From assembly GCF_028869115.1 (NCBI RefSeq), contig NZ_CP079800.1:992001-1056000 (forward strand): 64,000 nt of DNA, written 5' to 3'. This DNA is from Pseudemcibacter aquimaris. GTDB taxonomy: Bacteria; Pseudomonadota; Alphaproteobacteria; Sphingomonadales; Emcibacteraceae. The notes under the pieces are model-generated. The model did no database searches and was not told the origin of the DNA. It saw nothing but the letters and a program-made list of their open reading frames with translations. The position numbers were made by a program, and so were the translations under genes. Every line of letters starts with the position of its first letter. Positions within the stretch are counted from its first letter, which is position 1. Of the stretch, positions 1-64,000 are shown piece by piece.

Positions 1-87
1 CGTGAAAGTGAAATGGTTTAACGCTTGATTTTAATTGTCTCAAATGCGAGCATGCGTGATCACATTAAGTCGAAGAAATAAAAAATA

Positions 88-864
88 ATGAAAACAATAA
101 TTCTTACCTTTTTTACATTTATTTTCAGCATCATGACCGCGCATGCAGATGTCCTTTCCGATATTAAAGAACGCGGATTTATTAAGGTGGGTATTTCCCT
201 TGGTGGTATGCCCATGGGCGGGCGTGATGCGCGCAATGAAGCAATTGGTTATGATGTCGATGTAGCGAACATGCTCGCAGAAAAACTGGGTGTAGAGCTA
301 CGGATTACTGATGTTTATGGTGATGCGCGGGTCAGTATGCTTGGTTCCGGTCAGCTTGATCTGGTGATCGGTAATATGACCATTACCGAAGAACGCGCAA
401 AAGTGGTTGATTTTTCAAGGCCCTATTACCGCACTGGGTTAAAAATTGCTGTGCAGCGTGGTTCGGGTATTAAATCACTTGATGACTTAAAGGGGAAAAA
501 AGTTGTTGTCGGGCGTTGAACGAGCGGGGCAATTTTTCTAGGTGAACAAGTGCCGGGTGCGGAACTGGTTTATACTGATAACTTCGCACCAAACGGAATT
601 TTGCTGCTTCGTCAACGCCGTGTTGATGCGGGGATTGAGGATGGGTCAAATATCGATTTTCTGGTGAAGAATATCAGAAGCCTCGAAGTAATGCCCGGCG
701 AATTTTTAAGCGGTGATATTGGTATGGGGATGGCAAAAGGGGAAGTGGCCCTCCAAAATTGGACCAATGAATTTATTGCTGATTACATTGCAAGTGGTGA
801 ATTTGCACGCACTTATCATAAATGGTGGGGTGATGAGAGCACACCACCTGATCTAACTCAATAG
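88..864 (+). pseudogene. Family 3 extracellular solute-binding protein, interrupted by an in-frame TGA
   Basis: This would encode a periplasmic binding protein of an amino-acid-type ABC importer (SBP family 3), 258 residues in all. Residues 1-20 form a signal peptide ending in AHA. The segment with IGYDVDVANMLAEKLG and the later IGNMTITEERAKVVDFS are typical of this family. A TGA at 517-519 (codon 144) cuts the frame. The same frame then runs on without another stop to 864 and keeps family-like sequence (VPGAELVYTD, then FARTYHKWW near the end). So this is a single-base nonsense change, not a frameshift. The replaced codon was probably GGA or CGA; I cannot tell which. No permease or ATPase gene is adjacent in the window. 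Either a recent pseudogene or a sequencing error. Confidence 0.8.
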
Positions 865-885
865 AATTTAGTAAAGTATATAACA

Positions 886-1623
886 ATGACAAATATTACA
901 TTCGAAGTATGTGTGGATACCATACAAGGTGCGATTGACGCAGTGAATAACGGTGCTGACCGTATTGAACTTTGTGATGCGCTTGGTATCGGCGGGGCGA
1001 CGCCATCGGCAGGGCTGATGGAACGCGCGTCGAAACTCGGTAAGCCGATATATGCGATGATCCGCCCGCGCGGTGGTGATTTTATTTTCAATTTCGAAGA
1101 TATGGATGTGATGCTGCATGATATTGATACATGCCGTAAATACGGTATGGCGGGGATTGTGGTTGGCATAACCCATGAAAATGGGGCCCTTGATTATCAG
1201 AAATTAAAACGCCTTATTGATCATGCGGATGGCATGGGTGTGACGCTTCACCGTGCATTTGATGTGACACCGGATACAAGTGAGGCCCTCGAAATGGCCA
1301 TTGATCTGGGGATTGAGCGGATCCTTACATCCGGCCAAAAAGAAACGGCCATTCAGGGCGCTTTTAAAATCAAATCTGTGATCGAAGAGGCTGCTGGGCG
1401 TATTTCCATTATGCCATGTTCAAAAATCAATCCGCCAAATTTGGATAACCTGTTTAAAATTTTTAAGACATCAGAAATTCATTCATCTTGCCGTACGTTG
1501 GTCGGCAGTCCCTATACTGAAAATGCACCAAGTATGGCACCTGGTGATGATTTCAGTCGCCATATTACCGACCCGGTGAAGGTAAAAGCCATTCGTAATT
1601 ATTTGGATAACTTAAATGGGTAA
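886..1623 (+). CDS. cutC: CutC family protein
   Basis: A 245-residue TIM-barrel protein of the CutC family, named for copper homeostasis in E. coli, though the biochemical role is unsettled. Family marks are the start FEVCVDTIQGAIDAVNNGADRIELC, given here in part (ADRIELC near residue 29), then MIRPRGGDF near residue 62 and GVTLHRAFD near residue 120. The family's glycine-rich segment after the ISIM strand is replaced by PCSKINPPN near residue 180, which is unusual. It lies 21 bases after the interrupted binding-protein gene and overlaps the next gene by 8 bases, so it probably starts a five-gene operon ending with the rhodanese gene. The family call is firm; the function is not. Confidence 0.9.
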   Translation: MTNITFEVCVDTIQGAIDAVNNGADRIELCDALGIGGATPSAGLMERASKLGKPIYAMIRPRGGDFIFNFEDMDVMLHDIDTCRKYGMAGIVVGITHENGALDYQKLKRLIDHADGMGVTLHRAFDVTPDTSEALEMAIDLGIERILTSGQKETAIQGAFKIKSVIEEAAGRISIMPCSKINPPNLDNLFKIFKTSEIHSSCRTLVGSPYTENAPSMAPGDDFSRHITDPVKVKAIRNYLDNLNG

Positions 1624-3085
1624 GGGGTTATATCAACATCTGATATGTCGCATTCATGATGCGGGTGATAAGGTTTTTATCGCTTCAGAGGTAGGCGATT
1701 ATTTATATTCCGATATTGATGAAAATGCCGCAAAAATCCAGCAAGTGATGATGGGCGTCGGTGTATCAAAAGGAAGCCGCGTATTGGTTCAGGTGAATAA
1801 ATCACCGGAAGCCGTGATGCTTTATCTGGCGTGTTTACGCATGGGCGCGATTTTTGTGCCACTGAATACAGGATATAAACAAGACGAAGTGGAATATTTT
1901 TACGGAAATGCAGAACCGGACCTTTGTGTATGTGAACAAGAAACGAAAGACCGATTTACATGCGCGAAAACAGTCATGGCGATTGATGATCTTTGGCAAA
2001 TGGCGAGACAGCAATCGGGCGATGTTGAAATCACTGACCTTGATGGTGATGATATCGCAGCGATCCTTTATACATCGGGCACGACCGGCCGTTCCAAGGG
2101 CGCAATGCTCAGTAATGATAATTTAAGATCAAATGTTGAGGTTTTAAGCGAATATTGGCAGTGGTCGGAAGATGATGTGCTGCTTCACATACTGCCGATT
2201 TTCCATGTTCATGGGCTTTTTGTCGCGCTACACTGCGCATTATGGACCACGAACACGGTTATTTTCCATAATGGCTATAACCCGGATAATGTGATCGCCG
2301 ATTTACCAAAATCAACGGTGATGATGGGCGTGCCGACCCATTATGTCAGGCTTTTGGAAAATGAAAAATTTGGTCGTGATGTATGCAAAAATATGCGCCT
2401 TTTCCTGTCGGGATCAGCGCCGTTACTGACCGAAACATTTCATGAATTTGAAAAAGTGTCAGGCATTAAAATTCTTGAACGTTATGGTATGACCGAAGCA
2501 GGCATGATCACGTCAAATCCATATGATGGGGACCGCGTTGCGGGAACGGTTGGTTTTCCGCTTCCTGATGTGGATGCCCGGCTTGGTAATATTAAAGACG
2601 GCAAAGGCGTTCTTGAAATAAAAGGCCCAAATGTGTTCAAGGGGTACTGGCGGATGCCGGAAAAAACAGCCGAAGAATTCACAGATGACGGATATTTCAT
2701 CACCGGCGATATTTCCATCATGGATGATGAGGGCCGAGTTTCGATTGTTGGGCGGGCCAAGGATTTAATCATCACAGGTGGCCTTAACGTTTATCCAAAG
2801 GAAATTGAAAGCCTGATTGATGATATGGACGGTGTTAAGGAAAGCGCAGTGATCGGTGTGTCTCACCCCGATTTCGGCGAAGGGGTAACGGCGATCGTTG
2901 TGCCAGACGGCAGTGTCGAGATTTCGGAAGATATAATCATAAACGATACGTCAGAAAAGCTGGCCAGTTTTAAAGTACCAAAAAGAATATATATTGTTGA
3001 TGAACTGCCCCGCAATACAATGGGCAAAGTACAAAAAAATGCACTGCGTGAAGAATACGCAAAGATATACGGGAAAGAGAAATGA
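1616..3085 (+). CDS. matB: Malonyl-CoA synthetase-like acyl-CoA ligase (ANL superfamily)
   Basis: A 489-residue adenylate-forming ligase expected to activate a carboxylic acid with ATP and CoA. The AMP/ATP loop YTSGTTGRSKG is near residue 153, the motif ERYGMTEAGM near residue 285, the hinge YFITGDIS near residue 360, GRAKDLIITGGLNVYPKEIE near residue 380, and the catalytic lysine region PRNTMGKVQK near residue 463. The stretch after the A5 motif (NPYDGDRVAGTVGFPLP) and the GPNVFKGYWRMPEKT segment closely resemble MatB, so malonate or methylmalonate is the likely substrate. The start overlaps cutC by 8 bases and the stop overlaps the next gene by 4 bases (ATGA), indicating translational coupling. 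Substrate is inference from motif similarity. Confidence 0.82.
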   Translation: MGKGLYQHLICRIHDAGDKVFIASEVGDYLYSDIDENAAKIQQVMMGVGVSKGSRVLVQVNKSPEAVMLYLACLRMGAIFVPLNTGYKQDEVEYFYGNAEPDLCVCEQETKDRFTCAKTVMAIDDLWQMARQQSGDVEITDLDGDDIAAILYTSGTTGRSKGAMLSNDNLRSNVEVLSEYWQWSEDDVLLHILPIFHVHGLFVALHCALWTTNTVIFHNGYNPDNVIADLPKSTVMMGVPTHYVRLLENEKFGRDVCKNMRLFLSGSAPLLTETFHEFEKVSGIKILERYGMTEAGMITSNPYDGDRVAGTVGFPLPDVDARLGNIKDGKGVLEIKGPNVFKGYWRMPEKTAEEFTDDGYFITGDISIMDDEGRVSIVGRAKDLIITGGLNVYPKEIESLIDDMDGVKESAVIGVSHPDFGEGVTAIVVPDGSVEISEDIIINDTSEKLASFKVPKRIYIVDELPRNTMGKVQKNALREEYAKIYGKEK

Positions 3086-4002
3086 AACAAATAATCGCAA
3101 TTATCGCCTTGATGATCAGCTCTAACGCATACGCACAATCACACTTGTTACCGGACGTGCCAGAAGGGGCACAGGCGGTATCGCTTTTTGGTGAGCCATT
3201 ATCCATGCCAGCGCCAAGTGAACGTGTGCTTGAAAACCTTGCCGCGGCGAAGGAAAAATATGACGCCGACCCGATGGATGCAGATAACATTATTTGGTAT
3301 GGTCGCCGTGTTGCCTATACGGGTGATTTTCGTCGTGCGATTTTAATCTTTTCAGAAGGGATTAGAAAACATCCAACGGATGCGCGCATGTATCGTCACC
3401 GCGGTCACCGTTATATTACAATCCGTGAATTTGACCGTGCGATTGAGGATTATGAAATCGCCGCTAGCCTGATTAAAGGTAAGCAAGATAAAATTGAACC
3501 GGACGGTGCGCCGAACCCGGCGGGTATTCCGGTCACCAGCACCCACAGCAATATTTATTACCATTTGGGGCTTGCTTATTATTTGAAGCATGATTTTGAA
3601 AATTCATTACGTGTTTTCAAAATGGGTCGTGATCTTGAATTAAATGATGATAATACATCATCGACCACACATTGGATTTATATGAACCTGCGCCGCCTTG
3701 GCCGTGATGCGGAAGCCGCAGAAGCCCTAAACCACATAACAGCAGATATGGATATTATTGAGGTACATAATTACCACAAGCTTGATATGTTCTATAAGGG
3801 CGAGGTTCCAGAAGAAGAAGTATTAAACGCCGATCCGAATATTCCGGCGGGGGCCAGCATCACATATGGTGTTGCGAACTGGTTTTTATATAACGGTGAA
3901 ACGGAAAAGGCCTATGATTTGATGGAAAGATTTCTTAAAACCAATTCATGGGGCGCATTTGGCTATATCGCAGCCGAAGTCGATTTGAAAAACAGAAAAT
4001 AA
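3082..4002 (+). CDS. Exported TPR-type protein (paralogue 1)
   Basis: A 306-residue protein with a cleavable signal peptide (about residues 1-18, ending SNAYAQ). The body contains helical repeats of tetratricopeptide type: one around residues 70-110 (WYGRRVAYTGDFRRAI), a second around 105-135 and a third after residue 160 (YYHLGLAYYLKHDFENSL). It is strongly similar along its whole length to the next gene and shares blocks such as HPTDAR, RHRGHRYI, STHSNIYYHLGLAY and MNLRRLG. The pair is therefore a tandem duplication. Unlike its partner it has no lipobox and should be soluble in the periplasm. It is translationally coupled to the ligase upstream. I do not know its function; TPR proteins normally act as protein-binding scaffolds. 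Confidence 0.8.
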   Translation: MKQIIAIIALMISSNAYAQSHLLPDVPEGAQAVSLFGEPLSMPAPSERVLENLAAAKEKYDADPMDADNIIWYGRRVAYTGDFRRAILIFSEGIRKHPTDARMYRHRGHRYITIREFDRAIEDYEIAASLIKGKQDKIEPDGAPNPAGIPVTSTHSNIYYHLGLAYYLKHDFENSLRVFKMGRDLELNDDNTSSTTHWIYMNLRRLGRDAEAAEALNHITADMDIIEVHNYHKLDMFYKGEVPEEEVLNADPNIPAGASITYGVANWFLYNGETEKAYDLMERFLKTNSWGAFGYIAAEVDLKNRK

Positions 4003-4041
4003 CTAAGAATTTAAAACGAGAAATTAAAGAGGGAAAAATTT

Positions 4042-5028
4042 ATGAATATTTATAAATCATTATTACTCGCGGGCGCCGCAACGGTTATTGCGGCATGTTC
4101 AGCAGAACAAACGATGGAACAATCCACAGAACAGACAAAAGCAGAAGCGCCAGCAATGGACGCATCACTTTTCACAACCGACGTTCCGGAAGGGGCACAG
4201 GCCGTTTCTTTCCTGGGTAAGCCGCTGGTGCCGGCCGAGCCACGCCAAGTGCTGCTCGATAAACTTGCGGAAGCAAAGGCAAATTATGACGCGGACCCGG
4301 ATGATGTGATGAATATCATTTGGTATGGTCGCCGTGTTGCTTATACCGGTGATTATCGCCGCGCCATTGAAATTTATTCAGAGGGCATCGAAAAACACCC
4401 AACTGACGCACGTCTTTATCGCCACCGTGGCCACCGTTATATTTCGATCCGTGAAATTGATCGTGCGGTTGCCGATTATGAAATGGCGGCTGAACTGATT
4501 AAGGGCACGGAAGACGCGATTGAGCCAGACGGCGTGATTAACCCGCAAGGTATTTTCCTAACCAGCACCCACAGTAATATTTATTACCATCTGGGGCTTG
4601 CTTATTTCTTAAGACAGGAATGGCAGAAATCATATGATGCCTTCAAAATGGGGCAGGACCTTGGTCTTAACGATGATAATATCGTTTCAACGGGCCATTG
4701 GATGTATATGAACCTTCGTCGCCTTGGTAAGCTTGAAGAGGCACAAGCCTCCCTTGATAACATCAAGGAAGAAATGACCATCGTTGAAAATATGTCCTAT
4801 CATAATCTGACACTGATGTATAAAGGCATCATCCCATCAGAAGAATTAACAGACGTTGATCCAAATGACCCAAGCGGCGCGGCGATCGCATTCGGTGTGG
4901 CCAACTGGTTCTATTATAATGATGAAAAAGAAAAGGCATATGACCTGATGGAACGTTTCATGGAAACAAGCGCGTGGAGCGCCTTTGGTTTCATTGCGGC
5001 TGAAAAAGAGCTTAGCCTAAGGGATTAA
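4042..5028 (+). CDS. TPR-type lipoprotein (paralogue 2)
   Basis: A 328-residue paralogue of the gene before it, but made as a lipoprotein: the signal sequence ends in AGAATVIAAC with the lipidated cysteine at residue 19, followed by a Glu/Thr/Gln-rich linker to about residue 45. The conserved core then repeats the upstream protein block for block (EGAQAVSFLGKPL, WYGRRVAYTGDYRRAIEIYSEG, RHRGHRYISIREIDRA, STHSNIYYHLGLAYFL, GVANWFYYNDEKEKAYDLMERF). A good ribosome-binding site (AGAGGGA) precedes the ATG. One base separates its stop from the rhodanese gene. The pair could form a periplasmic/membrane-anchored couple; this is inference. Confidence 0.82.
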   Translation: MNIYKSLLLAGAATVIAACSAEQTMEQSTEQTKAEAPAMDASLFTTDVPEGAQAVSFLGKPLVPAEPRQVLLDKLAEAKANYDADPDDVMNIIWYGRRVAYTGDYRRAIEIYSEGIEKHPTDARLYRHRGHRYISIREIDRAVADYEMAAELIKGTEDAIEPDGVINPQGIFLTSTHSNIYYHLGLAYFLRQEWQKSYDAFKMGQDLGLNDDNIVSTGHWMYMNLRRLGKLEEAQASLDNIKEEMTIVENMSYHNLTLMYKGIIPSEELTDVDPNDPSGAAIAFGVANWFYYNDEKEKAYDLMERFMETSAWSAFGFIAAEKELSLRD

Positions 5029-5029
5029 T

Positions 5030-6574
5030 ATGAACTATAAATCGGCACATGAGGTAAAAAAGATACTATCGTTGAAAAGCGAATGGGCTTTCATCGATAT
5101 TCGTGAAACGGCGGAATATGGCCGTGGTCACCCGTTCTTTGTATCGCATGTGCCGTATAGTATCCTTGAAGCGCGTATCGGATTATATGTGCCGCGAAAG
5201 GGTACAAAACTGATCCTGTTTGATGGTGGTAACGGCATTTCTGAAAAGGCCGCAACACACCTTGAAGCAATGGGATATACCGATGTCATCATCCTGAAAT
5301 GGGGCATCACCGCATGGCGGGATGCGGGTTATGCATTATACGAAGGGATCAGCGCACCCAGCAAATCATTCGGCGAGGTCGTCGAACATGAACTTGGCAC
5401 CATATCCATTACCGCGGAACAGTTAAAAACACGCATGGATGCGGGCGATGATAATTTCATCATCCTTGATGGCCGCACACCAGAAGAATTTAATCGCATG
5501 ACGATCCCATCCTCCACATCGTGCCCCAATGCCGAATTATCCTTACGCTATAAAGCGATGTTAAAAAGACCGGATCAGGACATTATCGTTAACTGCGCCG
5601 GACGTACCCGTAGCTTGATCGGCGCGGAAACATTAAGACAGCTTGATATCCCGAATAAGGTATACGCACTTGAAAATGGCACCATGGGCTGGAAACTGGC
5701 GGGGCTTGAACTTGAATATGGCGCAGAACGCACATACCCCAATAATATTGACGATAATATCGTTACGGAAACGCAACAAAAAGCGGATGAATTAATTAAT
5801 AAACATGACATTCCGGTTGTGTCATTGGACACCTTAAATGAATGGCGCGTTGATGACAGCAAAACCACATTTCAATATGATGTCAGAACCCGCGAAGAAT
5901 ATGAAGCGGGCCATGTAAATGGTTTTCGCCATACACCCGGTGGACAACTCGTGCAGGCAACCGACCAATGGTTCGCCACCAGAAACGGCCGCATCGTTTT
6001 ATTTGACCCATTAAAAATACGCGCGGTAATGACGGCGATTTGGTTAAAGGGCATGGGGCATGATGCCTATATCCTTGATCCGGATACGGTTAAGGAACTG
6101 GAACACGTCGATGAATTTGATATTGACGTATCGGGTCTTGAATTCATCGGTGCAGCGGAACTTAAAAACACTGACGCGATGATTTTGGATGCGCGCCCAA
6201 GCGGTGAATACCGTAAAGGTCACATCGAAGGCGCCATCTGGACAAGCCGCGCGAACCTTTCCAAAATGAAAATTACAGGAAAGCCAATTGTGATTGGCGC
6301 CGACCTGTTCACTGCCCAATTCATCGTCAAGGACCTCGGCGGCAATGCCATCATTTCCTTAACCGAGGCCGACGAATGGCAAGCCGCTGACATAAAACTG
6401 GTCTCAACCCCCGACATCCCAACGGATGAGGAACGCATAGATTTCATGTTCCACACCCACGCCCGCCACAGCGGCAACATGGAACACGCAAGGGAATACT
6501 TACGTTGGGAAACGGGTTTGATGGACCAAATGGATGATCAGGAACGGGGCACGCTTAAGCCGTTGAAGGTTTAA
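5030..6574 (+). CDS. Protein with four rhodanese-like domains
   Basis: A 514-residue cytoplasmic protein (no signal peptide) built of four rhodanese-like domains at about residues 1-105, 125-235, 265-365 and 385-460. Each carries the rhodanese opening pattern (FIDIRETAEYGRGH, ILDGRTPEEFNRM, QYDVRTREEYEAGH, ILDARPSGEYRKGH). Only domain 2 has the catalytic cysteine, C189 in NCAGRTRS; in domains 1, 3 and 4 the active-site loop reads LFDGGNGIS, LFDPLKIRA and IGADLFTAQ, so these should not form a persulfide. The likely role is sulfur transfer or thiol/persulfide handling with three non-catalytic modules. It ends the run cutC, ligase, TPR, TPR, rhodanese, all with overlaps or very short gaps. The natural sulfur donor is unknown. 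Confidence 0.88.
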   Translation: MNYKSAHEVKKILSLKSEWAFIDIRETAEYGRGHPFFVSHVPYSILEARIGLYVPRKGTKLILFDGGNGISEKAATHLEAMGYTDVIILKWGITAWRDAGYALYEGISAPSKSFGEVVEHELGTISITAEQLKTRMDAGDDNFIILDGRTPEEFNRMTIPSSTSCPNAELSLRYKAMLKRPDQDIIVNCAGRTRSLIGAETLRQLDIPNKVYALENGTMGWKLAGLELEYGAERTYPNNIDDNIVTETQQKADELINKHDIPVVSLDTLNEWRVDDSKTTFQYDVRTREEYEAGHVNGFRHTPGGQLVQATDQWFATRNGRIVLFDPLKIRAVMTAIWLKGMGHDAYILDPDTVKELEHVDEFDIDVSGLEFIGAAELKNTDAMILDARPSGEYRKGHIEGAIWTSRANLSKMKITGKPIVIGADLFTAQFIVKDLGGNAIISLTEADEWQAADIKLVSTPDIPTDEERIDFMFHTHARHSGNMEHAREYLRWETGLMDQMDDQERGTLKPLKV

Positions 6575-6588
6575 ACTAAATTTAGAGG

Positions 6589-6990
6589 TTATGTGTTTGT
6601 TATAATAGGTTTTTCTACGACATTAGAAACCTCAAGTATTTGGCCTTTTGCAATACGTCTATTGCCAATAAAGAAAATTGTCTGACCTTCCGTCACATAT
6701 TCTTTTTTGAGAGAAGTTCCAAAAAGATGAATATTACATGTGAATTCACCTCCGCTGATAATAAGGTCAGGCTCAATATTGTTCATTCGAGCAAAAAATG
6801 AAAGATTTCCATTCTCTAGTTCTAATTCAACACTGACTTCTACTTCTTCTGTTTTGTCACTTGTACTTTGTAGGTAGTTTTCTGATTTAGAAACATTTTT
6901 CTCATTAATAGCATCTTCAGGCGAATACATTCGCATGGACGCATAAAAATCTATTTGAACAAATGTCTGGATGTTAAGTTCATTGTTCAT
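6589..6990 (-). CDS. Hypothetical protein with an EF-Tu-like beta-barrel tail
   Basis: A 133-residue soluble protein that I do not recognise. The first 50 residues are polar. The rest is beta-rich, and the end (EGQTIFFIGNRRIAKGQILEV) resembles the last strands of the EF-Tu C-terminal barrel, where a similar EGxxFxIR-GRTxGxGxV pattern occurs. That resemblance is by eye only. The gene is visibly more AT-rich than its flanks and lies on the opposite strand from the rhodanese gene, with 14 bases between the two stops. It may have been acquired separately. No function is proposed. Confidence 0.6.
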   Translation of the reverse strand: MNNELNIQTFVQIDFYASMRMYSPEDAINEKNVSKSENYLQSTSDKTEEVEVSVELELENGNLSFFARMNNIEPDLIISGGEFTCNIHLFGTSLKKEYVTEGQTIFFIGNRRIAKGQILEVSNVVEKPIITNT

Positions 6991-7005
6991 TTTTTAAATA
7001 CTTCA

Positions 7006-8784
7006 TTACAACGGCCAAACAAGCGCAATCATCGGCAATGCAACGATGGTAATTATCACTTCTAACGGCAGACCCATGCGCCAGTAATCACCGAATTTAT
7101 ATCCGCCCGGACCCATGATCAGGGCGTTGTTTTTGTGGCCGATGGGGGTTAGGAAGGCGCAGGATGATGATACCGCCACGGCCATGAGGAAAGCATCAGG
7201 GTTGCTATTTAAACTTTCGGCCATACTCACCGCGATGGGGGCCATCATGACGGCGGTGGCGACGTTGTTCATCAGGTCCGATAAAGTCATGGTGACGATG
7301 AACAGGATCGCCATGACGAAAAAGGCGCTGTTGCCATCGGCGACCGATAGAATGCCCGATGCAATCAAGTCCGTGGTGCCGGTGGTTTCCAGCGCCCCGC
7401 CAATGGGGATCATCGAACCGACAAGCACGATCACGGGCCAATCGATGGTGTTATACAAGTCCCTAAGCGGGATAATGTTAAAGAGCACCATACCAAGGGC
7501 CGCGATTGCAAGGGATATGGTCAGGCTGGTAAGACCCGTTGCTGCCGCACCAATGGCCCCCGCTAGTAGTAGCACTGCGATACCCGCATGTTTGCGTTTG
7601 CCCATGTTAATGCCACGTCCCGCGAGCGGCAATAGCCCGAGGCGATCCATGGATTTGGTCATACTATCATTATCGCCCTGTAATAATAAAATATCACCCG
7701 CTTGGAAGATTAATTGATGAAGCTGGTGGTTGATGTTTTGTCCTTGGCGGGATACGCCAAGCAAGTTAAGTGCTGATCTTGATTTTAATCTGATCTCACC
7801 AATTTTGCGGCCGATGATGCGGCTGTCGGCGGAAACCACGGCTTCGGATAAGGCGACGTCATCATTGGAAAATAACGAGCTGTCATATTCACCGCCCTTA
7901 ATTTCAAGCCCCAATTTATGGGCGAAATCATCCAGTTCTTTTGGTCCTGTTTTTAAAATGAAAATATCATTTTCTTCGATGATGCGTGTGCGGCTAAGGC
8001 GTAAAATGCGTCTTCCGTTTTTGATTAAACCTGCGATACGCACGTCGCATTTATCGGCGATGTCATCAATATCTTTAACCGTTTTGCCGATGGCCGCGGA
8101 TCCTTCCGGTGCGCTACATTCGGCGACATAATCATCAATGTCGTATAAATCATCGGTGGCTGATTTTGATTGTCTGTCCTTGGGCAGGAACCGCCAGCCA
8201 ACGGTGCCAAGAAAGAATATACCAACCGCCGCAACGGCAATGCCGACAGGGGAAAAATCAAACATGGAAAATGGCTCACCGGCAACAGATTCACGGTAAT
8301 GGGCAATCACGATATTGGGCGGCGTACCGATCAGGGTGATCAGACCGCCAAGGATTGAAGCGAATGACAGCGGCATTAATAATAATGCCGGTGAACGTTT
8401 CACCTTTTTCGCGCTATCGATGGTTGCGGGCATTAATAATGCGAGCGCCGCCACATTATTCATCATCGCGGAAAGGATCGCGGAAAAGCTCGACATGATC
8501 GAAATTTGAAAAAACAGATTTTTTAACGGGGGCACAACAATATGGGCGATGCGGTCAATCACACCGGAAACCGCAAGGCCGCTGCTGATCACCAGAACGG
8601 CGGCGACGGTTATCACCGCAGGGTGGGAAAATCCGTTAAACGCGCTTTCCGCGTCAATTACGCCGGTTAAAACGCTGATCATCAACGCGCTAAAGGCGAC
8701 CACATCATAACGCCAACGTCCCCATAAAAAGAAAATGAAAACACCCGCCAGTATAATAATGATACTAATCTGTTCTTGGCTCAC
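7006..8784 (-). CDS. SLC13/DASS family anion carrier with two RCK-C domains
   Basis: A 592-residue inner-membrane carrier. The N-terminal half holds hydrophobic helices with the SLC13-type hairpin MNNVAALALLMP near residue 108 and a polar loop LIGTPPNIVIAH near residue 153. Two soluble RCK-C (TrkA-C) domains lie at about residues 210-290 and 305-385 (for example GKTVKDIDDIADKCDVRIAG is the opening of the first). The second membrane half repeats the pattern with LMNNVATAVMMAP near residue 510 and TPIGHKNNALIMGPGGYKFG near residue 548. This layout matches sodium-coupled dicarboxylate or sulfate carriers such as the Sac1-like group. The substrate cannot be read from sequence. It is divergent from the symporter gene at 8926, with a 141-base gap. 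Confidence 0.87.
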   Translation of the reverse strand: MSQEQISIIIILAGVFIFFLWGRWRYDVVAFSALMISVLTGVIDAESAFNGFSHPAVITVAAVLVISSGLAVSGVIDRIAHIVVPPLKNLFFQISIMSSFSAILSAMMNNVAALALLMPATIDSAKKVKRSPALLLMPLSFASILGGLITLIGTPPNIVIAHYRESVAGEPFSMFDFSPVGIAVAAVGIFFLGTVGWRFLPKDRQSKSATDDLYDIDDYVAECSAPEGSAAIGKTVKDIDDIADKCDVRIAGLIKNGRRILRLSRTRIIEENDIFILKTGPKELDDFAHKLGLEIKGGEYDSSLFSNDDVALSEAVVSADSRIIGRKIGEIRLKSRSALNLLGVSRQGQNINHQLHQLIFQAGDILLLQGDNDSMTKSMDRLGLLPLAGRGINMGKRKHAGIAVLLLAGAIGAAATGLTSLTISLAIAALGMVLFNIIPLRDLYNTIDWPVIVLVGSMIPIGGALETTGTTDLIASGILSVADGNSAFFVMAILFIVTMTLSDLMNNVATAVMMAPIAVSMAESLNSNPDAFLMAVAVSSSCAFLTPIGHKNNALIMGPGGYKFGDYWRMGLPLEVIITIVALPMIALVWPL

Positions 8785-8925
8785 GCAATTTTCCCCTTTA
8801 TTTTTTTCCGCTTTATTTTTTTCTGCTTAGGCGTTGTGGTTTCCATAAATGATGCTAGGGTAATAATCACAAAAATAAAACAAAAAATTTATAGCAAAAT
8901 ATAGACTTGGGGTTAGGGGAGTATA
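8785..8925. other. Divergent intergenic region with a short T-rich direct repeat
   Basis: The gap separates two divergent transporter genes and must hold both promoters. It starts with two near-identical copies of the block CTTTATTTTTTTCCGC at about 8795-8825, the second with T for C near its end. The remaining part is AT-rich, and the symporter's ribosome-binding site (TAGGGGAG) ends it. I see no convincing operator. Confidence 0.4.
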
Positions 8926-10461
8926 ATGATTGAAAAATATTCAATGTTATTTCTGTATCTCGCGGTGCTTATTGGCTTAAGTATCATTGCCGCGAAACGC
9001 GTGAATAACATCCGCGGGTTTATTACCGGAAATAAAACGCTTGGTTACTGGGTTGCGGCCTTTTCGGCGCAGGCAACGGGCGAAAGTTCTTGGCTGCTCT
9101 TAGGCGTCACCGGTATGGGTGCCATGGTTGGGTTTAGTGCCTATTGGATTGTTGTTGGGGAAATGATCGGGGTTTTTATCGCCTGGTTCTTCATGGCGGA
9201 ACGGTATAAAAAATTCACCGATCATTATGACAGCATCACCATGACGGATTTTCTGGTCAGCCGCTTTGGTGCCAAAACCAATACATTACGTGTGGTTGCG
9301 TCCGTTTCTTTGGCTATTTTTATTTTGATATATATTGCCGCGCAAATTGATGCGACGGGTTCCGCGTTTGAACGTTTCCTAGAATGGGATTATATGACCG
9401 GCGCGGTCGTCGGTTTCATCATTGTGGTGGTTTATAGTGTGATTGGCGGTTTCGTCGCGGTTGCATGGACCGATATGTTCCAAGGGGCGGTGATGGTGAT
9501 CAGTCTGGTGGCGTTGCCGCTTGTGGCATATATGATGCTTGGCCCGTCTGATCATGTTTATGCGACACTTGAAAATATTGATCCAGGATTGGTGAATATC
9601 TGGGGCAATGGCGGGCTTACATCCATGAATTTTGCCATTGTTCTTGGTATGATGTTAATCGGCCTTGGCTTCCTTGGTTCCCCACAAGTGTTCGCACGGT
9701 TTCTTTCGATTAGAGACACAGAGGAAATCAAACGTGGCCGCTGGGTGGCGTTGATGTTTACATTCCTTGTGGACGCGGCAGCGGTAAGCATTGGTGTGCT
9801 CGGTCGTTATCTGTTTACTGAGGTCGGAACGGACCCTGTTGAAACGCTTGGTAACGGGGCGCAGAATGTCTTGCCGACACTGGTGGAATATGTATTCCCA
9901 GCTATCCTTGTTGGCCTTTATGTGGCGGCGGTTCTTTCCGCAATTATGTCGACGGTTTCGTCACTGTTGATTGTGGCGGCGGGGTCAATTACCCATGATA
10001 TGTACCGCAAGGTTTTCGGCGTTGAAATGGACGGCGCAAGATCAGCATCCATTTCACGGTGGTTAACGGTACTCTTTGCCATAATTGCGCTTGGCATTGC
10101 GATTGCAGTATCGATTATTTCGCCGACAAGGACGATTTTCTGGTTCGTGATTTTCGGCTGGTCCGGTATTGCGGCGGTGTTCTGCCCGATGGTGATCATG
10201 GCTTTATTCTGGAAAGGGTTTACCATACGCGGGGCAATTGCATCGATGATTGCGGGTTTCTTAATGACGGTTCTTGCGAAATTTGTCTTTTCAGAAATGC
10301 CGGGGATCGGGCCATATTTCGTCGCCATGGAAACAATGCCGCCAGCGTTCTTGTTTTCATTTATCGTTGGGTATATCGTAAGCATAATAAAACCTGATGA
10401 AGAGCTTCAAAAACAATATGATAACGACTTAAAAGCAATAGGGGAGCATAATGATGGATAG
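8926..10461 (+). CDS. Sodium/solute symporter (SSS family, PutP-like)
   Basis: A 511-residue polytopic membrane protein of the sodium:solute symporter family. Supporting marks: the early helix with FSAQATGESSWLLLGVTGMG near residue 46, VIGGFVAVAWTDMFQGAVM near residue 167, LGSPQVFARFLSIRD near residue 250, and the sodium-site helix AILVGLYVAAVLSAIMSTVSS near residue 327, quoted in part here. These match the proline permease branch most closely. It has a strong ribosome-binding site (AGGGGAG) and its last 11 bases overlap the start of the first Tat aminotransferase gene. The carrier may therefore bring in the substrate or product of those exported enzymes. Substrate unknown; proline or another amino acid is likeliest. 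Confidence 0.85.
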   Translation: MIEKYSMLFLYLAVLIGLSIIAAKRVNNIRGFITGNKTLGYWVAAFSAQATGESSWLLLGVTGMGAMVGFSAYWIVVGEMIGVFIAWFFMAERYKKFTDHYDSITMTDFLVSRFGAKTNTLRVVASVSLAIFILIYIAAQIDATGSAFERFLEWDYMTGAVVGFIIVVVYSVIGGFVAVAWTDMFQGAVMVISLVALPLVAYMMLGPSDHVYATLENIDPGLVNIWGNGGLTSMNFAIVLGMMLIGLGFLGSPQVFARFLSIRDTEEIKRGRWVALMFTFLVDAAAVSIGVLGRYLFTEVGTDPVETLGNGAQNVLPTLVEYVFPAILVGLYVAAVLSAIMSTVSSLLIVAAGSITHDMYRKVFGVEMDGARSASISRWLTVLFAIIALGIAIAVSIISPTRTIFWFVIFGWSGIAAVFCPMVIMALFWKGFTIRGAIASMIAGFLMTVLAKFVFSEMPGIGPYFVAMETMPPAFLFSFIVGYIVSIIKPDEELQKQYDNDLKAIGEHNDG

Positions 10462-11734
10462 AAGGAATTTCTTAAAAACGACTGCGGCTTTGACCGGTGC
10501 ATCAATGGTTGCGGGCGCGGTTGGCACAAATGCGCAAGCCATGATGGATAAAGATAGTGATGCATATTGGCAGACAATTATCGATCAATATAAAGTCACG
10601 GATGAATTTATAAATCTTAATGCTGGTCATTGGGGGATTATGTCGGAACCGGTGCGTAAGGCATTTGCAGAACATACTGAATTCATCAATATGTATAGTT
10701 CTTATTATATTGGTCATGGAAAATCTGCCATTCCGTCCGCGCGTAATTTTTATCAGGAACAAAATGAAATAATTGAAATCGCGGCGAAGAAACTTGGTGT
10801 CAATGCGGATGAGCTTGTCTTTACCCGCGGCGCCACAGAATCTATGCAGCTTTTGATTAGCGGATATAACAAAATTAACCCGGGCGATACGGTGATCTAT
10901 GCCGATGCGGCATATTACAGTATGGCGGCGGAAATGCGTCATTTGAAAGTGCACCGTAAAGCCAATGTGGTTGAGGTCGAAATGCCGGATCCTGTTGATT
11001 TTCAGGGGTCAATTGACCTGTTTGAAAATGCGATTAAAGCAAACCCGAAAACAAAACTGATCTTGTTAACCCATATGGCAAACAGAACCGGTGTGATCAT
11101 TCCGATTAAGGAAATTTCCGCCATGGCCCGTGGTTATGGTGTGGATGTGATCGTCGATATGGCCCATTCATGGGGACAGCTTGATTTTGATTTTGCGGAT
11201 CAAGGTGTCGATTTTGCTGGCTTTAATCTGCATAAATGGATTGGTGCACCGCTTGGTGTCGGTCTTATGTATATCAAGAAAGACCGGATGCTTGATATCG
11301 ATACGAAAAGCAGTAAAGGTAAACCGGGCAATACGGACATCAATAATCGTGTGCAAACGGGTACAATGAACCTTGCGGCGGTATTATCCGTGCGTGATGC
11401 ATTTAAATTTGTGGATGATATTGGTATCAAACACATTGATAAACGTTTTCGCGCCTTACGTCATGAATGGGTGAAAGAATTTTTGGATGATGACCGTGTG
11501 GATATTTTAACGCCACAAGACACGCGTATGCATTGCGGACTAACATCATTTAGAATTAATGCTCATACCGATGCACGTGCACTTGGACGAACATTATTAC
11601 AGGATTATCAAATCAATACGGCACCAATTCCGGAGTATAATGGAATACGCGTCGCCCCAGGGTTTTATAGTTCCAAAGAAGATATGAGAAAACTAGCTGC
11701 TGCGATTAAAGATATCGCAGGTAAATTAGGATAA
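10451..11734 (+). CDS. Tat-exported class V aminotransferase-like PLP enzyme (paralogue 1)
   Basis: A 427-residue fold-type I PLP enzyme of the aminotransferase class V / isopenicillin N epimerase-like group. The N-terminus has a Tat signal: twin arginines in DRRNFLK, a hydrophobic stretch with ALTGASMVAGAVG, and an A-x-A cleavage site near residue 31. The cofactor site is visible: DMAHSWGQ near residue 237, whose aspartate should bind the pyridine nitrogen, and NLHKWIGAPLG with the Schiff-base lysine at K262. Tat export fits a protein that binds its cofactor before export. The ATG overlaps the symporter gene by 11 bases, with GGGGAG just upstream, so the two are coupled. The actual reaction (transamination, epimerisation, desulfuration or lyase) cannot be told from sequence. 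Confidence 0.85.
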   Translation: MMDRRNFLKTTAALTGASMVAGAVGTNAQAMMDKDSDAYWQTIIDQYKVTDEFINLNAGHWGIMSEPVRKAFAEHTEFINMYSSYYIGHGKSAIPSARNFYQEQNEIIEIAAKKLGVNADELVFTRGATESMQLLISGYNKINPGDTVIYADAAYYSMAAEMRHLKVHRKANVVEVEMPDPVDFQGSIDLFENAIKANPKTKLILLTHMANRTGVIIPIKEISAMARGYGVDVIVDMAHSWGQLDFDFADQGVDFAGFNLHKWIGAPLGVGLMYIKKDRMLDIDTKSSKGKPGNTDINNRVQTGTMNLAAVLSVRDAFKFVDDIGIKHIDKRFRALRHEWVKEFLDDDRVDILTPQDTRMHCGLTSFRINAHTDARALGRTLLQDYQINTAPIPEYNGIRVAPGFYSSKEDMRKLAAAIKDIAGKLG

Positions 11735-11742
11735 TAATAGTA

Positions 11743-13005
11743 ATGGATAGAAGACAGTTTCTAACGGCTTCAGCCGCACTCGCGGGTGCATCAATGGCCG
11801 CAACACCAATGATGAGCCTTGCGGCCACGCACCGCAGCCCGGAAGACGAGGATTATTGGAATTTCATCAGAAAACAATATGAAGTAACTGATAAAATAAC
11901 CAATATGGAAGCGGGATATTGGGGGATCATGTCCATACCGGTGACGCAGGCCTATATCCGTAATACGCATTTCATTAATTCCAATAGTACCTATTACGTT
12001 AGGCGCGAATATCGTGGTGATTATAATAAAATCATCGCTCGTATTGCTAAAAAACTTGGGGTTGGTGAAGATGAACTTGTATTAACCCGCAACGCGACAG
12101 AGGCAATGTCTAGTCTGATTAACGGTTATAACAAACTTAACGAGGGCGATACGGTTATTTATGCGGATCAGGATTATGGCGCAATGCAATCCGAAATGCG
12201 TTATTTGAAAAAATATCGCCGCGTAAATGTTGTTGAAATCGCTGCACCTGAACCAGCATCAAAACAAGATATGATTGATGCTTATGAACGGGCATTGAAC
12301 GATCATCCGAAATGTAAAATGATCTTGCTTACACACGTCAGTAACCGCACGGGTATCATTAACCCGGTCAAGGAAATTACCGCGATGGCAAAGGGGCGTG
12401 GCGTGGATGTACTGTTGGATGCGGCCCATTCTTGGGGACAGTTTGATTTTGATTTTCAGGATTTAGGTGTCGATTTCTGCGGCTTTAATATGCACAAATG
12501 GATTGGCGTGCCGCTTGGTGTTGGGCTTTTATATATTCGCAAGAACCGCGTGCTTGATATTGATCCATTACGCGGTGAAGCGGGCCCGGAAAATGATAAT
12601 GTCAGAACAAGAATTCACACAGGTACTGTGAATTTTGCATCGGTGCTAACCATTCCAGATGCGCTTGATTTTCGTGAGGGCATAGGACAGCGCAATATCG
12701 AAGGACGTCTTCGTGCCTTAAGGAACCAGTGGGTTAGTCAGGTGAGGGGGAATGACAAAGTAGAAATACTGACGCCGGATGATGAAAATATGTATGCGGC
12801 GATCACGTCTTTCAGGATTAAAGGCAAAACATCATACGAAGATAACGCGGAACTTATGACAATGCTTCATGAAAAGTATGGTATCTTTACCGTGGCGATT
12901 GGCGGTCTTGCGAAAGGAAGCGCCATTCGTGTTAGCCCGTCGCTTTATAATTCACGCGCGGACTGCGATAAACTTGCTGCGGCGATCAAGGATATAACGG
13001 GATAA
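11743..13005 (+). CDS. Tat-exported class V aminotransferase-like PLP enzyme (paralogue 2)
   Basis: A 420-residue tandem paralogue of the preceding gene, 8 bases downstream. It keeps the Tat signal (DRRQFLTASAALAGASM), the cofactor aspartate in DAAHSWGQFDFDF and the PLP lysine K252 in NMHKWIGVPLG. Shared blocks include EAGYWGIMS versus NAGHWGIMS, LLTHVSNRTGII versus LLTHMANRTGVI, and the IKDI end. The two are therefore duplicates that kept the catalytic site, so both are probably active, perhaps as a heterodimer or on different substrates. It ends the symporter-enzyme-enzyme operon and faces the glycerate kinase gene tail to tail with 4 bases between stops. Confidence 0.85.
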   Translation: MDRRQFLTASAALAGASMAATPMMSLAATHRSPEDEDYWNFIRKQYEVTDKITNMEAGYWGIMSIPVTQAYIRNTHFINSNSTYYVRREYRGDYNKIIARIAKKLGVGEDELVLTRNATEAMSSLINGYNKLNEGDTVIYADQDYGAMQSEMRYLKKYRRVNVVEIAAPEPASKQDMIDAYERALNDHPKCKMILLTHVSNRTGIINPVKEITAMAKGRGVDVLLDAAHSWGQFDFDFQDLGVDFCGFNMHKWIGVPLGVGLLYIRKNRVLDIDPLRGEAGPENDNVRTRIHTGTVNFASVLTIPDALDFREGIGQRNIEGRLRALRNQWVSQVRGNDKVEILTPDDENMYAAITSFRIKGKTSYEDNAELMTMLHEKYGIFTVAIGGLAKGSAIRVSPSLYNSRADCDKLAAAIKDITG

Positions 13006-13009
13006 TTCG

Positions 13010-14239
13010 TTATTTAGGGGCGATGTATATTGCCCTAAAATCATTCACATTTGTATGTGTTGGGCCGGTTATAATCAGCCGGTCCATTTTTTTGAAAAAT
13101 GAATAGCTATCGTTGTTATTAAGATAGCTTTCTGGTGCAAGACCATCACGACCTATATCACCGGGCAAGAAATAGGCACCAGCATTATCCATCATGCCGT
13201 CAATGCCGTCTGTATCCGCAGATAAGGCATAAATGTTATTGCTGTTGGAAAGCTTTGAGAATAGCCCTAATAAATATTCAGAATTTCTGCCGCCCTTACC
13301 ATTTCCGATGACTTTAACCGTGGTTTCGCCGCCGGAAATTATAATCGTTGGTTTTTCGGGGATTAAGGCCATTGCCATTTCAGCATGTTTAAATCCAAGC
13401 GATTTTGCATCACCATCAAGTTCGCCAAGATTAATGCAATTAAATCCATCATTTTCGATTTTTTCCTGCACATTTTTCAACATTATTCGCGCCGAAGCAA
13501 TTACCGAATAGTCATAATTATATGTTGAATGATCAGGGCTTGCTTCATCACTAGATAAGTGATTTTTCACACTTTCGGGGATATCAATTATATATTTCCG
13601 AATAATTTGAAGGGCATCTTGGTTGGTTGAATGATCCGGAACCGTGGGGCCGGATGCGATTGTCGTCGGGTCATCGCCAACAACATCAGAAATAGCAAGT
13701 GTGCGTAACTTCGCCGGATGAATATGAGATAATAATTTCCCACCTTTAATATTCGATAGTTTCTTTCTTACAATATTCATTTCATCAATGGATGCGCCGG
13801 ATTTTAATAGTTGTTTATTGACCAGCTGTTTTTCGTCTAACGATATCTTGTCTGTGGGTGAGCATAACAATGATGAACCGCCACCAGAAATTAAAGCAAA
13901 TACCGTGTCCTTATCCGTTAGACCACGTGTTTTATTCAAGATGATTTCGGATGCTATGACCGAGTTTTGATCCGGAACAGGATGGGATGCCTGAATAATA
14001 TCAATGTAATTACATTCTACTGCTTGCCCGTGCGGCACAACAACGGTCCCTGAAATTGGGCCCTTCCAAACACTTTCAAAGGCTTGTGCCATTGCTGCAC
14101 CTGCTTTGCCGGCACCGATAATGGTTACGGGATCATTCGTATTCTCGGGAAGATGTTTTTTTAGAAGTGTTTTGGGGTGGCTACACCGAACGGCAAACTG
14201 GAATAGTTCCTTTAAATATTTGTCCGGTGATAAAGTCAT
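13010..14239 (-). CDS. gckA: Glycerate 2-kinase (MOFRL family)
   Basis: A 409-residue cytoplasmic kinase expected to make 2-phosphoglycerate from D-glycerate with ATP. Family marks are GAGKAGAAMA near residue 45, ASHPVPDQNSV, the SGGGSSLLCSP loop near residue 117, MNIVRKKLSNIKGGKL, ISDVVGDDPTTIASGPTVPD, and the C-terminal MOFRL domain with SGGETTVKVIGNGKGGRNSEYLLG and SADTDGIDG. I chose the ATG ending at 14239 (MTLSPDKY). A start 18 bases further upstream would run into the terminator hairpin of the gene before it. The gene suits serine/glyoxylate or glycerate use; there are no pathway partners beside it. Confidence 0.9.
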   Translation of the reverse strand: MTLSPDKYLKELFQFAVRCSHPKTLLKKHLPENTNDPVTIIGAGKAGAAMAQAFESVWKGPISGTVVVPHGQAVECNYIDIIQASHPVPDQNSVIASEIILNKTRGLTDKDTVFALISGGGSSLLCSPTDKISLDEKQLVNKQLLKSGASIDEMNIVRKKLSNIKGGKLLSHIHPAKLRTLAISDVVGDDPTTIASGPTVPDHSTNQDALQIIRKYIIDIPESVKNHLSSDEASPDHSTYNYDYSVIASARIMLKNVQEKIENDGFNCINLGELDGDAKSLGFKHAEMAMALIPEKPTIIISGGETTVKVIGNGKGGRNSEYLLGLFSKLSNSNNIYALSADTDGIDGMMDNAGAYFLPGDIGRDGLAPESYLNNNDSYSFFKKMDRLIITGPTHTNVNDFRAIYIAPK

Positions 14240-14246
14240 AATAAAT

Positions 14247-14273
14247 AAAAAAGGCACCCTGTTAGGATGCCTT
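14247..14273 (-). terminator. Rho-independent terminator of the DUF4170 gene
   Basis: On the minus strand the sequence reads AAGGCATCC, a short loop, then GGGTGCCTT followed by a run of T. It sits right after the DUF4170 stop and just upstream of the glycerate kinase ATG, so kinase transcription probably starts in or after it. Confidence 0.75.
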
Positions 14274-14286
14274 ATCGAATTTATTT

Positions 14287-14508
14287 CTATTCGTCTTCTG
14301 GATAAAGAAGCTTATCAAGACACACAACAACATACTTTGTCATTGCATCATCAACCTTTGATTGGCTGGCGCCTTTCCAGGCATTCTTGGCTTCTTCGTA
14401 GGTTGGGTAAATGCCTACTGTGTCAAGTTCGGACGCATCAACGAAATCTGTTGTGCGCGGGTCGGATACTTTACCACCAAATACTAAATATAATTGACCA
14501 TCAGTCAT
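14287..14508 (-). CDS. DUF4170 family small protein
   Basis: A 73-residue soluble protein matching the short alphaproteobacterial family DUF4170: an N-terminal strand LYLVFGGKVSD, the middle GIYPTYEEAKNAWKGAS with a conserved tryptophan, and VDDAMTKYVVVCLDKLL near the end. The ribosome-binding site AGAGGGA lies just upstream. A terminator follows. No function is established for the family; its place beside an mlaC-like gene does not define one. Confidence 0.8.
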   Translation of the reverse strand: MTDGQLYLVFGGKVSDPRTTDFVDASELDTVGIYPTYEEAKNAWKGASQSKVDDAMTKYVVVCLDKLLYPEDE

Positions 14509-14539
14509 GGTTTTTCCCTCTCATAGATCCTGAATAATA

Positions 14540-15253
14540 TTAGGACGCTGTTTCTTCAGCAAAAGTGGTTCCATCAATAATATCTCTCATATATTGATTA
14601 AGACCGCTGATGCCACTGCTTGTTATTCGTGATGTAAAATCATCACGTTGTGTCGCCACAAGGCTGATACCTTCGATTTTTACATCGATAATTTTAACAT
14701 TACCGTTTTTGTCGCTTCTGACACGCCAGTCAACATCAATTGATTTATTCTCAGAATTAAAGGCTTTGGTACGAATAAAGATATCCGCTTTTGCATGCGG
14801 TGTCACTTTATCGATTTCAAGCTTGGTCGTATCCAATTTTTTCAAACGGGTAGAATTGACTTTAAGAATAAATTCAGGGAAGAGCTTGTTATATTCAGCA
14901 AGCTCTTCTTCGGTTGCTTTTTTACGGTGACGGCTAAGGCTTAGGCGCGCAATATATGGCAAGGCAAATGACTCGTTCAAAATAGAACGGTACTCAGCCA
15001 GTGTTTCTGCATCGGTTAGTTCTTTATTGTTTAGAACACCGATTGCACGCTCGGAAAAGGCTTCTATAAATTGACGTGCTTTTTCCTGTTCAGCTGGATC
15101 TTTATTATCAGCATGGGCGTTTCCGCCAAAAATGAAAATTGCAGCAATAATCAAAGTCGAAAAAAGACCAATGATCATTTTTTTAACAAATTCCGCTTGC
15201 GTGTCCCTAACTCGGGCTTTCGCGATCGCTTTATTTCTTACCTGCTTATTCAT
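14540..15253 (-). CDS. mlaC: MlaC-like periplasmic phospholipid-binding protein
   Basis: A 237-residue protein of the MlaC/Ttg2D family, which carries phospholipids across the periplasm between outer and inner membrane Mla complexes. Residues 26-48 are a hydrophobic export signal ending GNAHAD, after a basic N-terminal stretch of about 25 residues; the shorter start MIIGLFS at residue 26 is an alternative. Family marks are ARQFIEAFSERAIGVLNN, the FALPYIARLSLSRH segment near residue 97, and VDWRVRSDKNGNVKIIDVKIEGISLVATQRDDFTS, quoted here as DVKIEGISLVATQRDDF near residue 193. No other mla genes are adjacent, so it probably works with a complex encoded elsewhere. Confidence 0.87.
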   Translation of the reverse strand: MNKQVRNKAIAKARVRDTQAEFVKKMIIGLFSTLIIAAIFIFGGNAHADNKDPAEQEKARQFIEAFSERAIGVLNNKELTDAETLAEYRSILNESFALPYIARLSLSRHRKKATEEELAEYNKLFPEFILKVNSTRLKKLDTTKLEIDKVTPHAKADIFIRTKAFNSENKSIDVDWRVRSDKNGNVKIIDVKIEGISLVATQRDDFTSRITSSGISGLNQYMRDIIDGTTFAEETAS

Positions 15254-15300
15254 TTTTAGTGCCTTTGTGTCTGATTGTGTCTTGTGACAAGGTCTACATT

Positions 15301-15327
15301 ATAACCTAAAAATTAAATTTAGGTTAT
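15301..15327 (-). terminator. Hairpin after the cytochrome c gene
   Basis: ATAACCTAAA and TTTAGGTTAT form a perfect 10-bp inverted repeat around a 7-base AT loop, overlapping the cytochrome stop codon region. It lacks a clear T-run, so it may be a weak terminator or an mRNA 3' stabiliser. Confidence 0.5.
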
Positions 15328-15713
15328 TAATCTTGTAATGTTTTCAGATATGCGATCATATCTTGACGCTCTTTTTCCTTACGAAGACCAGCAAAAACCA
15401 TTTTACCACGTTTAACAACGTCTCTTGGTTTTGTTAGATATGCATCAAGTGTTGCATCATCCCATGTAAGGTCAGCTGCAAGGATACCTTTTGAATATTT
15501 GTAACCTTCGAATTGACCGGCTTTTTTGCTATGAATGCCCCAAAGGTTTGGACCAACTTTTGCTTTGTCACCTTTTGCTGTTGTGTGACAAACTTTACAT
15601 TTTTTATTAAAAATTGTTTCGCCGCTCGCAATATCACCTTCTGCATGTGATGTTAGCGGTAAAATTACACAACTTACTACTGCTACACTGAAAACTTTTA
15701 AAATATTTTTCAT
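15327..15713 (-). CDS. Class I cytochrome c (c2-like)
   Basis: A 128-residue periplasmic electron carrier. Residues 1-24 form a signal peptide ending SHA. The heme-attachment motif is CKVCH with C39, C42 and H43. The sequence KVGPNLWGIHSKKAGQFEGYKYS, in part KVGPNLWGI near residue 52, is typical of c2/c550 proteins, and the distal ligand is probably M105 in KMVFAGLRK. It should shuttle electrons between the bc1 complex and an oxidase. It is transcribed alone, away from the DUF2336 gene. Confidence 0.92.
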   Translation of the reverse strand: MKNILKVFSVAVVSCVILPLTSHAEGDIASGETIFNKKCKVCHTTAKGDKAKVGPNLWGIHSKKAGQFEGYKYSKGILAADLTWDDATLDAYLTKPRDVVKRGKMVFAGLRKEKERQDMIAYLKTLQD

Positions 15714-16064
15714 TTCAAGTCCCTTTGGCTTCTACTAAATAATTCATGGCATGCCATAGCAAAAAAATCTTCATTCCACAATTTAAATCGTTAAAAACTG
15801 CGTTATTTCGCCTTATTTTCACAGGGGAATTTTATACAATTTTTTAAGGCGGAATTGTGACGATTTATCTTAAACGGGTAAAAGCGATTGAAATCAATAT
15901 GTTATATTATATCATTTTATTTTATAGCAGTAGCTTTCATTTCCATAACCTGTTAAATTAACGGGAGTTTAACTATTTCCATTTTATAAATGGAGCATTC
16001 GAATAAATATTTTTTGGTTAGATTCGTTTTGGGTTTAACACAGTGATTAAAGGCACCTTTTTTT
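15714..16064. other. AT-rich divergent intergenic region
   Basis: A 351-base gap between the divergent cytochrome c and DUF2336 genes. I see no gene in it. Its main content is the CtrA-like box at 15958-15973, listed separately. Confidence 0.6.
15958..15973 (+). promoter_or_regulatory. CtrA-like box upstream of the DUF2336 gene
   Basis: TTAACGGGAGTTTAAC is an exact match to TTAA-N7-TTAAC, the recognition pattern of the alphaproteobacterial cell-cycle regulator CtrA. It lies 92 bases before the ATG at 16065. This suggests that the DUF2336 gene is cell-cycle or motility regulated. Short AT-rich motifs can occur by chance. Confidence 0.5.
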
Positions 16065-17177
16065 ATGGCAGGAAATCTTGACAGTTCTGATGTAGCACGA
16101 CTTCTTTCCGAACCAACCGCAGAAAATCGCGCTGTTGCTGCGACCAAGGTTAGTGAGCAATTCACAGCCGGGAATTTAAGCGCTGAAGAACGAAAAATTG
16201 CGGAAGAAATTTTTAAGATTATGGTGAAGGACGCGGAAGTACGTGTTCGCGAAGCTCTTTCAGAAAGTCTTAAAAGTTCTGATAGTATTCCACATGATGT
16301 TGCGGTGACGCTTGCCAATGATGTCAAAGAAGTATCTATGCCAATGCTTGAATTTTCAGAAGTTCTTACGGACGAAGACTTGCTGGAAATTATTCAAAGC
16401 CAAGATAGCGATTCACAGCAAGCAATCGCGAACCGTGCAAATGTTTCATCAGATTTGGCCGATAGCCTTGTTGAGAATAGCGCCGATGCCGAAGTCGTAG
16501 CAACACTTATGAAAAACGAAGGTGCCGACGTACAGGAAGATACACTTGGTAAAGCCCTCGATAAATACGGCGAAGATGAACGCGTTAATGAATCAATGGC
16601 ACAACGTGCGCAGTTACCTTTAAGCGTGACTGAGCGCTTGGTAAACCTTGTTTCCGAGCAAGTTCGTGATCACCTTGTGACCCATCATGAAATGTCAGAA
16701 GACACATTGATGGATCTATTCTTTAATGCCCGTGAACGTGCGACAGCAAACCTTATTCACGATGGTACAAAAGCGGAAATGGATTTCGGTAATTTTGTTG
16801 ATCAGCTTTATAACAATGGCAGATTAACAGAAACACTGATTTTCCGTGCATTATGTGCTGGTGATGTGATTTTCTTTGAAGCAGCCTTGGCAAAACTTGC
16901 AGATATTCCGATTGGTAACGCGTATCAACTTATTCATGACCGTGGTGATTTGGGCCTTAAGGCGATTTATGAAAAATGTGAATTTTCACCTGATCTGTTG
17001 CCCGTGATTGAAGTGGCACTGGAAGTTGCAAAAGAAATGTCATCAACTGCAGCGGAAGACCCAAAAAGATATAAAAGCCGTATGGTGGAACGTATTATCA
17101 CTCAATGTGAAACTTCTGTTGATGAAGAAACGTTTGAATATTTCCTAACGCAGATTGTTGGAAGCGACGAGATTTAA
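16065..17177 (+). CDS. DUF2336 family protein (HEAT-like helical repeats)
   Basis: A 370-residue all-helical cytoplasmic protein of the alphaproteobacterial DUF2336 family. The first half has repeating two-helix units (VARLLSEPTAENRAVAATKV, EVRVREALSESLKSS, DLLEIIQSQDSDSQQAIANR), which look like HEAT repeats. The second half (about 190-370) is the conserved family core with the segment FRALCAGDVIFFEAALAKLA near residue 263. The family's role is not established, and members often occur near signalling and motility genes. An upstream CtrA-like box agrees with that. It is convergent with the TRAP transporter genes, with 2 bases between the stops. Confidence 0.82.
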   Translation: MAGNLDSSDVARLLSEPTAENRAVAATKVSEQFTAGNLSAEERKIAEEIFKIMVKDAEVRVREALSESLKSSDSIPHDVAVTLANDVKEVSMPMLEFSEVLTDEDLLEIIQSQDSDSQQAIANRANVSSDLADSLVENSADAEVVATLMKNEGADVQEDTLGKALDKYGEDERVNESMAQRAQLPLSVTERLVNLVSEQVRDHLVTHHEMSEDTLMDLFFNARERATANLIHDGTKAEMDFGNFVDQLYNNGRLTETLIFRALCAGDVIFFEAALAKLADIPIGNAYQLIHDRGDLGLKAIYEKCEFSPDLLPVIEVALEVAKEMSSTAAEDPKRYKSRMVERIITQCETSVDEETFEYFLTQIVGSDEI

Positions 17178-17179
17178 TC

Positions 17180-18517
17180 TTATTGATTAAGTAATGTTGG
17201 CAACCAAAGCGCGATTGCCGGAAAAGCCATAATCAGCAATAATCCGATTAATTGAATAATGATATAAGGGATTACCCCCTTATAAATATTTTGCATTCTA
17301 ATCTCTTTTGGCGCGACCCCCTTCATATAAAAGAGGGCAAATCCAAACGGTGGCGTCAGGAATGATGTTTGCAAGTTGATGGCAACCAGTATCGCAAACC
17401 ATGGTAAAACCTGCGCCGTTTCAACATGACCACCAAGATCAAGTCCGTTTAGGATTGGTGCAAAAATCGGTAAAACAATCAATGTGATTTCAATCCAGTC
17501 AAAAAAGAAACCAAGGATGAATACGAGGATCATCAAGATGCTTATGACAATCCAAGGCCCGCCATCAAAGTTATTCATAAAATGAATAATCAGATCATCG
17601 CCACCAAGTGACCGAAACACATATGAAAATGCGGTTGCACCAACAAAAATACCGAAAATCATGCCTGAGGTATTGATGGTCTCATCGCATGTTTCCCAAA
17701 ATTTTGCCCGGGTCATCTTCTTTTTTATCAGTGCAAGGAGCAATGCACCAAATGCGCCGACACCGGCTGCTTCTGTTGGGGTTGCAAGTCCAGTGAATAT
17801 TGATCCTAGAACAAGCGAGATTAGAATGACAGCTGGCAGAAACCCATTAAGAATTTGGGTAATGTTGTATTCTTTATCTTGAATGCTTTCCGGAGCAGGG
17901 GTTCCGCGATTTTTGAATATTATGTAAATCAGATAAAATGACGCAAGCATTAAGCCGGGTATAAGGGCCGTCATAAATAAATCTGTAACAGATATGGAAA
18001 GAAGGTCACCCATGATCACTAACATGATGCTTGGTGGGATTAATATCCCTAGCGTTCCTGCAGCTGCAATGGTGCCGCTTGTGAAGTTCTTGTCATATTC
18101 GGCTTTAAGCATTGCCGGGAATGCCATTAATGATATCATCACGACACTGGCACCGATAATGCCGGTTGTTGCCGCCATTATGGTTCCAAGTAAGGTCACG
18201 GACATCGCAAGCCCACCTGGGGCGCGTCTTGTTAAGACCTGTAAACTATGAAGTAGTTCTTTTGCAATGCCGCTACGTTCAAGGATTAAACCCATAAAGA
18301 CAAACATTGGTATGGCAATCAGAACGATATTTTCAACGACACCGCCAAAAATACGCGAATTGATCAAGAAAAATTCTTTAAAATTAAATACATCAAAACC
18401 CATACCAATAAGGCCGAACATCAATCCGACACCACCAAGGACAAAGGCAACGGGGTATCCGGAAAAAAGGAATATGGCCAATACCGGAAACATGAATAAA
18501 GGAAGCAAATCAATCAT
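17180..18517 (-). CDS. dctM: TRAP transporter large membrane subunit
   Basis: A 445-residue membrane protein of the DctM type with 12 or so helices. Marks are the opening LPLFMFPVLAIFLFSGYPVAFVLGG, in part FLFSGYPVAFVLG near residue 18, ATTGIIGASVVMISLMAFPAM, TIAAAGTLGILIPPSIMLVIMG near residue 148 (in part GTLGILIPPSIML), and the C-terminal NLQTSFLTPPFGFALFYMKG, in part FLTPPFGFALFY near residue 390. It is the ion-coupled translocation subunit of a tripartite transporter for an organic acid or similar anion. Its start overlaps the dctQ stop by 8 bases. Substrate is not readable. Confidence 0.93.
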   Translation of the reverse strand: MIDLLPLFMFPVLAIFLFSGYPVAFVLGGVGLMFGLIGMGFDVFNFKEFFLINSRIFGGVVENIVLIAIPMFVFMGLILERSGIAKELLHSLQVLTRRAPGGLAMSVTLLGTIMAATTGIIGASVVMISLMAFPAMLKAEYDKNFTSGTIAAAGTLGILIPPSIMLVIMGDLLSISVTDLFMTALIPGLMLASFYLIYIIFKNRGTPAPESIQDKEYNITQILNGFLPAVILISLVLGSIFTGLATPTEAAGVGAFGALLLALIKKKMTRAKFWETCDETINTSGMIFGIFVGATAFSYVFRSLGGDDLIIHFMNNFDGGPWIVISILMILVFILGFFFDWIEITLIVLPIFAPILNGLDLGGHVETAQVLPWFAILVAINLQTSFLTPPFGFALFYMKGVAPKEIRMQNIYKGVIPYIIIQLIGLLLIMAFPAIALWLPTLLNQ

Positions 18518-19004
18518 TTGAAACTTCCTTTCGGTTTAATAGAATAGAGACACCCGAAAGACCAAGCAGTAAAAAGCCAAGTGGTAAAAATGATTTGATG
18601 ATCCATCTATAACTTAAGCCATCGGATGTTGCGGACATTTCACCGGCAAGATAGGATTTAAGTGCAAAATCAATACCGAAATATATCACAACACCCGAAT
18701 AAGGGATCAGAAAAAGTAGACATCCACAAATTTCAATGAGACGGTTTGTTTTATAAGAAAAGTTTTCCCGGAACAAATCAACGCGAACATGTGCATCTTG
18801 AATATAATTAAACCCAAGACATAAAAGGAATAATGCGCCGTGAAAATGCCATTCAAGTTCTTGTAAAGCCACAGAGCCAGTATTCATAAAACGGCGTCCA
18901 ATAACATCGAAAATGATCGTGATCATCAGTGCGATTAGCATAAACCGCCCAAGGTAAGATGATCCCTTTAATATCCGATCAATTGTCCGCTTTAATATAC
19001 CCAA
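18510..19004 (-). CDS. dctQ: TRAP transporter small membrane subunit
   Basis: A 164-residue four-helix membrane protein of the DctQ type. The motif LQELEWHFHGALFLLCLG near residue 43 with its acidic and histidine residues is characteristic, as is the preceding VIGRRFMNTG. It pairs with DctM in the membrane. The start overlaps the end of the binding-protein gene by 26 bases, so the three genes are tightly coupled. Confidence 0.9.
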   Translation of the reverse strand: MGILKRTIDRILKGSSYLGRFMLIALMITIIFDVIGRRFMNTGSVALQELEWHFHGALFLLCLGFNYIQDAHVRVDLFRENFSYKTNRLIEICGCLLFLIPYSGVVIYFGIDFALKSYLAGEMSATSDGLSYRWIIKSFLPLGFLLLGLSGVSILLNRKEVSND

Positions 19005-20058
19005 GATCTTTCCAAGATTTATATGATGCTCTGAAACTTTGTAAAGATTCCCACGCGCGTTTGAAATCCGGGTCCTTTGCGGCTTCTTCTTCTGCGACTT
19101 CTAACCATGCGGCTTCAAAGGCTTGCATGATTTCACCTGGCCATTCATGAAAGATTGTTCCGGATTGTTTCAATTTATTGATGGCTTCTGCTTGCAAGGC
19201 TTCACCATTTGCAATGCCAAAACGCATATTGTCACCGCATGTCATATTGATTTGCGCTTTTTGTAAATCGGATAGGCTTTCCCATTTTTCAAGATTAATC
19301 ATCAATTCAAAAAATGTGGATTGTTGATGCCATCCGGGGAAATAATAATGTTTCGCGACCTTATCAAAACCGAGCTTTTCATCTACGGCAGGTACGGAAA
19401 ATTCTGTAGCGTCAATGGCGCCCAGTTCAAGCGCAGGGAATATATCACCCGTCGCGAGTAACTGTGTGGAAACGCCAAGTTTGCTCATCACACGTGCACC
19501 AAGGCCAAAGAAACGCATTCTTAAACCTTTAAGATCATCAAGGGTTTTGATCTCTTCTTTAAACCAGCCGGATGCTTCGGGTGGGCTGATGCCGCAAATG
19601 ATGCCGTGGATGTTATGTTGGTGGTAAATATCTTCATAAATTTCTTTACCGCCGCCTTCGTAATACCATGCCATATATTCTGGTGCGTCTGGGCCAAATG
19701 GAATGGCAGCAAAGGTTTGGAGGGCAGGGACCTTACCGCTCCAGAAGCCGGGGGATGACCATGCTGAATCAAGCGCGCCATATGATACAGCGTCAAATGT
19801 TTCAAGCGGTGGTGAAAGCGCGCCCGGTTCAAAAAAACGGAAAGTAATATTACCGTTTGAAATGATAGCTATTTGTTCTTCAAACCGTTTAGCCATGGTA
19901 CCCAGTATAGTAAGCGTACTTGGGTATGTGCTGGCCAGTTTTAAGTTTACAGGGTCGTTATCCTGGTTTTGGACGGTTTCTGTGTTTTCTGGTGTACCAC
20001 ATGAAAATAGAAAGGCAGACATAATTGTCGTGCTGACTATGTGCTTAAAATTCAACAT
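18979..20058 (-). CDS. dctP: TRAP transporter substrate-binding lipoprotein
   Basis: A 359-residue DctP-type solute receptor. It is a lipoprotein: the signal ends SAFLFSC with the lipidated cysteine at residue 20, so the receptor is membrane-tethered. The family segments include VNLKLASTYPSTLTILGTMAKRF in part (ASTYPSTLTILG), LDDLKGLRMRFFGLGARVMSKLG near residue 175 (in part LKGLRMRF, with the ligand-binding arginine) and PALELGAIDATEFSVPAVDEKLGF. The GAIDATE-type sequence is common in receptors for keto acids and related anions. Its ATG overlaps the stop of the upstream coiled-coil gene (TAATG). Confidence 0.92.
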   Translation of the reverse strand: MLNFKHIVSTTIMSAFLFSCGTPENTETVQNQDNDPVNLKLASTYPSTLTILGTMAKRFEEQIAIISNGNITFRFFEPGALSPPLETFDAVSYGALDSAWSSPGFWSGKVPALQTFAAIPFGPDAPEYMAWYYEGGGKEIYEDIYHQHNIHGIICGISPPEASGWFKEEIKTLDDLKGLRMRFFGLGARVMSKLGVSTQLLATGDIFPALELGAIDATEFSVPAVDEKLGFDKVAKHYYFPGWHQQSTFFELMINLEKWESLSDLQKAQINMTCGDNMRFGIANGEALQAEAINKLKQSGTIFHEWPGEIMQAFEAAWLEVAEEEAAKDPDFKRAWESLQSFRASYKSWKDLGYIKADN

Positions 20059-22046
20059 TATGAATTTAAACGACCTGTGGCATCAGCAAGAACGAAATAA
20101 ACCTTGCCGACATCAGAAGTGACTAAAGTTTCACGGTATAGGTCATCGGAATTTTCAGTGAACGTACCGAGCATTTCTTCGAATAATTGTAAGAAGCTAT
20201 CGGTGTTCATTCTGAAGTCTCTATCTTCTAAATAATGTTTTCGAAGTTCCGCGGTTGTTTTCTTGCCGATGTGTTTTTTAATGCGGCGGATAAACAGATT
20301 TTTATCACCGGAAATATATTTATCCCATAATTCCTTCGGAATATCGCCATCCAAATATTTTGCGATATCAATTGAGCCGGATTGAAGCTTTTCCATGATT
20401 TTTTCTGAAACGTCGGAAAATCTTTCTGCATTAATTCTTTTTAAGCGTTTTTCAATAGCCTCTGCATTTGTGGCGAGGCTCTGACTTGAAAACTGGATGG
20501 CATTGATCATCTGCTGATATTTCTCAGCGTTTTGGTCAAGGGCATAATTGGTTTCCTCTACAGCCTCTACGGCAGCGTTGGATGCAACGTGAATGCGGTC
20601 GGAAGTGCGGAGTAGGTCATTTGAAATACGTTTAATTTTATCTTCTGATGAATGAACGCTTTTTGCTGTGCTTCTTTCAATGGTCGCCACTTCTTCAAGC
20701 ATCGTTTCAAGTTTTTTCATATTTTCCGCATGTTCACGGCGTACATGGTTCGCTGCATTTAACCAAGTATTGATGATGCTTGTTGTGTTTTCTTCTTGAT
20801 TAATCAGATTCTCACTGGCCTTAAGGCTGGCGTTTTCAATTTCGCGGATACCATTTTTGCTACGGTTTTGAATATCAATGATTTGATCATTAACATCAGC
20901 AGAAAGTGAGAGAATATTTTCAATAATTTTTTGCCCGTGCGCGCCAAGTCGGGTCGAATTATTGTTCATCTTATCAATCGCAACGGCAAGGCCGTCTTCG
21001 ATAACATTTACGCAAGAAAGAATGTTTTTATGTTGCTTGTTAAATTCTTCTTCGGCGCCTTCAATTCGGGTGCTGAATTCATTCGCGAATTCTTTAAAGA
21101 GCTGATGTTCATTTCCAAGACTATCTGATCGTTCTTGAATATGCTTTTTGGTTTCTTCGAGAGTGCTTTCGATTTTTTCTGACTGCGATTGAATGGTGCT
21201 TAATGTGTCGCGTACATGTGTTTCAATAGTATCAAGATTTCCAGAAAGCAATTCACCCATCCGGCTGTTTCCTTGATCGACTTCCGTTTCGAGTGACTGG
21301 AAGTGTTCAGAAATATTGTCGCGCATTGCATTAGTGTTTTCAGAAAGATTGTTTTGAACGTCATCAAGCCCTTGCGTAATTTGTTCTTCTATCTTTCCGG
21401 TGATGTTGCCTAGCTCATTAACTGTTTCAGTATAATGTTCGCTGGCTTCAGTGATGCTTTTTTTGCTTTTTTCGGTGACAGATTTAACGGCTTCTTCCAT
21501 CGCAGTGGCTTTTTTCGCAATGTTATCTGCGCTCGCGTCAATGCCGCTTATGGAATTTTCACTAATGGTAGAGAGTTGTTCAATCTGTTCTTTCAGTGAA
21601 TTAAACTTGTCTGTGGCCTGATCACCAGCAGCATCAATTTTTTCAATTTCCTGCTGCATATTTTCAATAACTTTATTTATGCGGTCTTGTGTGACTTCCA
21701 CAGGGCTTAATAATTGATCTAATCCCGTTTCTAGGGCACGTCTGTTTTCTTCGATTGGATTAATACGTAAAATAACCAAGCAAATCATCCAAATGATAAT
21801 TATTGGGGCGGATACGCCCATGATAAGTGATGCAATCTCGACGATATTGCCACCAAATTCATATGATGAATTTGCAAGATAAAAGATACATACTGAAAGC
21901 CAAATTACCGATAGTAAGGAAGATAGAGTAACTGGCCAATTTCTTACGAATGATTTTTTCGGCAACTCATTGGTGTTTGAGTGTTTGACGGAAGAAGGGT
22001 GTGCCGTGACCACCTGTCTTGATCGTGCGCCTTTATTTTCACTCAT
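20058..22046 (-). CDS. Membrane-anchored coiled-coil protein (TipN-like architecture)
   Basis: A 662-residue protein. Two transmembrane helices lie near residues 36-59 (VTLSSLLSVIWLSVCIFYLA) and 68-92 (EIASLIMGVSAPIIIIWMIC). They are followed by about 470 residues of uninterrupted heptad-type sequence rich in Glu, Lys, Gln, Asn and Ser, then a folded C-terminal region from about residue 550 (IAKYLDGDIPKELWDKYISG, then TDSFLQLFEEMLGTF). Two N-terminal helices with a long cytoplasmic coiled coil is the layout of the Caulobacter polarity factor TipN, but I cannot claim homology. A gene beside receiver, HPt and flagellar genes could plausibly mark the pole. It is translationally coupled to dctP (TAATG), which is odd for a structural protein. 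Confidence 0.65.
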   Translation of the reverse strand: MSENKGARSRQVVTAHPSSVKHSNTNELPKKSFVRNWPVTLSSLLSVIWLSVCIFYLANSSYEFGGNIVEIASLIMGVSAPIIIIWMICLVILRINPIEENRRALETGLDQLLSPVEVTQDRINKVIENMQQEIEKIDAAGDQATDKFNSLKEQIEQLSTISENSISGIDASADNIAKKATAMEEAVKSVTEKSKKSITEASEHYTETVNELGNITGKIEEQITQGLDDVQNNLSENTNAMRDNISEHFQSLETEVDQGNSRMGELLSGNLDTIETHVRDTLSTIQSQSEKIESTLEETKKHIQERSDSLGNEHQLFKEFANEFSTRIEGAEEEFNKQHKNILSCVNVIEDGLAVAIDKMNNNSTRLGAHGQKIIENILSLSADVNDQIIDIQNRSKNGIREIENASLKASENLINQEENTTSIINTWLNAANHVRREHAENMKKLETMLEEVATIERSTAKSVHSSEDKIKRISNDLLRTSDRIHVASNAAVEAVEETNYALDQNAEKYQQMINAIQFSSQSLATNAEAIEKRLKRINAERFSDVSEKIMEKLQSGSIDIAKYLDGDIPKELWDKYISGDKNLFIRRIKKHIGKKTTAELRKHYLEDRDFRMNTDSFLQLFEEMLGTFTENSDDLYRETLVTSDVGKVYFVLADATGRLNS

Positions 22047-22273
22047 TTACATTGCCCGTCGTTGGAAGATTTTTTTATATTTTATCAGGTGGTTGATATT
22101 ACATCAAGCACACTGTCTTCTTAGCGTTCTATTATTTAAATTTCAATTACTTATATATGATTAACAGGCAGATAAAATTTTTTATGAAAATCACTTTTCT
22201 TATTTATATTTTATTTACCATAATAATGTTTTATAGATAAATTAATAAAAAGAATAAAAACCGGGATCAAAAT
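22047..22273. other. AT-rich divergent intergenic region
   Basis: A 227-base, very AT-rich gap between the divergent coiled-coil and receiver genes. Both promoters should lie here. I see no operator or terminator. Confidence 0.4.
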
Positions 22274-22825
22274 ATGAGCGGTATTGACCTTAGCAGAATA
22301 AGCGTACTTGTTGTTGAAGACAGTCCATTTGTACGTTCTTTATTGGTAAATAGTATTCGTGTATTGGGCGTTCAATCAGTCCGATCAGTGGATGATGGCG
22401 CAGAAGCAATTGAATTTCTGAAACTTGTTGATGAAAATCCAATGAAGGCAGGGATGATGTCTGTTGATGTGATCATCAGTGACTGGGAAATGAGTCCTGT
22501 TAATGGATTGATGCTGCTTCGTTGGATCAGAAGACATAAAGAATCCAGCGACAGGTTTAAGCCGTTCATTATGTTGACGGGGTATTCTGAGCCAAAACGT
22601 GTTCAGGAAGCTCGTGAAATGGGTGTGACAGAATTTATGTCAAAACCATTTTCTGTGAACGCGCTCGCGGATAAATTTTATTCTATCATCTTCAAGCAGC
22701 GCCAATTTGTTCATACAAATTCATATTTTGGCCCCGATAGACGACGTCAGGTCATTCCGATAAGTGGCGAAGATCGCCGAAAATTCACGTATGATAGCCC
22801 AGAAGTGGAGGTCGTCAATGTCTAA
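22274..22825 (+). CDS. CheY-like response regulator with a conserved basic tail
   Basis: A 183-residue single receiver protein. The acidic pair is in VVEDS near residue 15, the phosphoacceptor is D70 in ISDWEM, the switch threonine is in MLTGYSEP near residue 99 and the lysine is in MSKPF near residue 118. A tail of about 50 residues follows, with the FGPDRRRQ motif and a second basic patch (GEDRRKF) found in several alphaproteobacterial single-domain regulators. There is no DNA-binding domain, so output should be by protein contact. It overlaps the HPt gene by 8 bases; the two probably form a phosphorelay pair. Confidence 0.88.
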   Translation: MSGIDLSRISVLVVEDSPFVRSLLVNSIRVLGVQSVRSVDDGAEAIEFLKLVDENPMKAGMMSVDVIISDWEMSPVNGLMLLRWIRRHKESSDRFKPFIMLTGYSEPKRVQEAREMGVTEFMSKPFSVNALADKFYSIIFKQRQFVHTNSYFGPDRRRQVIPISGEDRRKFTYDSPEVEVVNV

Positions 22826-23330
22826 GCCAGCCGTAAAAGTCAGATATTACCGATTAAAAAATAAGCTCAAGGAAAAAACCGCTGGTCTTGCACTTGAGCC
22901 TGGGGCAATCATCGAGTTTGACGAAGATGTCCTTGCCGATGCGGAAGATGCCTTTCAGGAAATGGCAGAAGAGTATCCGGATTGGGTTATGGGGTTGATC
23001 AATGAACTTTTTGAAATATTTCGCCGCTGTGTCGATGATGATGTTAACCGTAAAGGATATTTTGAACGCATTAATGCCATCGCCCATGATATGCGCGGGC
23101 AGGGTGGAACGTTTGGTTACCAGTTGATCACGGATTTCGCAGAAGGACTTTATAACTTCACCCAACGGGGGTCCGGCTTATCAGACAGTCACGTTGAAAT
23201 TATTAAAGCCCATCTTGATGCGATGCGTGTGGTTATTCGTGACCGTGTTGAAGGTGACGGTGGCGATATTGGTAAAGCCCTAAAAGAAGGGCTTGAAGAA
23301 TCTGTGAAGCGATATAGCAACAAAAAATAA
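22818..23330 (+). CDS. HPt-domain-like phosphotransfer protein
   Basis: A 170-residue helical protein. The phosphoacceptor histidine is H90 in AHDMRGQGGTFGY, inside the typical HPt pattern HxxKGxxxxxG with R for K. I chose the ATG at 22818, which has GGAGG just upstream inside the preceding gene; an upstream in-frame start would overlap that gene by 62 bases and add 18 unlike residues. It should exchange phosphate with the receiver encoded just before. A hairpin overlapping the stop codon probably terminates both this gene and the convergent one. Confidence 0.8.
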   Translation: MSKPAVKVRYYRLKNKLKEKTAGLALEPGAIIEFDEDVLADAEDAFQEMAEEYPDWVMGLINELFEIFRRCVDDDVNRKGYFERINAIAHDMRGQGGTFGYQLITDFAEGLYNFTQRGSGLSDSHVEIIKAHLDAMRVVIRDRVEGDGGDIGKALKEGLEESVKRYSNKK

Positions 23331-23338
23331 GTTGCTAT
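23314..23338. terminator. Hairpin between convergent genes
   Basis: ATAGCAAC and GTTGCTAT pair around a 9-base A-rich loop and are followed on the + strand by a T-rich run. It overlaps the HPt stop codon and touches the stop of the opposite gene, so it can serve both directions. Confidence 0.65.
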
Positions 23339-25011
23339 TTTTCTTTTCTTTTATCTTTCAACCACTTTTGAAATTTTGGTGCCTGTTCTTCCATGAATTC
23401 CGGCCACGGATCGTTGATACCTTTGAAAAGCACTCTTTTATTTGTTTGATAAGGTAAGTATTCTTCATGAAAAATCCACCATGGATCGCCGGCTGAGAAA
23501 ATCCAACTTTCAACACCTGCCATACCAGATTGCATAAGCGGTGCTGATGCTGGTCCCATCACTAAATCAAGTGATGTCATCATCGCAGTAGTGCCTTCGA
23601 TATCATTTTTTAAATCTAAGCCTTCTATTTGGTGAATTTTAATGCCGGTTTCTTTTTCCAGTTCTTCCAGTTCATCTTTGCAGTCACCATATTGTACATT
23701 GACGAAATTAATATTTTTTTCCTTTAGGAACGGAACCCAGTCAAGAATGCTTGCATAGTTTCTGGCACGTTTTGCATATTGAAGTCCACTTCGCCACGCA
23801 ATGCCTACAGAAATATCATGCGGCAGTTTTTCAATTTCTATTTGCCATTTATCTACAATTTCAGGGTTAGGTTTAAGAGTAGGCTTGTTATTTATTTGAA
23901 TATCTTCTTTATTATGCCAATATTGGCCCATTAAATCACCAGCCATAAATAAATAATCATATTCTTCTATTTCGAGGTCTGGACAAGTATATATATTATA
24001 ATCAAGTTTTTTGTTTAATAGAAAAACTGTACTACCAACATCAGCATTTGGAAAACTGTATTTGAATAAATTTACAAGCCTATCTTGACAGGATAGACCA
24101 ACTTTTTTTGCATCTTTAATAACTTGATTATAAAGCCAAGCAAATTGAATTTCGTCACCAATCCCTTGTTCGGCAAAAATAAGGATCTTTTTATCTTTTA
24201 AATCTTGGCCATTCCAATACGGCTTGCCGTGATATCTAAGTGAATAATTAAAATGCAGACGGGTTTTTCTGCCTTTATAATAATCCCATGCTTTATCATA
24301 TTGGTTTTGTTTGACGTAAAAATTAAATAAAAATAACTTAGGGTCAGCTTGATTTGGATCCAGTTTTAACGCTTTTAAACCTGCTTCTTCAGCCTTCTTG
24401 TATTCGCCAACGGAATAATATGCTGGTCCAATATTATTTAATACCTGTTTGTTGTTTGGGTCTATTTTAAGTGCTTCTTCATAAAAAACGATAGCGTGCC
24501 CAGGGCCATCTCGAAAGCCTACGGTAGCGCCTAACGTATTCCAGAGCGCATCTTTATCGGGGAAAATTGGAATAACATCTTTTAAAAAGTCAATGGCTTC
24601 ATCTAGTTGTCCTGCTTCGCGTAATGCGGTGGCATAGTTGTTATAAGGAACAATTTCACCAGGTTCTAACTGCATATGAAGGTTATGAAATTTTAACGCC
24701 AGGTCAAAATAATTTAGGCTAAGTGCAGTATTGCCCAATATGGATGCAATGTTGGGGTTATCTGGATTTTTTTGCAGCACATGTTCAAGTAAATTCATGG
24801 AAGCAGTCTTATTGCCGTTTTTCGCAAGACAGTCGGCGACAGCAATAGAAACCTTTGCGTCCGTATCGTCATACTTCCAAGCGGATGTAAAGTACTGTAA
24901 AGCTTCCAGGTTTTTACCTTGTTTATGAAGTTTAAAGCCCATTCTTACTTGTTTATTGTATTGGGCTCTGTTTTTTGGTGCTGTTAATTTTCCAGTCTGT
25001 TTTTTTGCCAT
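23335..25011 (-). CDS. TPR protein with glycosyltransferase-like C-terminal half
   Basis: A 558-residue protein. Residues 20-250 hold TPR units (GFKLHKQGKNLEALQYFTSA, ISIAV-type helices, LKFHNLHMQLEPGEIVPYNN, VLNNIGPAYYSVGEYKKAEE). Residues 275-550 have the ILIFAEQGIGDEIQFAWLYN motif near residue 278 and VSVGIAWRSG-like HDISVGIAWRSGLQYAKRA near residue 405, a pattern of GT41/heptosyltransferase-like enzymes fused to TPRs. Such proteins often sit next to flagellins in alphaproteobacteria, and the next gene on this side is flbT followed by the flagellins. Flagellin glycosylation is the likely role, by inference. No donor-sugar genes are nearby. Confidence 0.75.
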   Translation of the reverse strand: MAKKQTGKLTAPKNRAQYNKQVRMGFKLHKQGKNLEALQYFTSAWKYDDTDAKVSIAVADCLAKNGNKTASMNLLEHVLQKNPDNPNIASILGNTALSLNYFDLALKFHNLHMQLEPGEIVPYNNYATALREAGQLDEAIDFLKDVIPIFPDKDALWNTLGATVGFRDGPGHAIVFYEEALKIDPNNKQVLNNIGPAYYSVGEYKKAEEAGLKALKLDPNQADPKLFLFNFYVKQNQYDKAWDYYKGRKTRLHFNYSLRYHGKPYWNGQDLKDKKILIFAEQGIGDEIQFAWLYNQVIKDAKKVGLSCQDRLVNLFKYSFPNADVGSTVFLLNKKLDYNIYTCPDLEIEEYDYLFMAGDLMGQYWHNKEDIQINNKPTLKPNPEIVDKWQIEIEKLPHDISVGIAWRSGLQYAKRARNYASILDWVPFLKEKNINFVNVQYGDCKDELEELEKETGIKIHQIEGLDLKNDIEGTTAMMTSLDLVMGPASAPLMQSGMAGVESWIFSAGDPWWIFHEEYLPYQTNKRVLFKGINDPWPEFMEEQAPKFQKWLKDKRKEK

Positions 25012-25174
25012 AATAATAGCCTTATAATTTTATATATAAAAAATTAACTTAATAATCATATGATATAGTTAATAAAAAGTAGCGTTCATACAATATTAAC
25101 CATTTAATTGTGAAATGGGCAATAAGTGTGTATTATCTTGTAAAAAGATAATAATTAAAAGGAATAAAAGATAA

Positions 25175-25570
25175 ATGGCTTTAAAATTGTCATTAAAACC
25201 GGGAGAGAAGTTCGTCGTTAACGGGGCAGTGATCGTTAATGGTGACAGACGAAGCACATTAGTCCTGCAAAATAAAGCATCACTTTTAAGGGAAAAGGAT
25301 ATTTTACTGGCTGAAGATGTCGATACACCAGTAAAGCATGTATATTTCCCAATTATGTTGATGTACATGGATCCGGATGGATACAAAAAGTATCATGAAC
25401 AATTTGTTCTTCGAATGACGGAGTTTCTAAGTGTTGTAGAAGATGCTGAAACTAAATTACTTTGTGTTGCAATCAGTAAGGATGTCATGGACGGGGAATT
25501 TTATAAAGCGTTAATGAAATGCAAAAAGCTATTCAAATACGAGCAATCGAGATTGGCATATGAAGAGTAA
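25175..25570 (+). CDS. flbT: Flagellin mRNA regulator FlbT
   Basis: A 131-residue protein matching FlbT: start LKLSLKPGEKFVVNGAVI, middle DRRSTLVLQNKASLLREKDI and the VKHVYFPIMLMY segment near residue 51. In Caulobacter FlbT binds the 5' leader of flagellin mRNA and blocks translation until the hook is finished. Its own ribosome-binding site is AAAGGAA. It overlaps flaF by 11 bases and lies directly ahead of the flagellins, three of which share a structured leader that could be its target. Confidence 0.93.
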   Translation: MALKLSLKPGEKFVVNGAVIVNGDRRSTLVLQNKASLLREKDILLAEDVDTPVKHVYFPIMLMYMDPDGYKKYHEQFVLRMTEFLSVVEDAETKLLCVAISKDVMDGEFYKALMKCKKLFKYEQSRLAYEE

Positions 25571-26027
25571 CCCTTATCAGCAATCGATACAAAAAACTGA
25601 ATCGCCACAGCAAACCGAATACCGACTGTTTGTTGAAGTGACACGTGCCTTAATGGATGCTAAAGATCTTGAGAAAACAGATCCAAAGCTTCATGATGCG
25701 TTACACTGGAACAGGCGTATGTGGTCCACTTTTGCAACCGATTGTGCGATTGAAGGAAATAAATTACCGAAAATGCTTCGGGCACAAATTATTTCGCTTT
25801 CTATTTGGGTAGGGAAGCATAGTTCAAAAATTATTCGTGAAGATGAAGATATTCAAGCACTCATTGATGTGAACAAAACGGTAATGGAAGGGCTCGCCAT
25901 GCAAGAACGCAATGCAGCTGGACAAAACCAGACAACACCTCAAGGGAATCAAACCGCACCATCTGCACCAGAGGCGGGCAATAATCCTGCAGCTCGGGCA
26001 GGATCTAGTGCATCAATTAAAGTATAA
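25560..26027 (+). CDS. flaF: Flagellin synthesis regulator FlaF
   Basis: A 155-residue protein of the FlaF family. Conserved marks: NPYQQSIQKTESPQQTEYRLF near the start (in part ESPQQTEYRLF), LHDALHWNRRMWSTFATDC near residue 46, and LRAQIISLSIWVGKHSSKI near residue 77. FlaF promotes flagellin translation or secretion and works against FlbT. The C-terminal 45 residues are a low-complexity Gln/Pro/Ala/Asn tail that is longer than usual for the family. It is coupled to flbT by an 11-base overlap. Confidence 0.92.
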   Translation: MKSNPYQQSIQKTESPQQTEYRLFVEVTRALMDAKDLEKTDPKLHDALHWNRRMWSTFATDCAIEGNKLPKMLRAQIISLSIWVGKHSSKIIREDEDIQALIDVNKTVMEGLAMQERNAAGQNQTTPQGNQTAPSAPEAGNNPAARAGSSASIKV

Positions 26028-26113
26028 AATTAACTTTTCAAATGATTTTGTTAACTTTTAAGTTATTGATGTTTAAAGATTTTTATAAATAATTGACAGA
26101 TTCGTTAAAATCA

Positions 26114-26129
26114 TTAACTTATTGTTAAC
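26114..26129 (+). promoter_or_regulatory. CtrA-like box upstream of the first flagellin
   Basis: TTAACTTATTGTTAAC fits TTAA-N7-TTAAC exactly and lies 140 bases before the first flagellin ATG. An additional TTAA just upstream gives a cluster of half-sites. No sigma54 promoter was found for this flagellin, unlike the one at 29771. Confidence 0.5.
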
Positions 26130-26219
26130 GGGTTGTAATGTAATGTTGCACCGTTAGTGATTGTCAGAATGACAGGATTGTTAACAATAACTGGCTGATA
26201 TAAAATCGGCTCTAACTTA

Positions 26220-26260
26220 TAGAAGCAAAACGCTTCTAATATATATGCTCTAGAATGGAG
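26220..26260 (+). promoter_or_regulatory. Flagellin leader element, copy 1
   Basis: A 7-bp hairpin (TAGAAGC, loop AAAAC, GCTTCTA) at 26220-26238 is followed by CTCTAGAATGGAG at 26248-26260, 8 bases before the ATG. The motif contains the ribosome-binding site GGAG and can fold back on itself through CTCT. Copies 2 and 3 precede the next two flagellins. Confidence 0.7.
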
Positions 26261-26268
26261 AAAGTAGT

Positions 26269-27084
26269 ATGGGTTTTTCCGTAAATACAAATGCAGGCGC
26301 ACTCGTCGCTTTGCAAAATCTTAATAAGACAAATTCGCAGCTCAATGCTGTACAGAGCAAGATTAACACTGGTCTAAAAGTATCTGGTGCTAAAGATGAT
26401 GCATCGATTTTTGCGATTGCGCAAAAACAACGTGCAGAACTTGGTGGGCTTTCAGCAGTACAATCCAGTCTTGATCGTGCAACTGGCGCACTTGATGTTG
26501 CGATTGCCGGTGCCGAAGCTGTTTCGGATCTTCTTATTCAAATGAAAGAGAAGGCGGTAGCATCTAAGGACTCTGGTAATGATACAGCTTCCAGAACACT
26601 GTTGAATAACGATTATTAGCAACTGTTATCACAAATCGATACAATTGTTGATAATGCTGAATTTAACGGCAGAAATTCGCTTAATGGTACTGATGATGTC
26701 GTAGCGATCGTGAATGCTGATGCTTCCAGTGATATTACTGTTACTGCACAAGGGCTAAATGCAAGTTCTCTTGGTGTTAGTGGTGGTACTATTGCGACAG
26801 CAGGCGGCGCAAGCGATGCTGTTGACGCAATTGATACTGCGATTAACCAGGTTAACTCAGCGTTATCAGCGCTTGGTGCTGGTGCCAAACGTATCGAGGT
26901 TGTTGGATCGTTCGTTGAAAAACTATCTGACGCTATCGAAATTGGTATTGGTAATCTTGTGGATGCAGACTTGGCTCGTGAAAGCGCGAACTTGCAATCG
27001 TTGCAGGTGAAGCAGCAGCTAGGTTTGCAGGCGCTATCTATTGCCAATCAGGCTCCTGGAACAGTGCTCTCACTCTTCAGATAA
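26269..27084 (+). pseudogene. Flagellin 1, interrupted by an amber codon
   Basis: A flagellin of 271 codons, the same length as the intact copy at 27680 and nearly identical to it at both conserved ends. A TAG at 26617-26619 stands at codon 117, where the other two plus-strand copies have CAG or CAA (Gln) in NDYQQL. So a single C-to-T change explains it. Beyond the stop the frame continues without fault to the conserved flagellin end (LQALSIANQAPGTVLSLFR). The truncated product would lack the C-terminal D0 helix and could not polymerise. A hairpin at 27101-27123 follows. Either a silent gene or a base error. Confidence 0.9.
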
Positions 27085-27100
27085 ATTATCGAACATTATT

Positions 27101-27123
27101 CTGGTGGGGCTATTCCTCACCAG
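27101..27123 (+). terminator. Hairpin after flagellin 1
   Basis: CTGGTGGGG and CCTCACCAG (one mismatch) pair around a short loop. No T-run follows directly, so it may be a weak terminator or a 3' stabiliser. A similar hairpin follows flagellin 2. Confidence 0.5.
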
Positions 27124-27168
27124 GGTATTTAACAAAGTTGACTTAAAGTTGGAACAAAAGAGGATATT

Positions 27169-27582
27169 ATGGTTGATGGATTAAACACATATGGCGCGGG
27201 TGCTACCGTTGCTGGTGTTGTTCAGCAAGCGGCCACCCCTCAAAAAAGAGAAGGTGGCGCAGCCACTGAAAAAACCGAAGCACGTCCTGAAGAGACGAAA
27301 GCGGACCAGGCCCAAACCATAAAGAATCTTCTTGCTGAAGAAACTAAAGGTAAAGGTGACTTTATCAGTCAAGCAGAAGCCATTTTAAACAAGGCTTTAT
27401 CCTTGAAATCAATCAATACGAAATTGAGTATTGATGTGGATGATGGATCAGGACTTTTTGTTTATAAAGGCATCGATAAAAAATCTGGTGAAGTCGTTTC
27501 TCAATTCCCTGCGGAAGAGATATTAGCATTAATTTCATATTATCGCGAAGCAGAAGGATTAGTGGTCGATGAGACCGCTTAA
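27169..27582 (+). CDS. flaG: FlaG family protein
   Basis: A 137-residue soluble protein. The first 65 residues are a charged low-complexity stretch (Glu, Thr, Ala, Lys). The C-terminal half has the FlaG fold signature: a strand TKLSIDVDDGSGLFVYKGIDKKSGEVV, in part LFVYKGIDKKSGEVVSQFP near residue 94, then the PAEEILALI end, equivalent to the family's IPSEEVL. FlaG proteins affect filament length or flagellin assembly. It lies between two flagellins. A good ribosome-binding site (AAGAGGA) precedes the ATG. Confidence 0.82.
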   Translation: MVDGLNTYGAGATVAGVVQQAATPQKREGGAATEKTEARPEETKADQAQTIKNLLAEETKGKGDFISQAEAILNKALSLKSINTKLSIDVDDGSGLFVYKGIDKKSGEVVSQFPAEEILALISYYREAEGLVVDETA

Positions 27583-27597
27583 ATAAAGAGGATTATT

Positions 27598-27678
27598 ATG
27601 AAAAATATCACAGTAATTCTGTTTAATTTTAACCAAGAAGCAAAATGCTTCTTAACAGCTCTAGAATGGAGAATTTAG
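27598..27678 (+). CDS. Possible 26-codon leader peptide before flagellin 2
   Basis: A short reading frame starts at ATG 27598 behind AAAGAGG, runs through the flagellin leader hairpin and the CTCTAGAATGGAG motif, and stops with TAG at 27676-27678, one base before the flagellin 2 ATG. Ribosomes translating it would melt the hairpin and end at the flagellin start, so it could couple flagellin translation. No equivalent is present before flagellins 1 or 3, so chance is quite possible. Confidence 0.3.
   Translation: MKNITVILFNFNQEAKCFLTALEWRI
27635..27671 (+). promoter_or_regulatory. Flagellin leader element, copy 2
   Basis: Hairpin AAGAAGC, loop AAAAT, GCTTCTT at 27635-27653, then CTCTAGAATGGAG at 27659-27671, 8 bases before the ATG. 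Stem bases differ from copy 1 at the outer pair with pairing kept, while the core GCAAAAyGC is the same. Confidence 0.7.
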
Positions 27679-27679
27679 T

Positions 27680-28495
27680 ATGGGTTTTTCCGTAAATACA
27701 AATGCTGGTGCTCTCGTAGCACTGCAAAACTTAAACAAAACTAACGCACAGCTTAACACTGTGCAAAGTAAAATTAACACTGGTCTTAAAGTGGCGGGTG
27801 CCAAGGACGATGCGTCTATTTTCGCGATTGCGCAAAAGCAACGTGCTGAACTTGGTGGTCTATCTGCTGTACAATCAAGTCTTGATCGTGCAACAGGTGC
27901 ACTTGATGTTGCCATTGCTGGTGCCGAGGCGGTTTCCGATCTTCTAATTCAAATGAAAGAGAAGGCGGTTGCTTCTAAGGATGCTGGTAATGACGCGACT
28001 TCACGTGGTCTTCTGGACAATGACTATCAGCAATTGGTTGCTCAAATCAATACTATCGTGAACAACGCCGAATTTAACGGCCGTAATTCACTTAATGGTA
28101 CTGATGATATTGTTGCAATCGTGAATGCTGATGCATCAAGTCAAATTAGTGTTGCTGCACAAGATCTTACAGCAACTACACTGAACCTTGATGATACAAC
28201 TATTGATTCAGAAACAGATGCAACTACTGCATTGACTGCGATTGAAAACGCGATCGATACTGTTAATACCTCACTATCAGCACTTGGTGCTGGCGCAAAA
28301 CGTGTTGAAGTGGTTGGCTCATTCGTTGAGAAACTATCAGACGCTATTGAGGTTGGTATTGGTAACCTTGTGGATGCCGATCTGGCTAGAGAAAGTGCGA
28401 ACTTGCAATCGTTGCAGGTTAAGCAGCAACTTGGTTTGCAGGCGCTTTCAATTGCCAACCAAGCCCCAGGAACAGTGCTATCACTCTTCCGTTAA
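27680..28495 (+). CDS. Flagellin 2 (the only intact flagellin here)
   Basis: A 271-residue flagellin. The N-terminal D0/D1 helices (GFSVNTNAGALVALQNLNKT, INTGLKV, AKDDASIFAIAQKQRAELGG) and C-terminal helices (GNLVDADLARESANLQSLQVKQQLG, in part VDADLARESANLQSLQ, ending PGTVLSLFR) are complete. The middle, about residues 145-190, is short and variable among the paralogues. At this length it has no large D2/D3 domains, as usual in alphaproteobacteria. It carries leader element copy 2. In this window it is the only flagellin with both ends and no stop. Confidence 0.95.
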   Translation: MGFSVNTNAGALVALQNLNKTNAQLNTVQSKINTGLKVAGAKDDASIFAIAQKQRAELGGLSAVQSSLDRATGALDVAIAGAEAVSDLLIQMKEKAVASKDAGNDATSRGLLDNDYQQLVAQINTIVNNAEFNGRNSLNGTDDIVAIVNADASSQISVAAQDLTATTLNLDDTTIDSETDATTALTAIENAIDTVNTSLSALGAGAKRVEVVGSFVEKLSDAIEVGIGNLVDADLARESANLQSLQVKQQLGLQALSIANQAPGTVLSLFR

Positions 28496-28507
28496 TAGTA
28501 TTAAGTT

Positions 28508-28534
28508 TTCGGTGGGACTATAGGTCCCACTGAA
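28508..28534 (+). terminator. Hairpin after flagellin 2
   Basis: TTCGGTGGGAC and GTCCCACTGAA pair almost perfectly around a short loop. There is no strong T-run. It resembles the hairpin after flagellin 1 in position and in the GGTGGG core. Confidence 0.55.
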
Positions 28535-28542
28535 GATAAATT

Positions 28543-28579
28543 GAGCAAAACGCTCTCTCGCTTAAACTCTAGAATGGAG
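28543..28579 (+). promoter_or_regulatory. Flagellin leader element, copy 3
   Basis: A shortened hairpin GAGC, AAAAC, GCTC at 28543-28555 keeps the core GCAAAACGC, followed by the exact motif CTCTAGAATGGAG at 28567-28579, 7 bases before the ATG. Confidence 0.65.
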
Positions 28580-28586
28580 ATTTAAA

Positions 28587-29164
28587 ATGGGTTTTTCTGT
28601 TAATACAAATGCTGGTGCACTCGTTGCCCTGCAAAATCTTAACAAAACCAATATGCAGCTTAACGCTGTACAAAGCAAAATCAACACTGGTCTTAAAGTG
28701 TCTGGTGCCAAAGATGATGCGTCTATTTTTGCGATCGCGCAAAAGCAACGTGCTGAACTTGGCGGCCTTTCTGCTGTAACGTCCAGTCTTGATCGTGCAA
28801 CTGGTGCGCTTGATGTTGCCATCGCTGGTGCTGAAGCGGCTTCTGACCTTCTTATTCAAATGAAAGAGAAGGCTGTAGCAGCTAAAGATTCTGGTAATGA
28901 TACAGCGTCAAGAACACTATTGGATAATGATTATCAACAATTGCTATCTCAAATTGATACCATTGTGAATAACGCTGAATTTAACGGTCGTAATTCACTT
29001 GATGGTACTGATGATATTGTTGCGATCGTGAATGCGGATGCTTCCAGTGACATTACTGTTACTGCACAGGATCTAAACGCGACGGCACTTGGAATTAACG
29101 GCAGTGATATTACAACTGCTGGAAATGCTAGTGATGCTGTGGCTGATATTGATACAGCGATTAA
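28587..29164 (+). pseudogene. Flagellin 3, C-terminus missing at an inverted junction
   Basis: The first 192 or so residues match flagellins 1 and 2 closely through ASDAVADIDTAIK. At about 29161-29166 the homology stops abruptly. The sequence after it is the reverse complement of another flagellin gene. The frame then runs a few more meaningless codons to a TGA at 29187-29189. About 78 residues, the whole C-terminal D0/D1 part, are lost, so the product should not assemble. It carries leader element copy 3. Real deletion or assembly join cannot be told apart here. Confidence 0.85.
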
Positions 29165-29771
29165 GAACAGCGTTCACGTTTGCGAGTGAGTTTTCAACAT
29201 CAGTTACAGCTGCTACGGCATCCGTAAGAGTGGCAATAGTTTGTGTTGCAGTAATATCAACATTACCACCGCCAAGAGTTAGATCTTCGTGTGCGATTGT
29301 GATCTTTTGCTGTGCATCAGGGCTTGTAATTGCCACGATGATATCAGTACCACCATCAATAAGGTTTGTGCCGTTAAATTCAGCATTTGTTGTGATGGTT
29401 GTGATTTGATCGCGAAGTGCCTCAAAGTCTTGCGCAAGTGCCGTACGGCTGTCCGTATCTAGACCAGCATCCGCCGCAGCAACAGCTTTCTCTTTCATTT
29501 CGATCAAGAGATCCGAAATAGAACTTGATGCAGCAAGTGCGATATCAATTGTACTGATGGAACGATCAAGACTTTGTTTTACCGCATTATAACCTCTAAG
29601 ATCAGCACGTAGTTGCTGAGCGATCGAGTAAACGGCAGCATTGTCTTTCGCTGATGAAATGCGAAGACCTGTATTAATTCTTGTTTGTGTTCCATCTAAA
29701 CTTTTTGTTGTTGCGTTTAGATTTTGTAGTGCACTTAAAGCACTAGCGTTTGTATTAACTGAAAAGCCCAT
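29161..29771 (-). pseudogene. Flagellin 4 (other subtype), C-terminus missing at the same junction
   Basis: A flagellin on the opposite strand. The start GFSVNTNASALSALQNLNAT, INTGLRISSAKDNAAVYSIA and the NAEFNGTNLIDGG segment place it in a different subtype from the other three, nearer to the usual alphaproteobacterial filament flagellins. True sequence ends at NSLANVNAVLN, about residue 203, where it meets flagellin 3 tail to tail. The open frame continues antisense through flagellin 3 to 29073 without meaning. It has its own sigma54 promoter and a plain AGGAGAG ribosome-binding site, and it lacks the CTCTAGAATGGAG leader. So it is controlled differently. Confidence 0.85.
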
Positions 29772-29840
29772 TTTGCTCTCCTCTTTCTTTTATTCATTCT
29801 GACTAAATCAATACCTTTATTGGTATCCGCTGATATACTT

Positions 29841-29856
29841 TGCAAATAGCGTGCCA
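29841..29856 (-). promoter_or_regulatory. Sigma54 promoter of flagellin 4
   Basis: On the minus strand: TGGCACGCTATTTGCA, an exact match to the RpoN consensus TGGCAC-N5-TTGCA, 70 bases before the ATG. Late flagellar genes of alphaproteobacteria are commonly driven by sigma54 with FlbD. Confidence 0.85.
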
Positions 29857-30051
29857 GTTTTTGTAAAATTCGTTAACTAATTGATTTTAAAATATTATTT
29901 TTGATTGCATTGAATTGATTATTGTCGAAAACGGTATAAGGGAAAAAGATTCCGACTAGTATTTTTGAAGAGGTGAAAAAGATTCCGCCTATATAGGAAA
30001 AGATTGCATTATCGGGTGCGTTATGAAACATCGGTTGTATTAAGATTCAAT

Positions 30052-30092
30052 AAAAAAAAGGCCCCCGTGAGAATGAATTCTCACGAGAGCCA
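30052..30092 (-). terminator. Terminator of the flgI-flgJ-flgN operon
   Basis: On the minus strand a long stem, GGCTCTCGTGAGAAT against ATTCTCACGGGGGCC, closes over a two-base centre and is followed by eight T. It is a strong rho-independent terminator, 29 bases after the flgN-like stop. Confidence 0.85.
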
Positions 30093-30120
30093 AGTTGACA
30101 AGTTGGAGCTTGCGTTCGTA

Positions 30121-30576
30121 TTAAACTGTTTGATTGATAGCCATAGTTGTCGTGCGACTGGCGACTGAATTATTCGCCATCTTGGCATTGCGGCCATATT
30201 TGGTGTTTGTTCCATTTTTCTTGGAAATTTCTTCGCTTATTTCCTTAATCATATTTTCGGTAAGCTCTTTTTTTGCTTTAATATAGCGGGTATGTCTTTC
30301 CAGCGTTTCCTGGAAAAAACGGCTTACCTTTTTCAGGGTGCGGACAATTTCACCGTTGCCAGCGGACGCAAGACCACCATTTGATTTGATGGTGTTCATT
30401 TCCTTATAATAGGATGCGGTCAAAATATTTTTGCGTTCCTGCAAATCTTTAATTTCGGAAGGGCGCTTTGATTTTAAACATTCCATTTCTTCGTTTAGAA
30501 CCGAGGTCAATTGCTTGGTAATTTCAATTAAAGTCGAAACAGGATTATGCTCATGTGTCAATTGTTCTTGTGTCAT
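30121..30576 (-). CDS. flgN: FlgN-like flagellar chaperone
   Basis: A 151-residue helical protein. Residues 10-115 form a long hairpin of helices of FlgN type (LIEITKQLTSVLNEEMECLK, then the basic LQERKNILTASYYKEM). The C-terminal 35 residues are polar and disordered, as in chaperones that bind hook-associated proteins FlgK and FlgL. The equivalent Caulobacter gene beside flgJ is called flbY. It overlaps flgJ by 4 bases (ATGA). Family assignment rests on position and helix pattern. Confidence 0.65.
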   Translation of the reverse strand: MTQEQLTHEHNPVSTLIEITKQLTSVLNEEMECLKSKRPSEIKDLQERKNILTASYYKEMNTIKSNGGLASAGNGEIVRTLKKVSRFFQETLERHTRYIKAKKELTENMIKEISEEISKKNGTNTKYGRNAKMANNSVASRTTTMAINQTV

Positions 30577-30902
30577 CCGCCTACCTCCTGTGATTTAAGG
30601 ATTTCTCTGTAAATGGCATCAGAAAGGCCGATACCGCCCTTGGATGTCATGGTTTTACCAAGTTCTTCATTCATTAAGTCACGGTATATTTCTTCTGATT
30701 GGCCGCCACCAAATGGACCGTCTGTTTTAATGCCGATCGACATTCCTTTTAACATTTGGGAAATAAAAACTGCTTCAAATTCATCAGCCGCTTTTTTGGC
30801 TGCAAATTCTCGTTCTGTCTTGGGTTCAGCGAGCGCTTGATTTTTAATCTTGCTGTTTGGGTTAATGTTCCCAAGTTGAAGTTGTGCAAAATTCATATCC
30901 AT
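30573..30902 (-). CDS. flgJ: Rod-binding protein FlgJ (single-domain form)
   Basis: A 109-residue protein equal to the N-terminal rod-binding domain of FlgJ: EFEAVFISQMLKGM near residue 37, the GGGQSEEIYRDLMNEELGK segment near residue 65 and GGIGLSDAIYREI near the end. The muramidase domain of gammaproteobacterial FlgJ is absent, which is normal in alphaproteobacteria. It lies one base after flgI and overlaps flgN. It should cap the growing rod in the periplasm. Confidence 0.88.
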   Translation of the reverse strand: MDMNFAQLQLGNINPNSKIKNQALAEPKTEREFAAKKAADEFEAVFISQMLKGMSIGIKTDGPFGGGQSEEIYRDLMNEELGKTMTSKGGIGLSDAIYREILKSQEVGG

Positions 30903-30903
30903 C

Positions 30904-32094
30904 TTACATCACCTCAATATCTGCGTGTAATGCACCGGAAACTTTAAGCGCTTGCAAAATAGCAATCATATCGCGCGGGTTTATCCCAAGGGCATTTAGC
31001 CCGTCCACCAAGTCTTGCAAATTAACGCCAGATTCCAGAATGGCAAATTTTCTGCCTATTTCGCTTTCATCTACTTCAACCTCGGTTCTTGGTACGACCT
31101 GTGTTTCACCACCTTCTGCGAAGGCACCAGGCTGTGATACCTGTGGTGTTTCCGTAACCCGAATGGTCAGGTTTCCTTGGGCAATCGCAACCTCACTAAC
31201 CTTGACTTCGCTGCCAATTACAATAATGCCTGACCGTTCATCAACCACCACTTTTGCCCGTTGATCAGGATCAACATTAAGCTGTTCAATATCAGTTATG
31301 AAAGAGAACATATTGCCAGAATAACTATCTGGAACCGTGATTTCCACAGTTGCTGGGTCAAGCGGCGATGCCACTGGTGAGCCAATATGCTGATTAATAG
31401 CATATGAAATACGGCGCGCTGTTGTGAAATCTGGACTACGTAAAGATAGGTTTAAGCTGCTGTTATCATTCAAGGAATAGTTAAGCTCACGTTCGATAAG
31501 GGCACCATTTGGAATTCGACCCGCTGTTGGTACACCCTGTGTAACAGTTTCTGCAGCACCACCGGCAGTAAAACCGGAAATTTGAAGTGATCCTTGCGCA
31601 ACCGCATATACATTACCGTCAGCACCGAATAGGGGGGTTACGACCAAAGTTCCCCCGCGCAGATCCTGTGCATCACCAATTGAACTAATACTAACATCGA
31701 CACGGGATCCAACGCGGGAAAATGCGCTTAAATTCGCTGTGACCATTACGGCTGCTGTATTAACGGATTTCATGTTTGTGCCGCGGGTGTTAACCCCCAT
31801 TCGTTCAAGCATGGCAATAATACTTTGTTCCGTAAATGGCGAGTTTCTTAACGTATCACCTGTGCCATTAAGGCCAACAACCAATCCATAACCAACAAGT
31901 TGGTTTTCTCTGACGCCCTCAAATGACACAAGGTCTTTGATGCGCGATTCTGCATTCGCACTTGTTGTTGTGAGGCATATTAATAATGCACCTGTTGTGA
32001 TTGTAACGGCCTTTGCCGCACCTTTAATACTGGATGCAATCTTAAATGATTGGTTTGTTAGCATTCTGGCTAATATGGTAACGCGTGATAACAT
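30904..32094 (-). CDS. flgI: Flagellar P-ring protein FlgI
   Basis: A 396-residue periplasmic P-ring subunit. A long basic N-terminal part leads into a signal peptide ending TTTSANAE. The mature start RIKDLVSFEGVRENQLVGYG and the GLVVGLNGTGDT motif are diagnostic, as are ISSIGDAQDLRGGTLV, VVDERSGIIVIGSEV and the end NPRDMIAILQALK. I use the ATG at 32094; a TTG 18 bases upstream is possible, but it has a poor ribosome-binding site and is close to the promoter. A sigma54 promoter lies 47 bases upstream. Confidence 0.93.
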   Translation of the reverse strand: MLSRVTILARMLTNQSFKIASSIKGAAKAVTITTGALLICLTTTSANAESRIKDLVSFEGVRENQLVGYGLVVGLNGTGDTLRNSPFTEQSIIAMLERMGVNTRGTNMKSVNTAAVMVTANLSAFSRVGSRVDVSISSIGDAQDLRGGTLVVTPLFGADGNVYAVAQGSLQISGFTAGGAAETVTQGVPTAGRIPNGALIERELNYSLNDNSSLNLSLRSPDFTTARRISYAINQHIGSPVASPLDPATVEITVPDSYSGNMFSFITDIEQLNVDPDQRAKVVVDERSGIIVIGSEVKVSEVAIAQGNLTIRVTETPQVSQPGAFAEGGETQVVPRTEVEVDESEIGRKFAILESGVNLQDLVDGLNALGINPRDMIAILQALKVSGALHADIEVM

Positions 32095-32112
32095 TTCATT
32101 TCCACTTGTCAA

Positions 32113-32395
32113 ATTTCTTTTAATTATTCACAAATCTTTATGCGAAAATCGTGCCAGTTTTTGTCATTGTTTTAAGTTATTGAAAAATAAAGATATTTTT
32201 AAGTGTTGGGTTTTTGGTGAATATAAAAATGCTTTGGGCGGTAAAGTTTTTCCTAATAGTGGGGAAAGCATTGCCCAGTAAAATTTTGTTAATAAATTCT
32301 ACTTATTATGTGGAAAGATAATTATATTTTGATACACTTTTATAAGTTGGCATTTAAAAAATAATTATACAGATTCTAATTCTTGAGATCAAACT
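32113..32395. other. Divergent intergenic region flgI / fliX
   Basis: A 283-base AT-rich gap with the sigma54 promoter of flgI. TGGGGAAAGCATTGCC at 32260-32275 has the GG-N10-GC spacing of sigma54 sites on the + strand towards fliX but otherwise fits poorly. Nothing else recognised. Confidence 0.45.
32141..32156 (-). promoter_or_regulatory. Sigma54 promoter of the flgI operon
   Basis: On the minus strand: TGGCACGATTTTCGCA, one mismatch from TGGCAC-N5-TTGCA with the GG and GC spacing kept. The flanking bases (AAAACTGGCACG) are the same as at the flagellin 4 promoter. Confidence 0.8.
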
Positions 32396-32821
32396 ATGAA
32401 GATTAAAGGCCCAGGCCGCGTTACAACAGGAAGAGTTGAAAAAACTAAAGGCAAGTCAAAAGCTGACGGTGTTGCGTTTGAAAAGGCGCTTGGTTCAACA
32501 GAAGAGGTCCAAGAAGCCGGCAGCATGAGTGGTACCGCCCCGATTACTTCTGTAAATAGTTTGCTGTCATTACAGGAAATGCCATCATCTACAGATGGCA
32601 GAGCCAAAACAATCGAGCGGGCAGAGGGACTTCTGGATCATCTTGAAGCCATTCGTCACGGATTGCTTTTGGGAACCATTCCGCGCGAACGGCTGACACG
32701 TATCGTGAGTGCGCTTGGGAAACAGCGGGAAAAGAATCTTGACCCCGCGCTGGTTCAGATCATCAACGATATCGAACTGCGTGCAAAGGTCGAACTCGCG
32801 AAACTAGAGTATCAGGGCTAA
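32396..32821 (+). CDS. fliX: Flagellar regulator FliX
   Basis: A 141-residue protein of the FliX family, which in Caulobacter couples completion of the class II basal body to FlbD/sigma54-driven expression of late genes. The N-terminal 60 residues are basic and flexible. The conserved core is SSTDGRAKTIERAEGLLDHLEAIRHGLLLGTIPRERL, in part LLDHLEAIRHGLLLG near residue 83, and the helix DPALVQIINDIELRAKVELAK near the end. It is divergent from flgI, the arrangement seen in Caulobacter. Sigma54 promoters in this window fit its role. Confidence 0.9.
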   Translation: MKIKGPGRVTTGRVEKTKGKSKADGVAFEKALGSTEEVQEAGSMSGTAPITSVNSLLSLQEMPSSTDGRAKTIERAEGLLDHLEAIRHGLLLGTIPRERLTRIVSALGKQREKNLDPALVQIINDIELRAKVELAKLEYQG

Positions 32822-32953
32822 GTCCCTTAAAAAACTATTAGAATCGACGTCAAAAAAACTTCATAAAGCTCTGAAATAAAATTGCTTGAATTTTCAAGTG
32901 TACTTAAGTAGGTTGTCTCCACTTTATTGGGCAATAATAATATTGAGGAAATA

Positions 32954-33370
32954 ATGTCAGTAGAATTACCAGAAGGATATGAACCTTCAGATAAAGAAGA
33001 GTTTATGAATGATCTTCAATTAGAATATTTCCGTCTTAAGTTAGTAGAGTGGAAAGATTCAATCCTAAGCGATTCTCGTGAAACGTTAAATCATTTACAA
33101 GAAGACAGCCTTAAAGAACCAGATATCGCGGATAGAGCATCTGCGGAAACGGACTGGTCTGTTGAACTTCGTACACGCGATCGTCAAAGAAAATTGATTA
33201 TGAAAATTGACGCTGCCCTACATAGAATTAATGAAAAAGAATATGGTTATTGTGAAGTAAGCGGTGAGCCGATCAGCCTTAAAAGATTACAGGCGCGCCC
33301 AATTGCCACAATGACAATTGAATCTCAAGAAAAGCACGAAAGCTACGAAAAAGTGCATAGAGATCTCTAA
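32954..33370 (+). CDS. dksA: DksA/TraR family protein
   Basis: A 138-residue DksA-type protein that should bind RNA polymerase through its secondary channel. A coiled-coil region (residues about 20-95) with DIADRASAETDW and RDRQRKLIMKIDAALHRI precedes the zinc-finger region EYGYCEVSGEPISLKRLQARPIATM, in part YGYCEVSGEPIS near residue 98. Only one of the four zinc cysteines remains, as in many alphaproteobacterial DksA proteins. I chose the ATG at 32954 because GAGGAA lies 5 bases before it; a TTG 27 bases upstream is weaker. A strong terminator follows. Confidence 0.9.
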   Translation: MSVELPEGYEPSDKEEFMNDLQLEYFRLKLVEWKDSILSDSRETLNHLQEDSLKEPDIADRASAETDWSVELRTRDRQRKLIMKIDAALHRINEKEYGYCEVSGEPISLKRLQARPIATMTIESQEKHESYEKVHRDL

Positions 33371-33393
33371 AATAATTGAATATACTTTTTTAA

Positions 33394-33427
33394 AAGGACT
33401 GCTGGAAAACCAAGCGGTCCTTTTTTT
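33394..33427 (+). terminator. Terminator of dksA
   Basis: AAAGGACTGCT and AGCGGTCCTTT pair (one G-T pair) around a 9-base loop and are followed by a run of seven T. Confidence 0.85.
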
Positions 33428-33490
33428 GTTGTAATGTTTTGAATTCCATACAATTATATATTTTATACAATTTATAAGTGAGGGAACAAA

Positions 33491-33994
33491 ATGACATTAA
33501 TTAAAAATTCTATCGTAATATTTTTATCCACAATTTTTTTAATTTCATGCACAGAACAAAAAGATATGGAATACACAGAAGACCGTGGTTTTGAGGTCAA
33601 CGAGCGATCATATCAATTGGGAATGTTAAGTGGCTTTGGCGAATTCGTTAAAGGGGGGATTAAACCACTTTCCGTCAGTACTTCTTTTTCATCATCAGAT
33701 ATGGATATTATTTATCCTGATTTGGAAATTGTCGCAAAAAGGTTAGGGATTAAAGTTTACCGGGAAACATCACCAATGGAAACGGACCTATTCCCATTTT
33801 CAAGGGATGAGATTGTCATTTTTTATATGGGTGATGTGCTTGATCAATATCTGGCCGTAAAGGCACGTAAACAAGCACTTCTTGATAATGACCAATATGT
33901 TGGTGAGGCCAGAAGACAAATCGCATATGATTTTGGAAAGCTGATGGGCTATTCCGATGAGGGTATCGAACAATTCTTGAGTTCTAGTGAATAA
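33491..33994 (+). CDS. Hypothetical lipoprotein
   Basis: A 167-residue lipoprotein of unknown function. The signal sequence ends STIFLISC with the lipidated cysteine at residue 20. The mature part is acidic and mixed alpha/beta, with a basic segment AVKARKQALLD near residue 120 and a C-terminal helix GKLMGYSDEGIEQFLSSS. It is followed 27 bases on by another exported protein. The two stand where I would expect flgH and flgA. A clear ribosome-binding site (GTGAGGGA) precedes the ATG. Confidence 0.65.
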   Translation: MTLIKNSIVIFLSTIFLISCTEQKDMEYTEDRGFEVNERSYQLGMLSGFGEFVKGGIKPLSVSTSFSSSDMDIIYPDLEIVAKRLGIKVYRETSPMETDLFPFSRDEIVIFYMGDVLDQYLAVKARKQALLDNDQYVGEARRQIAYDFGKLMGYSDEGIEQFLSSSE

Positions 33995-34021
33995 TAAATA
34001 TTGATTTTAAAAGGTTTTATT

Positions 34022-34483
34022 ATGAAAAAAACAATTTTAATTACGCTTTCATTTCTGCTTGCAGTTTTTGCACAAACTATCAATGCGACTGCAGCGGATG
34101 ATGCGCCGCCAGTGATCGCAGAATGGCAGAAATTCTGGAACACATACGATCTTGATCAAATGAATGAATTATTTATCAATAGTGATAGTCTGACCTATTT
34201 TTCATCAGAAAAAGAAGGTTTGATCAGGGGCTATGAAGAAATGATCGAACACCATAAAGGGTTCGGCTTTGTGCCTGGCGGTAAACAATCGGAGGCAAAA
34301 TTATGGCTCGAAAACATCGAAACAGATTACATCGGTGATATTGCCGTGGTTGCGGCGATCTGGAAATTTGATGTTTTTCGTGATGGCAAACAAGTGTTAA
34401 TGCGCGGTCCTGTTAGCTTTATTTGTTCGAAAGACAGTAACGGTAAATTCAAATTGCACCATGTGAATTTTTCGAACTATTGA
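34022..34483 (+). CDS. Exported NTF2/SnoaL-like protein
   Basis: A 153-residue protein with a signal peptide (residues 1-22, ending NATAAD). The body follows the cone-shaped NTF2/SnoaL fold pattern: VIAEWQKFWNTYDLDQMNELF, in part WQKFWNTYDLDQMNELF near residue 33, then GLIRGYEEMIEHHKGF, and two strands with AVVAAIWKFDVFRDGKQVLMRGPVSFIC, in part VLMRGPVSFIC near residue 127. Such domains act as small-molecule binders or enzymes. I use the ATG at 34022 (MKKTILI). Its stop is only about 30 bases from the broken end of flgG. Confidence 0.7.
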   Translation: MKKTILITLSFLLAVFAQTINATAADDAPPVIAEWQKFWNTYDLDQMNELFINSDSLTYFSSEKEGLIRGYEEMIEHHKGFGFVPGGKQSEAKLWLENIETDYIGDIAVVAAIWKFDVFRDGKQVLMRGPVSFICSKDSNGKFKLHHVNFSNY

Positions 34484-34503
34484 TTTAAGTAGAGGGTACT
34501 ATA

Positions 34504-34779
34504 TCAGGTATATGAATTTACAAGCTCGCCTTGTGATGTCACGCGGTAAACACCGGCTGTTCTAACACCAACACCGATTTGAATACCGGTTGGGACCACT
34601 GTACCGGCATCTGATGATGCGGCACCGGCGCTTTCAATGTTTTGATAAAGCAAATCTTGAAACTCTGCGCGCTGACGTTTGTAAGCGGTGGTGTTCATAT
34701 TTGCGATGTTGTTGGAAATGACCTCAACATTTAACTGTTGAGCGAGCATTCCTGTGGCTGCGATACTAAGGGCTTTCAT
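34504..34779 (-). pseudogene. flgG: Distal rod protein FlgG, truncated after about 88 residues
   Basis: The start [20 protein letters not shown], then [24 protein letters not shown] and [20 protein letters not shown], is unmistakable FlgG. After VTSQGELVN (about residue 88) the expected TGNPLD-type continuation is absent and three stray codons lead to a stop. FlgG is normally near 260 residues, so two thirds are gone. Beyond the break lie two plus-strand genes unrelated to flagella. flgA and flgH, which often follow flgG, are not here. The cell could not build a complete rod unless another copy exists. Deletion with replacement, or an assembly join near 34513. Confidence 0.9.
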
Positions 34780-34829
34780 TTTAAGCTACTCCTTGTTTTC
34801 TGTAAATCACGTCGGTTCCTGGCGACGGA

Positions 34830-35570
34830 TTAGGCAAATTTCGTAATCTTGTTAATGGCGGATGATTGAGTTTCTTGAAGTTTTTCCATAGTTCTGGATG
34901 TACTTGCATAAGAACGACTAAGTTCAATCATATTACTAACTTCGAGCACTGGTGAAACATTTGATGTTTCAAGCATACCTTGGGTAACCAGATAGCCTTC
35001 GGCAGGTGTGCCGAGTTCTTCAGAGGTATAAAGATTGTCGCCAATCTTTCTCATAGCGCCATAATTTTCAAATTCAACGACTGCAATTTTTGCAATTTCG
35101 CCGACCTCGTCAGCAGAAACTGTGCCGTCTTCGGCAACCTTGAAGCCATTAGAAGTGATAGGAATTTCGATAGGGGCGTCGCCATCATCAAGAATGACAT
35201 GCCCTTGTGGAGTAACAAGTTCGTTATTTTCAGAAATTGCAAAATGACCATTGCGGGTAAATGCAATCGTGCCATCCATTTTACGAACTTTAAACATGCC
35301 CGGACCTTCAAGCGCAATGTCAAGCTGGTTGCCGGTTGCGGAAAGTTCGCCGTTTGTCATTTGACGGGCGATGCCTTTTTCCTGAACGAATGATACTTCC
35401 CTGAAGTCTTTCGGAAGTGACCCGTCAACTTGGGAAAGATATTCGCTGAACATGATTGATTCACGTTTGTAACCCGTGGTGTTCATGTTCGCTATGTTAT
35501 TTGCAATAATATCCATCTGACGGCGCATTGCCACCTGATGTGATAAGCTAACTAGAATTTGTGTGTCCAT
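34830..35570 (-). CDS. flgF: Proximal rod protein FlgF
   Basis: A 246-residue rod protein. The N-terminal pattern LVSLSHQVAMRRQMDIIANN with IANMNTTGYKRE, the central LSATGNQLDIALEGPGMFKV and the C-terminal NVSPVLEVSNMIELSRSYAS identify it as a FlgF/FlgG-type rod subunit; the MDTQILVSL start and the gene order give FlgF. I chose the ATG at 35570. An in-frame start 63 bases upstream would place the sigma54 promoter inside the gene. It is followed by truncated flgG. Confidence 0.92.
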   Translation of the reverse strand: MDTQILVSLSHQVAMRRQMDIIANNIANMNTTGYKRESIMFSEYLSQVDGSLPKDFREVSFVQEKGIARQMTNGELSATGNQLDIALEGPGMFKVRKMDGTIAFTRNGHFAISENNELVTPQGHVILDDGDAPIEIPITSNGFKVAEDGTVSADEVGEIAKIAVVEFENYGAMRKIGDNLYTSEELGTPAEGYLVTQGMLETSNVSPVLEVSNMIELSRSYASTSRTMEKLQETQSSAINKITKFA

Positions 35571-35616
35571 CTCTAACGGTCCTTCTGTCCATTTCGATTG
35601 TTCCTGACTCACATGA

Positions 35617-35632
35617 TGCATAAACCGTGCCA
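35617..35632 (-). promoter_or_regulatory. Sigma54 promoter of flgF-flgG
   Basis: On the minus strand: TGGCACGGTTTATGCA, one mismatch from TGGCAC-N5-TTGCA, 46 bases before the chosen flgF ATG. Confidence 0.8.
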
Positions 35633-35633
35633 A

Positions 35634-35916
35634 ATTATAAAATTGTTTTATTTCAATGGCTTAATGTTGCTGCTTGTGTGTTGAAATACCAAAATGGCAG
35701 AGTTTGCCGTGCAGAATATGCCGCTTTTAGCTGTATAAGAGATGATTTTAATCGGGGACGAAAAAATGAATTTACTTCTTATTGCAATTTAGCTGTGTTA
35801 ATTATAAATATTAACCATAACGGATGTTGAATTTCCTAACGAATTCTTAACCTTACGGTTATAGCATGTGAATTTGTATAAATAGATTGATAATAATATC
35901 AGGAATATAATATCTC
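35634..35916. other. Divergent intergenic region flgF / fliL
   Basis: A 283-base gap between divergent flagellar operons. It contains the CtrA-like box at 35836-35851 towards fliL. I see no gene. Confidence 0.45.
35836..35851 (+). promoter_or_regulatory. CtrA-like box upstream of fliL
   Basis: CTAACGAATTCTTAAC matches TTAA-N7-TTAAC with one mismatch in the first half-site, 65 bases before the fliL ATG. In Caulobacter the fliL-fliM operon is a CtrA target, which supports it. Confidence 0.5.
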
Positions 35917-36453
35917 ATGAGTGATGAAGAAAACGCTGATTTAGAAGGTGGCCTTGAAGACGGCCTAGAACAGAAAAAGTTCAGCGGCAAAAAAATGATC
36001 ATGATCATTGTGCCAGTGTTGCTGTTGCTCATCGGTGGTGGTGCGGCTTACATGTTTATGGGCGGTGATGAACCAGAACAATTGCTTGATGAAAATGGCA
36101 ATCCGATTGTTGCTGAGGCAGAGGCCGAAGAAGAAGAGGCGCTTGAGCTGTTATTCTATGATATCGAACCGATGCTTGTGAATTTGACATCGGCTGGCGG
36201 CAAGTCAGCATATTTAAAATTATCTGTGACACTCGAAGTGGATAAACAAAGCTCCGTTGAGGAGCTTGAATTAAATCTGCCGCGAATTGTTGATAATTTT
36301 CAAGTTTACTTAAGAGAATTAAGATTGGAAGACATCAACGGTTCAGCCGGTATGTTCCGCCTTAAAGAAGAATTGTTGATACGCGTGAATGAAACCATTT
36401 ACCCGACAAGGGTGAATGATGTGCTTTTTAAAGAAATGTTGATTAACGGTTAA
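35917..36453 (+). CDS. fliL: Flagellar basal-body protein FliL
   Basis: A 178-residue single-pass inner-membrane protein. The helix MIMIIVPVLLLLIGGGAAYM is near residue 27, followed by an acidic linker rich in Glu and Ala (60-78). The conserved periplasmic domain has FYDIEPMLVNLTSAGGKSAYLKLSVTLEV, in part YDIEPMLVNLTS near residue 82, and the end RVNDVLFKEMLIN. FliL surrounds the stator and supports torque. It starts the fliL-fliM-DUF6468-motE operon. Confidence 0.93.
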   Translation: MSDEENADLEGGLEDGLEQKKFSGKKMIMIIVPVLLLLIGGGAAYMFMGGDEPEQLLDENGNPIVAEAEAEEEEALELLFYDIEPMLVNLTSAGGKSAYLKLSVTLEVDKQSSVEELELNLPRIVDNFQVYLRELRLEDINGSAGMFRLKEELLIRVNETIYPTRVNDVLFKEMLING

Positions 36454-36478
36454 ACCGCTTTTCAATAAGGATTAATGA

Positions 36479-37567
36479 ATGTCAGACGAAGACGAAGAAA
36501 TTGATGATGATGCAGTTGCCGCCGAATGGGCTGCGATGGCAGAAGCTGATGAAGAGGGAGATGGCGAAGGCGATGACGATATGGCCTCGGCCATGGGGAT
36601 CGACCGTGTTCTTGACCAAACAGAAATTGACAGTCTTCTCGGATTTGATGGCGATGATGACGGCGAAGGGACCAAAACCGGTGTTCAGGCGCTGATCAAC
36701 AGTGGTCTTGTTGCTTATGAACGCCTGCCGATGCTTGATATTATTTTTGACCGTTATGTCAGAATGATGTCAACGTCACTTCGTAATTTTACTTCTGATA
36801 ACTTTGAAGTGTCGATTGATAGTATGACATCAATTCGTTTCGGGGATTATCTAAACTCAATCCCGCTTCCTGCGATGCTTGCTGTGTTTGAGGCACGAGA
36901 ATGGGAAAATCACGGTCTTATTACCATTGACAGTAATATGATTTATTCCGTGGTGGATGCACTTCTTGGTGGTCGTCGCGGTAACGCGCCGATGCGTATT
37001 GAGGGGCGTCCTTATACTACCATCGAACATACTCTCGTTGGTGAAATGCTTAATGTAATGCTTAAGGATTTATGTGGTGCGTTTGAGCCATTAAGCCCGG
37101 TGACGTTTGAACTGGATAGAATGGAAACCAACCCGCGCTTTGCAACCATTGCCCAGTCCAGTAATGCCGCATTGCTTATTAAAATGCGTGCCGATATGGC
37201 GGATCGCGGCGGAAAAATGGAACTGGCGTTGCCATATGCGACGATCGAGCCGATCCGTGAATTATTGCTTCAACGCTATATGGGCGAAAAATTCGGCCGC
37301 GACAGTATTTGGGAAACCCATTTGGCCAACGAAATAATGATGACAGATGTGGATCTTGATGCGGTTCTTGATGAACAGAAAATGACACTCGGCGAAGTGA
37401 TGGGCTTTGAAGTTGGTCAGACATTAATGTTGAATGTTGGTCAGGATGCTGATGTAGATATTCGTTGTTCCGGTGTTCCGATGCTTAAAGGAAAAACGGG
37501 CATGATGGGCCGTCATAAGGCCGTACGTGTTGAGCGTATTGTAGGAATGAATGAAAGGCAGTCATGA
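36479..37567 (+). CDS. fliM: Flagellar motor switch protein FliM
   Basis: A 362-residue C-ring protein. A very acidic 38-residue N-terminus replaces the usual short start; the DQTEIDSLLGF motif near residue 47, which normally begins FliM and binds CheY-P, follows it. The middle domain (about 70-250) has YERLPMLDIIFDRYVRMMSTSLRNF, in part MLDIIFDRYVRMMSTSL, and YTTIEHTLVGEMLNVML. The SpoA domain at the end has VGQTLMLNVGQDADVDIRCSGVPMLKGKTG, in part VDIRCSGVPMLKGK. No fliN is in the window. It overlaps the next gene by 4 bases. Confidence 0.94.
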   Translation: MSDEDEEIDDDAVAAEWAAMAEADEEGDGEGDDDMASAMGIDRVLDQTEIDSLLGFDGDDDGEGTKTGVQALINSGLVAYERLPMLDIIFDRYVRMMSTSLRNFTSDNFEVSIDSMTSIRFGDYLNSIPLPAMLAVFEAREWENHGLITIDSNMIYSVVDALLGGRRGNAPMRIEGRPYTTIEHTLVGEMLNVMLKDLCGAFEPLSPVTFELDRMETNPRFATIAQSSNAALLIKMRADMADRGGKMELALPYATIEPIRELLLQRYMGEKFGRDSIWETHLANEIMMTDVDLDAVLDEQKMTLGEVMGFEVGQTLMLNVGQDADVDIRCSGVPMLKGKTGMMGRHKAVRVERIVGMNERQS

Positions 37568-38022
37568 CATTTACTGCAGAAAACCTAATTAACATCGTAA
37601 TTTTGATCATGCTCGCCGTGATGATAGGCTACTGTGTTGTATTAAATAAGCGATTAAAGGCATTTCGGACGATCAAGCAGGAAATGGCTGATATGATTAA
37701 TCAGCTAAATACGTCGACAGCAAATGCACAACGTTCAATCGCAGAATTTAAAAATTTGGTATTAACTGAAGAAAAAAAACTGGCAGACAAATTAAAAGAA
37801 GCTGCTGATATGGCCGATGAACTTGATTTGATCAACAAAACCGGATCAAATTTGGCCGATAGAATTGAAAAAGGGCTAACCTCTGGCAAGACGGAAGCAC
37901 TAAAAGAAAGTTTTTCATTTTTTGATGAAGATGAGAACGTGACGGAAGAGGCCGCCGGACAAGATGAAAACGCGACGGATGAAACATCTGAATTACGCGA
38001 AAGTTTAAGGAATGTACGATGA
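37564..38022 (+). CDS. DUF6468 single-pass membrane protein
   Basis: A 152-residue protein. A transmembrane helix at residues 9-26 (INIVILIMLAVMIGYCVV) is followed by a coiled-coil region (30-118) with the ISTSTANAQRSIAEF-like pattern NTSTANAQRSIAEFK, and an acidic tail. It matches the alphaproteobacterial family DUF6468, which sits between fliM and motE. It may help place stator or switch parts; this is inference. ATGA overlaps link it to both neighbours. Confidence 0.75.
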   Translation: MTFTAENLINIVILIMLAVMIGYCVVLNKRLKAFRTIKQEMADMINQLNTSTANAQRSIAEFKNLVLTEEKKLADKLKEAADMADELDLINKTGSNLADRIEKGLTSGKTEALKESFSFFDEDENVTEEAAGQDENATDETSELRESLRNVR

Positions 38023-38678
38023 AATCGAAGTTACAAGTATTTCCAATGATGATTATTGCTGTTGTGGCTGTCTTTGGATTTAAGTCATACGATTTTGCGA
38101 TGGGTCTTGGTAATGAACAAGAAACCCCCGAAGAACTTGCTGTTGAAATGAGCAATGTTGCCACCGCAGCCGGTCAAGAAGCAGAAGAGGGTGAAGTCGT
38201 CGATGACGGTATCGCGCCAGAAGATATTCCGCCGGTTAGTTATAATGCCAATGGTATGCCATATACAGGGCAAGAGATTGAAATGCTTCAACGACTTGCA
38301 GAACGTCGTGAAGAATTGGATCAACGTGAACGTGATATGGAAGTTCGTGAGAAACTATTGATTGCGACTGAAAATAATATCGATGATAAAATCGAGAGAT
38401 TGAAAAATATCGAAGCACAAATCCGTACATTGGTTGAACAGCATGATGCACAAGAACAAGCGCAAATTCAAAGCCTTGTTCAAACATATACTGCGATGAA
38501 ACCAAAGGATGCAGCCAATATTTTCAATACCTTGGATATGGAAATTCTTATTGCAATTATTGAACAAATGAATCCTAAAAAAGTCGCGGATGTGCTTGCG
38601 AAAATGAATACGGCGTCTGCAAATCAGATCACTGTTGAGCTGGCTACAAGGAAGAAACTTCCAAATATCGAAGGTTAA
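38019..38678 (+). CDS. motE: MotE-type MotC chaperone / MgtE-N-like protein
   Basis: A 219-residue exported or membrane-anchored protein. A hydrophobic segment near residues 7-20 is followed by an acidic linker, a long coiled coil (about 85-150, LAERREELDQRERDMEVREK) and a C-terminal MgtE-N-like helical domain (YTAMKPKDAANIFNTLDMEILIAI, in part MKPKDAANIFNTLD near residue 162, then MNPKKVADVLAKMN). This is the layout of MotE, a periplasmic chaperone for motor protein MotC in rhizobia. No motC is seen here, so its client may differ. A hairpin at 38717-38747 ends the operon. Confidence 0.78.
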   Translation: MKSKLQVFPMMIIAVVAVFGFKSYDFAMGLGNEQETPEELAVEMSNVATAAGQEAEEGEVVDDGIAPEDIPPVSYNANGMPYTGQEIEMLQRLAERREELDQRERDMEVREKLLIATENNIDDKIERLKNIEAQIRTLVEQHDAQEQAQIQSLVQTYTAMKPKDAANIFNTLDMEILIAIIEQMNPKKVADVLAKMNTASANQITVELATRKKLPNIEG

Positions 38679-38716
38679 GTTTCAATAATTTAGCCATTAT
38701 TTTGTAATTTTTTAAA

Positions 38717-38747
38717 TTAAGAAGCCGTTTATTTAACGGCTTCTTAA
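38717..38747 (+). terminator. Hairpin after motE
   Basis: TTAAGAAGCCGTT and AACGGCTTCTTAA form a perfect 13-bp stem around a 5-base loop, without a good T-run behind it. Confidence 0.65.
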
Positions 38748-38816
38748 TATCTATTTTGTATCTTATTTTTCTGTTTATACCTCGGGGTGGGTAAATATTG
38801 TAATTGGAGAGCAAGA

Positions 38817-39470
38817 ATGCAGGATACTACGGCGTCAATCGAGGACCGCATTGAAAACGTCAAAGAAAAATTCGATAACCAGATTCCGGTAGAAGATGTT
38901 TCCAAGGTTGTATCTGAAGTTATGGGGTCAATTGATGGTGAAACACCCATGGATGACTTGCATGTTAAGGATGAACTTAAGGGACTTTTGAATTATATCC
39001 AGCAGGCAAAAGATGAAATTTCTGCTCTTAGGCCAAAAGAATATGGAACAAACCGCATTCCGGAAGCTTCAAATGAACTTGATGCAATCGTAAGTCATAC
39101 TGAAAAAGCGGCCGAAACGGTTATGGATTCTGCTGATGAATTGGGTGAGCTTGCAGAAAAATGTGACGAAGAAGTTTCTGCGCGTCTTATGGATATTTCA
39201 ACTGTACTTTTTGAAGCATCGGGTTTTCAGGATATTACAGGGCAGCGCATTAACAAAGTTGTCACAACACTTGCGCATCTTGAAGAAAAGTTATCTGCAC
39301 TTGCTGAAGCCATTGGCGACGCCGATGTTGATGAAAAAGAAGAGGTCGCAGACGAAGATATCTTTGATAAAGTCGATGAAATGGCAAACGAAGAATTCTT
39401 AAACGGCCCTCAATTAGAAGGTGAGGCCCAGGATCAAGCAGCCATTGATGCACTATTTGACGATTTCTAA
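38817..39470 (+). CDS. cheZ: CheZ-family CheY-phosphate phosphatase
   Basis: A 217-residue helical protein. The active-site segment FEASGFQDITGQRINKVV near residue 134 corresponds to CheZ's DFQDLTGQ, with the catalytic glutamine in TGQ. Two long helices before it fit the CheZ four-helix bundle. The end AIDALFDDF resembles the CheY-binding tail peptide of CheZ. I chose the ATG at 38817, preceded by GGAGAG; an upstream in-frame start adds 10 unlike residues. It would remove phosphate from CheY-P or from the receiver at 22274. Confidence 0.85.
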   Translation: MQDTTASIEDRIENVKEKFDNQIPVEDVSKVVSEVMGSIDGETPMDDLHVKDELKGLLNYIQQAKDEISALRPKEYGTNRIPEASNELDAIVSHTEKAAETVMDSADELGELAEKCDEEVSARLMDISTVLFEASGFQDITGQRINKVVTTLAHLEEKLSALAEAIGDADVDEKEEVADEDIFDKVDEMANEEFLNGPQLEGEAQDQAAIDALFDDF

Positions 39471-39549
39471 TTGGTTTTTCAAAAGATTGAATAAGGTTAG
39501 GAAATTGTATATTGTCATAATTGGTTAAAAATTATGGTTAATTTCGAAT

Positions 39550-40296
39550 ATGGAACAAAAAACGCGAAATCATTTGTTTGATGCTGGTTCAAACAAAAAT
39601 AAGTCAGGAGGAGACACCACAAGTTTATTTGTGTCGCTCTATCTTATTATTTTAGCGTTTTTTATGGTCCTGAATTCAATTTCAAATCAAAGCCAGACAA
39701 AAGTAGAATCTGCAACGGATAGCGTGAGCAGGGCATTTGATAACCCCTTCGCGCCCGAAGCCGATTTTATTGATGTTGCTGAAACCGAAGATACACTTCT
39801 GCCTAATGATGAATTTTATGAGCAGCTCCAAGGGGTGTTTGCATCACTTATTGGTTTTGAAGGAAAGTTTCCGACGCAAGGCGGGAATGTAATTCGTGTC
39901 GAATTTAATCAAAGCGACATTTACGAAGAAGATAGCGCCACATTTCGTGACGATCAAAGAGCTTTCTTTTTTCAGCTATCAAGATTTTTGCAAAGTGAAA
40001 GTGTCGGTACTATCCGTGAAATTGAATATATGATTTATTCAGGTGACGATTTGCCTGCAGGTCCCGCGTATTGGGAGGATGTTTCAATCCTTCGTGCAGG
40101 TGCCATTATTGAGCGCCTTAAAGAAACAGGTGTTCGTGAGAACCAATTATCAATCGGTGTTGCTGTCGGTGAAGAAGATATGATCAAAGTATCATTCTTC
40201 ATCAGGGATGCGATATCATCACGTCAGAGCTTAGAAGACGCTGACCGTCAGGGATTAGGTGAACAACCCACCGCCATTCCACCAGGGGGGGGCTAA
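39550..40296 (+). CDS. MotB-like protein without the channel aspartate
   Basis: A 248-residue protein with the MotB layout: a single transmembrane helix near residues 24-43 (SLFVSLYLIILAFFMVLNS), a linker and a periplasmic domain with a faint OmpA pattern (WEDVSILRAGAIIERL near residue 177). The proton-carrying aspartate that MotB has at the start of its helix is missing: the equivalent segment reads TTSLFVSLYL. It should not conduct protons by itself. The downstream gene has the aspartate, so the pair may act as a heteromeric stator or anchor unit. A glycine-rich end precedes the next start by 3 bases. Confidence 0.75.
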   Translation: MEQKTRNHLFDAGSNKNKSGGDTTSLFVSLYLIILAFFMVLNSISNQSQTKVESATDSVSRAFDNPFAPEADFIDVAETEDTLLPNDEFYEQLQGVFASLIGFEGKFPTQGGNVIRVEFNQSDIYEEDSATFRDDQRAFFFQLSRFLQSESVGTIREIEYMIYSGDDLPAGPAYWEDVSILRAGAIIERLKETGVRENQLSIGVAVGEEDMIKVSFFIRDAISSRQSLEDADRQGLGEQPTAIPPGGG

Positions 40297-40299
40297 CTG

Positions 40300-41007
40300 A
40301 TGGAACAGGAACCGATGATTGAAGAAAATAAATCAAACCCGAACAGCTGGATGATAATCTTTGCTGATTTGTTGGCGTTGTTACTGACATTTTTTGTTTT
40401 GATGTTTTCCATGAGTTCTGTGCAGGTTTCGGAGTGGCAAGCACTTGTTACATCATTGAGTGAAAACCTGAACCCGGAACGTGCAAAAATTGATGATTAT
40501 GATTGGAATAAAATCGACGAAGCTTTGATTTTAGAAGAAACAGGAATGAACCTGGATTACTTGAAAAATGTGTTCGAAGACAAAATGTCGCGTAATGCTA
40601 TTCTTTCCAGAAGTACGGTAACGGTTCTTGATGACCGTCTTGCTATTTCATTGCCGTCTGATCTTATTTTTGAACTTGGACAAGCAGAGCTTGAACCTGA
40701 TGCACGTGCTGCGATGATTGAACTTGGTGAAACGCTTAGAACCATTGATAATGAAATTATGGTTGTTGGACATTCTGACTTATCGCCGATCAGTGGCCGT
40801 TTTTATCCAACGAACTGGGAACTGTCATTAGTTCGAGCAATTTTAATTTCAAGGTTAATAAAAACCGGTGGTTATGAAGGACCGATCGAAGCTTATGGTA
40901 ATGGATCATCAAGATTTTCAGAACTTGATGAATCAATCCCCCTTGATCAAAGATATAATTTGGCGCGTCGCGTTGATGTAATTGTTTTGCAGAAGAAGAG
41001 AAATTGA
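40300..41007 (+). CDS. motB: MotB-like stator protein with channel aspartate and OmpA domain
   Basis: A 235-residue stator protein. The helix starts SWMIIFADLLALLLTFFVLM with D23 in the place of the proton-binding aspartate of MotB. The periplasmic OmpA domain is clear: VVGHSDLSP near residue 152, NWELSLVRAILISRL near residue 169, and NLARRVDVIVL at the end, the peptidoglycan-binding residues. No motA gene is in the window; MotA should be encoded elsewhere. It is 3 bases after the companion lacking the aspartate and probably forms one operon with the TPR gene after it. Confidence 0.85.
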   Translation: MEQEPMIEENKSNPNSWMIIFADLLALLLTFFVLMFSMSSVQVSEWQALVTSLSENLNPERAKIDDYDWNKIDEALILEETGMNLDYLKNVFEDKMSRNAILSRSTVTVLDDRLAISLPSDLIFELGQAELEPDARAAMIELGETLRTIDNEIMVVGHSDLSPISGRFYPTNWELSLVRAILISRLIKTGGYEGPIEAYGNGSSRFSELDESIPLDQRYNLARRVDVIVLQKKRN

Positions 41008-41020
41008 TAAAGTGATTTCA

Positions 41021-43957
41021 ATGATAAAAATAATAAAAAATAATACCTGCAATAAAATCAAATGGGTGGTGTCGATATTGATGTCGCTTATGTTTGTTAC
41101 ACAAGTATATGCACAAGACAGGCTCGCTGTCCGTTCCGGAGATCATCCAACATATAGCCGTGTTGTATTTGATTGGACGCGGAATGTGACTTATTCGCCA
41201 GTTCTGGATAATGATGTTCTTACAATTACATTTAATGCTGATGCGGTACCGGATTTTAGTTCCGTGATGATAAATGGTCCGGCATTTTTCAGAAATCCAG
41301 CTTATAGTTCGCAAAATGGCAATTTGGTTGTGACATTTGATACTAATAATGTTGATCGCATACGTCATTTTACATCAGGTACCAAAGTTGTTGTGGATTT
41401 ACTAAGTAATGGTACACCACTTCCTGCAGATAATGTTACGGCAAATGTTGTCTCTGCTAATCAGGGTGGTGCAACGCAGCCACCTGCAACTGTACCGACA
41501 CCAGCGCGACCTGATAATACAGCGAACGATGCGCCTGTGACCAGTCCAGCTCCTGTTTCTGTTGTTGATAATAATGCATTTGATGGTGAACTTACCATCA
41601 GGGCTCGTGCCACCAACGATGCATATATCATTGATTATTATTGGGATAGCGATGTTAAGGCCGCAAGCTTTATTCGTGCAAACAAATTGTGGGTGGTGTT
41701 TGATAAATTTACCACCGCAAATCACGATGCGATGAGACCGTTACTTGGTGACCGTGTATTAACAGCAGATCAGCTTAGTGATATTACGCCAACCGTTCTT
41801 TCTTATAATATTGCACCAAATCAAAATGCACGTATGGTTAAGACAGGGCGGGGATGGCAAGTATCGCTGCGTTCAAATATAGCCGTGCCGCAATTACCTA
41901 TTGAAATTGGCCATCAAAGCATCAGTAATGTGGGTGAGAATATTTTCCTTGTAGGAAGTGATTTTGGTGATGTGGTTAGTTTCGAAGATCCCTTGATTGG
42001 TGATGATTTAACAGTGGTAACCGCAAGTCAATCTTCACATGGCGTCATTGAACAGAATAATTTTTCTGAATTTAATATTTTACAATCTGCACAAGGCATC
42101 GCGCTTCAATTAATTGCGGATGACATATTTGTAACACGCCATGATAATGGGGTTTCCGTATCTGGTCAGAATGGCTTGGCGATTACCAGAAGCTCGGTAC
42201 CGATTTTCAATGATAATCAAGCGATAGCAGCAAATGGGGCGGAAGCGCCAGAAACATTAATGTTGCTCGATTTTTCCAAATGGGAAGAGGGGCCATTACA
42301 GACAACGGATTTCACCGATAATCGTCACGAATTACTTTACAGGCTTTCAACATCAACCGAAGATGAACGTAATGAGGCCAGGTGGAACCTTGCAACGTTT
42401 GATCTAGCGCATAATAATGCGGCCGAAGCATTTGGCGTCTTACAGTTGATGGCAGAAGATGAACCGGCCTTTTTAGAAAATCCGTCTTTTAGAGCCTTAC
42501 TCGCCGTCTCCAATATTAAGCTGCGCCGCTTTGAAGAGGCACTTGAATTATTATCACACCGTGCATTCCTCGCGGAACTTGATGCTATTTTGTGGCGAGC
42601 ACTTGCGCATGAAGCGTTAGGTAACCATGCGGCGGCCATGGAAGATTTCAACAAAGGTATTGATGTCATTTCCTTGCAAACAAACGATAACAGAGTTGCA
42701 TTTTTATTTTCTGCAATCCGCAGCGCTGAAGTTGTCGGTGATATTGAATTTATGAATGGCCAGATTAACGGTATGGCCAATACAAGACTTAACGCAAAAC
42801 AGCTGACTGAACTTGATTATTGGAAAGCACGTATGGCAGAAGGCGTCGGCAACGAACCACTAGCGGCTGATCTTTATGAAAGTGTTATGGCAACGAATGT
42901 GCGCTACCCAGCGGCACTTGCGAAATTCGCTAGGTTTAAACAACAATTCCGCACTGGCGAAATTGATGCGATCCAGGCCATAGATGCACTTGAAAAATTA
43001 CGCTTTGCGTGGCGTGGTGATAAATTTGAATTGGATATTCTTGAACAGCTTGGTGATCTTTATGTTGATATGGGTGAATACCGCGAGGGGTTATCCATAT
43101 TACGTCAAGCGGCGACATATTTCCCAAGATCGCCAAGAACCCGTGATTTAACCCGACAAATGGGTGATATTTATCATGAGCTATTCTTAGGCGGTGGCGC
43201 GGATAACATGGCGCCACTTAAGGCTATGGCACTGTTTCTTGAATTTCGTGAGTTAACACCACTTGGTGCAGATGGGGATACTATGTCCCGTAATTTGGCG
43301 CGTCGTATGGTGACTGTTGATCTTCTTAATGATGCAGCAGAGCTATTGGAACATCAAGTGAAAAACCGACTTCAAGGGGTGGCTCGTGCGGATATTGCAT
43401 CGGATCTTGCGATGATTTATTTGATGAATAAAGAAGCGGATAAAGCGCTTCAGACATTACGGGCAACGAGACAAGCGCAAATCCCATTAGATATCGAACG
43501 CACACGCAACATGATTGAAGTACGTGCCTTGGTCGAGCTTGGTTCTTACGAGGAAGCAGAAGTGATGCTTGAAGGCGTCGAAGGTGATGATGCTGAAAAC
43601 TTAAGAGCGGATATATTCTGGAAAACAGAAGATTGGAATAGAGTGGTTGACCATGGATACAGAATGCTCGGTGATCGCTGGACAGATAGTGCAGAGCTGA
43701 ATGATTTTGAAAGACAATCTGTTTTACGTATCGCTGTTGCGCTTGCGCTTGATGAAGACCGTAATGGCCTTGAAGTTTTAAGAAATCAGTATCTTACTCA
43801 CATGGAAAATGGGTTGTTTTCTGATGCATTTGAACTGATCACATCAGAAGAGCAAAGATCGGGTGAAGATATCAGGCAGGTTACACAAGCAATCGCAAGT
43901 GTGGATCGTCTTGAAACATTTATGGATTCTTATCGTAACGAATTTGCGACGAACTAA
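41021..43957 (+). CDS. Large exported TPR protein of the motor operon
   Basis: A 978-residue protein with a signal peptide (residues about 1-30, ending TQVYAQ). A beta-rich N-terminal part of about 330 residues has an AMIN-like start (RLAVRSGDHPTYSRVVFDW) and a Pro/Thr/Ala-rich linker near residues 140-175. From about residue 440 the protein is alpha-helical with TPR-like repeats (EARWNLATFDLAHNNAAEAF, LRRFEEALELLSHRAFLAEL, LYVDMGEYREGLSILRQA, LVELGSYEEAEVMLEG). AMIN domains bind peptidoglycan or periplasmic parts. With two motB-like genes just upstream it may organise the stator in the periplasm. I do not recognise a named family. Confidence 0.7.
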   Translation: MIKIIKNNTCNKIKWVVSILMSLMFVTQVYAQDRLAVRSGDHPTYSRVVFDWTRNVTYSPVLDNDVLTITFNADAVPDFSSVMINGPAFFRNPAYSSQNGNLVVTFDTNNVDRIRHFTSGTKVVVDLLSNGTPLPADNVTANVVSANQGGATQPPATVPTPARPDNTANDAPVTSPAPVSVVDNNAFDGELTIRARATNDAYIIDYYWDSDVKAASFIRANKLWVVFDKFTTANHDAMRPLLGDRVLTADQLSDITPTVLSYNIAPNQNARMVKTGRGWQVSLRSNIAVPQLPIEIGHQSISNVGENIFLVGSDFGDVVSFEDPLIGDDLTVVTASQSSHGVIEQNNFSEFNILQSAQGIALQLIADDIFVTRHDNGVSVSGQNGLAITRSSVPIFNDNQAIAANGAEAPETLMLLDFSKWEEGPLQTTDFTDNRHELLYRLSTSTEDERNEARWNLATFDLAHNNAAEAFGVLQLMAEDEPAFLENPSFRALLAVSNIKLRRFEEALELLSHRAFLAELDAILWRALAHEALGNHAAAMEDFNKGIDVISLQTNDNRVAFLFSAIRSAEVVGDIEFMNGQINGMANTRLNAKQLTELDYWKARMAEGVGNEPLAADLYESVMATNVRYPAALAKFARFKQQFRTGEIDAIQAIDALEKLRFAWRGDKFELDILEQLGDLYVDMGEYREGLSILRQAATYFPRSPRTRDLTRQMGDIYHELFLGGGADNMAPLKAMALFLEFRELTPLGADGDTMSRNLARRMVTVDLLNDAAELLEHQVKNRLQGVARADIASDLAMIYLMNKEADKALQTLRATRQAQIPLDIERTRNMIEVRALVELGSYEEAEVMLEGVEGDDAENLRADIFWKTEDWNRVVDHGYRMLGDRWTDSAELNDFERQSVLRIAVALALDEDRNGLEVLRNQYLTHMENGLFSDAFELITSEEQRSGEDIRQVTQAIASVDRLETFMDSYRNEFATN

Positions 43958-43967
43958 TTATTTTGAA

Positions 43968-44756
43968 TTAAGTCACCCCGGGTGGTACGCCACCTGGGCC
44001 AAAGCTTTGTATTAAACTTCCGACCAGTAAGTGCCATCCATCCACCATTACAAAGAATATAAGTTTAAACGGTAATGAAATAAGCACTGGTGGCAACATC
44101 ATCATACCCATCGACATCAGAATAGATGCGACAATCATATCAATGATAATAAAGGGGATAAAAATCAGAAACCCAATTTCAAAAGCGCGCCTTAATTCAC
44201 TGATGATAAAGGCTGGTACCAGAATTTGAATTGGTGTATCGGCTTGTTCAGCAGGCACTTCCATGCGTGATAAATCAAGAAATAGCTGCAGATCTTTTTC
44301 ACGTACTTGGCTCATCATAAATGTATGGAATGGCGTTGTGATGCGTTCATAGGCCTCGTCTTCGGTGATCAGTTCATCAATTAGCGGTGATACGCCCTGA
44401 TCATATGCTTCTTCAATCGTTGGGGCCATAATGAAAGCGGTCATGAATAAGGCAAGGCTGATTAATACCACATTCGGTGGAGTTTGCTGCGTGCCCATGG
44501 CGCTTCTTAAAAGTGAAAATACAATGATAATTCTGGTAAAAGAAGTAACCACAACCAAAATGGCGGGTGCCAGCGATAGCACTGTCATTAACACAAGAAT
44601 TTGAACGATTTGGCCAGATAGGGCAAAATCCTCTTGTAAGTTAAGGGAAAGTTCCTGTGCATTGGCAGGAATTAGAAAAGCTGATAAGAATAGCCCTAAG
44701 ATAACCGTAAACGAGCTTATGGTTTTTGGTGTTTTTTTCATGGTTTTCGCTACCAA
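43968..44756 (-). CDS. fliP: Flagellar export gate protein FliP
   Basis: A 262-residue membrane protein of the flagellar type III export gate. An N-terminal signal-like segment ends PANAQ. Core marks are LVLMTVLSLAPAILVVVTSFTRIIIVFSLLR in part (LAPAILVVVTSFTRI near residue 60), GTQQTPPNVVLISLALFMT, FIISELRRAFEIGFLIFIPF in part (SELRRAFEIGFLIF near residue 178) and SMGMMMLPPVLISLPFKLI. It follows fliO and is convergent with the TPR gene. Start choice is not certain; an ATG at residue 6 is possible. Confidence 0.94.
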   Translation of the reverse strand: MVAKTMKKTPKTISSFTVILGLFLSAFLIPANAQELSLNLQEDFALSGQIVQILVLMTVLSLAPAILVVVTSFTRIIIVFSLLRSAMGTQQTPPNVVLISLALFMTAFIMAPTIEEAYDQGVSPLIDELITEDEAYERITTPFHTFMMSQVREKDLQLFLDLSRMEVPAEQADTPIQILVPAFIISELRRAFEIGFLIFIPFIIIDMIVASILMSMGMMMLPPVLISLPFKLIFFVMVDGWHLLVGSLIQSFGPGGVPPGVT

Positions 44757-44766
44757 TTATCTTTCC

Positions 44767-45078
44767 CTAGGTTTGCATGTTGTTATTTTTATTATCAGAT
44801 TTGATGTTTTGTTCAATAACTATATCTCGCTCAGCACCTAACATAATCAAATGTTCTGTTTGATCCCGCCTAATTAATACTAGTCTTCTTTTCGCATCAA
44901 CAGGCATGATTTCAAGTATGTCTAAGCGCTTTTTTCTTTCGCCATCTTCATTAACAGTAACGCGTGCAATAAATCCGAGACGTTTGGCTAAATATGCGCA
45001 AAGGAAAAGAAGCGCAATGACAAAAGCAAGTGCGATTGAAAATTGTATGATCGTAGCGCCTAAAGAGTATTCTTCCAT
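44767..45078 (-). CDS. fliO: Flagellar export protein FliO
   Basis: A 103-residue membrane protein. One transmembrane helix at residues 11-32 (FSIALAFVIALLFLCAYLA) is followed by a cytoplasmic domain with KRLDILEIMPVDAKRRLVLIRRDQTEHLIMLG, in part DAKRRLVLIRRDQTEHLIML near residue 60, the FliO hallmark. FliO assists assembly of the FliP ring. It lies 1 base after flhX and 10 bases before fliP. Confidence 0.85.
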   Translation of the reverse strand: MEEYSLGATIIQFSIALAFVIALLFLCAYLAKRLGFIARVTVNEDGERKKRLDILEIMPVDAKRRLVLIRRDQTEHLIMLGAERDIVIEQNIKSDNKNNNMQT

Positions 45079-45079
45079 T

Positions 45080-45427
45080 TTATTTTTTTATTCCCCTATC
45101 TGGGTTGTTTTGCAGGATTGATGATAATTCCTGATGTTTTGATTTTTCCAGATTAATATTTTCATTATAGACGTGACAAAGAATTTCGGAAACTACATTT
45201 AATGCTTCAACCGGTATTATACTATCCACATCGAAATTAGATAGTATCTCGACCAGTTCTTCATCTTTTCTGACCTTTACATCATTGTCGAATGCGAGCC
45301 TAAGGATTTTCTCTGCATTTTGCCCAGTGCCAGTCGCAGTGATGCGCGGGATATCCTTGCGGCCATCCTTTTGTTCCAGTGCAACAGCCTTTTGGCGCTT
45401 GCTTATATTTTGCAGTTTGTCATTCAT
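45080..45427 (-). CDS. FlhB C-terminal-like protein (FlhX type)
   Basis: A 115-residue cytoplasmic protein resembling the C-terminal domain of FlhB without its membrane part and without the NPTH self-cleavage motif. It starts RQKAVALEQKDGR and goes on PRITATGTGQNAEKILRLAF near residue 29, DVKVRKDEELVEILSNFDVD near residue 49, and VSEILCHVYNEN near residue 85. Small proteins of this kind (often annotated as EscU/YscU/HrcU-like or FlhX) can partly replace the FlhB cytoplasmic domain in the export switch. It is the first gene of the flhX-fliO-fliP set. Confidence 0.82.
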   Translation of the reverse strand: MNDKLQNISKRQKAVALEQKDGRKDIPRITATGTGQNAEKILRLAFDNDVKVRKDEELVEILSNFDVDSIIPVEALNVVSEILCHVYNENINLEKSKHQELSSILQNNPDRGIKK

Positions 45428-45671
45428 CTATTAAGGCTCAAATCATGTTTGAATTTACGCTGAATTTATAAAATGCCAAAGCGTTTTGTGTGTTTTAAGT
45501 CACAAATTGGAAAATACTTAAAAATTTAAGTATGTATTCATACATCTTAATAGATTGTTAACAGTATGTCTTCAATATGGTATAAATCTACAAATTTACA
45601 TTTGTAATTTATTAGTGTAGTTTATGGTTAACGTGACTTAATGTCATGATAACAATGCATAGGATAATATA
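45428..45671. other. Divergent intergenic region flhX / flgB
   Basis: A 244-base AT-rich gap holding the CtrA-like box listed next. Nothing else recognised. Confidence 0.45.
45547..45562 (+). promoter_or_regulatory. CtrA-like box upstream of flgB
   Basis: TTAATAGATTGTTAAC is an exact match to TTAA-N7-TTAAC, 110 bases before the flgB ATG. In Caulobacter early flagellar operons are CtrA targets, and cckA lies at the end of this gene run. Confidence 0.6.
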
Positions 45672-46100
45672 ATGGATTTAAAGAACATTTCATTGTTCAA
45701 AACTCTCAACCAGAAAATGACCTGGCTGAATGAGAGGTAAGAAGTCCTGGCACAGAATATTGCCAATGCGAACACGCCGGGCTATATCGCCCAGGATCTG
45801 GAAGAAGTCAGTTTCGAACAGCACTTGAATAGAACAAATGAGACCGAAAGCGGTCAAAGAAAAACAGTTATGAAGACGAGTGATCCAAGACATTTAAACG
45901 CGTCTGGTGCGTCATCTTCAGGATTTGAAATTAGACAGACGACATCGGATTATATGATTTCAACACCAGATGGAAATACAGTTGATCTAGAGCGTGAGTT
46001 ATCAAAAATGGCAGAAGTCCAAATGGAATATACGCTCGCCAGTAATCTGTATAAAAAACATATTGGTATGATTAAGATGTCACTGGGTAGAAGACAATAA
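45672..46100 (+). pseudogene. flgB: Rod protein FlgB, interrupted by an ochre codon
   Basis: The frame from ATG 45672 encodes 142 codons of FlgB. A TAA at 45738-45740 stands at codon 23, just after MTWLNER and before EVLAQNIANANTPGY, where FlgB proteins have Gln (ERQ). A C-to-T change from CAA explains it. The rest is intact: EVSFEQHLNRT, DPRHLNASG and the end MAEVQMEYTLASNLYKKH. Restart within the gene would drop the N-terminal rod helix. FlgB is needed for the rod, so the gene as read is non-functional unless the stop is read through or is a base error. Confidence 0.92.
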
Positions 46101-46133
46101 CGGTTGTATTAAGTTACGACCCGGAGTTTAGAG

Positions 46134-46541
46134 ATGGACTTATTAAAAAATATGATGATTTCCACCGCAGGAATGAAGGTGCAAAACGTGCGGATGAGAA
46201 TTATTGCTGAAAACTTGGCGAACCAGGATTCTGTGGCGACGGCACCAGGTGAAGACCCATATCGTCGCAAAAGCTTAAGTTTTCAAAATGTGTTGGACCG
46301 AGAAACGGGCCTAAATACTGTTCAAGTGAAAGAAGTTCTATATGATCAGTCAGAATTTGGTATGCGCTATGACCCCGGCCATCCCGCAGCGGATGATACA
46401 GGGTATATTAAAACGACCAACGTGAATGGACTTGTGGAATTGATGGATATGAAACAGGCCCAACGTACGTACGAATCAAACTTGAATGCAATGGATGTAT
46501 CCAAGAATATCGTAATGCGTACGGTTGATTTATTACGTTAG
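46134..46541 (+). CDS. flgC: Rod protein FlgC
   Basis: A 135-residue proximal rod protein. The start MMISTAGMKVQNVRMRIIAENLANQDS, in part MRIIAENLANQDS near residue 20, the GEDPYRRKSLSFQ segment, and the C-terminal NGLVELMDMKQAQRTYESNL, followed by NAMDVSKNIVMRTVDLL, are typical. Good ribosome-binding site (CCCGGAG region). It follows flgB and precedes fliE in the usual order. Confidence 0.93.
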   Translation: MDLLKNMMISTAGMKVQNVRMRIIAENLANQDSVATAPGEDPYRRKSLSFQNVLDRETGLNTVQVKEVLYDQSEFGMRYDPGHPAADDTGYIKTTNVNGLVELMDMKQAQRTYESNLNAMDVSKNIVMRTVDLLR

Positions 46542-46557
46542 GTTAAAGGAGTAGAAA

Positions 46558-46896
46558 ATGGCAGACTTAAAAGCAATGGATGCTGCAAACGCATACGCGA
46601 ATGTTATAAAAAATCAGGGTGACGGCTCTGTCGGTTCTGTTGGTAGCATTGGCTCACTTGATGGAAATGGTCAGGGCGCGAGTACATTTTCGGATATGCT
46701 TTCTGAAACAATTTCAAGCACGGCAGGGGCCGTTAATGAAAGCGCGAATGCCGGTATTAACGCCATGAGCGGTCAAGCAGAACTCGTTGATGTTGTTACA
46801 ACGGTTCAAAATACAGAGATGGTTCTTGAAACTGTTGTGGCTGTTCGTGATAAAGTTATTTCTGCATATAATGATATTATCAAAATGCCTATTTAA
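46558..46896 (+). CDS. fliE: Hook-basal body protein FliE
   Basis: A 112-residue protein linking the MS-ring to the rod. After a Gly/Ser-rich stretch (residues 22-42) come FSDMLSETISSTAGAVNESA, in part SDMLSETISSTAGAVN near residue 45, and the FliE end VVTTVQNTEMVLETVVAVRDKVISAYNDIIKMPI, in part VISAYNDIIKMPI. It has a strong ribosome-binding site (AAAGGAG). Confidence 0.9.
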   Translation: MADLKAMDAANAYANVIKNQGDGSVGSVGSIGSLDGNGQGASTFSDMLSETISSTAGAVNESANAGINAMSGQAELVDVVTTVQNTEMVLETVVAVRDKVISAYNDIIKMPI

Positions 46897-46935
46897 CAGG
46901 CGTATGATCTTTCATAACAATTAAGGATATTCTAA

Positions 46936-47202
46936 ATGACCGGGGCGGATTTAATTGATGTGGCACAGGATTCTATCTGGGTCATCATTATGGTAGCTGG
47001 TCCGGTAATGATGATTGCGCTGGCTGTTGGTCTTGTTATTTCTCTGTTCCAGGCTCTTACCCAAATTCAGGAAATGACACTTACATTCGTACCTAAGATT
47101 ATTGCAATTTTCTTTTCGCTTCTCCTTTTTCTTCCCTTTATGGGCGATACATTGGCGGCGTTTATGCAAAGGATCGCGGAACGGATAGTCGGCCTTGTTT
47201 AA
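46936..47202 (+). CDS. fliQ: Flagellar export gate protein FliQ
   Basis: An 88-residue protein with two transmembrane helices (residues 13-36 and 52-73). The segment VGLVISLFQALTQIQEMTLTFVPKI, in part SLFQALTQIQEMTLTFVPK near residue 36, is diagnostic of FliQ. Its last 8 bases overlap the fliR start. Confidence 0.95.
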   Translation: MTGADLIDVAQDSIWVIIMVAGPVMMIALAVGLVISLFQALTQIQEMTLTFVPKIIAIFFSLLLFLPFMGDTLAAFMQRIAERIVGLV

Positions 47203-47947
47203 TTTTCTACCTCAAGAAGCATTCGGTTTTTTACTCATCTTTACGCGCCTTGGTACAATGGTGATGATATTTCCTGCGCTTGGTGAAACAAGTGTTCCAG
47301 CACGCGTTAGATTATTTCTTTCCTTAAGTATTACTTTGATTATTTACGGCTTAATTCGTGAAAGCATGCCGCTCATACCCAATTCACCTGTTGAGTTGGG
47401 TATGATAATTACAAAAGAGATTTTAATTGGGGTGATGATAGGGTTATCGATCAGATTGCTTGTAACAGCGCTTCATGTGGCGGGAACCATTATTGCTATG
47501 CAAACCGGGCTTGCTATGGCGCAAGCCTTTGATCCGGCGCAAGGGGGGCAAAGTTCACTTGTTGCAACATTTATGACGTTGCTTGGTGTGGTATTTGTAT
47601 TTGTCACGGATACGCATCATTTGATGATTTCTGCCATGCATAACAGTTATTCGCTTTTTCCTATTGGTAATGCGCTGATACTAGGTGATTTCGCAGAATT
47701 AATCGCGGATACTGTTGCGAACAGCTTTAGGTTAGGATTACAAATTGCCTCGCCGTTTATTGTATATGCTTTGGTCTTTAATGCAGGTCTTGGTATAATC
47801 GCAAGACTGGTGCCGCAAATTCAAGTTTTCTTTGTGGCGATGCCGATTAACATTATGATGGGCTTTGTTATTCTAGCTGTGGTAATAGGCGCGGCTATGA
47901 CATGGTACATCGATTATTTAAGATCAAGTCTGGAGGTGCTTCTTTAA
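47195..47947 (+). CDS. fliR: Flagellar export gate protein FliR
   Basis: A 250-residue polytopic membrane protein. Marks: FLLIFTRLGTMVMIFPALGE near residue 12, KEILIGVMIGLSIRLLVTALHVAGTIIAMQTGL, in part LHVAGTIIAMQTGLAMAQ near residue 92, and LVPQIQVFFVAMPINIMMGF near residue 205. The start is a TTG at 47195 inside the end of fliQ; no better start follows that keeps the FNFLPQEAFGF N-terminus. FliR completes the FliP-FliQ-FliR export channel. Confidence 0.93.
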   Translation: MFNFLPQEAFGFLLIFTRLGTMVMIFPALGETSVPARVRLFLSLSITLIIYGLIRESMPLIPNSPVELGMIITKEILIGVMIGLSIRLLVTALHVAGTIIAMQTGLAMAQAFDPAQGGQSSLVATFMTLLGVVFVFVTDTHHLMISAMHNSYSLFPIGNALILGDFAELIADTVANSFRLGLQIASPFIVYALVFNAGLGIIARLVPQIQVFFVAMPINIMMGFVILAVVIGAAMTWYIDYLRSSLEVLL

Positions 47948-47950
47948 CCG

Positions 47951-49045
47951 ATGTCAGACGATCAGGACGACGCACAAAAAACCGAAGAACCCACGCAGAA
48001 GAAATTATCCGATGCGATGGAGAAGGGGGATTTTGCAAAAAGCCAGGAAATCAAAAATTGGTTTGTGCTTTTTGGTGCTGCAATCGTCGCGCTTGTCGCC
48101 CTACAGGGGCTTGCCAGAAATTTACGCGAAACCATGGCTGGGGTTCTTGAATTTTCTTATCGGATACCGACTGATGGATCGGGCTTTAGAGAATTTATAG
48201 GCAATTTGATTTTACAAGTGGGAAGTTTTCTTACGTTTCCCGCTGTGATTTTGGTGCTGGCCGCACTCGCGGGGGCAATGATACAGCACCGCCCCATGCT
48301 GACATTTGAAAAAATCAAACCAAAGCTGAATAAAATTTCCCCCATTTCCGGCTTTAAAAATAAATTTTCCATGCAGAATTTTGTCGAATTTCTGAAATCC
48401 TGTTTCAAGCTTATTCTCGTAGGAACGATCGTTGTTTTTATCGTCTGGCCGGAAAAAGAAATGCTTGAGAATATGATGACACTGGAAGTCACAGCGATGA
48501 ACGATATCGTTTATACCATGGTGATCCGTGTCCTGATTGGTGTCGTTATTGTTATGGGTGTGATTGCGGGCCTAGATTTTCTATTTCAGAAATTCCAGTT
48601 TATGAAAAAAATGCGAATGACCAAGCAAGAGGTCAAAGACGAGCATAAGCAGTCCGACGGTGATCCGCTTGTTAAAGCAAGGTTGCGTCAAATCCGTATG
48701 GAAAAAGCAAGGTCAAGAATGATGGCTGCTGTCCCCGAAGCAGATGTTGTGGTAACCAACCCGACCCATTATTCAGTGGCATTAAAATATGAGCACGGTC
48801 AAATGCAGGTACCAAAAGTTATTGCAAAGGGCATTGATGATGTTGCCTTCAGAATTAGAGAAGTCGCCAAGGAACACGATATTCCAATTTTGGAAAATCC
48901 ACCACTGGCAAGAACGCTTTATGCTGCCGTAGAGGTGGATGAAGAAATTCATAGTGAACATTATCAGGCCGTTGCTGAAATTATCGGTTATGTGATGCGC
49001 TTGAAAAAAGGGGAAAGAGTTGTGTATCAAGCGCCAAAAGAATGA
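47951..49045 (+). CDS. flhB: Flagellar export switch protein FlhB
   Basis: A 364-residue protein. The N-terminus EKTEEPTQKKLSDAMEKGDFAKS pattern is seen here as KTEEPTQKKLSDAMEKGDFA near residue 9. Four membrane helices span about 34-220. The self-cleavage site is N270-P271 in VVTNPTHYSVALKYE, followed by the C-terminal domain with PKVIAKGIDDVAFRIREVAKE and PLARTLYAAVEVDEEI. It switches export from rod/hook to filament substrates. FlhX (45080) carries a second copy of this last domain in degenerate form. Confidence 0.95.
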   Translation: MSDDQDDAQKTEEPTQKKLSDAMEKGDFAKSQEIKNWFVLFGAAIVALVALQGLARNLRETMAGVLEFSYRIPTDGSGFREFIGNLILQVGSFLTFPAVILVLAALAGAMIQHRPMLTFEKIKPKLNKISPISGFKNKFSMQNFVEFLKSCFKLILVGTIVVFIVWPEKEMLENMMTLEVTAMNDIVYTMVIRVLIGVVIVMGVIAGLDFLFQKFQFMKKMRMTKQEVKDEHKQSDGDPLVKARLRQIRMEKARSRMMAAVPEADVVVTNPTHYSVALKYEHGQMQVPKVIAKGIDDVAFRIREVAKEHDIPILENPPLARTLYAAVEVDEEIHSEHYQAVAEIIGYVMRLKKGERVVYQAPKE

Positions 49046-49086
49046 TACAAACTATAAAAATTAAAAATAATATTGAGGGTCATTAA

Positions 49087-51501
49087 ATGGGAAAAATAGA
49101 AAAATCAATGTCGTTTGATTATGGTTTTTTTGTTTCTATGGCAGCCATTGGGGCAATAATATCCTGTGCAACGTTTTTGGGGTTTTATGGCGCCGGAATG
49201 GCTGGCGTAGGATATATTGCATCCTCAATTATATTGGTTCTTACTTGTGTTGTACTTTTATTTCAGGTTCGAAAGGCGCGTACCAGCATCAGTCTATTTT
49301 CCCCTAAGCAGGAAGTGTTGAAAAATGATCAAGCTGGCGTGGCAATGATGATGACTTCAATGGCGGGTGATGTGGTTTATTCCAATAAATCGGCCAAAAG
49401 TTTGTTTGAAACCTATAACCTTGGCGAGCCGAAATCACCGTTAAAACTTCAAATTTCGAATTTAAAAGCACTTAAGCACCTGCTTGAAGAAATGAAAGTA
49501 GGTAAAACGGGCTTTGTTGTGTCCGAGGTCGGCGAAAGCGGTAATTACCTCAAGTTTGAAGTAGAGAAAATCTATCAAAATGGTGATTTCTATTCCTGGC
49601 GTATATTTGAAAGCGGTGAGGGCGGTAGTTCAATTGAACAATCAAGCGGTTCACAGGATGGCCACATAAAAACGGGCCAAGCATTTGATAATACGGGCAT
49701 TGGTTTTTTTGTTGTGGATGAAAAAGAAAATATTATCCATGCCAATAAGCATTTCCTTAAAATTATTTTTGGTGAAGATAAACGTCCGGATTTCCCATTT
49801 AAACTTGCGCGCGTTACTGATCATACGAAAAGCAATTTAAAAGATTTGGTGCATTTTAATGTTAGCGGCAAGCCATTAGAGTGCTTTGTTAATAAATGGA
49901 ATAATGACAGCAGTGACGAGCATAGCTGTTATCTGTTTTTTGATCAGCCATATATTTCCGGACGCAATGAAACGAATATTCCGGTCAGTAATAATGAATT
50001 CTTTCTAAATTCACCAATTGGTATCGCGGTTGTGGATATTAAAGGGAATATCCGTGAAAAAAATATTGTATTTGGAAATTTTATTTCTGCGCTTGAGCTT
50101 GAAAGAACGGATAATATTAAGGATTTTCTAGCAGATGAAAATGCAAAGGTCGTAATAAAGGCGATTAAAAGAACAATTCTTACGGGCAATCCAAGCGACC
50201 GCATTGAGCTTAATTTACAAGGCGAAAGCGCAAAGCAAGGACAGTTTTATATCACCCGTGCCAGTGAAATGATTGAAGGCGGGAATGAGGCGGTTATTTA
50301 TCTTCATGATATTACGGAACAGAAAAACCTTGAACTGCAGTTTTCCCAGTCGCAGAAAATGCAAGCTGTTGGCCAGCTAGCGGGTGGTGTTGCTCACGAT
50401 TTTAATAACCTTCTGACGGCGATTACGGGATTCTGTGACTTGTTACTTGTAAAACATGGACCGGGTGATCAGTCATTTTCTGATATTATTCAGATTAAGT
50501 AGAATGCGAACCGTGCGGCTAACCTTGTACGTCAACTCTTGGCTTTCTCACGTCAACAGACGCTTCGTCCAAAAGTTATTATTATGACGGATGTTGTGGC
50601 TGAACTTTCAAACCTATTAAGGCGTCTTATTGGTAGTAATATTGAATTAAGCATGAACCATGGCCGCAATATTGCCCCGGTTCGTGTGGACCAAGGCCAG
50701 CTCGAACAGGTTATTATTAATTTATGTGTGAATGCCCGTGATGCGATGCCGGATGGTGGTAAGCTTGAAATTAAAACCAGAAATATTTCCGAAGAGGACT
50801 CGTTGAAAGTCACCAAGAAGCACAAAATATTCCCGAAAGGGGAATATATTATGCTTGAGGTCATCGATACAGGTACGGGGATTGAGGAAGAACATCAAAA
50901 CAAGGTGTTCGAACCGTTCTTTAGCACCAAAGATGTGGGTAAAGGGACCGGGCTTGGTCTTTCAACTGTTTACGGTATTATCAAGCAAACAAACGGTTTC
51001 GTGTTCCTTGAGAGTGAAATCGGTGTGGGAACATCGTTTAAAATTTATCTACCGAAATATGTTGAAAGTGCGCAAGATGCGGCCGATGCCGCCGCCGCGG
51101 ATGCCGCGAAAGAAGAAAAGGCAAAGGATCTTACCGGAAGCAGCACCATTTTACTGGTTGAGGACGAAGATGCCGTTCGCATGTTCGCATCCCGTGCATT
51201 AAAGAATAAAGGTTACACGGTTTATGAAGCTGATAGTGGGGTTTCCGCGCTCGAGGTCATTGAAAAAGAAGATATCCATCTTGATCTATTAATCAGTGAT
51301 GTAATGATGCCGCAAATGGATGGGCCGACACTTGTGCGTAAAATCCGGGAAACTGATAAAGAATTAAAAGTGATCTTTATATCCGGTTACGCGGAAGATG
51401 CGCTTGATGATAATATCATGGATAAAGATTTCAATTTCCTATCCAAACCATTCAGTCTTAAGCAGCTTGCGGAACAGGTGAAAGAGGTTCTCGAGAAGTA
51501 A
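49087..51501 (+). pseudogene. cckA: Cell-cycle hybrid kinase CckA, interrupted by an amber codon
   Basis: The intact frame has 804 codons: two membrane helices (about residues 14-60), PAS-like sensor regions to about 410, the DHp helix [20 protein letters not shown] with phosphoacceptor H437, a catalytic ATPase domain (VNARDAMPDGG, GTGLGLSTVYGI) and a receiver with the aspartate in LLISDVMMPQMDG. A TAG at 50500-50502 (codon 472) stands in QIK-stop-NANRAANLVRQLL, where CckA proteins have Gln. A C-to-T change from CAG explains it. The first product would have the histidine but no ATPase domain. CckA is essential in Caulobacter, so this is either a base error, a lineage able to do without CckA, or two chains acting in trans. 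Confidence 0.92.
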
Positions 51502-51716
51502 TTCGTATCTCTCATTCATCTGATTCTATCTTTTTATTGTTCAAAATGCTTAAATTTTGTTCTTTTGTTCCATTTATGTGAGAACAAAAAATAAATATTT
51601 GCATAAAAATCATTTAAAATCAGTAATTTATATTTTTCTTTACAAAATAGAACAAATAGGGTACATATCTGTTATTGCAAGCTCTTAAAGCATGTGGGAT
51701 ATAAGGAGACAATAAA
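51502..51716. promoter_or_regulatory. recA upstream region with GTTC/GAAC repeats
   Basis: TTTTGTTC (51563-51570) and GAACAAAA (51582-51589) form an inverted repeat, another GTTC lies at 51559-51562, and GAAC-N7-GTAC lies at 51650-51664, one base from the alphaproteobacterial SOS pattern GAAC-N7-GAAC. LexA control of recA is expected. Which copy is the operator is not certain. The recA ribosome-binding site is AAGGAGA. Confidence 0.45.
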
Positions 51717-52790
51717 ATGGCAACATCTAATTTAAAGCTGGTTGGAAAAGATAATATGGATAAACAAAAGGCGTTAGACGCAGCCTTAGGACAAATTGAA
51801 CGTGCCTTTGGTAAGGGCTCGATTATGAAACTCGGGCAAAACTCATCTGTTGATGTTGAGGCGGTCTCCACGGGGTCACTTGGGCTTGATATTGCACTTG
51901 GAATAGGTGGGCTTCCAAAAGGGCGTATCATTGAAATTTATGGCCCGGAAAGTTCTGGTAAAACAACGCTTGCGCTTCATGTTGCTGCGGAAGTTCAAAA
52001 AGCAGGTGGCACAGCGGCATTTGTTGACGCGGAACATGCGCTTGATCCGGTATATGCAGGCAAGCTTGGTGTAAATCTTGATGAGCTTTTAATTTCACAA
52101 CCGGATACCGGTGAACAAGCACTTGAAATTACGGATACGCTTGTGCGTTCCGGTGCGATTGATGTGTTGGTGGTGGATAGTGTGGCTGCGCTTACACCGC
52201 GTGCTGAACTTGAAGGTGAAATGGGCGATAGTCACGTTGGTCTTCAGGCTCGCTTGATGAGCCAGGCGCTGCGTAAGCTGACCAGCTCAATTTCCAAATC
52301 AAATTGTATGGTTATTTTCATCAACCAAATCCGTATGAAGATCGGTGTGATGTACGGTAGCCCGGAAGTAACAACAGGTGGTAATGCGCTTAAGTTCTAT
52401 TCATCCGTTCGTATTGATATCCGCCGCATTGGTGCAATTAAGGAAAAAGATGAAATCGTCGGCAACCAAACGCGTGCCAAGGTCGTGAAAAACAAGGTCG
52501 CACCACCGTTTAAAGTGATCGAATTTGATATCATGTATGGTAAGGGTATTTCCAAAATGGGTGAACTTCTTGACCTTGGTGTTAAGGCGAACCTCGTTGA
52601 AAAATCCGGCTCATGGTATTCATATGATAGCCAACGTATTGGTCAGGGCCGTGAAAATGCGAAACGCTTCCTTGAAGAAAATCCGGAAATGGCTGAGCAG
52701 CTTGAAAGTGCGGTACGCGTTAATGCGGGCATTCTTGATGATGTGATGCTTAAAGAAGGTGCCGTTCGCGACGAAGATGATATGGAATAA
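51717..52790 (+). CDS. recA: Recombinase RecA
   Basis: A 357-residue RecA. Walker A is [13 protein letters not shown] near residue 78; [20 protein letters not shown] (in part [13 protein letters not shown]) is near residue 155; and [30 protein letters not shown], in part [17 protein letters not shown], holds loop 2. The end is acidic (EDDME). It promotes strand exchange and LexA self-cleavage. It is a single gene ended by a strong terminator. Confidence 0.98.
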
Positions 52791-52818
52791 AACAGTTAAC
52801 CAATCCCAGCAAACTTTA

Positions 52819-52847
52819 AGGTACCGGTTTTCCGGTACCTTTTTTTG
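52819..52847 (+). terminator. Terminator of recA
   Basis: AGGTACCGG, loop TTTT, CCGGTACCT followed by T-run: a perfect 9-bp stem, a textbook rho-independent terminator. Confidence 0.92.
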
Positions 52848-52965
52848 TGTTTAAGGCCAATTGCCATCTGGACTTGAAAGGCATTGACCTTTAAAAGACT
52901 TTGAATATTTCCCGACAATGTGGGATAAAGCATTTAAAGAAAAATCAAGATAACGAGTGAACAAA

Positions 52966-55608
52966 ATGAAGAGTACCAATGAAATAAGAAGTGCCTTTTT
53001 AAATTATTTTAAAGACGCGGATCATGAGGTCGTCGCAAGTAGCCCATTGGTGCCGGATAATGACCCGACATTGATGTTCGTGAATGCGGGTATGGTGCCT
53101 TTTAAAAATGTGTTCACTGGTATGGAAACACGTCCGTATGACCGTGCAACAACAAGTCAGAAATGTGTACGCGCAGGCGGTAAACATAATGATCTTGATA
53201 ATGTTGGTTATACGGCACGCCACCATACATTCTTTGAAATGCTCGGCAATTTTTCATTCGGTGATTATTTTAAAGAAAAAGCAATTTTTTCTGCTTGGGA
53301 TTTAATCACCAATGTATATGGCATTGATGCGAGCCGTTTGCTTGTTACCGTTTATCATGATGACGATGAAGCATTTGATTTATGGAAAAAAATAAGCGGC
53401 CTTCCAGAAGACCGCATTATCCGTATTGCGACCAATGATAATTTCTGGTCGATGGGTAACACAGGCCCATGCGGACCTTGTTCAGAAATTTTCTATGATC
53501 ATGGCGATCATATTTGGGGCGGCCCCCCTGGCACACCAGAAGAAGACGGCGACCGTTTCGTAGAAATCTGGAATTTGGTCTTCATGCAGTTTGACCAGCA
53601 GGAAGACGGTACACGTGTTCCGCTTCCAAAGCCATCTATTGATACAGGTATGGGGCTTGAACGTATTGCTGCGGTTCTGCAAGGCACCCACGATAATTAT
53701 GAAACAGACTTATTTAAAAAACTGATTGAGGCATCAGCCGAACATAGTGGTGTTGAACCATATGGTGATCATAATACATCACACCGTGTAATTGCTGACC
53801 ATTTACGATCAACATCATTTTTGATTGCTGATGGCGTACTACCATCAAATGAGGGTAGAGGATACGTACTTCGCCGTATTATGCGCCGCGCAATGCGTCA
53901 CGCCCACATGATTGGCTGTAAAGAACCATTAATGCACCGCCTTGTTCCGGCACTTGTTGGTGAAATGGGGCAAGCCTTCCCGGAACTTGTACGTGCAGAG
54001 GCCTTAATCGCTGAAACGTTACTTCTTGAAGAAAAGCGTTTCCGTAAAACACTTGATCGTGGCATGCGCCTTCTTGATGAAGCGTTGGAAAACATGTCTG
54101 CTGGTGGTGTGTTGGACGGTGAAATTGCTTTTAAACTGTATGACACTTACGGTTTCCCGTTAGACCTTACACAAGATGCGCTTCGTACCAAAGATATGAC
54201 TGTTGACGAAGAAGGCTTTAACGCGGCTATGGAACGTCAAAAAGCAGAAGCCCGTGCTGCATGGAAAGGGTCAGGATCAAGCGCAACAGAAGCTGTTTGG
54301 TTTGAAGCACAAGAAGAGTTTGGCGGAACCGATTTCGTAGGTTACAGCACAACTCATGCAGAAGGTAAGGTGCTGCAGATTGTTTCTGGTGAAAAAGTTG
54401 TTGATAATGCATCAGAAGGTGATGATGTATCCATTCTTGTGAACCAGACACCATTTTATGGTGAAAGTGGTGGTCAGGTTGGTGATATTGGTACATTCAA
54501 AACGGAAAGCGGCGCTTTAGTTGAAATTACTGACACTGAAAAGAAACTGGGCGCACTGCATATCCATGTGGGTAAGGTGACGTCTGGGTCAATCAATAAA
54601 GATGATGTTGTTGAAATGCAGGTGGATGTTGAAAATCGTGATAAAATTCGCGCGAACCATTCTGTTACTCATATTATTCACGCGGCTCTAAGAAATAAGC
54701 TCGGTGATCATTTAACACAGAAAGGCTCGCTCGTTTCCGCAGATAGAATGCGTTTTGATATCAGTCATTCAAAGGCGGTAACTGCAGATGAAATTAAATC
54801 CGTTGAAGACGAAGTGAACCAAATCATTCGGCAAAACACAGAAGTGACAACCCGTCTTATGACACCAGAAGAGGCCATCGAGGCCGGCGCTATGGCTCTA
54901 TTCGGTGAAAAATACGGTGATGAAGTGCGTGTTGTTGCAATGGGTAAGGCAGCAGATGGTAAGGATTATTCCGTTGAACTGTGTGGTGGTACACATGTGA
55001 AACGCACAGGTGATATCGGTTACTGTAAGGTCATTTCCGAAGGTGCTGTCTCCGCAGGTGTTCGCCGCCTTGAGGTCGTAACAGGACAAGCAGCATGTGA
55101 TTATTCCGCAGAACAGGAAAATTACCTGACAGGTGCGGTTGCAACCGTTAAATCAACGCCTTCTGATCTTCAGGAACGCTTGAATGCGATACTTACTGAA
55201 CGAAAAGCAATGGAAAAAGAAATTGCGGATCTTCAGAAGAAAGTAGCACTTGGCGGCGGAAACAATGGCGGTGATGACGTTAAAGAGGTAAACGGCATCA
55301 AATTCCTTGGTCAAGTTCTTGAAGGCATTCCTGCAAAAGAATTACGCGGTCTTGCTGATGATGCGAAAAAACGTCTGGGTAGTGGTGTTATTGCCTTTGT
55401 TGCGGTTAATGATGGTAAAGCTGCGGTACTTACTGCGGTAACGGATGATTTAAAAGATAAAATCAGCGCCGTTGACCTTGTTCGTGTGGGTGCAGATGCC
55501 GTTGGCGGCAAGGGTGGTGGTGGCCGCCCTGATATGGCACAGGCGGGTGGCCCAGATGGTGCAAACGCCGCAGAAGCAATTACAAAAATCGAGGGTATGT
55601 TAAATTAA
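52966..55608 (+). CDS. alaS: Alanine-tRNA ligase
   Basis: An 880-residue class II synthetase. The aminoacylation domain has [23 protein letters not shown], in part [11 protein letters not shown] near residue 29, and [21 protein letters not shown]. The editing domain has the zinc ligands in [12 protein letters not shown] and [13 protein letters not shown]. The C-terminal domain ends with [17 protein letters not shown] use the ATG at 52966; a GTG 9 bases earlier is possible. It follows recA, a common order in alphaproteobacteria. Confidence 0.97.
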
Positions 55609-55634
55609 CAATTCAGGGACAACCGGAATTATGT

Positions 55635-56819
55635 ATGAAGGAAGAACGTAGCTTAAGACGAAAAATATTTAACATCATTGAAATCGGTGCCAGCGGCCAT
55701 GCTGCGGGGCGTTTCTTTGATGTATTTATGATTTTGCTTATTCTTTTGAATATATGTGCTGTCGCCCTTGAAACTGTTGAGCCGCTCCGTCATAAATACG
55801 GATCAGAGTTTCTATATTTTGAAATTTTTTCATTGGTGATATTTATCATCGAATATTTCACGCGTATCTGGACCTGCGTTGAATACCGGCCAAAACCGGA
55901 AATGGCGGGCAAGGGAAACTTCAGAACCCGTTTCATCTTTTCACCCTTAATGGTGATTGATTTTATTGCCATTGCCCCGACCATTCTATTCTCATTCATT
56001 GGAATTGATTTGCGTTTCTTGCGGGTGTTCCGTTTCTTACGTCTGTTTAAATTGATGAGATATTCACCAGCGCTGGCATCATTAGGCAGTGTATTTATCG
56101 CTGAAAGACGCGCGCTAATTGCGACGTTGATTATTATGCTAGGCCTCGCGTTATTTGCATCGAGTATAATGTATTATCTTGAACGTGGCGCGCAGCCGGA
56201 AGCATTCGGAAATATTCCGTCATCCATGTGGTGGGCGTTTGCGACACTTACGACCATTGGATATGGTGATGTAGTGCCGATTACAACATGGGGAAAGGTT
56301 TTTGGTGGCGGGATCATGATCCTTGGTGTTGGTGTTTATGCCTTACCAATCGGCATTATCGCGTCTGGATTTGCCAATGAAATTCATCGCCGTGATTTTG
56401 TGGTTCGCTGGGGGCTTGTTGCCAATGTGCCGTTATTTCATGGCCTTGATGCAAATCTTATAAACAGGATCGCCAAACGGTTAAGATCACAGATCGTTGA
56501 AAGCGGTAAATTAATCGCTTATGAGGGGGAAAAGGCAGATAAGCTTTTTCTGATTGTTTCCGGTTCTGTTAGATGCAGAAACGAAGAAGGCGAAAATCAT
56601 CTGCATAAAGGGGCATTCTTTGGTGCAAGGTCACTGCTTGAACGAACGACATATCATGCAAATTATGTTGTGACTTCCAGGGCGCAATTACTGGTGCTTG
56701 ATGCTGCGGATTTCCATCATCTGCTTGATCAATATCCGGCGCTTAAAGAAAGATTGGAAAAATCATCAAATAAGGACCTGAATAAGGATTTTGGGCAGGC
56801 TAATATAGACGATTTATAA
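55635..56819 (+). CDS. Voltage-gated-type K+ channel with cyclic-nucleotide-binding domain
   Basis: A 394-residue membrane protein. Six helices span about 25-245; S4 is basic (RFLRVFRFLRLFKLMRYS near residue 130), and the pore has the potassium filter TTIGYGDV near residue 212. A cyclic-nucleotide-binding domain follows (about 265-380: LFHGLDANLINRIAKRL, then EGEKADKLFLIVSGSVRC). The layout is that of MlotiK1 and related channels, so cAMP or cGMP gating is likely, although a phosphate-binding cassette with the usual FGE...R pattern is only partly kept (FFGARSLLERTTYHANYV). A bidirectional terminator separates it from icd. Confidence 0.9.
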   Translation: MKEERSLRRKIFNIIEIGASGHAAGRFFDVFMILLILLNICAVALETVEPLRHKYGSEFLYFEIFSLVIFIIEYFTRIWTCVEYRPKPEMAGKGNFRTRFIFSPLMVIDFIAIAPTILFSFIGIDLRFLRVFRFLRLFKLMRYSPALASLGSVFIAERRALIATLIIMLGLALFASSIMYYLERGAQPEAFGNIPSSMWWAFATLTTIGYGDVVPITTWGKVFGGGIMILGVGVYALPIGIIASGFANEIHRRDFVVRWGLVANVPLFHGLDANLINRIAKRLRSQIVESGKLIAYEGEKADKLFLIVSGSVRCRNEEGENHLHKGAFFGARSLLERTTYHANYVVTSRAQLLVLDAADFHHLLDQYPALKERLEKSSNKDLNKDFGQANIDDL

Positions 56820-56826
56820 TAATAAA

Positions 56827-56852
56827 AAAGGCGGGAACAAGTCCCGCCTTTT
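56827..56852. terminator. Bidirectional terminator between the channel gene and icd
   Basis: AAAAGGCGGGA, loop ACAAG, TCCCGCCTTTT: a 10-bp GC-rich stem with A-run on one side and T-run on the other, so it works for both convergent genes. Confidence 0.9.
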
Positions 56853-56872
56853 CATTGAATTCTTTAATGGAA

Positions 56873-58087
56873 TTAACCCATTTCTTTTTGCAGGTTTTCA
56901 TCGATTTTGTCGAAGAACTGCTTGGATGTAAGCCAGTTTTGCTCTGGTCCAACAAGTAGGGCTAAGTCTTTTGTCATGTCGCCTTGTTCAACTGTTTTCA
57001 CACATACTGCGTCAAGTGCATCAGCAAATTGACGTAGCTTGTCGTTGCCATCAAGGTTCGCACGGTGACGTAGACCACCTGTCCATGCATAGATAGAAGC
57101 GATTGGGTTTGTTGATGTTTCTTCACCAGCTTGATGCAGACGGTAGTGACGTGTCACTGTACCGTGTGCTGCTTCTGATTCAACCACTTTCCCATCTGGT
57201 GTCATTAGACGTGATGACATTAGGCCAAGTGAACCAAAGCCCTGTGCAACTGTATCTGATTGAACGTCGCCGTCATAGTTTTTACAAGCCCAAACGAACT
57301 TACCGTTCCATTTCATCGCACATGCAACCATGTCATCGATTAGACGGTGTTCATAATGAAGGCCAGCTGCTTTAAACTTGTCAGCAAATTCACTTTCGTA
57401 AACTTCTTCAAATAGATCTTTAAAGCGACCATCATATGCTTTCATGATTGTGTTCTTTGTTGAAAGATACACAGGCCATCCAACATCAAGGCCGTAGTTC
57501 ATGCTTGCACGGGCAAAATCACGGATACTGTCGTCAAGGTTATACATCGCCATTGCAACACCGGATTTTTCAAACTGGTATACTTCGTGTTCGATGGCTT
57601 CGCCGCCGTCTGCTGGTTCAAACTTAACTGTAAGTTTACCAGCGCCTGGTACGCGGAAATCTGTTGCGCGGTATTGGTCACCAAATGCGTGACGACCGAT
57701 AACAATCGGGTCAGTCCAGCCAGGAACCAGACGCGGAACGTTTGAACAGATAATCGGGCTACGGAATACTGTACCACCAAGAATGTTACGGATTGTACCA
57801 TTTGGTGAACGCCACATTTTCTTAAGGCCAAATTCTTCAACGCGTTGCTCATCAGGTGTGATTGTCGCACATTTTACGCCAACGCCAATGTCACGAATTG
57901 CATTTGCAGCATCAATAGTGATTTGGTCATCAGTTTCGTCGCGTTTTTCGATTCCTAGGTCATAGTAATGAAGATCAACATCAAGGTATGGGTGGATAAG
58001 ACGTTCCTTAATCCAAGCCCAGATGATGCGTGTCATTTCGTCACCGTCAAGTTCAACGACGGGATTATCTACTTTAATCTTGGCCAT
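56873..58087 (-). CDS. icd: NADP-dependent isocitrate dehydrogenase
   Basis: A 404-residue TCA-cycle enzyme making 2-oxoglutarate and NADPH. It belongs to the homodimeric, eukaryote-like class: [21 protein letters not shown] near the start, [19 protein letters not shown] near residue 92, [27 protein letters not shown], in part [13 protein letters not shown] near residue 265, and [14 protein letters not shown] chose the ATG at 58087, preceded by GAAGGAA, which gives the usual length; the longer frame adds 11 unlike residues. Confidence 0.97.
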
Positions 58088-58207
58088 GTTATTCCTTCTA
58101 TTTTTTGTTATTTGCTGCAATCAGCAAAAATTGTTGAGAATCCTTTATATTCGCGCGCAAATTAGCACCAGATCCTTCAACATGGAAGGATATTATTGCC
58201 TTTTTGC

Positions 58208-58792
58208 CTAAATTAATGTGTTTTTCGGGTCAATTACAGGGTCCGGTAGGGTTTCAAGTAATGGTAATACCTCTTCCGGCGTATCTACCACATGAAATAA
58301 ATTCATGGTTTCCGGGGCCGTAAATTCATTTTTGATGATATTATTCAGCAAATCCATAAATGGATCCCAATACCCTTCATGATTAAGTAAGACAATAGGT
58401 TTATCATGCAATTTTAACTGGGCCCATGTAATGGCTTCAATGGTTTCATCAAGTGTCCCGATGCTGCCCGGTAAAACCAGAAAAGCATCCGAATGATCAA
58501 ACATCATGCGTTTTCGTTGATGCATGTTATCGACAATGGTCAATTTTGAAATATCATCATGGGATTTTTCCGTTTTATCCAGATGGCCGGGAATAATCCC
58601 ATGAACATTGCCGCCATGATCCATAACGCTGGTGGCGATAACGCCCATAAGGCCAACGTTACCGCCGCCATATACAAGTTTTATGTTGTTTTCTGCTAAA
58701 ATCTTGCCAGTATTTTTTGCAAGATCAGTGAAGGAGTTTTTGTTTCCCGGGCGCGAACCACAGTAAACACAGATTGATTTTATTTTTGTCAT
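58208..58792 (-). CDS. LOG family protein (putative cytokinin riboside phosphoribohydrolase)
   Basis: A 194-residue Rossmann-fold protein of the LOG family, which cleaves nucleoside 5'-monophosphates, releasing ribose phosphate. Start SICVYCGSRPGN, then VYGGGNVGLMG near residue 40 and the site HQRKRMMFDHSDAFLVLPGS, in part QRKRMMFDHSDAFLVLPG near residue 92. The family signature PGGxGTxxE reads PGSIGTLDE here, with Ser for the second Gly. The catalytic Arg and Glu are kept. Role in bacteria is mostly AMP or purine metabolism; cytokinin is not implied. Confidence 0.87.
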   Translation of the reverse strand: MTKIKSICVYCGSRPGNKNSFTDLAKNTGKILAENNIKLVYGGGNVGLMGVIATSVMDHGGNVHGIIPGHLDKTEKSHDDISKLTIVDNMHQRKRMMFDHSDAFLVLPGSIGTLDETIEAITWAQLKLHDKPIVLLNHEGYWDPFMDLLNNIIKNEFTAPETMNLFHVVDTPEEVLPLLETLPDPVIDPKNTLI

Positions 58793-58976
58793 CGTAATAT
58801 TTTAATTTTTAGCCACATATTTGACAAATTTTATTTTTAAAAATTATCTTTGAGGGCGAAATTTATCAGAATTATTAAATTGCTGAAAAACTTACTGGTA
58901 ATTATATGGTCAAAGACTATATAAGTTATATGATTAACGTTAAAATGCTTCAGAATTGTGAAGTCGGAAGATAAAA

Positions 58977-60035
58977 TTGAGCGATTATTTAAATCACCAA
59001 CGTAATAAACAAGGTTCTGGTATTAAGTTCAGCTTATCCATACTAGCTGTAGTCGCGGTATGTGCTGTAATTTGGGTTATATTTTTTGCTGATGATGGCA
59101 CAGACGAGGATTTCGCAGCCGTTGAGGAGCCAGCGCAGACAGAAGAAGCAAGTACTGTCGCTGATCCGGGTGCGCCGGTCACAAGCGCAATTGTTCCAAG
59201 TTTCGATGTGGTTCGCATTAGCCGCAATGGCACAGGTGTTATTGCCGGACGTGCGGCACCAAATAGTGATGTGACAATCTACGCTCGTGATAAACAAATC
59301 GGCACGGCGATCGCCGACCGTAATGGTGAATGGGTGTTACTCTTTGATGATCCGCTTCCAAGTGGCCCTACAGAATTAAGTATTATTGCAAGAACTGGTG
59401 GTGATTTTGAAATTGCGTCTAGCGATATTGTTATTGTTGCGGTTCCTGACCGTAATGAAGAACGCTTTACCAATGATGAAACGGACGGTGTTGTAGCAAT
59501 CCTGACACCAAGAACTGGTAACGGGCCAAGCAGAGTTTTACAAAAACCACAAAACGTGAATATGCTATCCGCAGCGAAGGGGTTATCACTTGATGCCCTT
59601 GATTATACGGAAAACGGTAAAACCGTTATCAACGGTAGCGCGGTTGCTGGTGCAAGTGTTCGTATTTATCTTGATAATCAATATATGGGCGAAGTTCAGT
59701 CAGATGAAGAGGGAAGCTGGAGGTTCGAGCTTACTGATACCCTAACATTTGAAGAGCATGTCATTAGATTGGATCAAATTCTTGATGATGGAAATGTTGA
59801 GGTACGTATCTCGCAGCCGTTTAACCCTCTTTCTGAGCTGGATAGAGAGCGCGCAACGGGTGATGTGATTGTAAAACCAGGCAACAGCCTATGGCATATC
59901 GCAAGAAAGCTTTATGGATCGGGTTATCATTATACGGTGATTTTCGGTGCGAATAGAGATTTGATTGTGGATCCGGATCTTATTTTCCCAGGGCAGGAAT
60001 TAACACTTCCTCTTGATCAACTGGAAATGGATTAA
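58977..60035 (+). CDS. Membrane-anchored Ig-like and LysM domain protein
   Basis: A 352-residue protein. A transmembrane anchor at residues 18-37 (FSLSILAVVAVCAVIWVIFF) is followed by an acidic linker. Two Ig-like beta domains come next, at about 80-150 (GVIAGRAAPNSDVTIYARDK) and 215-275 (VINGSAVAGASVRIYLDNQY). The C-terminal LysM domain (about 297-347) starts DVIVKPGNSLWHIARKLYGSG and ends LIFPGQELTLP. It should bind peptidoglycan in the periplasm. The start is a TTG with CGGAAG 6 bases before it; an in-frame TGA just upstream rules out a longer form. Confidence 0.85.
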   Translation: MSDYLNHQRNKQGSGIKFSLSILAVVAVCAVIWVIFFADDGTDEDFAAVEEPAQTEEASTVADPGAPVTSAIVPSFDVVRISRNGTGVIAGRAAPNSDVTIYARDKQIGTAIADRNGEWVLLFDDPLPSGPTELSIIARTGGDFEIASSDIVIVAVPDRNEERFTNDETDGVVAILTPRTGNGPSRVLQKPQNVNMLSAAKGLSLDALDYTENGKTVINGSAVAGASVRIYLDNQYMGEVQSDEEGSWRFELTDTLTFEEHVIRLDQILDDGNVEVRISQPFNPLSELDRERATGDVIVKPGNSLWHIARKLYGSGYHYTVIFGANRDLIVDPDLIFPGQELTLPLDQLEMD

Positions 60036-60044
60036 TTTTTATAA

Positions 60045-60482
60045 TCAAGCTTTTTGATTGGTGCCGTCTTCGATGCTTAACACATTCATTGTGTCGGCAA
60101 TGATTTCTAAAACTTCTTTAACATCAAGTAATGTGTAAAGTATTGTTTCCATAACCTTTTTCGCATTAATTTCGCCGTTAATTGTGGTGCTGACCGGGAA
60201 TGTTAGGTTGCAATGATGATCAAGAGTGATCAGGTTATGAGCCATTAGATGGCTGAAATTTTTAAGTATTTTTTCACGGCGGGATTTATTTTCAGAACTA
60301 TACGGAAGATAGCCTATTTGCGCAGTCAGATTTATATCATATGAACCGTAATTCTCACTATTAATCACTTCACAATCAAAATTAATACCATGATAGTTAA
60401 ACTGATAGTAAAGCGGTAGCAGCGTTTCATAATCGACGTTATGGTCATCGACCATATCCATATGTAAATCTAAACCGTTCAT
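60045..60482 (-). CDS. Hypothetical protein
   Basis: A 145-residue soluble acidic protein that I do not recognise. It has an alternating strand/helix pattern (INFDCEVINSENYGSYDINLTAQIGYLPYSS, in part GSYDINLTAQIGYLPYSS near residue 46; NGEINAKKVMETILYTLLDV near residue 102), which recalls YbjN-like or secretion-chaperone-like folds, but not strongly enough to name. There are ATG codons at residues 8 and 10, so the start is uncertain. It is convergent with the LysM gene with 9 bases between the stops. Confidence 0.6.
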   Translation of the reverse strand: MNGLDLHMDMVDDHNVDYETLLPLYYQFNYHGINFDCEVINSENYGSYDINLTAQIGYLPYSSENKSRREKILKNFSHLMAHNLITLDHHCNLTFPVSTTINGEINAKKVMETILYTLLDVKEVLEIIADTMNVLSIEDGTNQKA

Positions 60483-60670
60483 GTTTTTATAGAAAGTTCC
60501 CTAATAATTTGCTGGAATTTATAATCATACTTCCAAAAAATCCAGTACTAATACCCTCAGGCAGATATTATGTAATTGTCGTTAACAATGTGTAAATTAA
60601 TTGACCTATTATAACAATTATGTTCAACTTTTTTGATAATTTTTAATTTCTTTTTTAAGGATCATTTTTA

Positions 60671-62551
60671 ATGGCATCCGATCAATCCACGGGTAATGAA
60701 AAATCGATAGAAGACAATGAAAACGAAGGTAATCATTTAGCGACAGTACGTGAGTTATGGCGATATCTATGGCCAAAGGGCAGGACTGATTTGAAAGTCA
60801 GAGTTGTTCTTGCCATGTCGTTTCTTGTCGCGGCAAAAATACTGGGTGTTTATGTGCCCTTTATTCTTGCGGATGCGGTGGATATTCTTGCGGGTGATAA
60901 AGAAATTACGACTGAAATAATTATTGGCGCAATTCCGGTTGGGCTTATTGTTGGGTATGGTCTGGCGCGGGTCTTATCACAAGCCTTTGGTGAAATACGA
61001 GATGCTATATTCGTTAAGGTTGGACAGCATGCTTTAAGAAATATTGCGTTAAACACGTTTAGACATCTTCATCTATTATCTTTGCGGTTTCATTTGGAAC
61101 GTAGGACAGGTGGATTAAGCCGTGTGATTGAACGGGCAACGAGAGGGATTGATTTTCTGCTTCGTTTTATGCTTTTCAATATTTTACCGACTATTCTTGA
61201 AATTGGCATTATTTCGAGCATCTTTTGGGTAAAGTTTGGTTTCCTTTATGCGCTGATCACGTTTGTATGTTTAAGCAGTTATATTTATTTCACGATCGCA
61301 GTGACAGAATGGCGGCTTAAGTTTCGCCGCGAAATGAACAAGCAGGATACCAAGGCCAATGGTCGCGCCATCGACAGCTTGATTAATTTTGAAACGGTTA
61401 AATATTTCACAAGCGAACATCACGAAGCAGAACGATACGACAAATCACTTAAAAATTATCAGCAGGCCGCGATCAAAAGCCAAATATCGCTAACGCTGCT
61501 TAATGTGGGGCAGGGATTTATTATTTCCGGTGGTTTGGTTGCTGTGCTTCTTATGGGGGCGCAGGGCGTTGCAGAGGGGCGCTTTACAATCGGTGAATTT
61601 GTCTTGATCAATTCACTGTTAATTCAAATATATATCCCGCTTAATTTTCTGGGGTTTGTGTACCGTGAAATTAAACAATCCCTCGTTGATATGGAAAAAA
61701 TGTTCATGCTGATCGCGAAACATCCTGAAATTCAGGATAAAGCGGATGCAGAACCGATTGATATCAATAAAGGTACCATTGAATTTAATGACGTGAATTT
61801 TCACTATTCAGAAGATAGACCAATTTTAAAGGGCGTATCATTTAAGGTTGAAGGTGGCACCACAACAGCCATCGTCGGATCAAGTGGGGCCGGTAAATCA
61901 ACCATTTCAAGGATATTATTCAGGTTTTATGATATTGCGTCGGGTTCGGTGACTGTGGATGGTCAAGATGTGCGTGATGTACAGCAATTAAGTCTGCGTA
62001 ATGAAATCGGTGTCGTGCCGCAAGATACGGTTCTTTTTAACGATAGCATTAAATATAATATCGCATACGGCCGTCATAACGCCACTGATGAAGAAGTGGT
62101 CGAGGCAGCAAAGCTTGCGAAAATTCATGATTTTATCATGACATTACCTGATGGTTATGAAACTGAAGTAGGGGAGCGCGGCTTAAAACTTTCCGGTGGT
62201 GAAAAGCAACGGGTTGCCATCGCGAGAACCATTTTGAAAAATCCATCAATTCTATTGCTCGATGAGGCAACATCAGCACTAGATAGTCATACGGAACGTG
62301 ACATTCAACAATCGTTGGAACAGATTTCTGAACAAAGAACGGCAATTGTGATTGCCCATAGGTTATCAACCATTATCAATGTGAATGAAATTTTGGTGCT
62401 GGATGGTGGACAGATCGTTGAACGCGGAAAACATACTGAATTGCTTGATAAAAACGGAAAATACGCACAAATGTGGCAGAAACAACAGCAATTGGATGAA
62501 GCACAACAAAGGCTTATTGAACTTAAAAAAAATGATGAAAAGCTTGCATAA
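60671..62551 (+). CDS. Atm1/HMT1-type ABC exporter
   Basis: A 626-residue half-transporter. Residues about 40-345 form six membrane helices (for example SLRFHLERRTGGLSRVIERATRG, in part LERRTGGLSRVIERATRG, the Atm1-type loop; NFETVKYFTSEHHEAERYD near residue 240). The ATPase domain (about 370-610) has Walker A GSSGAGKSTISR, Q-loop GVVPQDTVLFND, signature LSGGEKQRVAIART and Walker B ILLLDEATSALDS. Relatives export glutathione-linked sulfur, Fe-S precursors or heavy-metal conjugates. It lies before psd-pssA, which need not be functionally linked. Confidence 0.92.
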   Translation: MASDQSTGNEKSIEDNENEGNHLATVRELWRYLWPKGRTDLKVRVVLAMSFLVAAKILGVYVPFILADAVDILAGDKEITTEIIIGAIPVGLIVGYGLARVLSQAFGEIRDAIFVKVGQHALRNIALNTFRHLHLLSLRFHLERRTGGLSRVIERATRGIDFLLRFMLFNILPTILEIGIISSIFWVKFGFLYALITFVCLSSYIYFTIAVTEWRLKFRREMNKQDTKANGRAIDSLINFETVKYFTSEHHEAERYDKSLKNYQQAAIKSQISLTLLNVGQGFIISGGLVAVLLMGAQGVAEGRFTIGEFVLINSLLIQIYIPLNFLGFVYREIKQSLVDMEKMFMLIAKHPEIQDKADAEPIDINKGTIEFNDVNFHYSEDRPILKGVSFKVEGGTTTAIVGSSGAGKSTISRILFRFYDIASGSVTVDGQDVRDVQQLSLRNEIGVVPQDTVLFNDSIKYNIAYGRHNATDEEVVEAAKLAKIHDFIMTLPDGYETEVGERGLKLSGGEKQRVAIARTILKNPSILLLDEATSALDSHTERDIQQSLEQISEQRTAIVIAHRLSTIINVNEILVLDGGQIVERGKHTELLDKNGKYAQMWQKQQQLDEAQQRLIELKKNDEKLA

Positions 62552-62617
62552 CAGTCGCTTAAGGATTATCGAATAAGTATATATATTTGTTATTTTCTAC
62601 CGAAGGGTAATTAAAAA

Positions 62618-63316
62618 ATGGAAACTATTCTTTCCGTATTCGTACCAATTCACCGCGAAGGCCATAAATTTATCGGCGTTTTTGCAATTGCTACTGCACT
62701 GTTATTTTTAATGCAGGTGCCGTCTTTCTTTGTCATGGTTGGTATTATTCTAACTGCTTGGTGTGCTTATTTTTTCCGTGACCCGGACCGTGTAACACCA
62801 CAAAAAGAAGGATTGGTCATTGCCCCTGCTGATGGTGTTGTGCAATCGGTTAAAGAATCTGTGCCACCAGCTGAACTGGATATGGGTAGTGATACATGCA
62901 CTCGTGTCACCATTTTTATGAATGTATTTGATGTTCATGTGAACCGTGTGCCGGTAGACGGTAAAATTGTTCGTCAGGCTTATACACCGGGTAAATACCT
63001 AAACGCATCACTTGAAAAAGCATGCGAAGACAATGAGCGTCACGCCATTCTTATGGAAACTGCTAGCGGTAAGAACATTGCGTTTGTTCAAATCGCTGGA
63101 CTTGTTGCACGTAGAATTCTTTGCTGGGCGGAAGACGGTAAAGAAATGAACGCGGGTGAGCGTTTTGGCCTTATCCGTTTCGGTAGCCGTGTTGATGTAT
63201 ATCTTCCGAAAGGGGTAAATTCATTGGTGGCTGTTGGACAGCGCGCCATTGCCGGTGAAACTGTAATTGCCAATGAAAAAGGCCGTGAAAAACAACGTGA
63301 CGGGGCCATCAGGTAA
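62618..63316 (+). CDS. psd: Phosphatidylserine decarboxylase proenzyme
   Basis: A 232-residue enzyme of the short Psd type, making phosphatidylethanolamine. Two hydrophobic segments lie at about 18-55, then [29 protein letters not shown], in part [10 protein letters not shown] near residue 47, and [18 protein letters not shown] near residue 103. The self-cleavage site is the GS of [11 protein letters not shown], near residue 188, which yields the pyruvoyl subunit. It is 7 bases before pssA, the gene for the preceding step. Confidence 0.95.
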
Positions 63317-63323
63317 TTAATTT

Positions 63324-64000
63324 ATGACAGATAAAAAATCACGTTTTCATATTCCTGTTCGTTCACTTGCGCCAAATGCGATCACTGTTCTTGCATTATG
63401 TGCGGGCATGTTTGGTGTTCGTTTCGCCTATCTTAATCAGTGGGAAGAGGCGGTAACATCCATTCTTATTGCTGGTGTATTTGATGGCCTTGATGGCAGT
63501 GTTGCACGGCTTTTAAAAGGAACCAGTAGGTTTGGTGCCGAACTGGATAGTCTTTCTGATGTCATCAGTTTCGGCGTTGCGCCGGCTCTTATAATGTATA
63601 TGTGGGTATTAAGTGACGTGCGTGGTGTGGGGTGGCTTATGTCATTAATGTTTGCTGTTTGTATGGCTCTAAGGCTCGCTCGCTTTAACACAGTTATGAA
63701 AGATGATGAATTAGGCGCAGAAGTAAAAGCGGGCTATTACACAGGCATTCCTGCGCCAGCATCGGCGGCACTTGCCTTATGGCCGATGATCCTGTCATTT
63801 GAGTTTGGTTTTAAATTTTTAGAAAACCCAAAACTTTGTTCAGCATATATGGCGGTGGTTTGTTTATTGACTGTAAGCCGTATTCCGACTTTTTCACTGA
63901 AAAGCCTTAAAATCCATAAAGAGCATGTTTTATTTGTTCTTATCGGGATTGGGATTTTGGCGTCATTGTTGATAACTGACTTGTGGATGACAATGTCAGC
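63324..64000 (+). CDS. pssA: CDP-diacylglycerol-serine O-phosphatidyltransferase (runs off the window end)
   Basis: The first 225 residues of PssA, open at the window edge. The CDP-alcohol phosphatidyltransferase motif is complete: FDGLDGSVARLLKGTSRFGAELDSLSD, in part DGLDGSVARLLKGTSRFGAE near residue 54, followed by the two aspartates in ELDSLSDVISFG. Several membrane helices follow. It makes phosphatidylserine for Psd in the inner membrane. The 3' end is not in the window. Confidence 0.95.
   Translation, partial: MTDKKSRFHIPVRSLAPNAITVLALCAGMFGVRFAYLNQWEEAVTSILIAGVFDGLDGSVARLLKGTSRFGAELDSLSDVISFGVAPALIMYMWVLSDVRGVGWLMSLMFAVCMALRLARFNTVMKDDELGAEVKAGYYTGIPAPASAALALWPMILSFEFGFKFLENPKLCSAYMAVVCLLTVSRIPTFSLKSLKIHKEHVLFVLIGIGILASLLITDLWMTMS

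Follow-up and report, generated by a model that had tools for sequence, protein, structure and literature searches.

Introduction

It has been known for more than twenty years that in Caulobacter the protein FlbT couples flagellin synthesis to assembly. The locus described here, where flbT and flaF are followed by a row of flagellin genes, raises the question whether the leaders of these genes carry the sites at which FlbT acts and by which feature such sites could be recognized. A first-pass annotation had described a hairpin with the core GCAAAAyGC and then an exact 13-base motif 7–8 nt before the ATG of flagellins 1, 2 and 3, and had proposed this shared leader as a candidate FlbT target. 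Both parts are found in the sequence as described. From the literature it is known that FlbT binds the 5' untranslated region of fljK in Caulobacter crescentus (Anderson and Gober 2000, as cited in PMC4347634, PMC3930126 and PMC7591256). In a review table, the target motif of FlbT is left blank and its mechanism is given as "unresolved" (PMC4347634).

The flagellin locus

The window (the whole stretch of 64,000 nucleotides that was analysed) belongs to the genome of a marine alphaproteobacterium, of 3.37 Mb in one contig, whose named relatives, judged by flagellin, are Emcibacteraceae and Kordiimonadales. The gene order is flbT, flaF, flagellin 1, a FlaG gene, flagellin 2, flagellin 3 and then the convergent flagellin 4 (Table 1). 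The claimed position of flbT–flaF directly upstream of the flagellins is confirmed by matches to PF07378 and PF07309 at 25175–26027. Genome searches revealed only one copy of FlbT and no CsrA. Two flagellins of this genome, L211 and L212, are unlinked to the locus, and L212 is intact. Three of the four flagellins in the window (1, 3 and 4) are broken in the assembly, the C-terminal parts of flagellins 3 and 4 both being lost at about 29165. This means that regulation at the window locus may be decaying. The start regions of the coding sequences of flagellins 1–3, which are duplicates, are nearly identical.

Table 1. Genes and leader elements of the flagellin locus (positions in the window)
Feature	Position	Strand	Evidence and condition
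flbT	25175–25570	+	PF07378, E 1.3e-44; proposed trans-acting RNA-binding repressor
flaF	25560–26027	+	PF07309, E 5.8e-34; flagellin secretion chaperone gene, overlaps flbT
Flagellin 1 leader hairpin TTGTC-AGAAT-GACAG	26161–26175	+	5-bp stem with ARAAN pentaloop, closed by C-G
Flagellin 1 leader hairpin GGCTGAT-ATAAA-ATCGGCT	26193–26211	+	RNAfold; U at loop position 2
Flagellin 1 leader hairpin TAGAAGC-AAAAC-GCTTCTA	26220–26238	+	Sequence; covariance model E 6e-9
Flagellin 1 leader Shine-Dalgarno hairpin CTCT-AGAAT-GGAG	26248–26260	+	Exact 13-mer
Flagellin 1	26269–27084	+	In-frame TAG at 26617–26619; 84% identity to flagellin 2, full length
Flagellin 2 leader hairpin AAGAAGC-AAAAT-GCTTCTT	27635–27653	+	Sequence; covariance model E 2e-10
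Flagellin 2 leader Shine-Dalgarno hairpin CTCT-AGAAT-GGAG	27659–27671	+	Exact 13-mer
Flagellin 2	27680–28495	+	Intact, 271 aa; PF00669 and PF00700
Flagellin 3 leader hairpin GAGC-AAAAC-GCTC	28543–28555	+	Sequence; covariance model E 4e-10
Flagellin 3 leader Shine-Dalgarno hairpin CTCT-AGAAT-GGAG	28567–28579	+	Exact 13-mer
Flagellin 3	28587–29189	+	PF00669 without PF00700; homology stops at residue 193/271; C-terminal domain missing
Flagellin 4	29073–29771	-	ATG at 29771; element-less paralogue; C-terminal domain missing
Sigma54-type -24/-12 of flagellin 4	29841–29856	-	TGGCAC-GCTAT-TTGC; consensus match only

Leader hairpins in the window genome

The three copies of the 13-mer CTCTAGAATGGAG are the total for the whole 3.37 Mb genome, since no other copy occurs even if one mismatch is allowed. 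With two mismatches 0.69 occurrences are expected in the window, and none of 100 shuffles gave three. At L005, L007 and L008 a hairpin is present at the position equivalent to 26193–26211, with different stem bases but with the ATAAA loop kept. The unlinked flagellin L211 has AGGUUC-AGAAA-GAACCU ahead of its start. A scan of the window region with Rfam gave no family above cut-off, only chance matches below it.

The first-pass annotation had pointed out that the stems of copies 1 and 2 differ with pairing kept. Pairing is indeed kept, but only one stem pair differs, so this comparison alone is weak evidence of covariation. The likeness of the three leaders might also be seen as a functionless remnant of recent flagellin duplication, given that the three copies are duplicates with almost the same coding starts.

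A loop code in flagellin leaders

Of the 274 flagellin leaders sampled, 206 came from relatives and the other 68 were taken from divergent alphaproteobacteria. All perfect hairpins with loops of 3–9 nt in the 206 leaders were compared with those of shuffled sequences. Loops of 5 nt showed the strongest enrichment (309 versus 102), and without any motif being assumed beforehand they read A-R-A-A-N, the fifth base being near random. The element, which is more general than the first-pass annotation saw, consists of hairpins in tandem, each with a pentaloop closed by C-G, C-[A(A/G)AAN]-G. ARAAN hairpins number 303 in the 274 leaders, as against 8 in shuffles. Of the 303, 259 are closed by C-G, the next pair can be GC, CG, AU or UA, and the positions of the hairpins cluster 5–10, 25–35 and 40–50 nt upstream of the start codon. 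Even if pairing is not required, CARAANG reaches a density of 13.6 per kb in leaders but only 0.58 per kb over the remainder of the loci. Three further outer pairs surround it in 254/402 cases in leaders (63%) but only in 123/1739 cases elsewhere in the loci (7%; p 9e-127). The p-values given here overstate independence because leader sequences are related and were nevertheless treated as independent.

The last hairpin overlaps the Shine-Dalgarno sequence in leaders of this order, and in the leader alignment CTCT and its variants can be paired with the GGAG ribosome-binding site, as proposed earlier, the two forming the stem of this hairpin. In Maricaulis-type leaders, by contrast, the last hairpin leaves the Shine-Dalgarno sequence open, as in ACGU-AGAA-ACGU followed by a free GGAG.

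Covariation of the stems

For the alignment of stems 69 leaders were picked by loop and not by stem. Helix 1, i.e. the upstream hairpin, is paired in 94.6% and shows compensatory changes at four of its five pairs. Its double-change cells amount to 70 in comparison with 24.5 in shuffles, and 0/500 shuffles were as high. The Shine-Dalgarno hairpin exists in two registers, CUCU-AGAAU-GGAG and UCUC-AGAAUG-GAGA, both of which are needed for its description, and its stem varies mostly on the free side. These two points count against the mechanism proposed below. A covariance model finds strong matches (E <= 6e-9) in the window genome at the three flagellin leaders exclusively. Applied to 61 genomes of the order, the model gives 67 matches with E < 1e-4, of which 66 directly adjoin the start of a flagellin, as established by matching coordinates by hand. 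In Caulobacteraceae the model is insensitive because hairpin spacing differs there. The flagellin 5' leader is structured and conserved. Missing conservation of hairpin or motif in relatives, which would have refuted the original proposal, is not what is observed, as the stems change in a compensatory manner around a fixed loop.

Some matches were discarded. The weaker ones at G000:C1:1976261 and 2591486 are not located ahead of any start codon and were put down to chance, and G053:C2:140478, the sole strong non-flagellin match in relatives, lies inside an open reading frame on the opposite strand.

With compensatory changes over 69 leaders the remnant of a duplication is already refuted and can hardly be upheld any more. 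The different frequency of pairing in leaders and background, the same loop on an unrelated stem at the unlinked L211 and the loss of the element from whole paralogue clades (see below) all speak against it as well. An element that works without any protein, the last hairpin merely masking the ribosome-binding site and causing low or temperature-dependent translation, would be in line with the pairing of CTCT and its variants with GGAG in this order. It is nevertheless very improbable: the loop, for whose code an intrinsic lock would have no use, is kept while stems change, one to three extra hairpins are distant from the Shine-Dalgarno sequence, and the last hairpin of the Maricaulis type leaves this sequence accessible.

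Distribution among paralogues and genomes

In a tree of 240 flagellins the element is absent from two clades. In the first, which contains flagellin 4 of the window as well as L212, 28/28 members are without hairpins, and in the second, which holds the Caulobacter FljJ type (support 0.96), this applies to 32/33. Outside both clades at least one hairpin is found in 169/179 flagellins and at least two in 109/179.

The first-pass annotation had correctly described flagellin 4 as lacking the element (no hairpin was found in its leader) and as preceded by a sigma54-like sequence (TGGCAC-N5-TTGC). Its further inference, that a sigma54 promoter takes the place of the element, does not hold in general in relatives and was rejected: among 208 flagellin leaders compared, 67 have a sigma54-like -24/-12 sequence and 43 of these 67 also have hairpins. 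Lack of the element follows the paralogue clade and not the promoter type.

The second clade leads to the organism in which FlbT was studied. Genome G557 is taken by us as Caulobacter-like (96% identity to a FljK query). Its FljK-, FljL- and FljM/N/O-type leaders have two to three ARAAN or near-ARAAN hairpins each, those of the FljK type being GAGC-AAAAU-GCUC and GCC-AAAAU-GGC, and in its FljJ-type leader no ARAAN hairpin was found. The assignment of the latter gene, which adjoins fljK, relies on 50% identity and fits FljJ, for which 49% is published (PMC7591256). On the level of sequence, this pattern of FljK, FljL and FljM/N/O types with the element and FljJ without it matches the published FlbT regulon. 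The distribution of the element is as expected from the model of co-repression by FlbT and FljJ.

The comparison was extended to 385 alphaproteobacterial genomes, with FlbT in 135, CsrA in 76 and flagellin in 235. CARAANG hairpins with at least two pairs are present in 32/66 leaders of divergent FlbT-containing genomes (2.5 in shuffles) versus 3/58 leaders of flagellated genomes without FlbT, the latter placed by match coordinates (p 3e-8 for the difference). Furthermore, FlbT is present in all 21 Caulobacterales-side genomes checked. The element is thus associated phyletically with FlbT. As only about half of the leaders of divergent FlbT-containing genomes have a CARAANG hairpin, other FlbT lineages, e.g. 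the rhizobial one, may use other sites.

This association has to be weighed against two further explanations. The hairpins could serve a different RNA-binding factor, be it Hfq, FlaF, a protein not yet identified or a small RNA, with FlbT acting elsewhere. The distal face of Hfq prefers A-R-N steps, which the A-R-A-A-N loop resembles, and the Hfq motif is listed as Poly(A)/ARN (PMC4347634). Moreover, FlaF is encoded beside FlbT and phylogeny cannot separate the two. On the whole we regard such a factor as unlikely, since the element tracks FlbT, is rare where FlbT is missing and fits the FlbT regulon including the FljJ exception; the distribution of Hfq was not compared. Alternatively, the hairpins could affect transcript stability independently of FlbT as RNase or antitermination signals. 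Stability does belong to the phenotype, because FlbT promotes the decay of its targets in Caulobacter (PMC4347634), but signals of this kind would explain neither the association with FlbT nor the FljJ exception, which leaves them only a very small chance.

Proposed mechanism

We therefore return to FlbT. The idea of a FlbT target is supported by the rarity of the element in genomes without FlbT, by its presence in FljK-type and absence from FljJ-type leaders and by the two clades lacking it, still without binding data. In our opinion it is quite probable that the flagellin leader hairpins are FlbT sites through which translation is blocked until the cell exports a co-repressor, although neither binding nor expression data are at hand. 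Contact between FlbT and the loop, the oligomeric state of FlbT and the identity of the co-repressor in this organism are all inferred.

Each C-[ARAAN]-G hairpin would most likely represent one binding site for FlbT supplied by the flbT gene just upstream. That one mRNA carries several identical loop sites suggests that FlbT binds multivalently. Probably in oligomeric form, and joined by a flagellin that has not been exported and acts as co-repressor, it would keep the mRNA untranslated and unstable. By pairing CTCT with GGAG the last hairpin in this order also hides the start of translation. As the Shine-Dalgarno sequence is left open in the Maricaulis type, more than a hidden start must be involved, and the lock is likely to be bound protein and not the hairpin as such. 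After completion of the hook-basal body and export of the co-repressor, FlbT would let go and flagellin could be translated. FljJ-type paralogues without sites would be made first and can thus serve as the co-repressor whose export is sensed, and the loop code explains the possible escape of the FljJ paralogue from repression. In line with this, repression by FlbT and FljJ is relieved by secretion of FljJ (PMC7591256). In the window genome flagellin 4 (broken) and L212 (intact) might be considered as co-repressors by inference. Against a general reading as repressor sites counts that FlbT of Brucella has been reported as an activator (PMC8781033).

Comparison with known systems

Among the closest known systems is the control of Caulobacter fljK, with which the system presented here shares the regulator, the gene class and the position in the leader, and the FljK leader of G557 carries hairpins, too. 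The Caulobacter element differs in having no clear overlap with the Shine-Dalgarno sequence. In the accessible literature on FlbT and fljK neither the loop code nor the tandem architecture nor the distribution across orders was found. With the ARAAN loop code, repeated one to four times per leader, targets of FlbT become predictable from sequence and the question can be tested directly with short RNAs.

The flg-Rhizobiales RNA is likewise a candidate cis-regulatory RNA of alphaproteobacterial flagellar genes, but a motif of 141 positions. It gave no match in the window genome and none above cut-off in 190 alphaproteobacterial genomes. It is Rfam family RF01736 and is listed by name in PMC2864571.

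In the CsrA–FliW system (Bacillus hag, Campylobacter flaA) a repressor also sits on leader hairpins, at least one of them over the Shine-Dalgarno sequence, and is released by an assembly signal. The pair FlbT/FlaF has been called possibly analogous to it (PMC4894983). The differences are the loop, GGA for CsrA and ARAAN here, and the lack of CsrA in the window genome. Among the 235 flagellin-bearing genomes 5 have FlbT and CsrA, 128 FlbT only, 64 CsrA only and 38 neither, i.e. FlbT and CsrA are almost mutually exclusive. CsrA-type loops C-[ANGNA]-G occur in 17/41 leaders of CsrA-containing, FlbT-negative genomes versus 3/67 leaders of FlbT-containing ones. Such loops (e.g. AGGAA, AGGUA, AAGUA) are C-G-closed and take positions similar to those of ARAAN hairpins.

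Whether the two proteins are related is less clear. The Pfam model of CsrA (PF02599) does not match FlbT of the window, and hmmscan assigns the latter to the FlbT family only. Foldseek with full FlbT and with its N-terminal 54 residues gave nothing significant in the PDB, CsrA being absent from the best 50 matches, and the full model gave nothing significant among viral structures. Profile comparison (hhalign) aligns the N-terminus of FlbT co-linearly with CsrA (P 7e-5, probability 64%), which is not significant at database scale, and places R39 of FlbT (LRE) opposite the conserved R44 of CsrA (HRE). In either direction the score is above those of all 362 decoys (24.1 versus <= 16.0 and 28.5 versus <= 17.8). 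AlphaFold2 predicts five N-terminal strands followed by helices for FlbT, a strand-swapped dimer being outside the model. Because Foldseek returns no CsrA, homology is kept as a hypothesis only. It is conceivable, if somewhat doubtful, that FlbT belongs to the CsrA type but has diverged strongly, that it took over the flagellin checkpoint from CsrA in most alphaproteobacteria with flagella, and that the loop code of the hairpins switched along with it, from C-[ANGNA]-G to C-[ARAAN]-G. For alphaproteobacteria these comparisons suggest two alternative systems of flagellin translation with the same hairpin architecture.

FlbT and CsrA in Alphaproteobacteria

Hardly any of the 235 flagellin-bearing alphaproteobacterial genomes combine FlbT with CsrA, a pattern close to mutual exclusion: both occur together in only 5, FlbT alone is found in 128, CsrA alone in 64 and neither of them in 38. 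Flagellin leaders of CsrA-positive, FlbT-negative representatives (loci L213-L252 and L272 from outside the window, e.g., L243, L214, L235 and L227) often carry C-ANGNA-G hairpins that are probably CsrA sites.

Flagellin loci of Pseudemcibacter aquimaris

Features of the flagellin loci (L211 and L212, same genome, unlinked to the window, in coordinates of their own)
Feature	Position	Strand	Remarks
TPR protein gene	23335-25011	-	divergent from flbT
TAG in flagellin 1	26617-26619		in frame; CAG in flagellins 2 and 3
26-codon frame MKNITVILFNFNQEAKCFLTALEWRI	27598-27678		spans both hairpins of flagellin 2
Flagellin 3/4 junction	29160-29175	+/-	tail-to-tail
AACAGCGTT	29166-29174		within the junction
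L211 flagellin	5227-6048	-	hairpin; GTG start
L212 flagellin	5169-5996	-	no hairpin; sigma54-type promoter; element-less paralogue clade

Apart from its TAG, flagellin 1 is intact, and therefore either the gene has only recently become a pseudogene, its stop is read through, or the TAG is a sequencing error. At their joint both flagellin 3 and flagellin 4 lack the C-terminal domain, which reflects either a deletion or an assembly artefact; AACAGCGTT is consistent with microhomology there.

The small frame in the flagellin 2 leader has an AGAGGA of its own and ends one base ahead of the flagellin ATG. It may encode a leader peptide, a suggestion made from this sequence alone.

In the protein encoded divergently from flbT Pfam matched only the TPR part and left the remainder unmatched; its domain arrangement is reminiscent of that of FlmG, the flagellin glycosyltransferase.

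Follow-up and report, generated by a model that had tools for sequence, protein, structure and literature searches.

Tail-to-tail junction of two flagellin remnants in Pseudemcibacter aquimaris and the decay of its flagellar system

Two convergent flagellin genes of P. aquimaris (genome G000), fla3 on the + strand and fla4 on the − strand, are joined tail to tail, and neither retains its C-terminal part. A real chromosomal deletion of multi-kilobase size, which occurred under relaxed selection for motility, very probably created this junction, rather than a collapse in the assembly. The junction is one scar among several in a wider, recent decay of the flagellar system. The window, which is the whole 64,000-nucleotide stretch that was analyzed (G000:C1:992001-1056000), belongs to a closed genome consisting of one contig of 3.37 Mb with an estimated completeness of 100%. 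The searched collection contained 12 further genomes of the genus, and these congeners are metagenome-assembled genomes (MAGs) labelled Emcibacteraceae or Alphaproteobacteria. We also used one genome from another genus of the same family (G013) and two outgroup genomes (G014 and G015). A tree of conserved neighbor genes places G000 inside the genus, with a value of 100% for the split of the genus and weak values of 60–87% for the inner splits.

The junction and the interval between flagellins in relatives

The fla3 remnant (29162 being its last position; 28587..29162, + strand) retains 192 residues, and the fla4 remnant (29163..29771, − strand) retains 203 residues, compared with about 276 in its orthologues. 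Both match positions 1–137 of the 139-position Flagellin_N profile (PF00669; E values of 4.7e-28 for fla3 and 5.1e-30 for fla4), and neither gives a match to Flagellin_C (PF00700). Because the Flagellin_C domain is absent, fla3 and fla4 are classed as flagellin remnants and not as complete flagellins. Alignment with paralogues and orthologues indicates that the last authentic codon of fla3 is the ATT ending at 29162 (residue 192), and that of fla4 is the CTT at 29163–29165 (residue 203), after which the fla4 orthologues continue with T-R-L-G-A-G-G-K. Past the junction, each open reading frame continues into the antisense strand of the other gene: that of fla3 (28587–29189) up to 29189, and that of fla4 (29073–29771) down to 29073. 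The earlier note had described two flagellins fused at about 29161–29166, both cut close to where the C-terminal helices begin, an arrangement that the alignments confirm to the single base as a deletion-type scar. The TTAA that it proposed as a microhomology is indeed present at 29161–29164, but the overlap of the two sides, judged from the codons of paralogues and orthologues, is at most 3 nt (TAA, 29162..29164), which is barely above chance.

A C-terminal query of the closed genome detected four flagellin C-termini, each in a gene with its own N-terminal part, and no orphan flagellin C-terminus. Since all four belong to flagellin genes, the ends of fla3 and fla4 are truly absent from the assembly and have not moved elsewhere. 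When the junction DNA was searched across the genus, the only full-length match was G000 itself.

The cluster in the window contains four flagellin genes. Besides the two remnants, fla1 (26269..27081, +) carries an in-frame TAG at 26617–26619, where fla2 has CAG, and fla2 (27680..28495, +) is intact and matches both flagellin domains. They are accompanied by FlbT (25175..25570, +), FlaF (25560..26027, +), and a FlaG-like protein whose match is below the curated cut-off (27169..27582, +). A candidate FlmG-like TPR flagellin glycosyltransferase (23335..25011, −), assigned from its TPR architecture and its context beside the flagellin genes, is full length (558 aa) and shows 49–53% identity to its congeneric counterparts. 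A long coiled-coil-like protein at 20058–22046 of the window has 662 aa in G000 versus 857–860 aa in G009 and G010, and it has the longest G000 branch among the genes compared. A whole fla4-type flagellin gene, 82% identical to the fla4 remnant, lies amid non-flagellar genes at G000:C1:2322174-2322995 (L037), and no counterpart was seen in the congeners examined.

Flagellin-bearing congeners share a common gene order, in which the FlmG-like gene, flbT, flaF, one or more flagellins, and flaG are followed, beyond an interval, by fla4, an unnamed gene, flgJ, flgI, fliX, and dksA. Wherever this interval is readable in congeners, the two convergent flagellin 3′ ends lie 5.3–12.9 kb apart. In G009, G010, and G011, a single contig carries whole + strand flagellins and a whole − strand fla4, the nearest two of which are separated by an island of 5.3 to 11.4 kb (5.8 kb in G011, counted from its single + strand flagellin). 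The same island is present in G006, where the contig starts inside the last codons of the + strand flagellin, and in G008, where it extends more than 14 kb from fla4 and the + strand flagellin is on a separate contig. The island encodes functions for a nonulosonic acid of the pseudaminic type. A PseB-like gene always adjoins fla4, PseI (NeuB family) is present, and PseF, PseG, PseC, GNAT, and other enzymes vary. The island also occurs in G013, and it is absent at this locus in G014 and G015; in G015, flaG is the sole gene separating the convergent flagellins, and G014 has a similar arrangement.

A genome-wide search of G000 for the NeuB/PseI family gave no match, whereas the control genomes were positive. 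The family was found in 9 of the 10 flagellin-bearing relatives searched, the exception being G004, in which the contig stops shortly after fla4. Thus, of the two components of FlmG-type glycosylation, G000 has the FlmG-like TPR gene beside its flagellins and lacks the NeuB/PseI synthase. Because G000 falls, in the tree of conserved neighbors, within a genus in which the inner branches have the island, the simplest history is that its ancestor had the island as well, and the absence of NeuB agrees with its loss.

The deletion removed both C-terminal domains and most likely, as the comparison with congeners indicates, also the pseudaminic-type sugar island between the convergent genes. The broken ends were probably joined with a microhomology of at most 3 nt, rather than by excision of a hairpin. 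We somewhat favor loss of both flagellin ends and the island in a single event, but the loss may also have proceeded stepwise. Because the outgroups G014 and G015 lack an island at this locus, it is also possible that the ancestor was without one and that less DNA was deleted. In Caulobacter, NeuB is required for filament assembly (PMC7591256). Therefore, if the FlmG-like system works as in Caulobacter, losing the island should by itself be enough to prevent a filament from forming.

Other lesions in the flagellar system

The FlgG gene in the window is reduced to a remnant of 91 of 261 residues (34504..34779, −; 95–97% identity), and flgA and flgH, which are adjacent in congeners, are gone. 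The site that holds the flgG 3′ end, flgA, and flgH in congeners is occupied in G000 by two unrelated open reading frames (33491..34483, +), one for an unknown protein of 167 aa and one for a DUF4440 protein of 160 aa, which had no match in the congener loci examined. Neither FlgH nor a full-length FlgG was found genome-wide in G000, whereas every flagellin-bearing congener searched has both. Outside the window, flgE contains an in-frame TAG and is fused to flhA (G000:C1:349824-350894, L197; junction at about G000:C1:349825), the flhA part of which starts at residue 111. The genes for a sigma-54 activator, MotA, FliN, FliG, and FliF, which lie between flgE and flhA in G009, are gone from that site. 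This fusion has the same form as that of fla3 and fla4: in each case, a deletion spanning several genes begins and ends within a flagellar gene.

Premature stops also occur in flgB (45672..46100, +; in-frame TAA at 45738–45740) and in a gene for a CckA-type hybrid histidine kinase (49087..51501, +; in-frame TAG at 50500–50502). Like fla1, flgB is otherwise well conserved. A solute-binding protein gene, also otherwise well conserved, has a premature TGA at window position 517. The conserved coding sequence of the window, 55 kb in total, contains four premature stops, whereas 84 kb of such sequence flanking the window on both sides contain none (probability of about 0.02 by proportion). Of the four affected genes, three are flagellar or linked to the flagellum. 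Reassignment of a stop codon was considered as an explanation of these stops but dismissed, since each of TAG, TAA, and TGA is found both as a premature stop and at the end of conserved genes in the window.

With FlgH missing, FlgG truncated, flgE fused to flhA, and several genes interrupted by stops, a number of core genes are lost or disrupted, and G000 can probably no longer build a flagellum. The cell would then be non-flagellated. Selection for motility appears to have ceased, so the scar is likely to carry no function of its own.

Alternative origins of the junction

The earlier note had explained the junction by a palindrome, in which whole convergent flagellins formed a long inverted repeat through their conserved 3′ ends, a hotspot of deletion in cells or a point of collapse in assemblies. 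As a cellular event, this would mean the excision of about 0.6–1 kb with no island involved, which we regard as unlikely, although it is the best of the alternatives. The arrangement in the outgroups, with flaG alone between the convergent flagellins of G015, speaks for it; every congener with a readable interval, by contrast, has the island there, and NeuB is entirely gone from G000. The would-be arms are also poorly matched. In congeners, the terminal 250 nt at the 3′ ends of + and − strand flagellin genes are 60–71% identical, with longest exact runs of 8–15 nt. Arms with such identity, such short runs, and such spacing are not known to extrude hairpins or to collapse in assemblies. A long, near-identical, closely spaced inverted repeat is thus not what the congeners contain, as judged from them rather than from the ancestor itself. 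Because they do not exhibit the ancestral arrangement that the palindrome needs, the proposal is unsupported. A literature search for flagellin palindromes found nothing. The G000 scar resembles palindrome-stimulated deletion in having two inverted paralogous genes, and it differs in that the corresponding arms in congeners have diverged too much and lie too far from each other.

An artefact of assembly or amplification, in which both genes are whole in the cell and the interval was dropped by the assembler, appears improbable, more so than the palindrome. Flagellin repeats do break contigs: those of G004 (C120), G006 (C84 and C334), and G008 (C169 and C174) end within or right next to flagellin genes, as expected for repeated genes in short-read assemblies. 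However, G000 is a single, apparently complete contig, and the lost interval would be largely unique sequence. NeuB is absent everywhere in this genome, and deletions and stops are also found at unrelated flagellar sites.

It is very improbable that the truncated flagellins are kept because they have a function, for instance in regulation or as decoys. Both remnants are open, and a predicted sigma-54-type promoter sequence, TGGCACGCTATTTGC, was found by a pattern scan upstream of the fla4 remnant (29842..29856, −). In contrast, genes for the hook, rod, and L-ring are disrupted or absent, the remnant frames end in antisense sequence, and a stop interrupts fla1, which is otherwise conserved; the open frames are explained by the recency of the decay. 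An inversion between flagellins of the same orientation, the N-to-N junction of which would by itself look identical, can practically be dismissed, since all four C-termini sit in genes with their own N-terminal parts, the C-terminal query of G000 did not find a reciprocal C-to-C flagellin junction elsewhere, and the gene order on either side agrees with that of congeners.

Age of the decay, its stages in the genus, and known systems

The decay that produced the deletion in G000 must be recent, as judged from the sequences, because the remnants have retained open frames and are still highly identical to their counterparts (92% to G008 for fla4) and the intact flagellar genes show no acceleration. 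Faster protein evolution of the intact flagellar genes in G000 was tested relative to G010 and not seen: the values were 0.174/0.126 changes per site for intact flagellar genes and 0.190/0.136 for the other genes of G000. Relaxed selection is therefore visible only as lesions, which points to the same recency. The decay may have arisen in culture.

In several members of the genus, the loss of the flagellum is further advanced. No flagellin is detectable in five congeners (G001, G002, G003, G005, and G007), and where their flagellar locus is readable, it is more eroded than that of G000. In G001, a FlmG-like remnant is directly joined to a fliX remnant, and G005 retains a fragment of flgH. The CckA-type kinase gene is whole in flagellated species and persists as C-terminal remnants in G001, G005, and G007; it gave no match in G002 and G003. 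It is about an even question whether, within the genus, this kinase gene beside the flagellar operon decays along with the flagellum. Its decay fits the report that CckA and CtrA are non-essential in several other alphaproteobacteria (PMC3692519). If the relation is true, the kinase would serve motility only here and would not be needed for the cell cycle. The genus would then offer a naturally occurring series of steps in the loss of the flagellum, of which the flagellin fusion is one.

The collapse of a palindrome is thus replaced by a concrete history, in which motility was probably lost recently and, with it, the ends of two flagellins and a glycosylation island. The process is ordinary, and the case is of moderate use as a member of a decay series in a single genus, which allows the stages of flagellar decay, including the loss of the CckA-type kinase, to be compared. 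It also calls for caution: even when a closed genome contains many flagellar genes, and three of its flagellins are intact, the cell may lack a flagellum.

The presence of an FlmG-like TPR gene adjoining flbT and flaF, and of Pse genes beside the flagellins in congeners, resembles the cytoplasmic FlmG-NeuB glycosylation of Caulobacter crescentus (PMC7591256). In G000, the FlmG-like gene is kept whereas NeuB is lost. Flagellar genes are known to decay in bacteria that lose motility; examples are the accelerated gene loss of Shigella (PMC2374995) and passaged Campylobacter jejuni, which lost motility with a deletion of rpoN (PMC7677240). As in these systems, disruptive mutations and deletions build up once motility is no longer selected. 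In contrast to them, the decay described here concerns a marine genus of Emcibacteraceae in which the same locus is seen at several stages in congeners, and it includes two deletions with both ends within flagellar genes.
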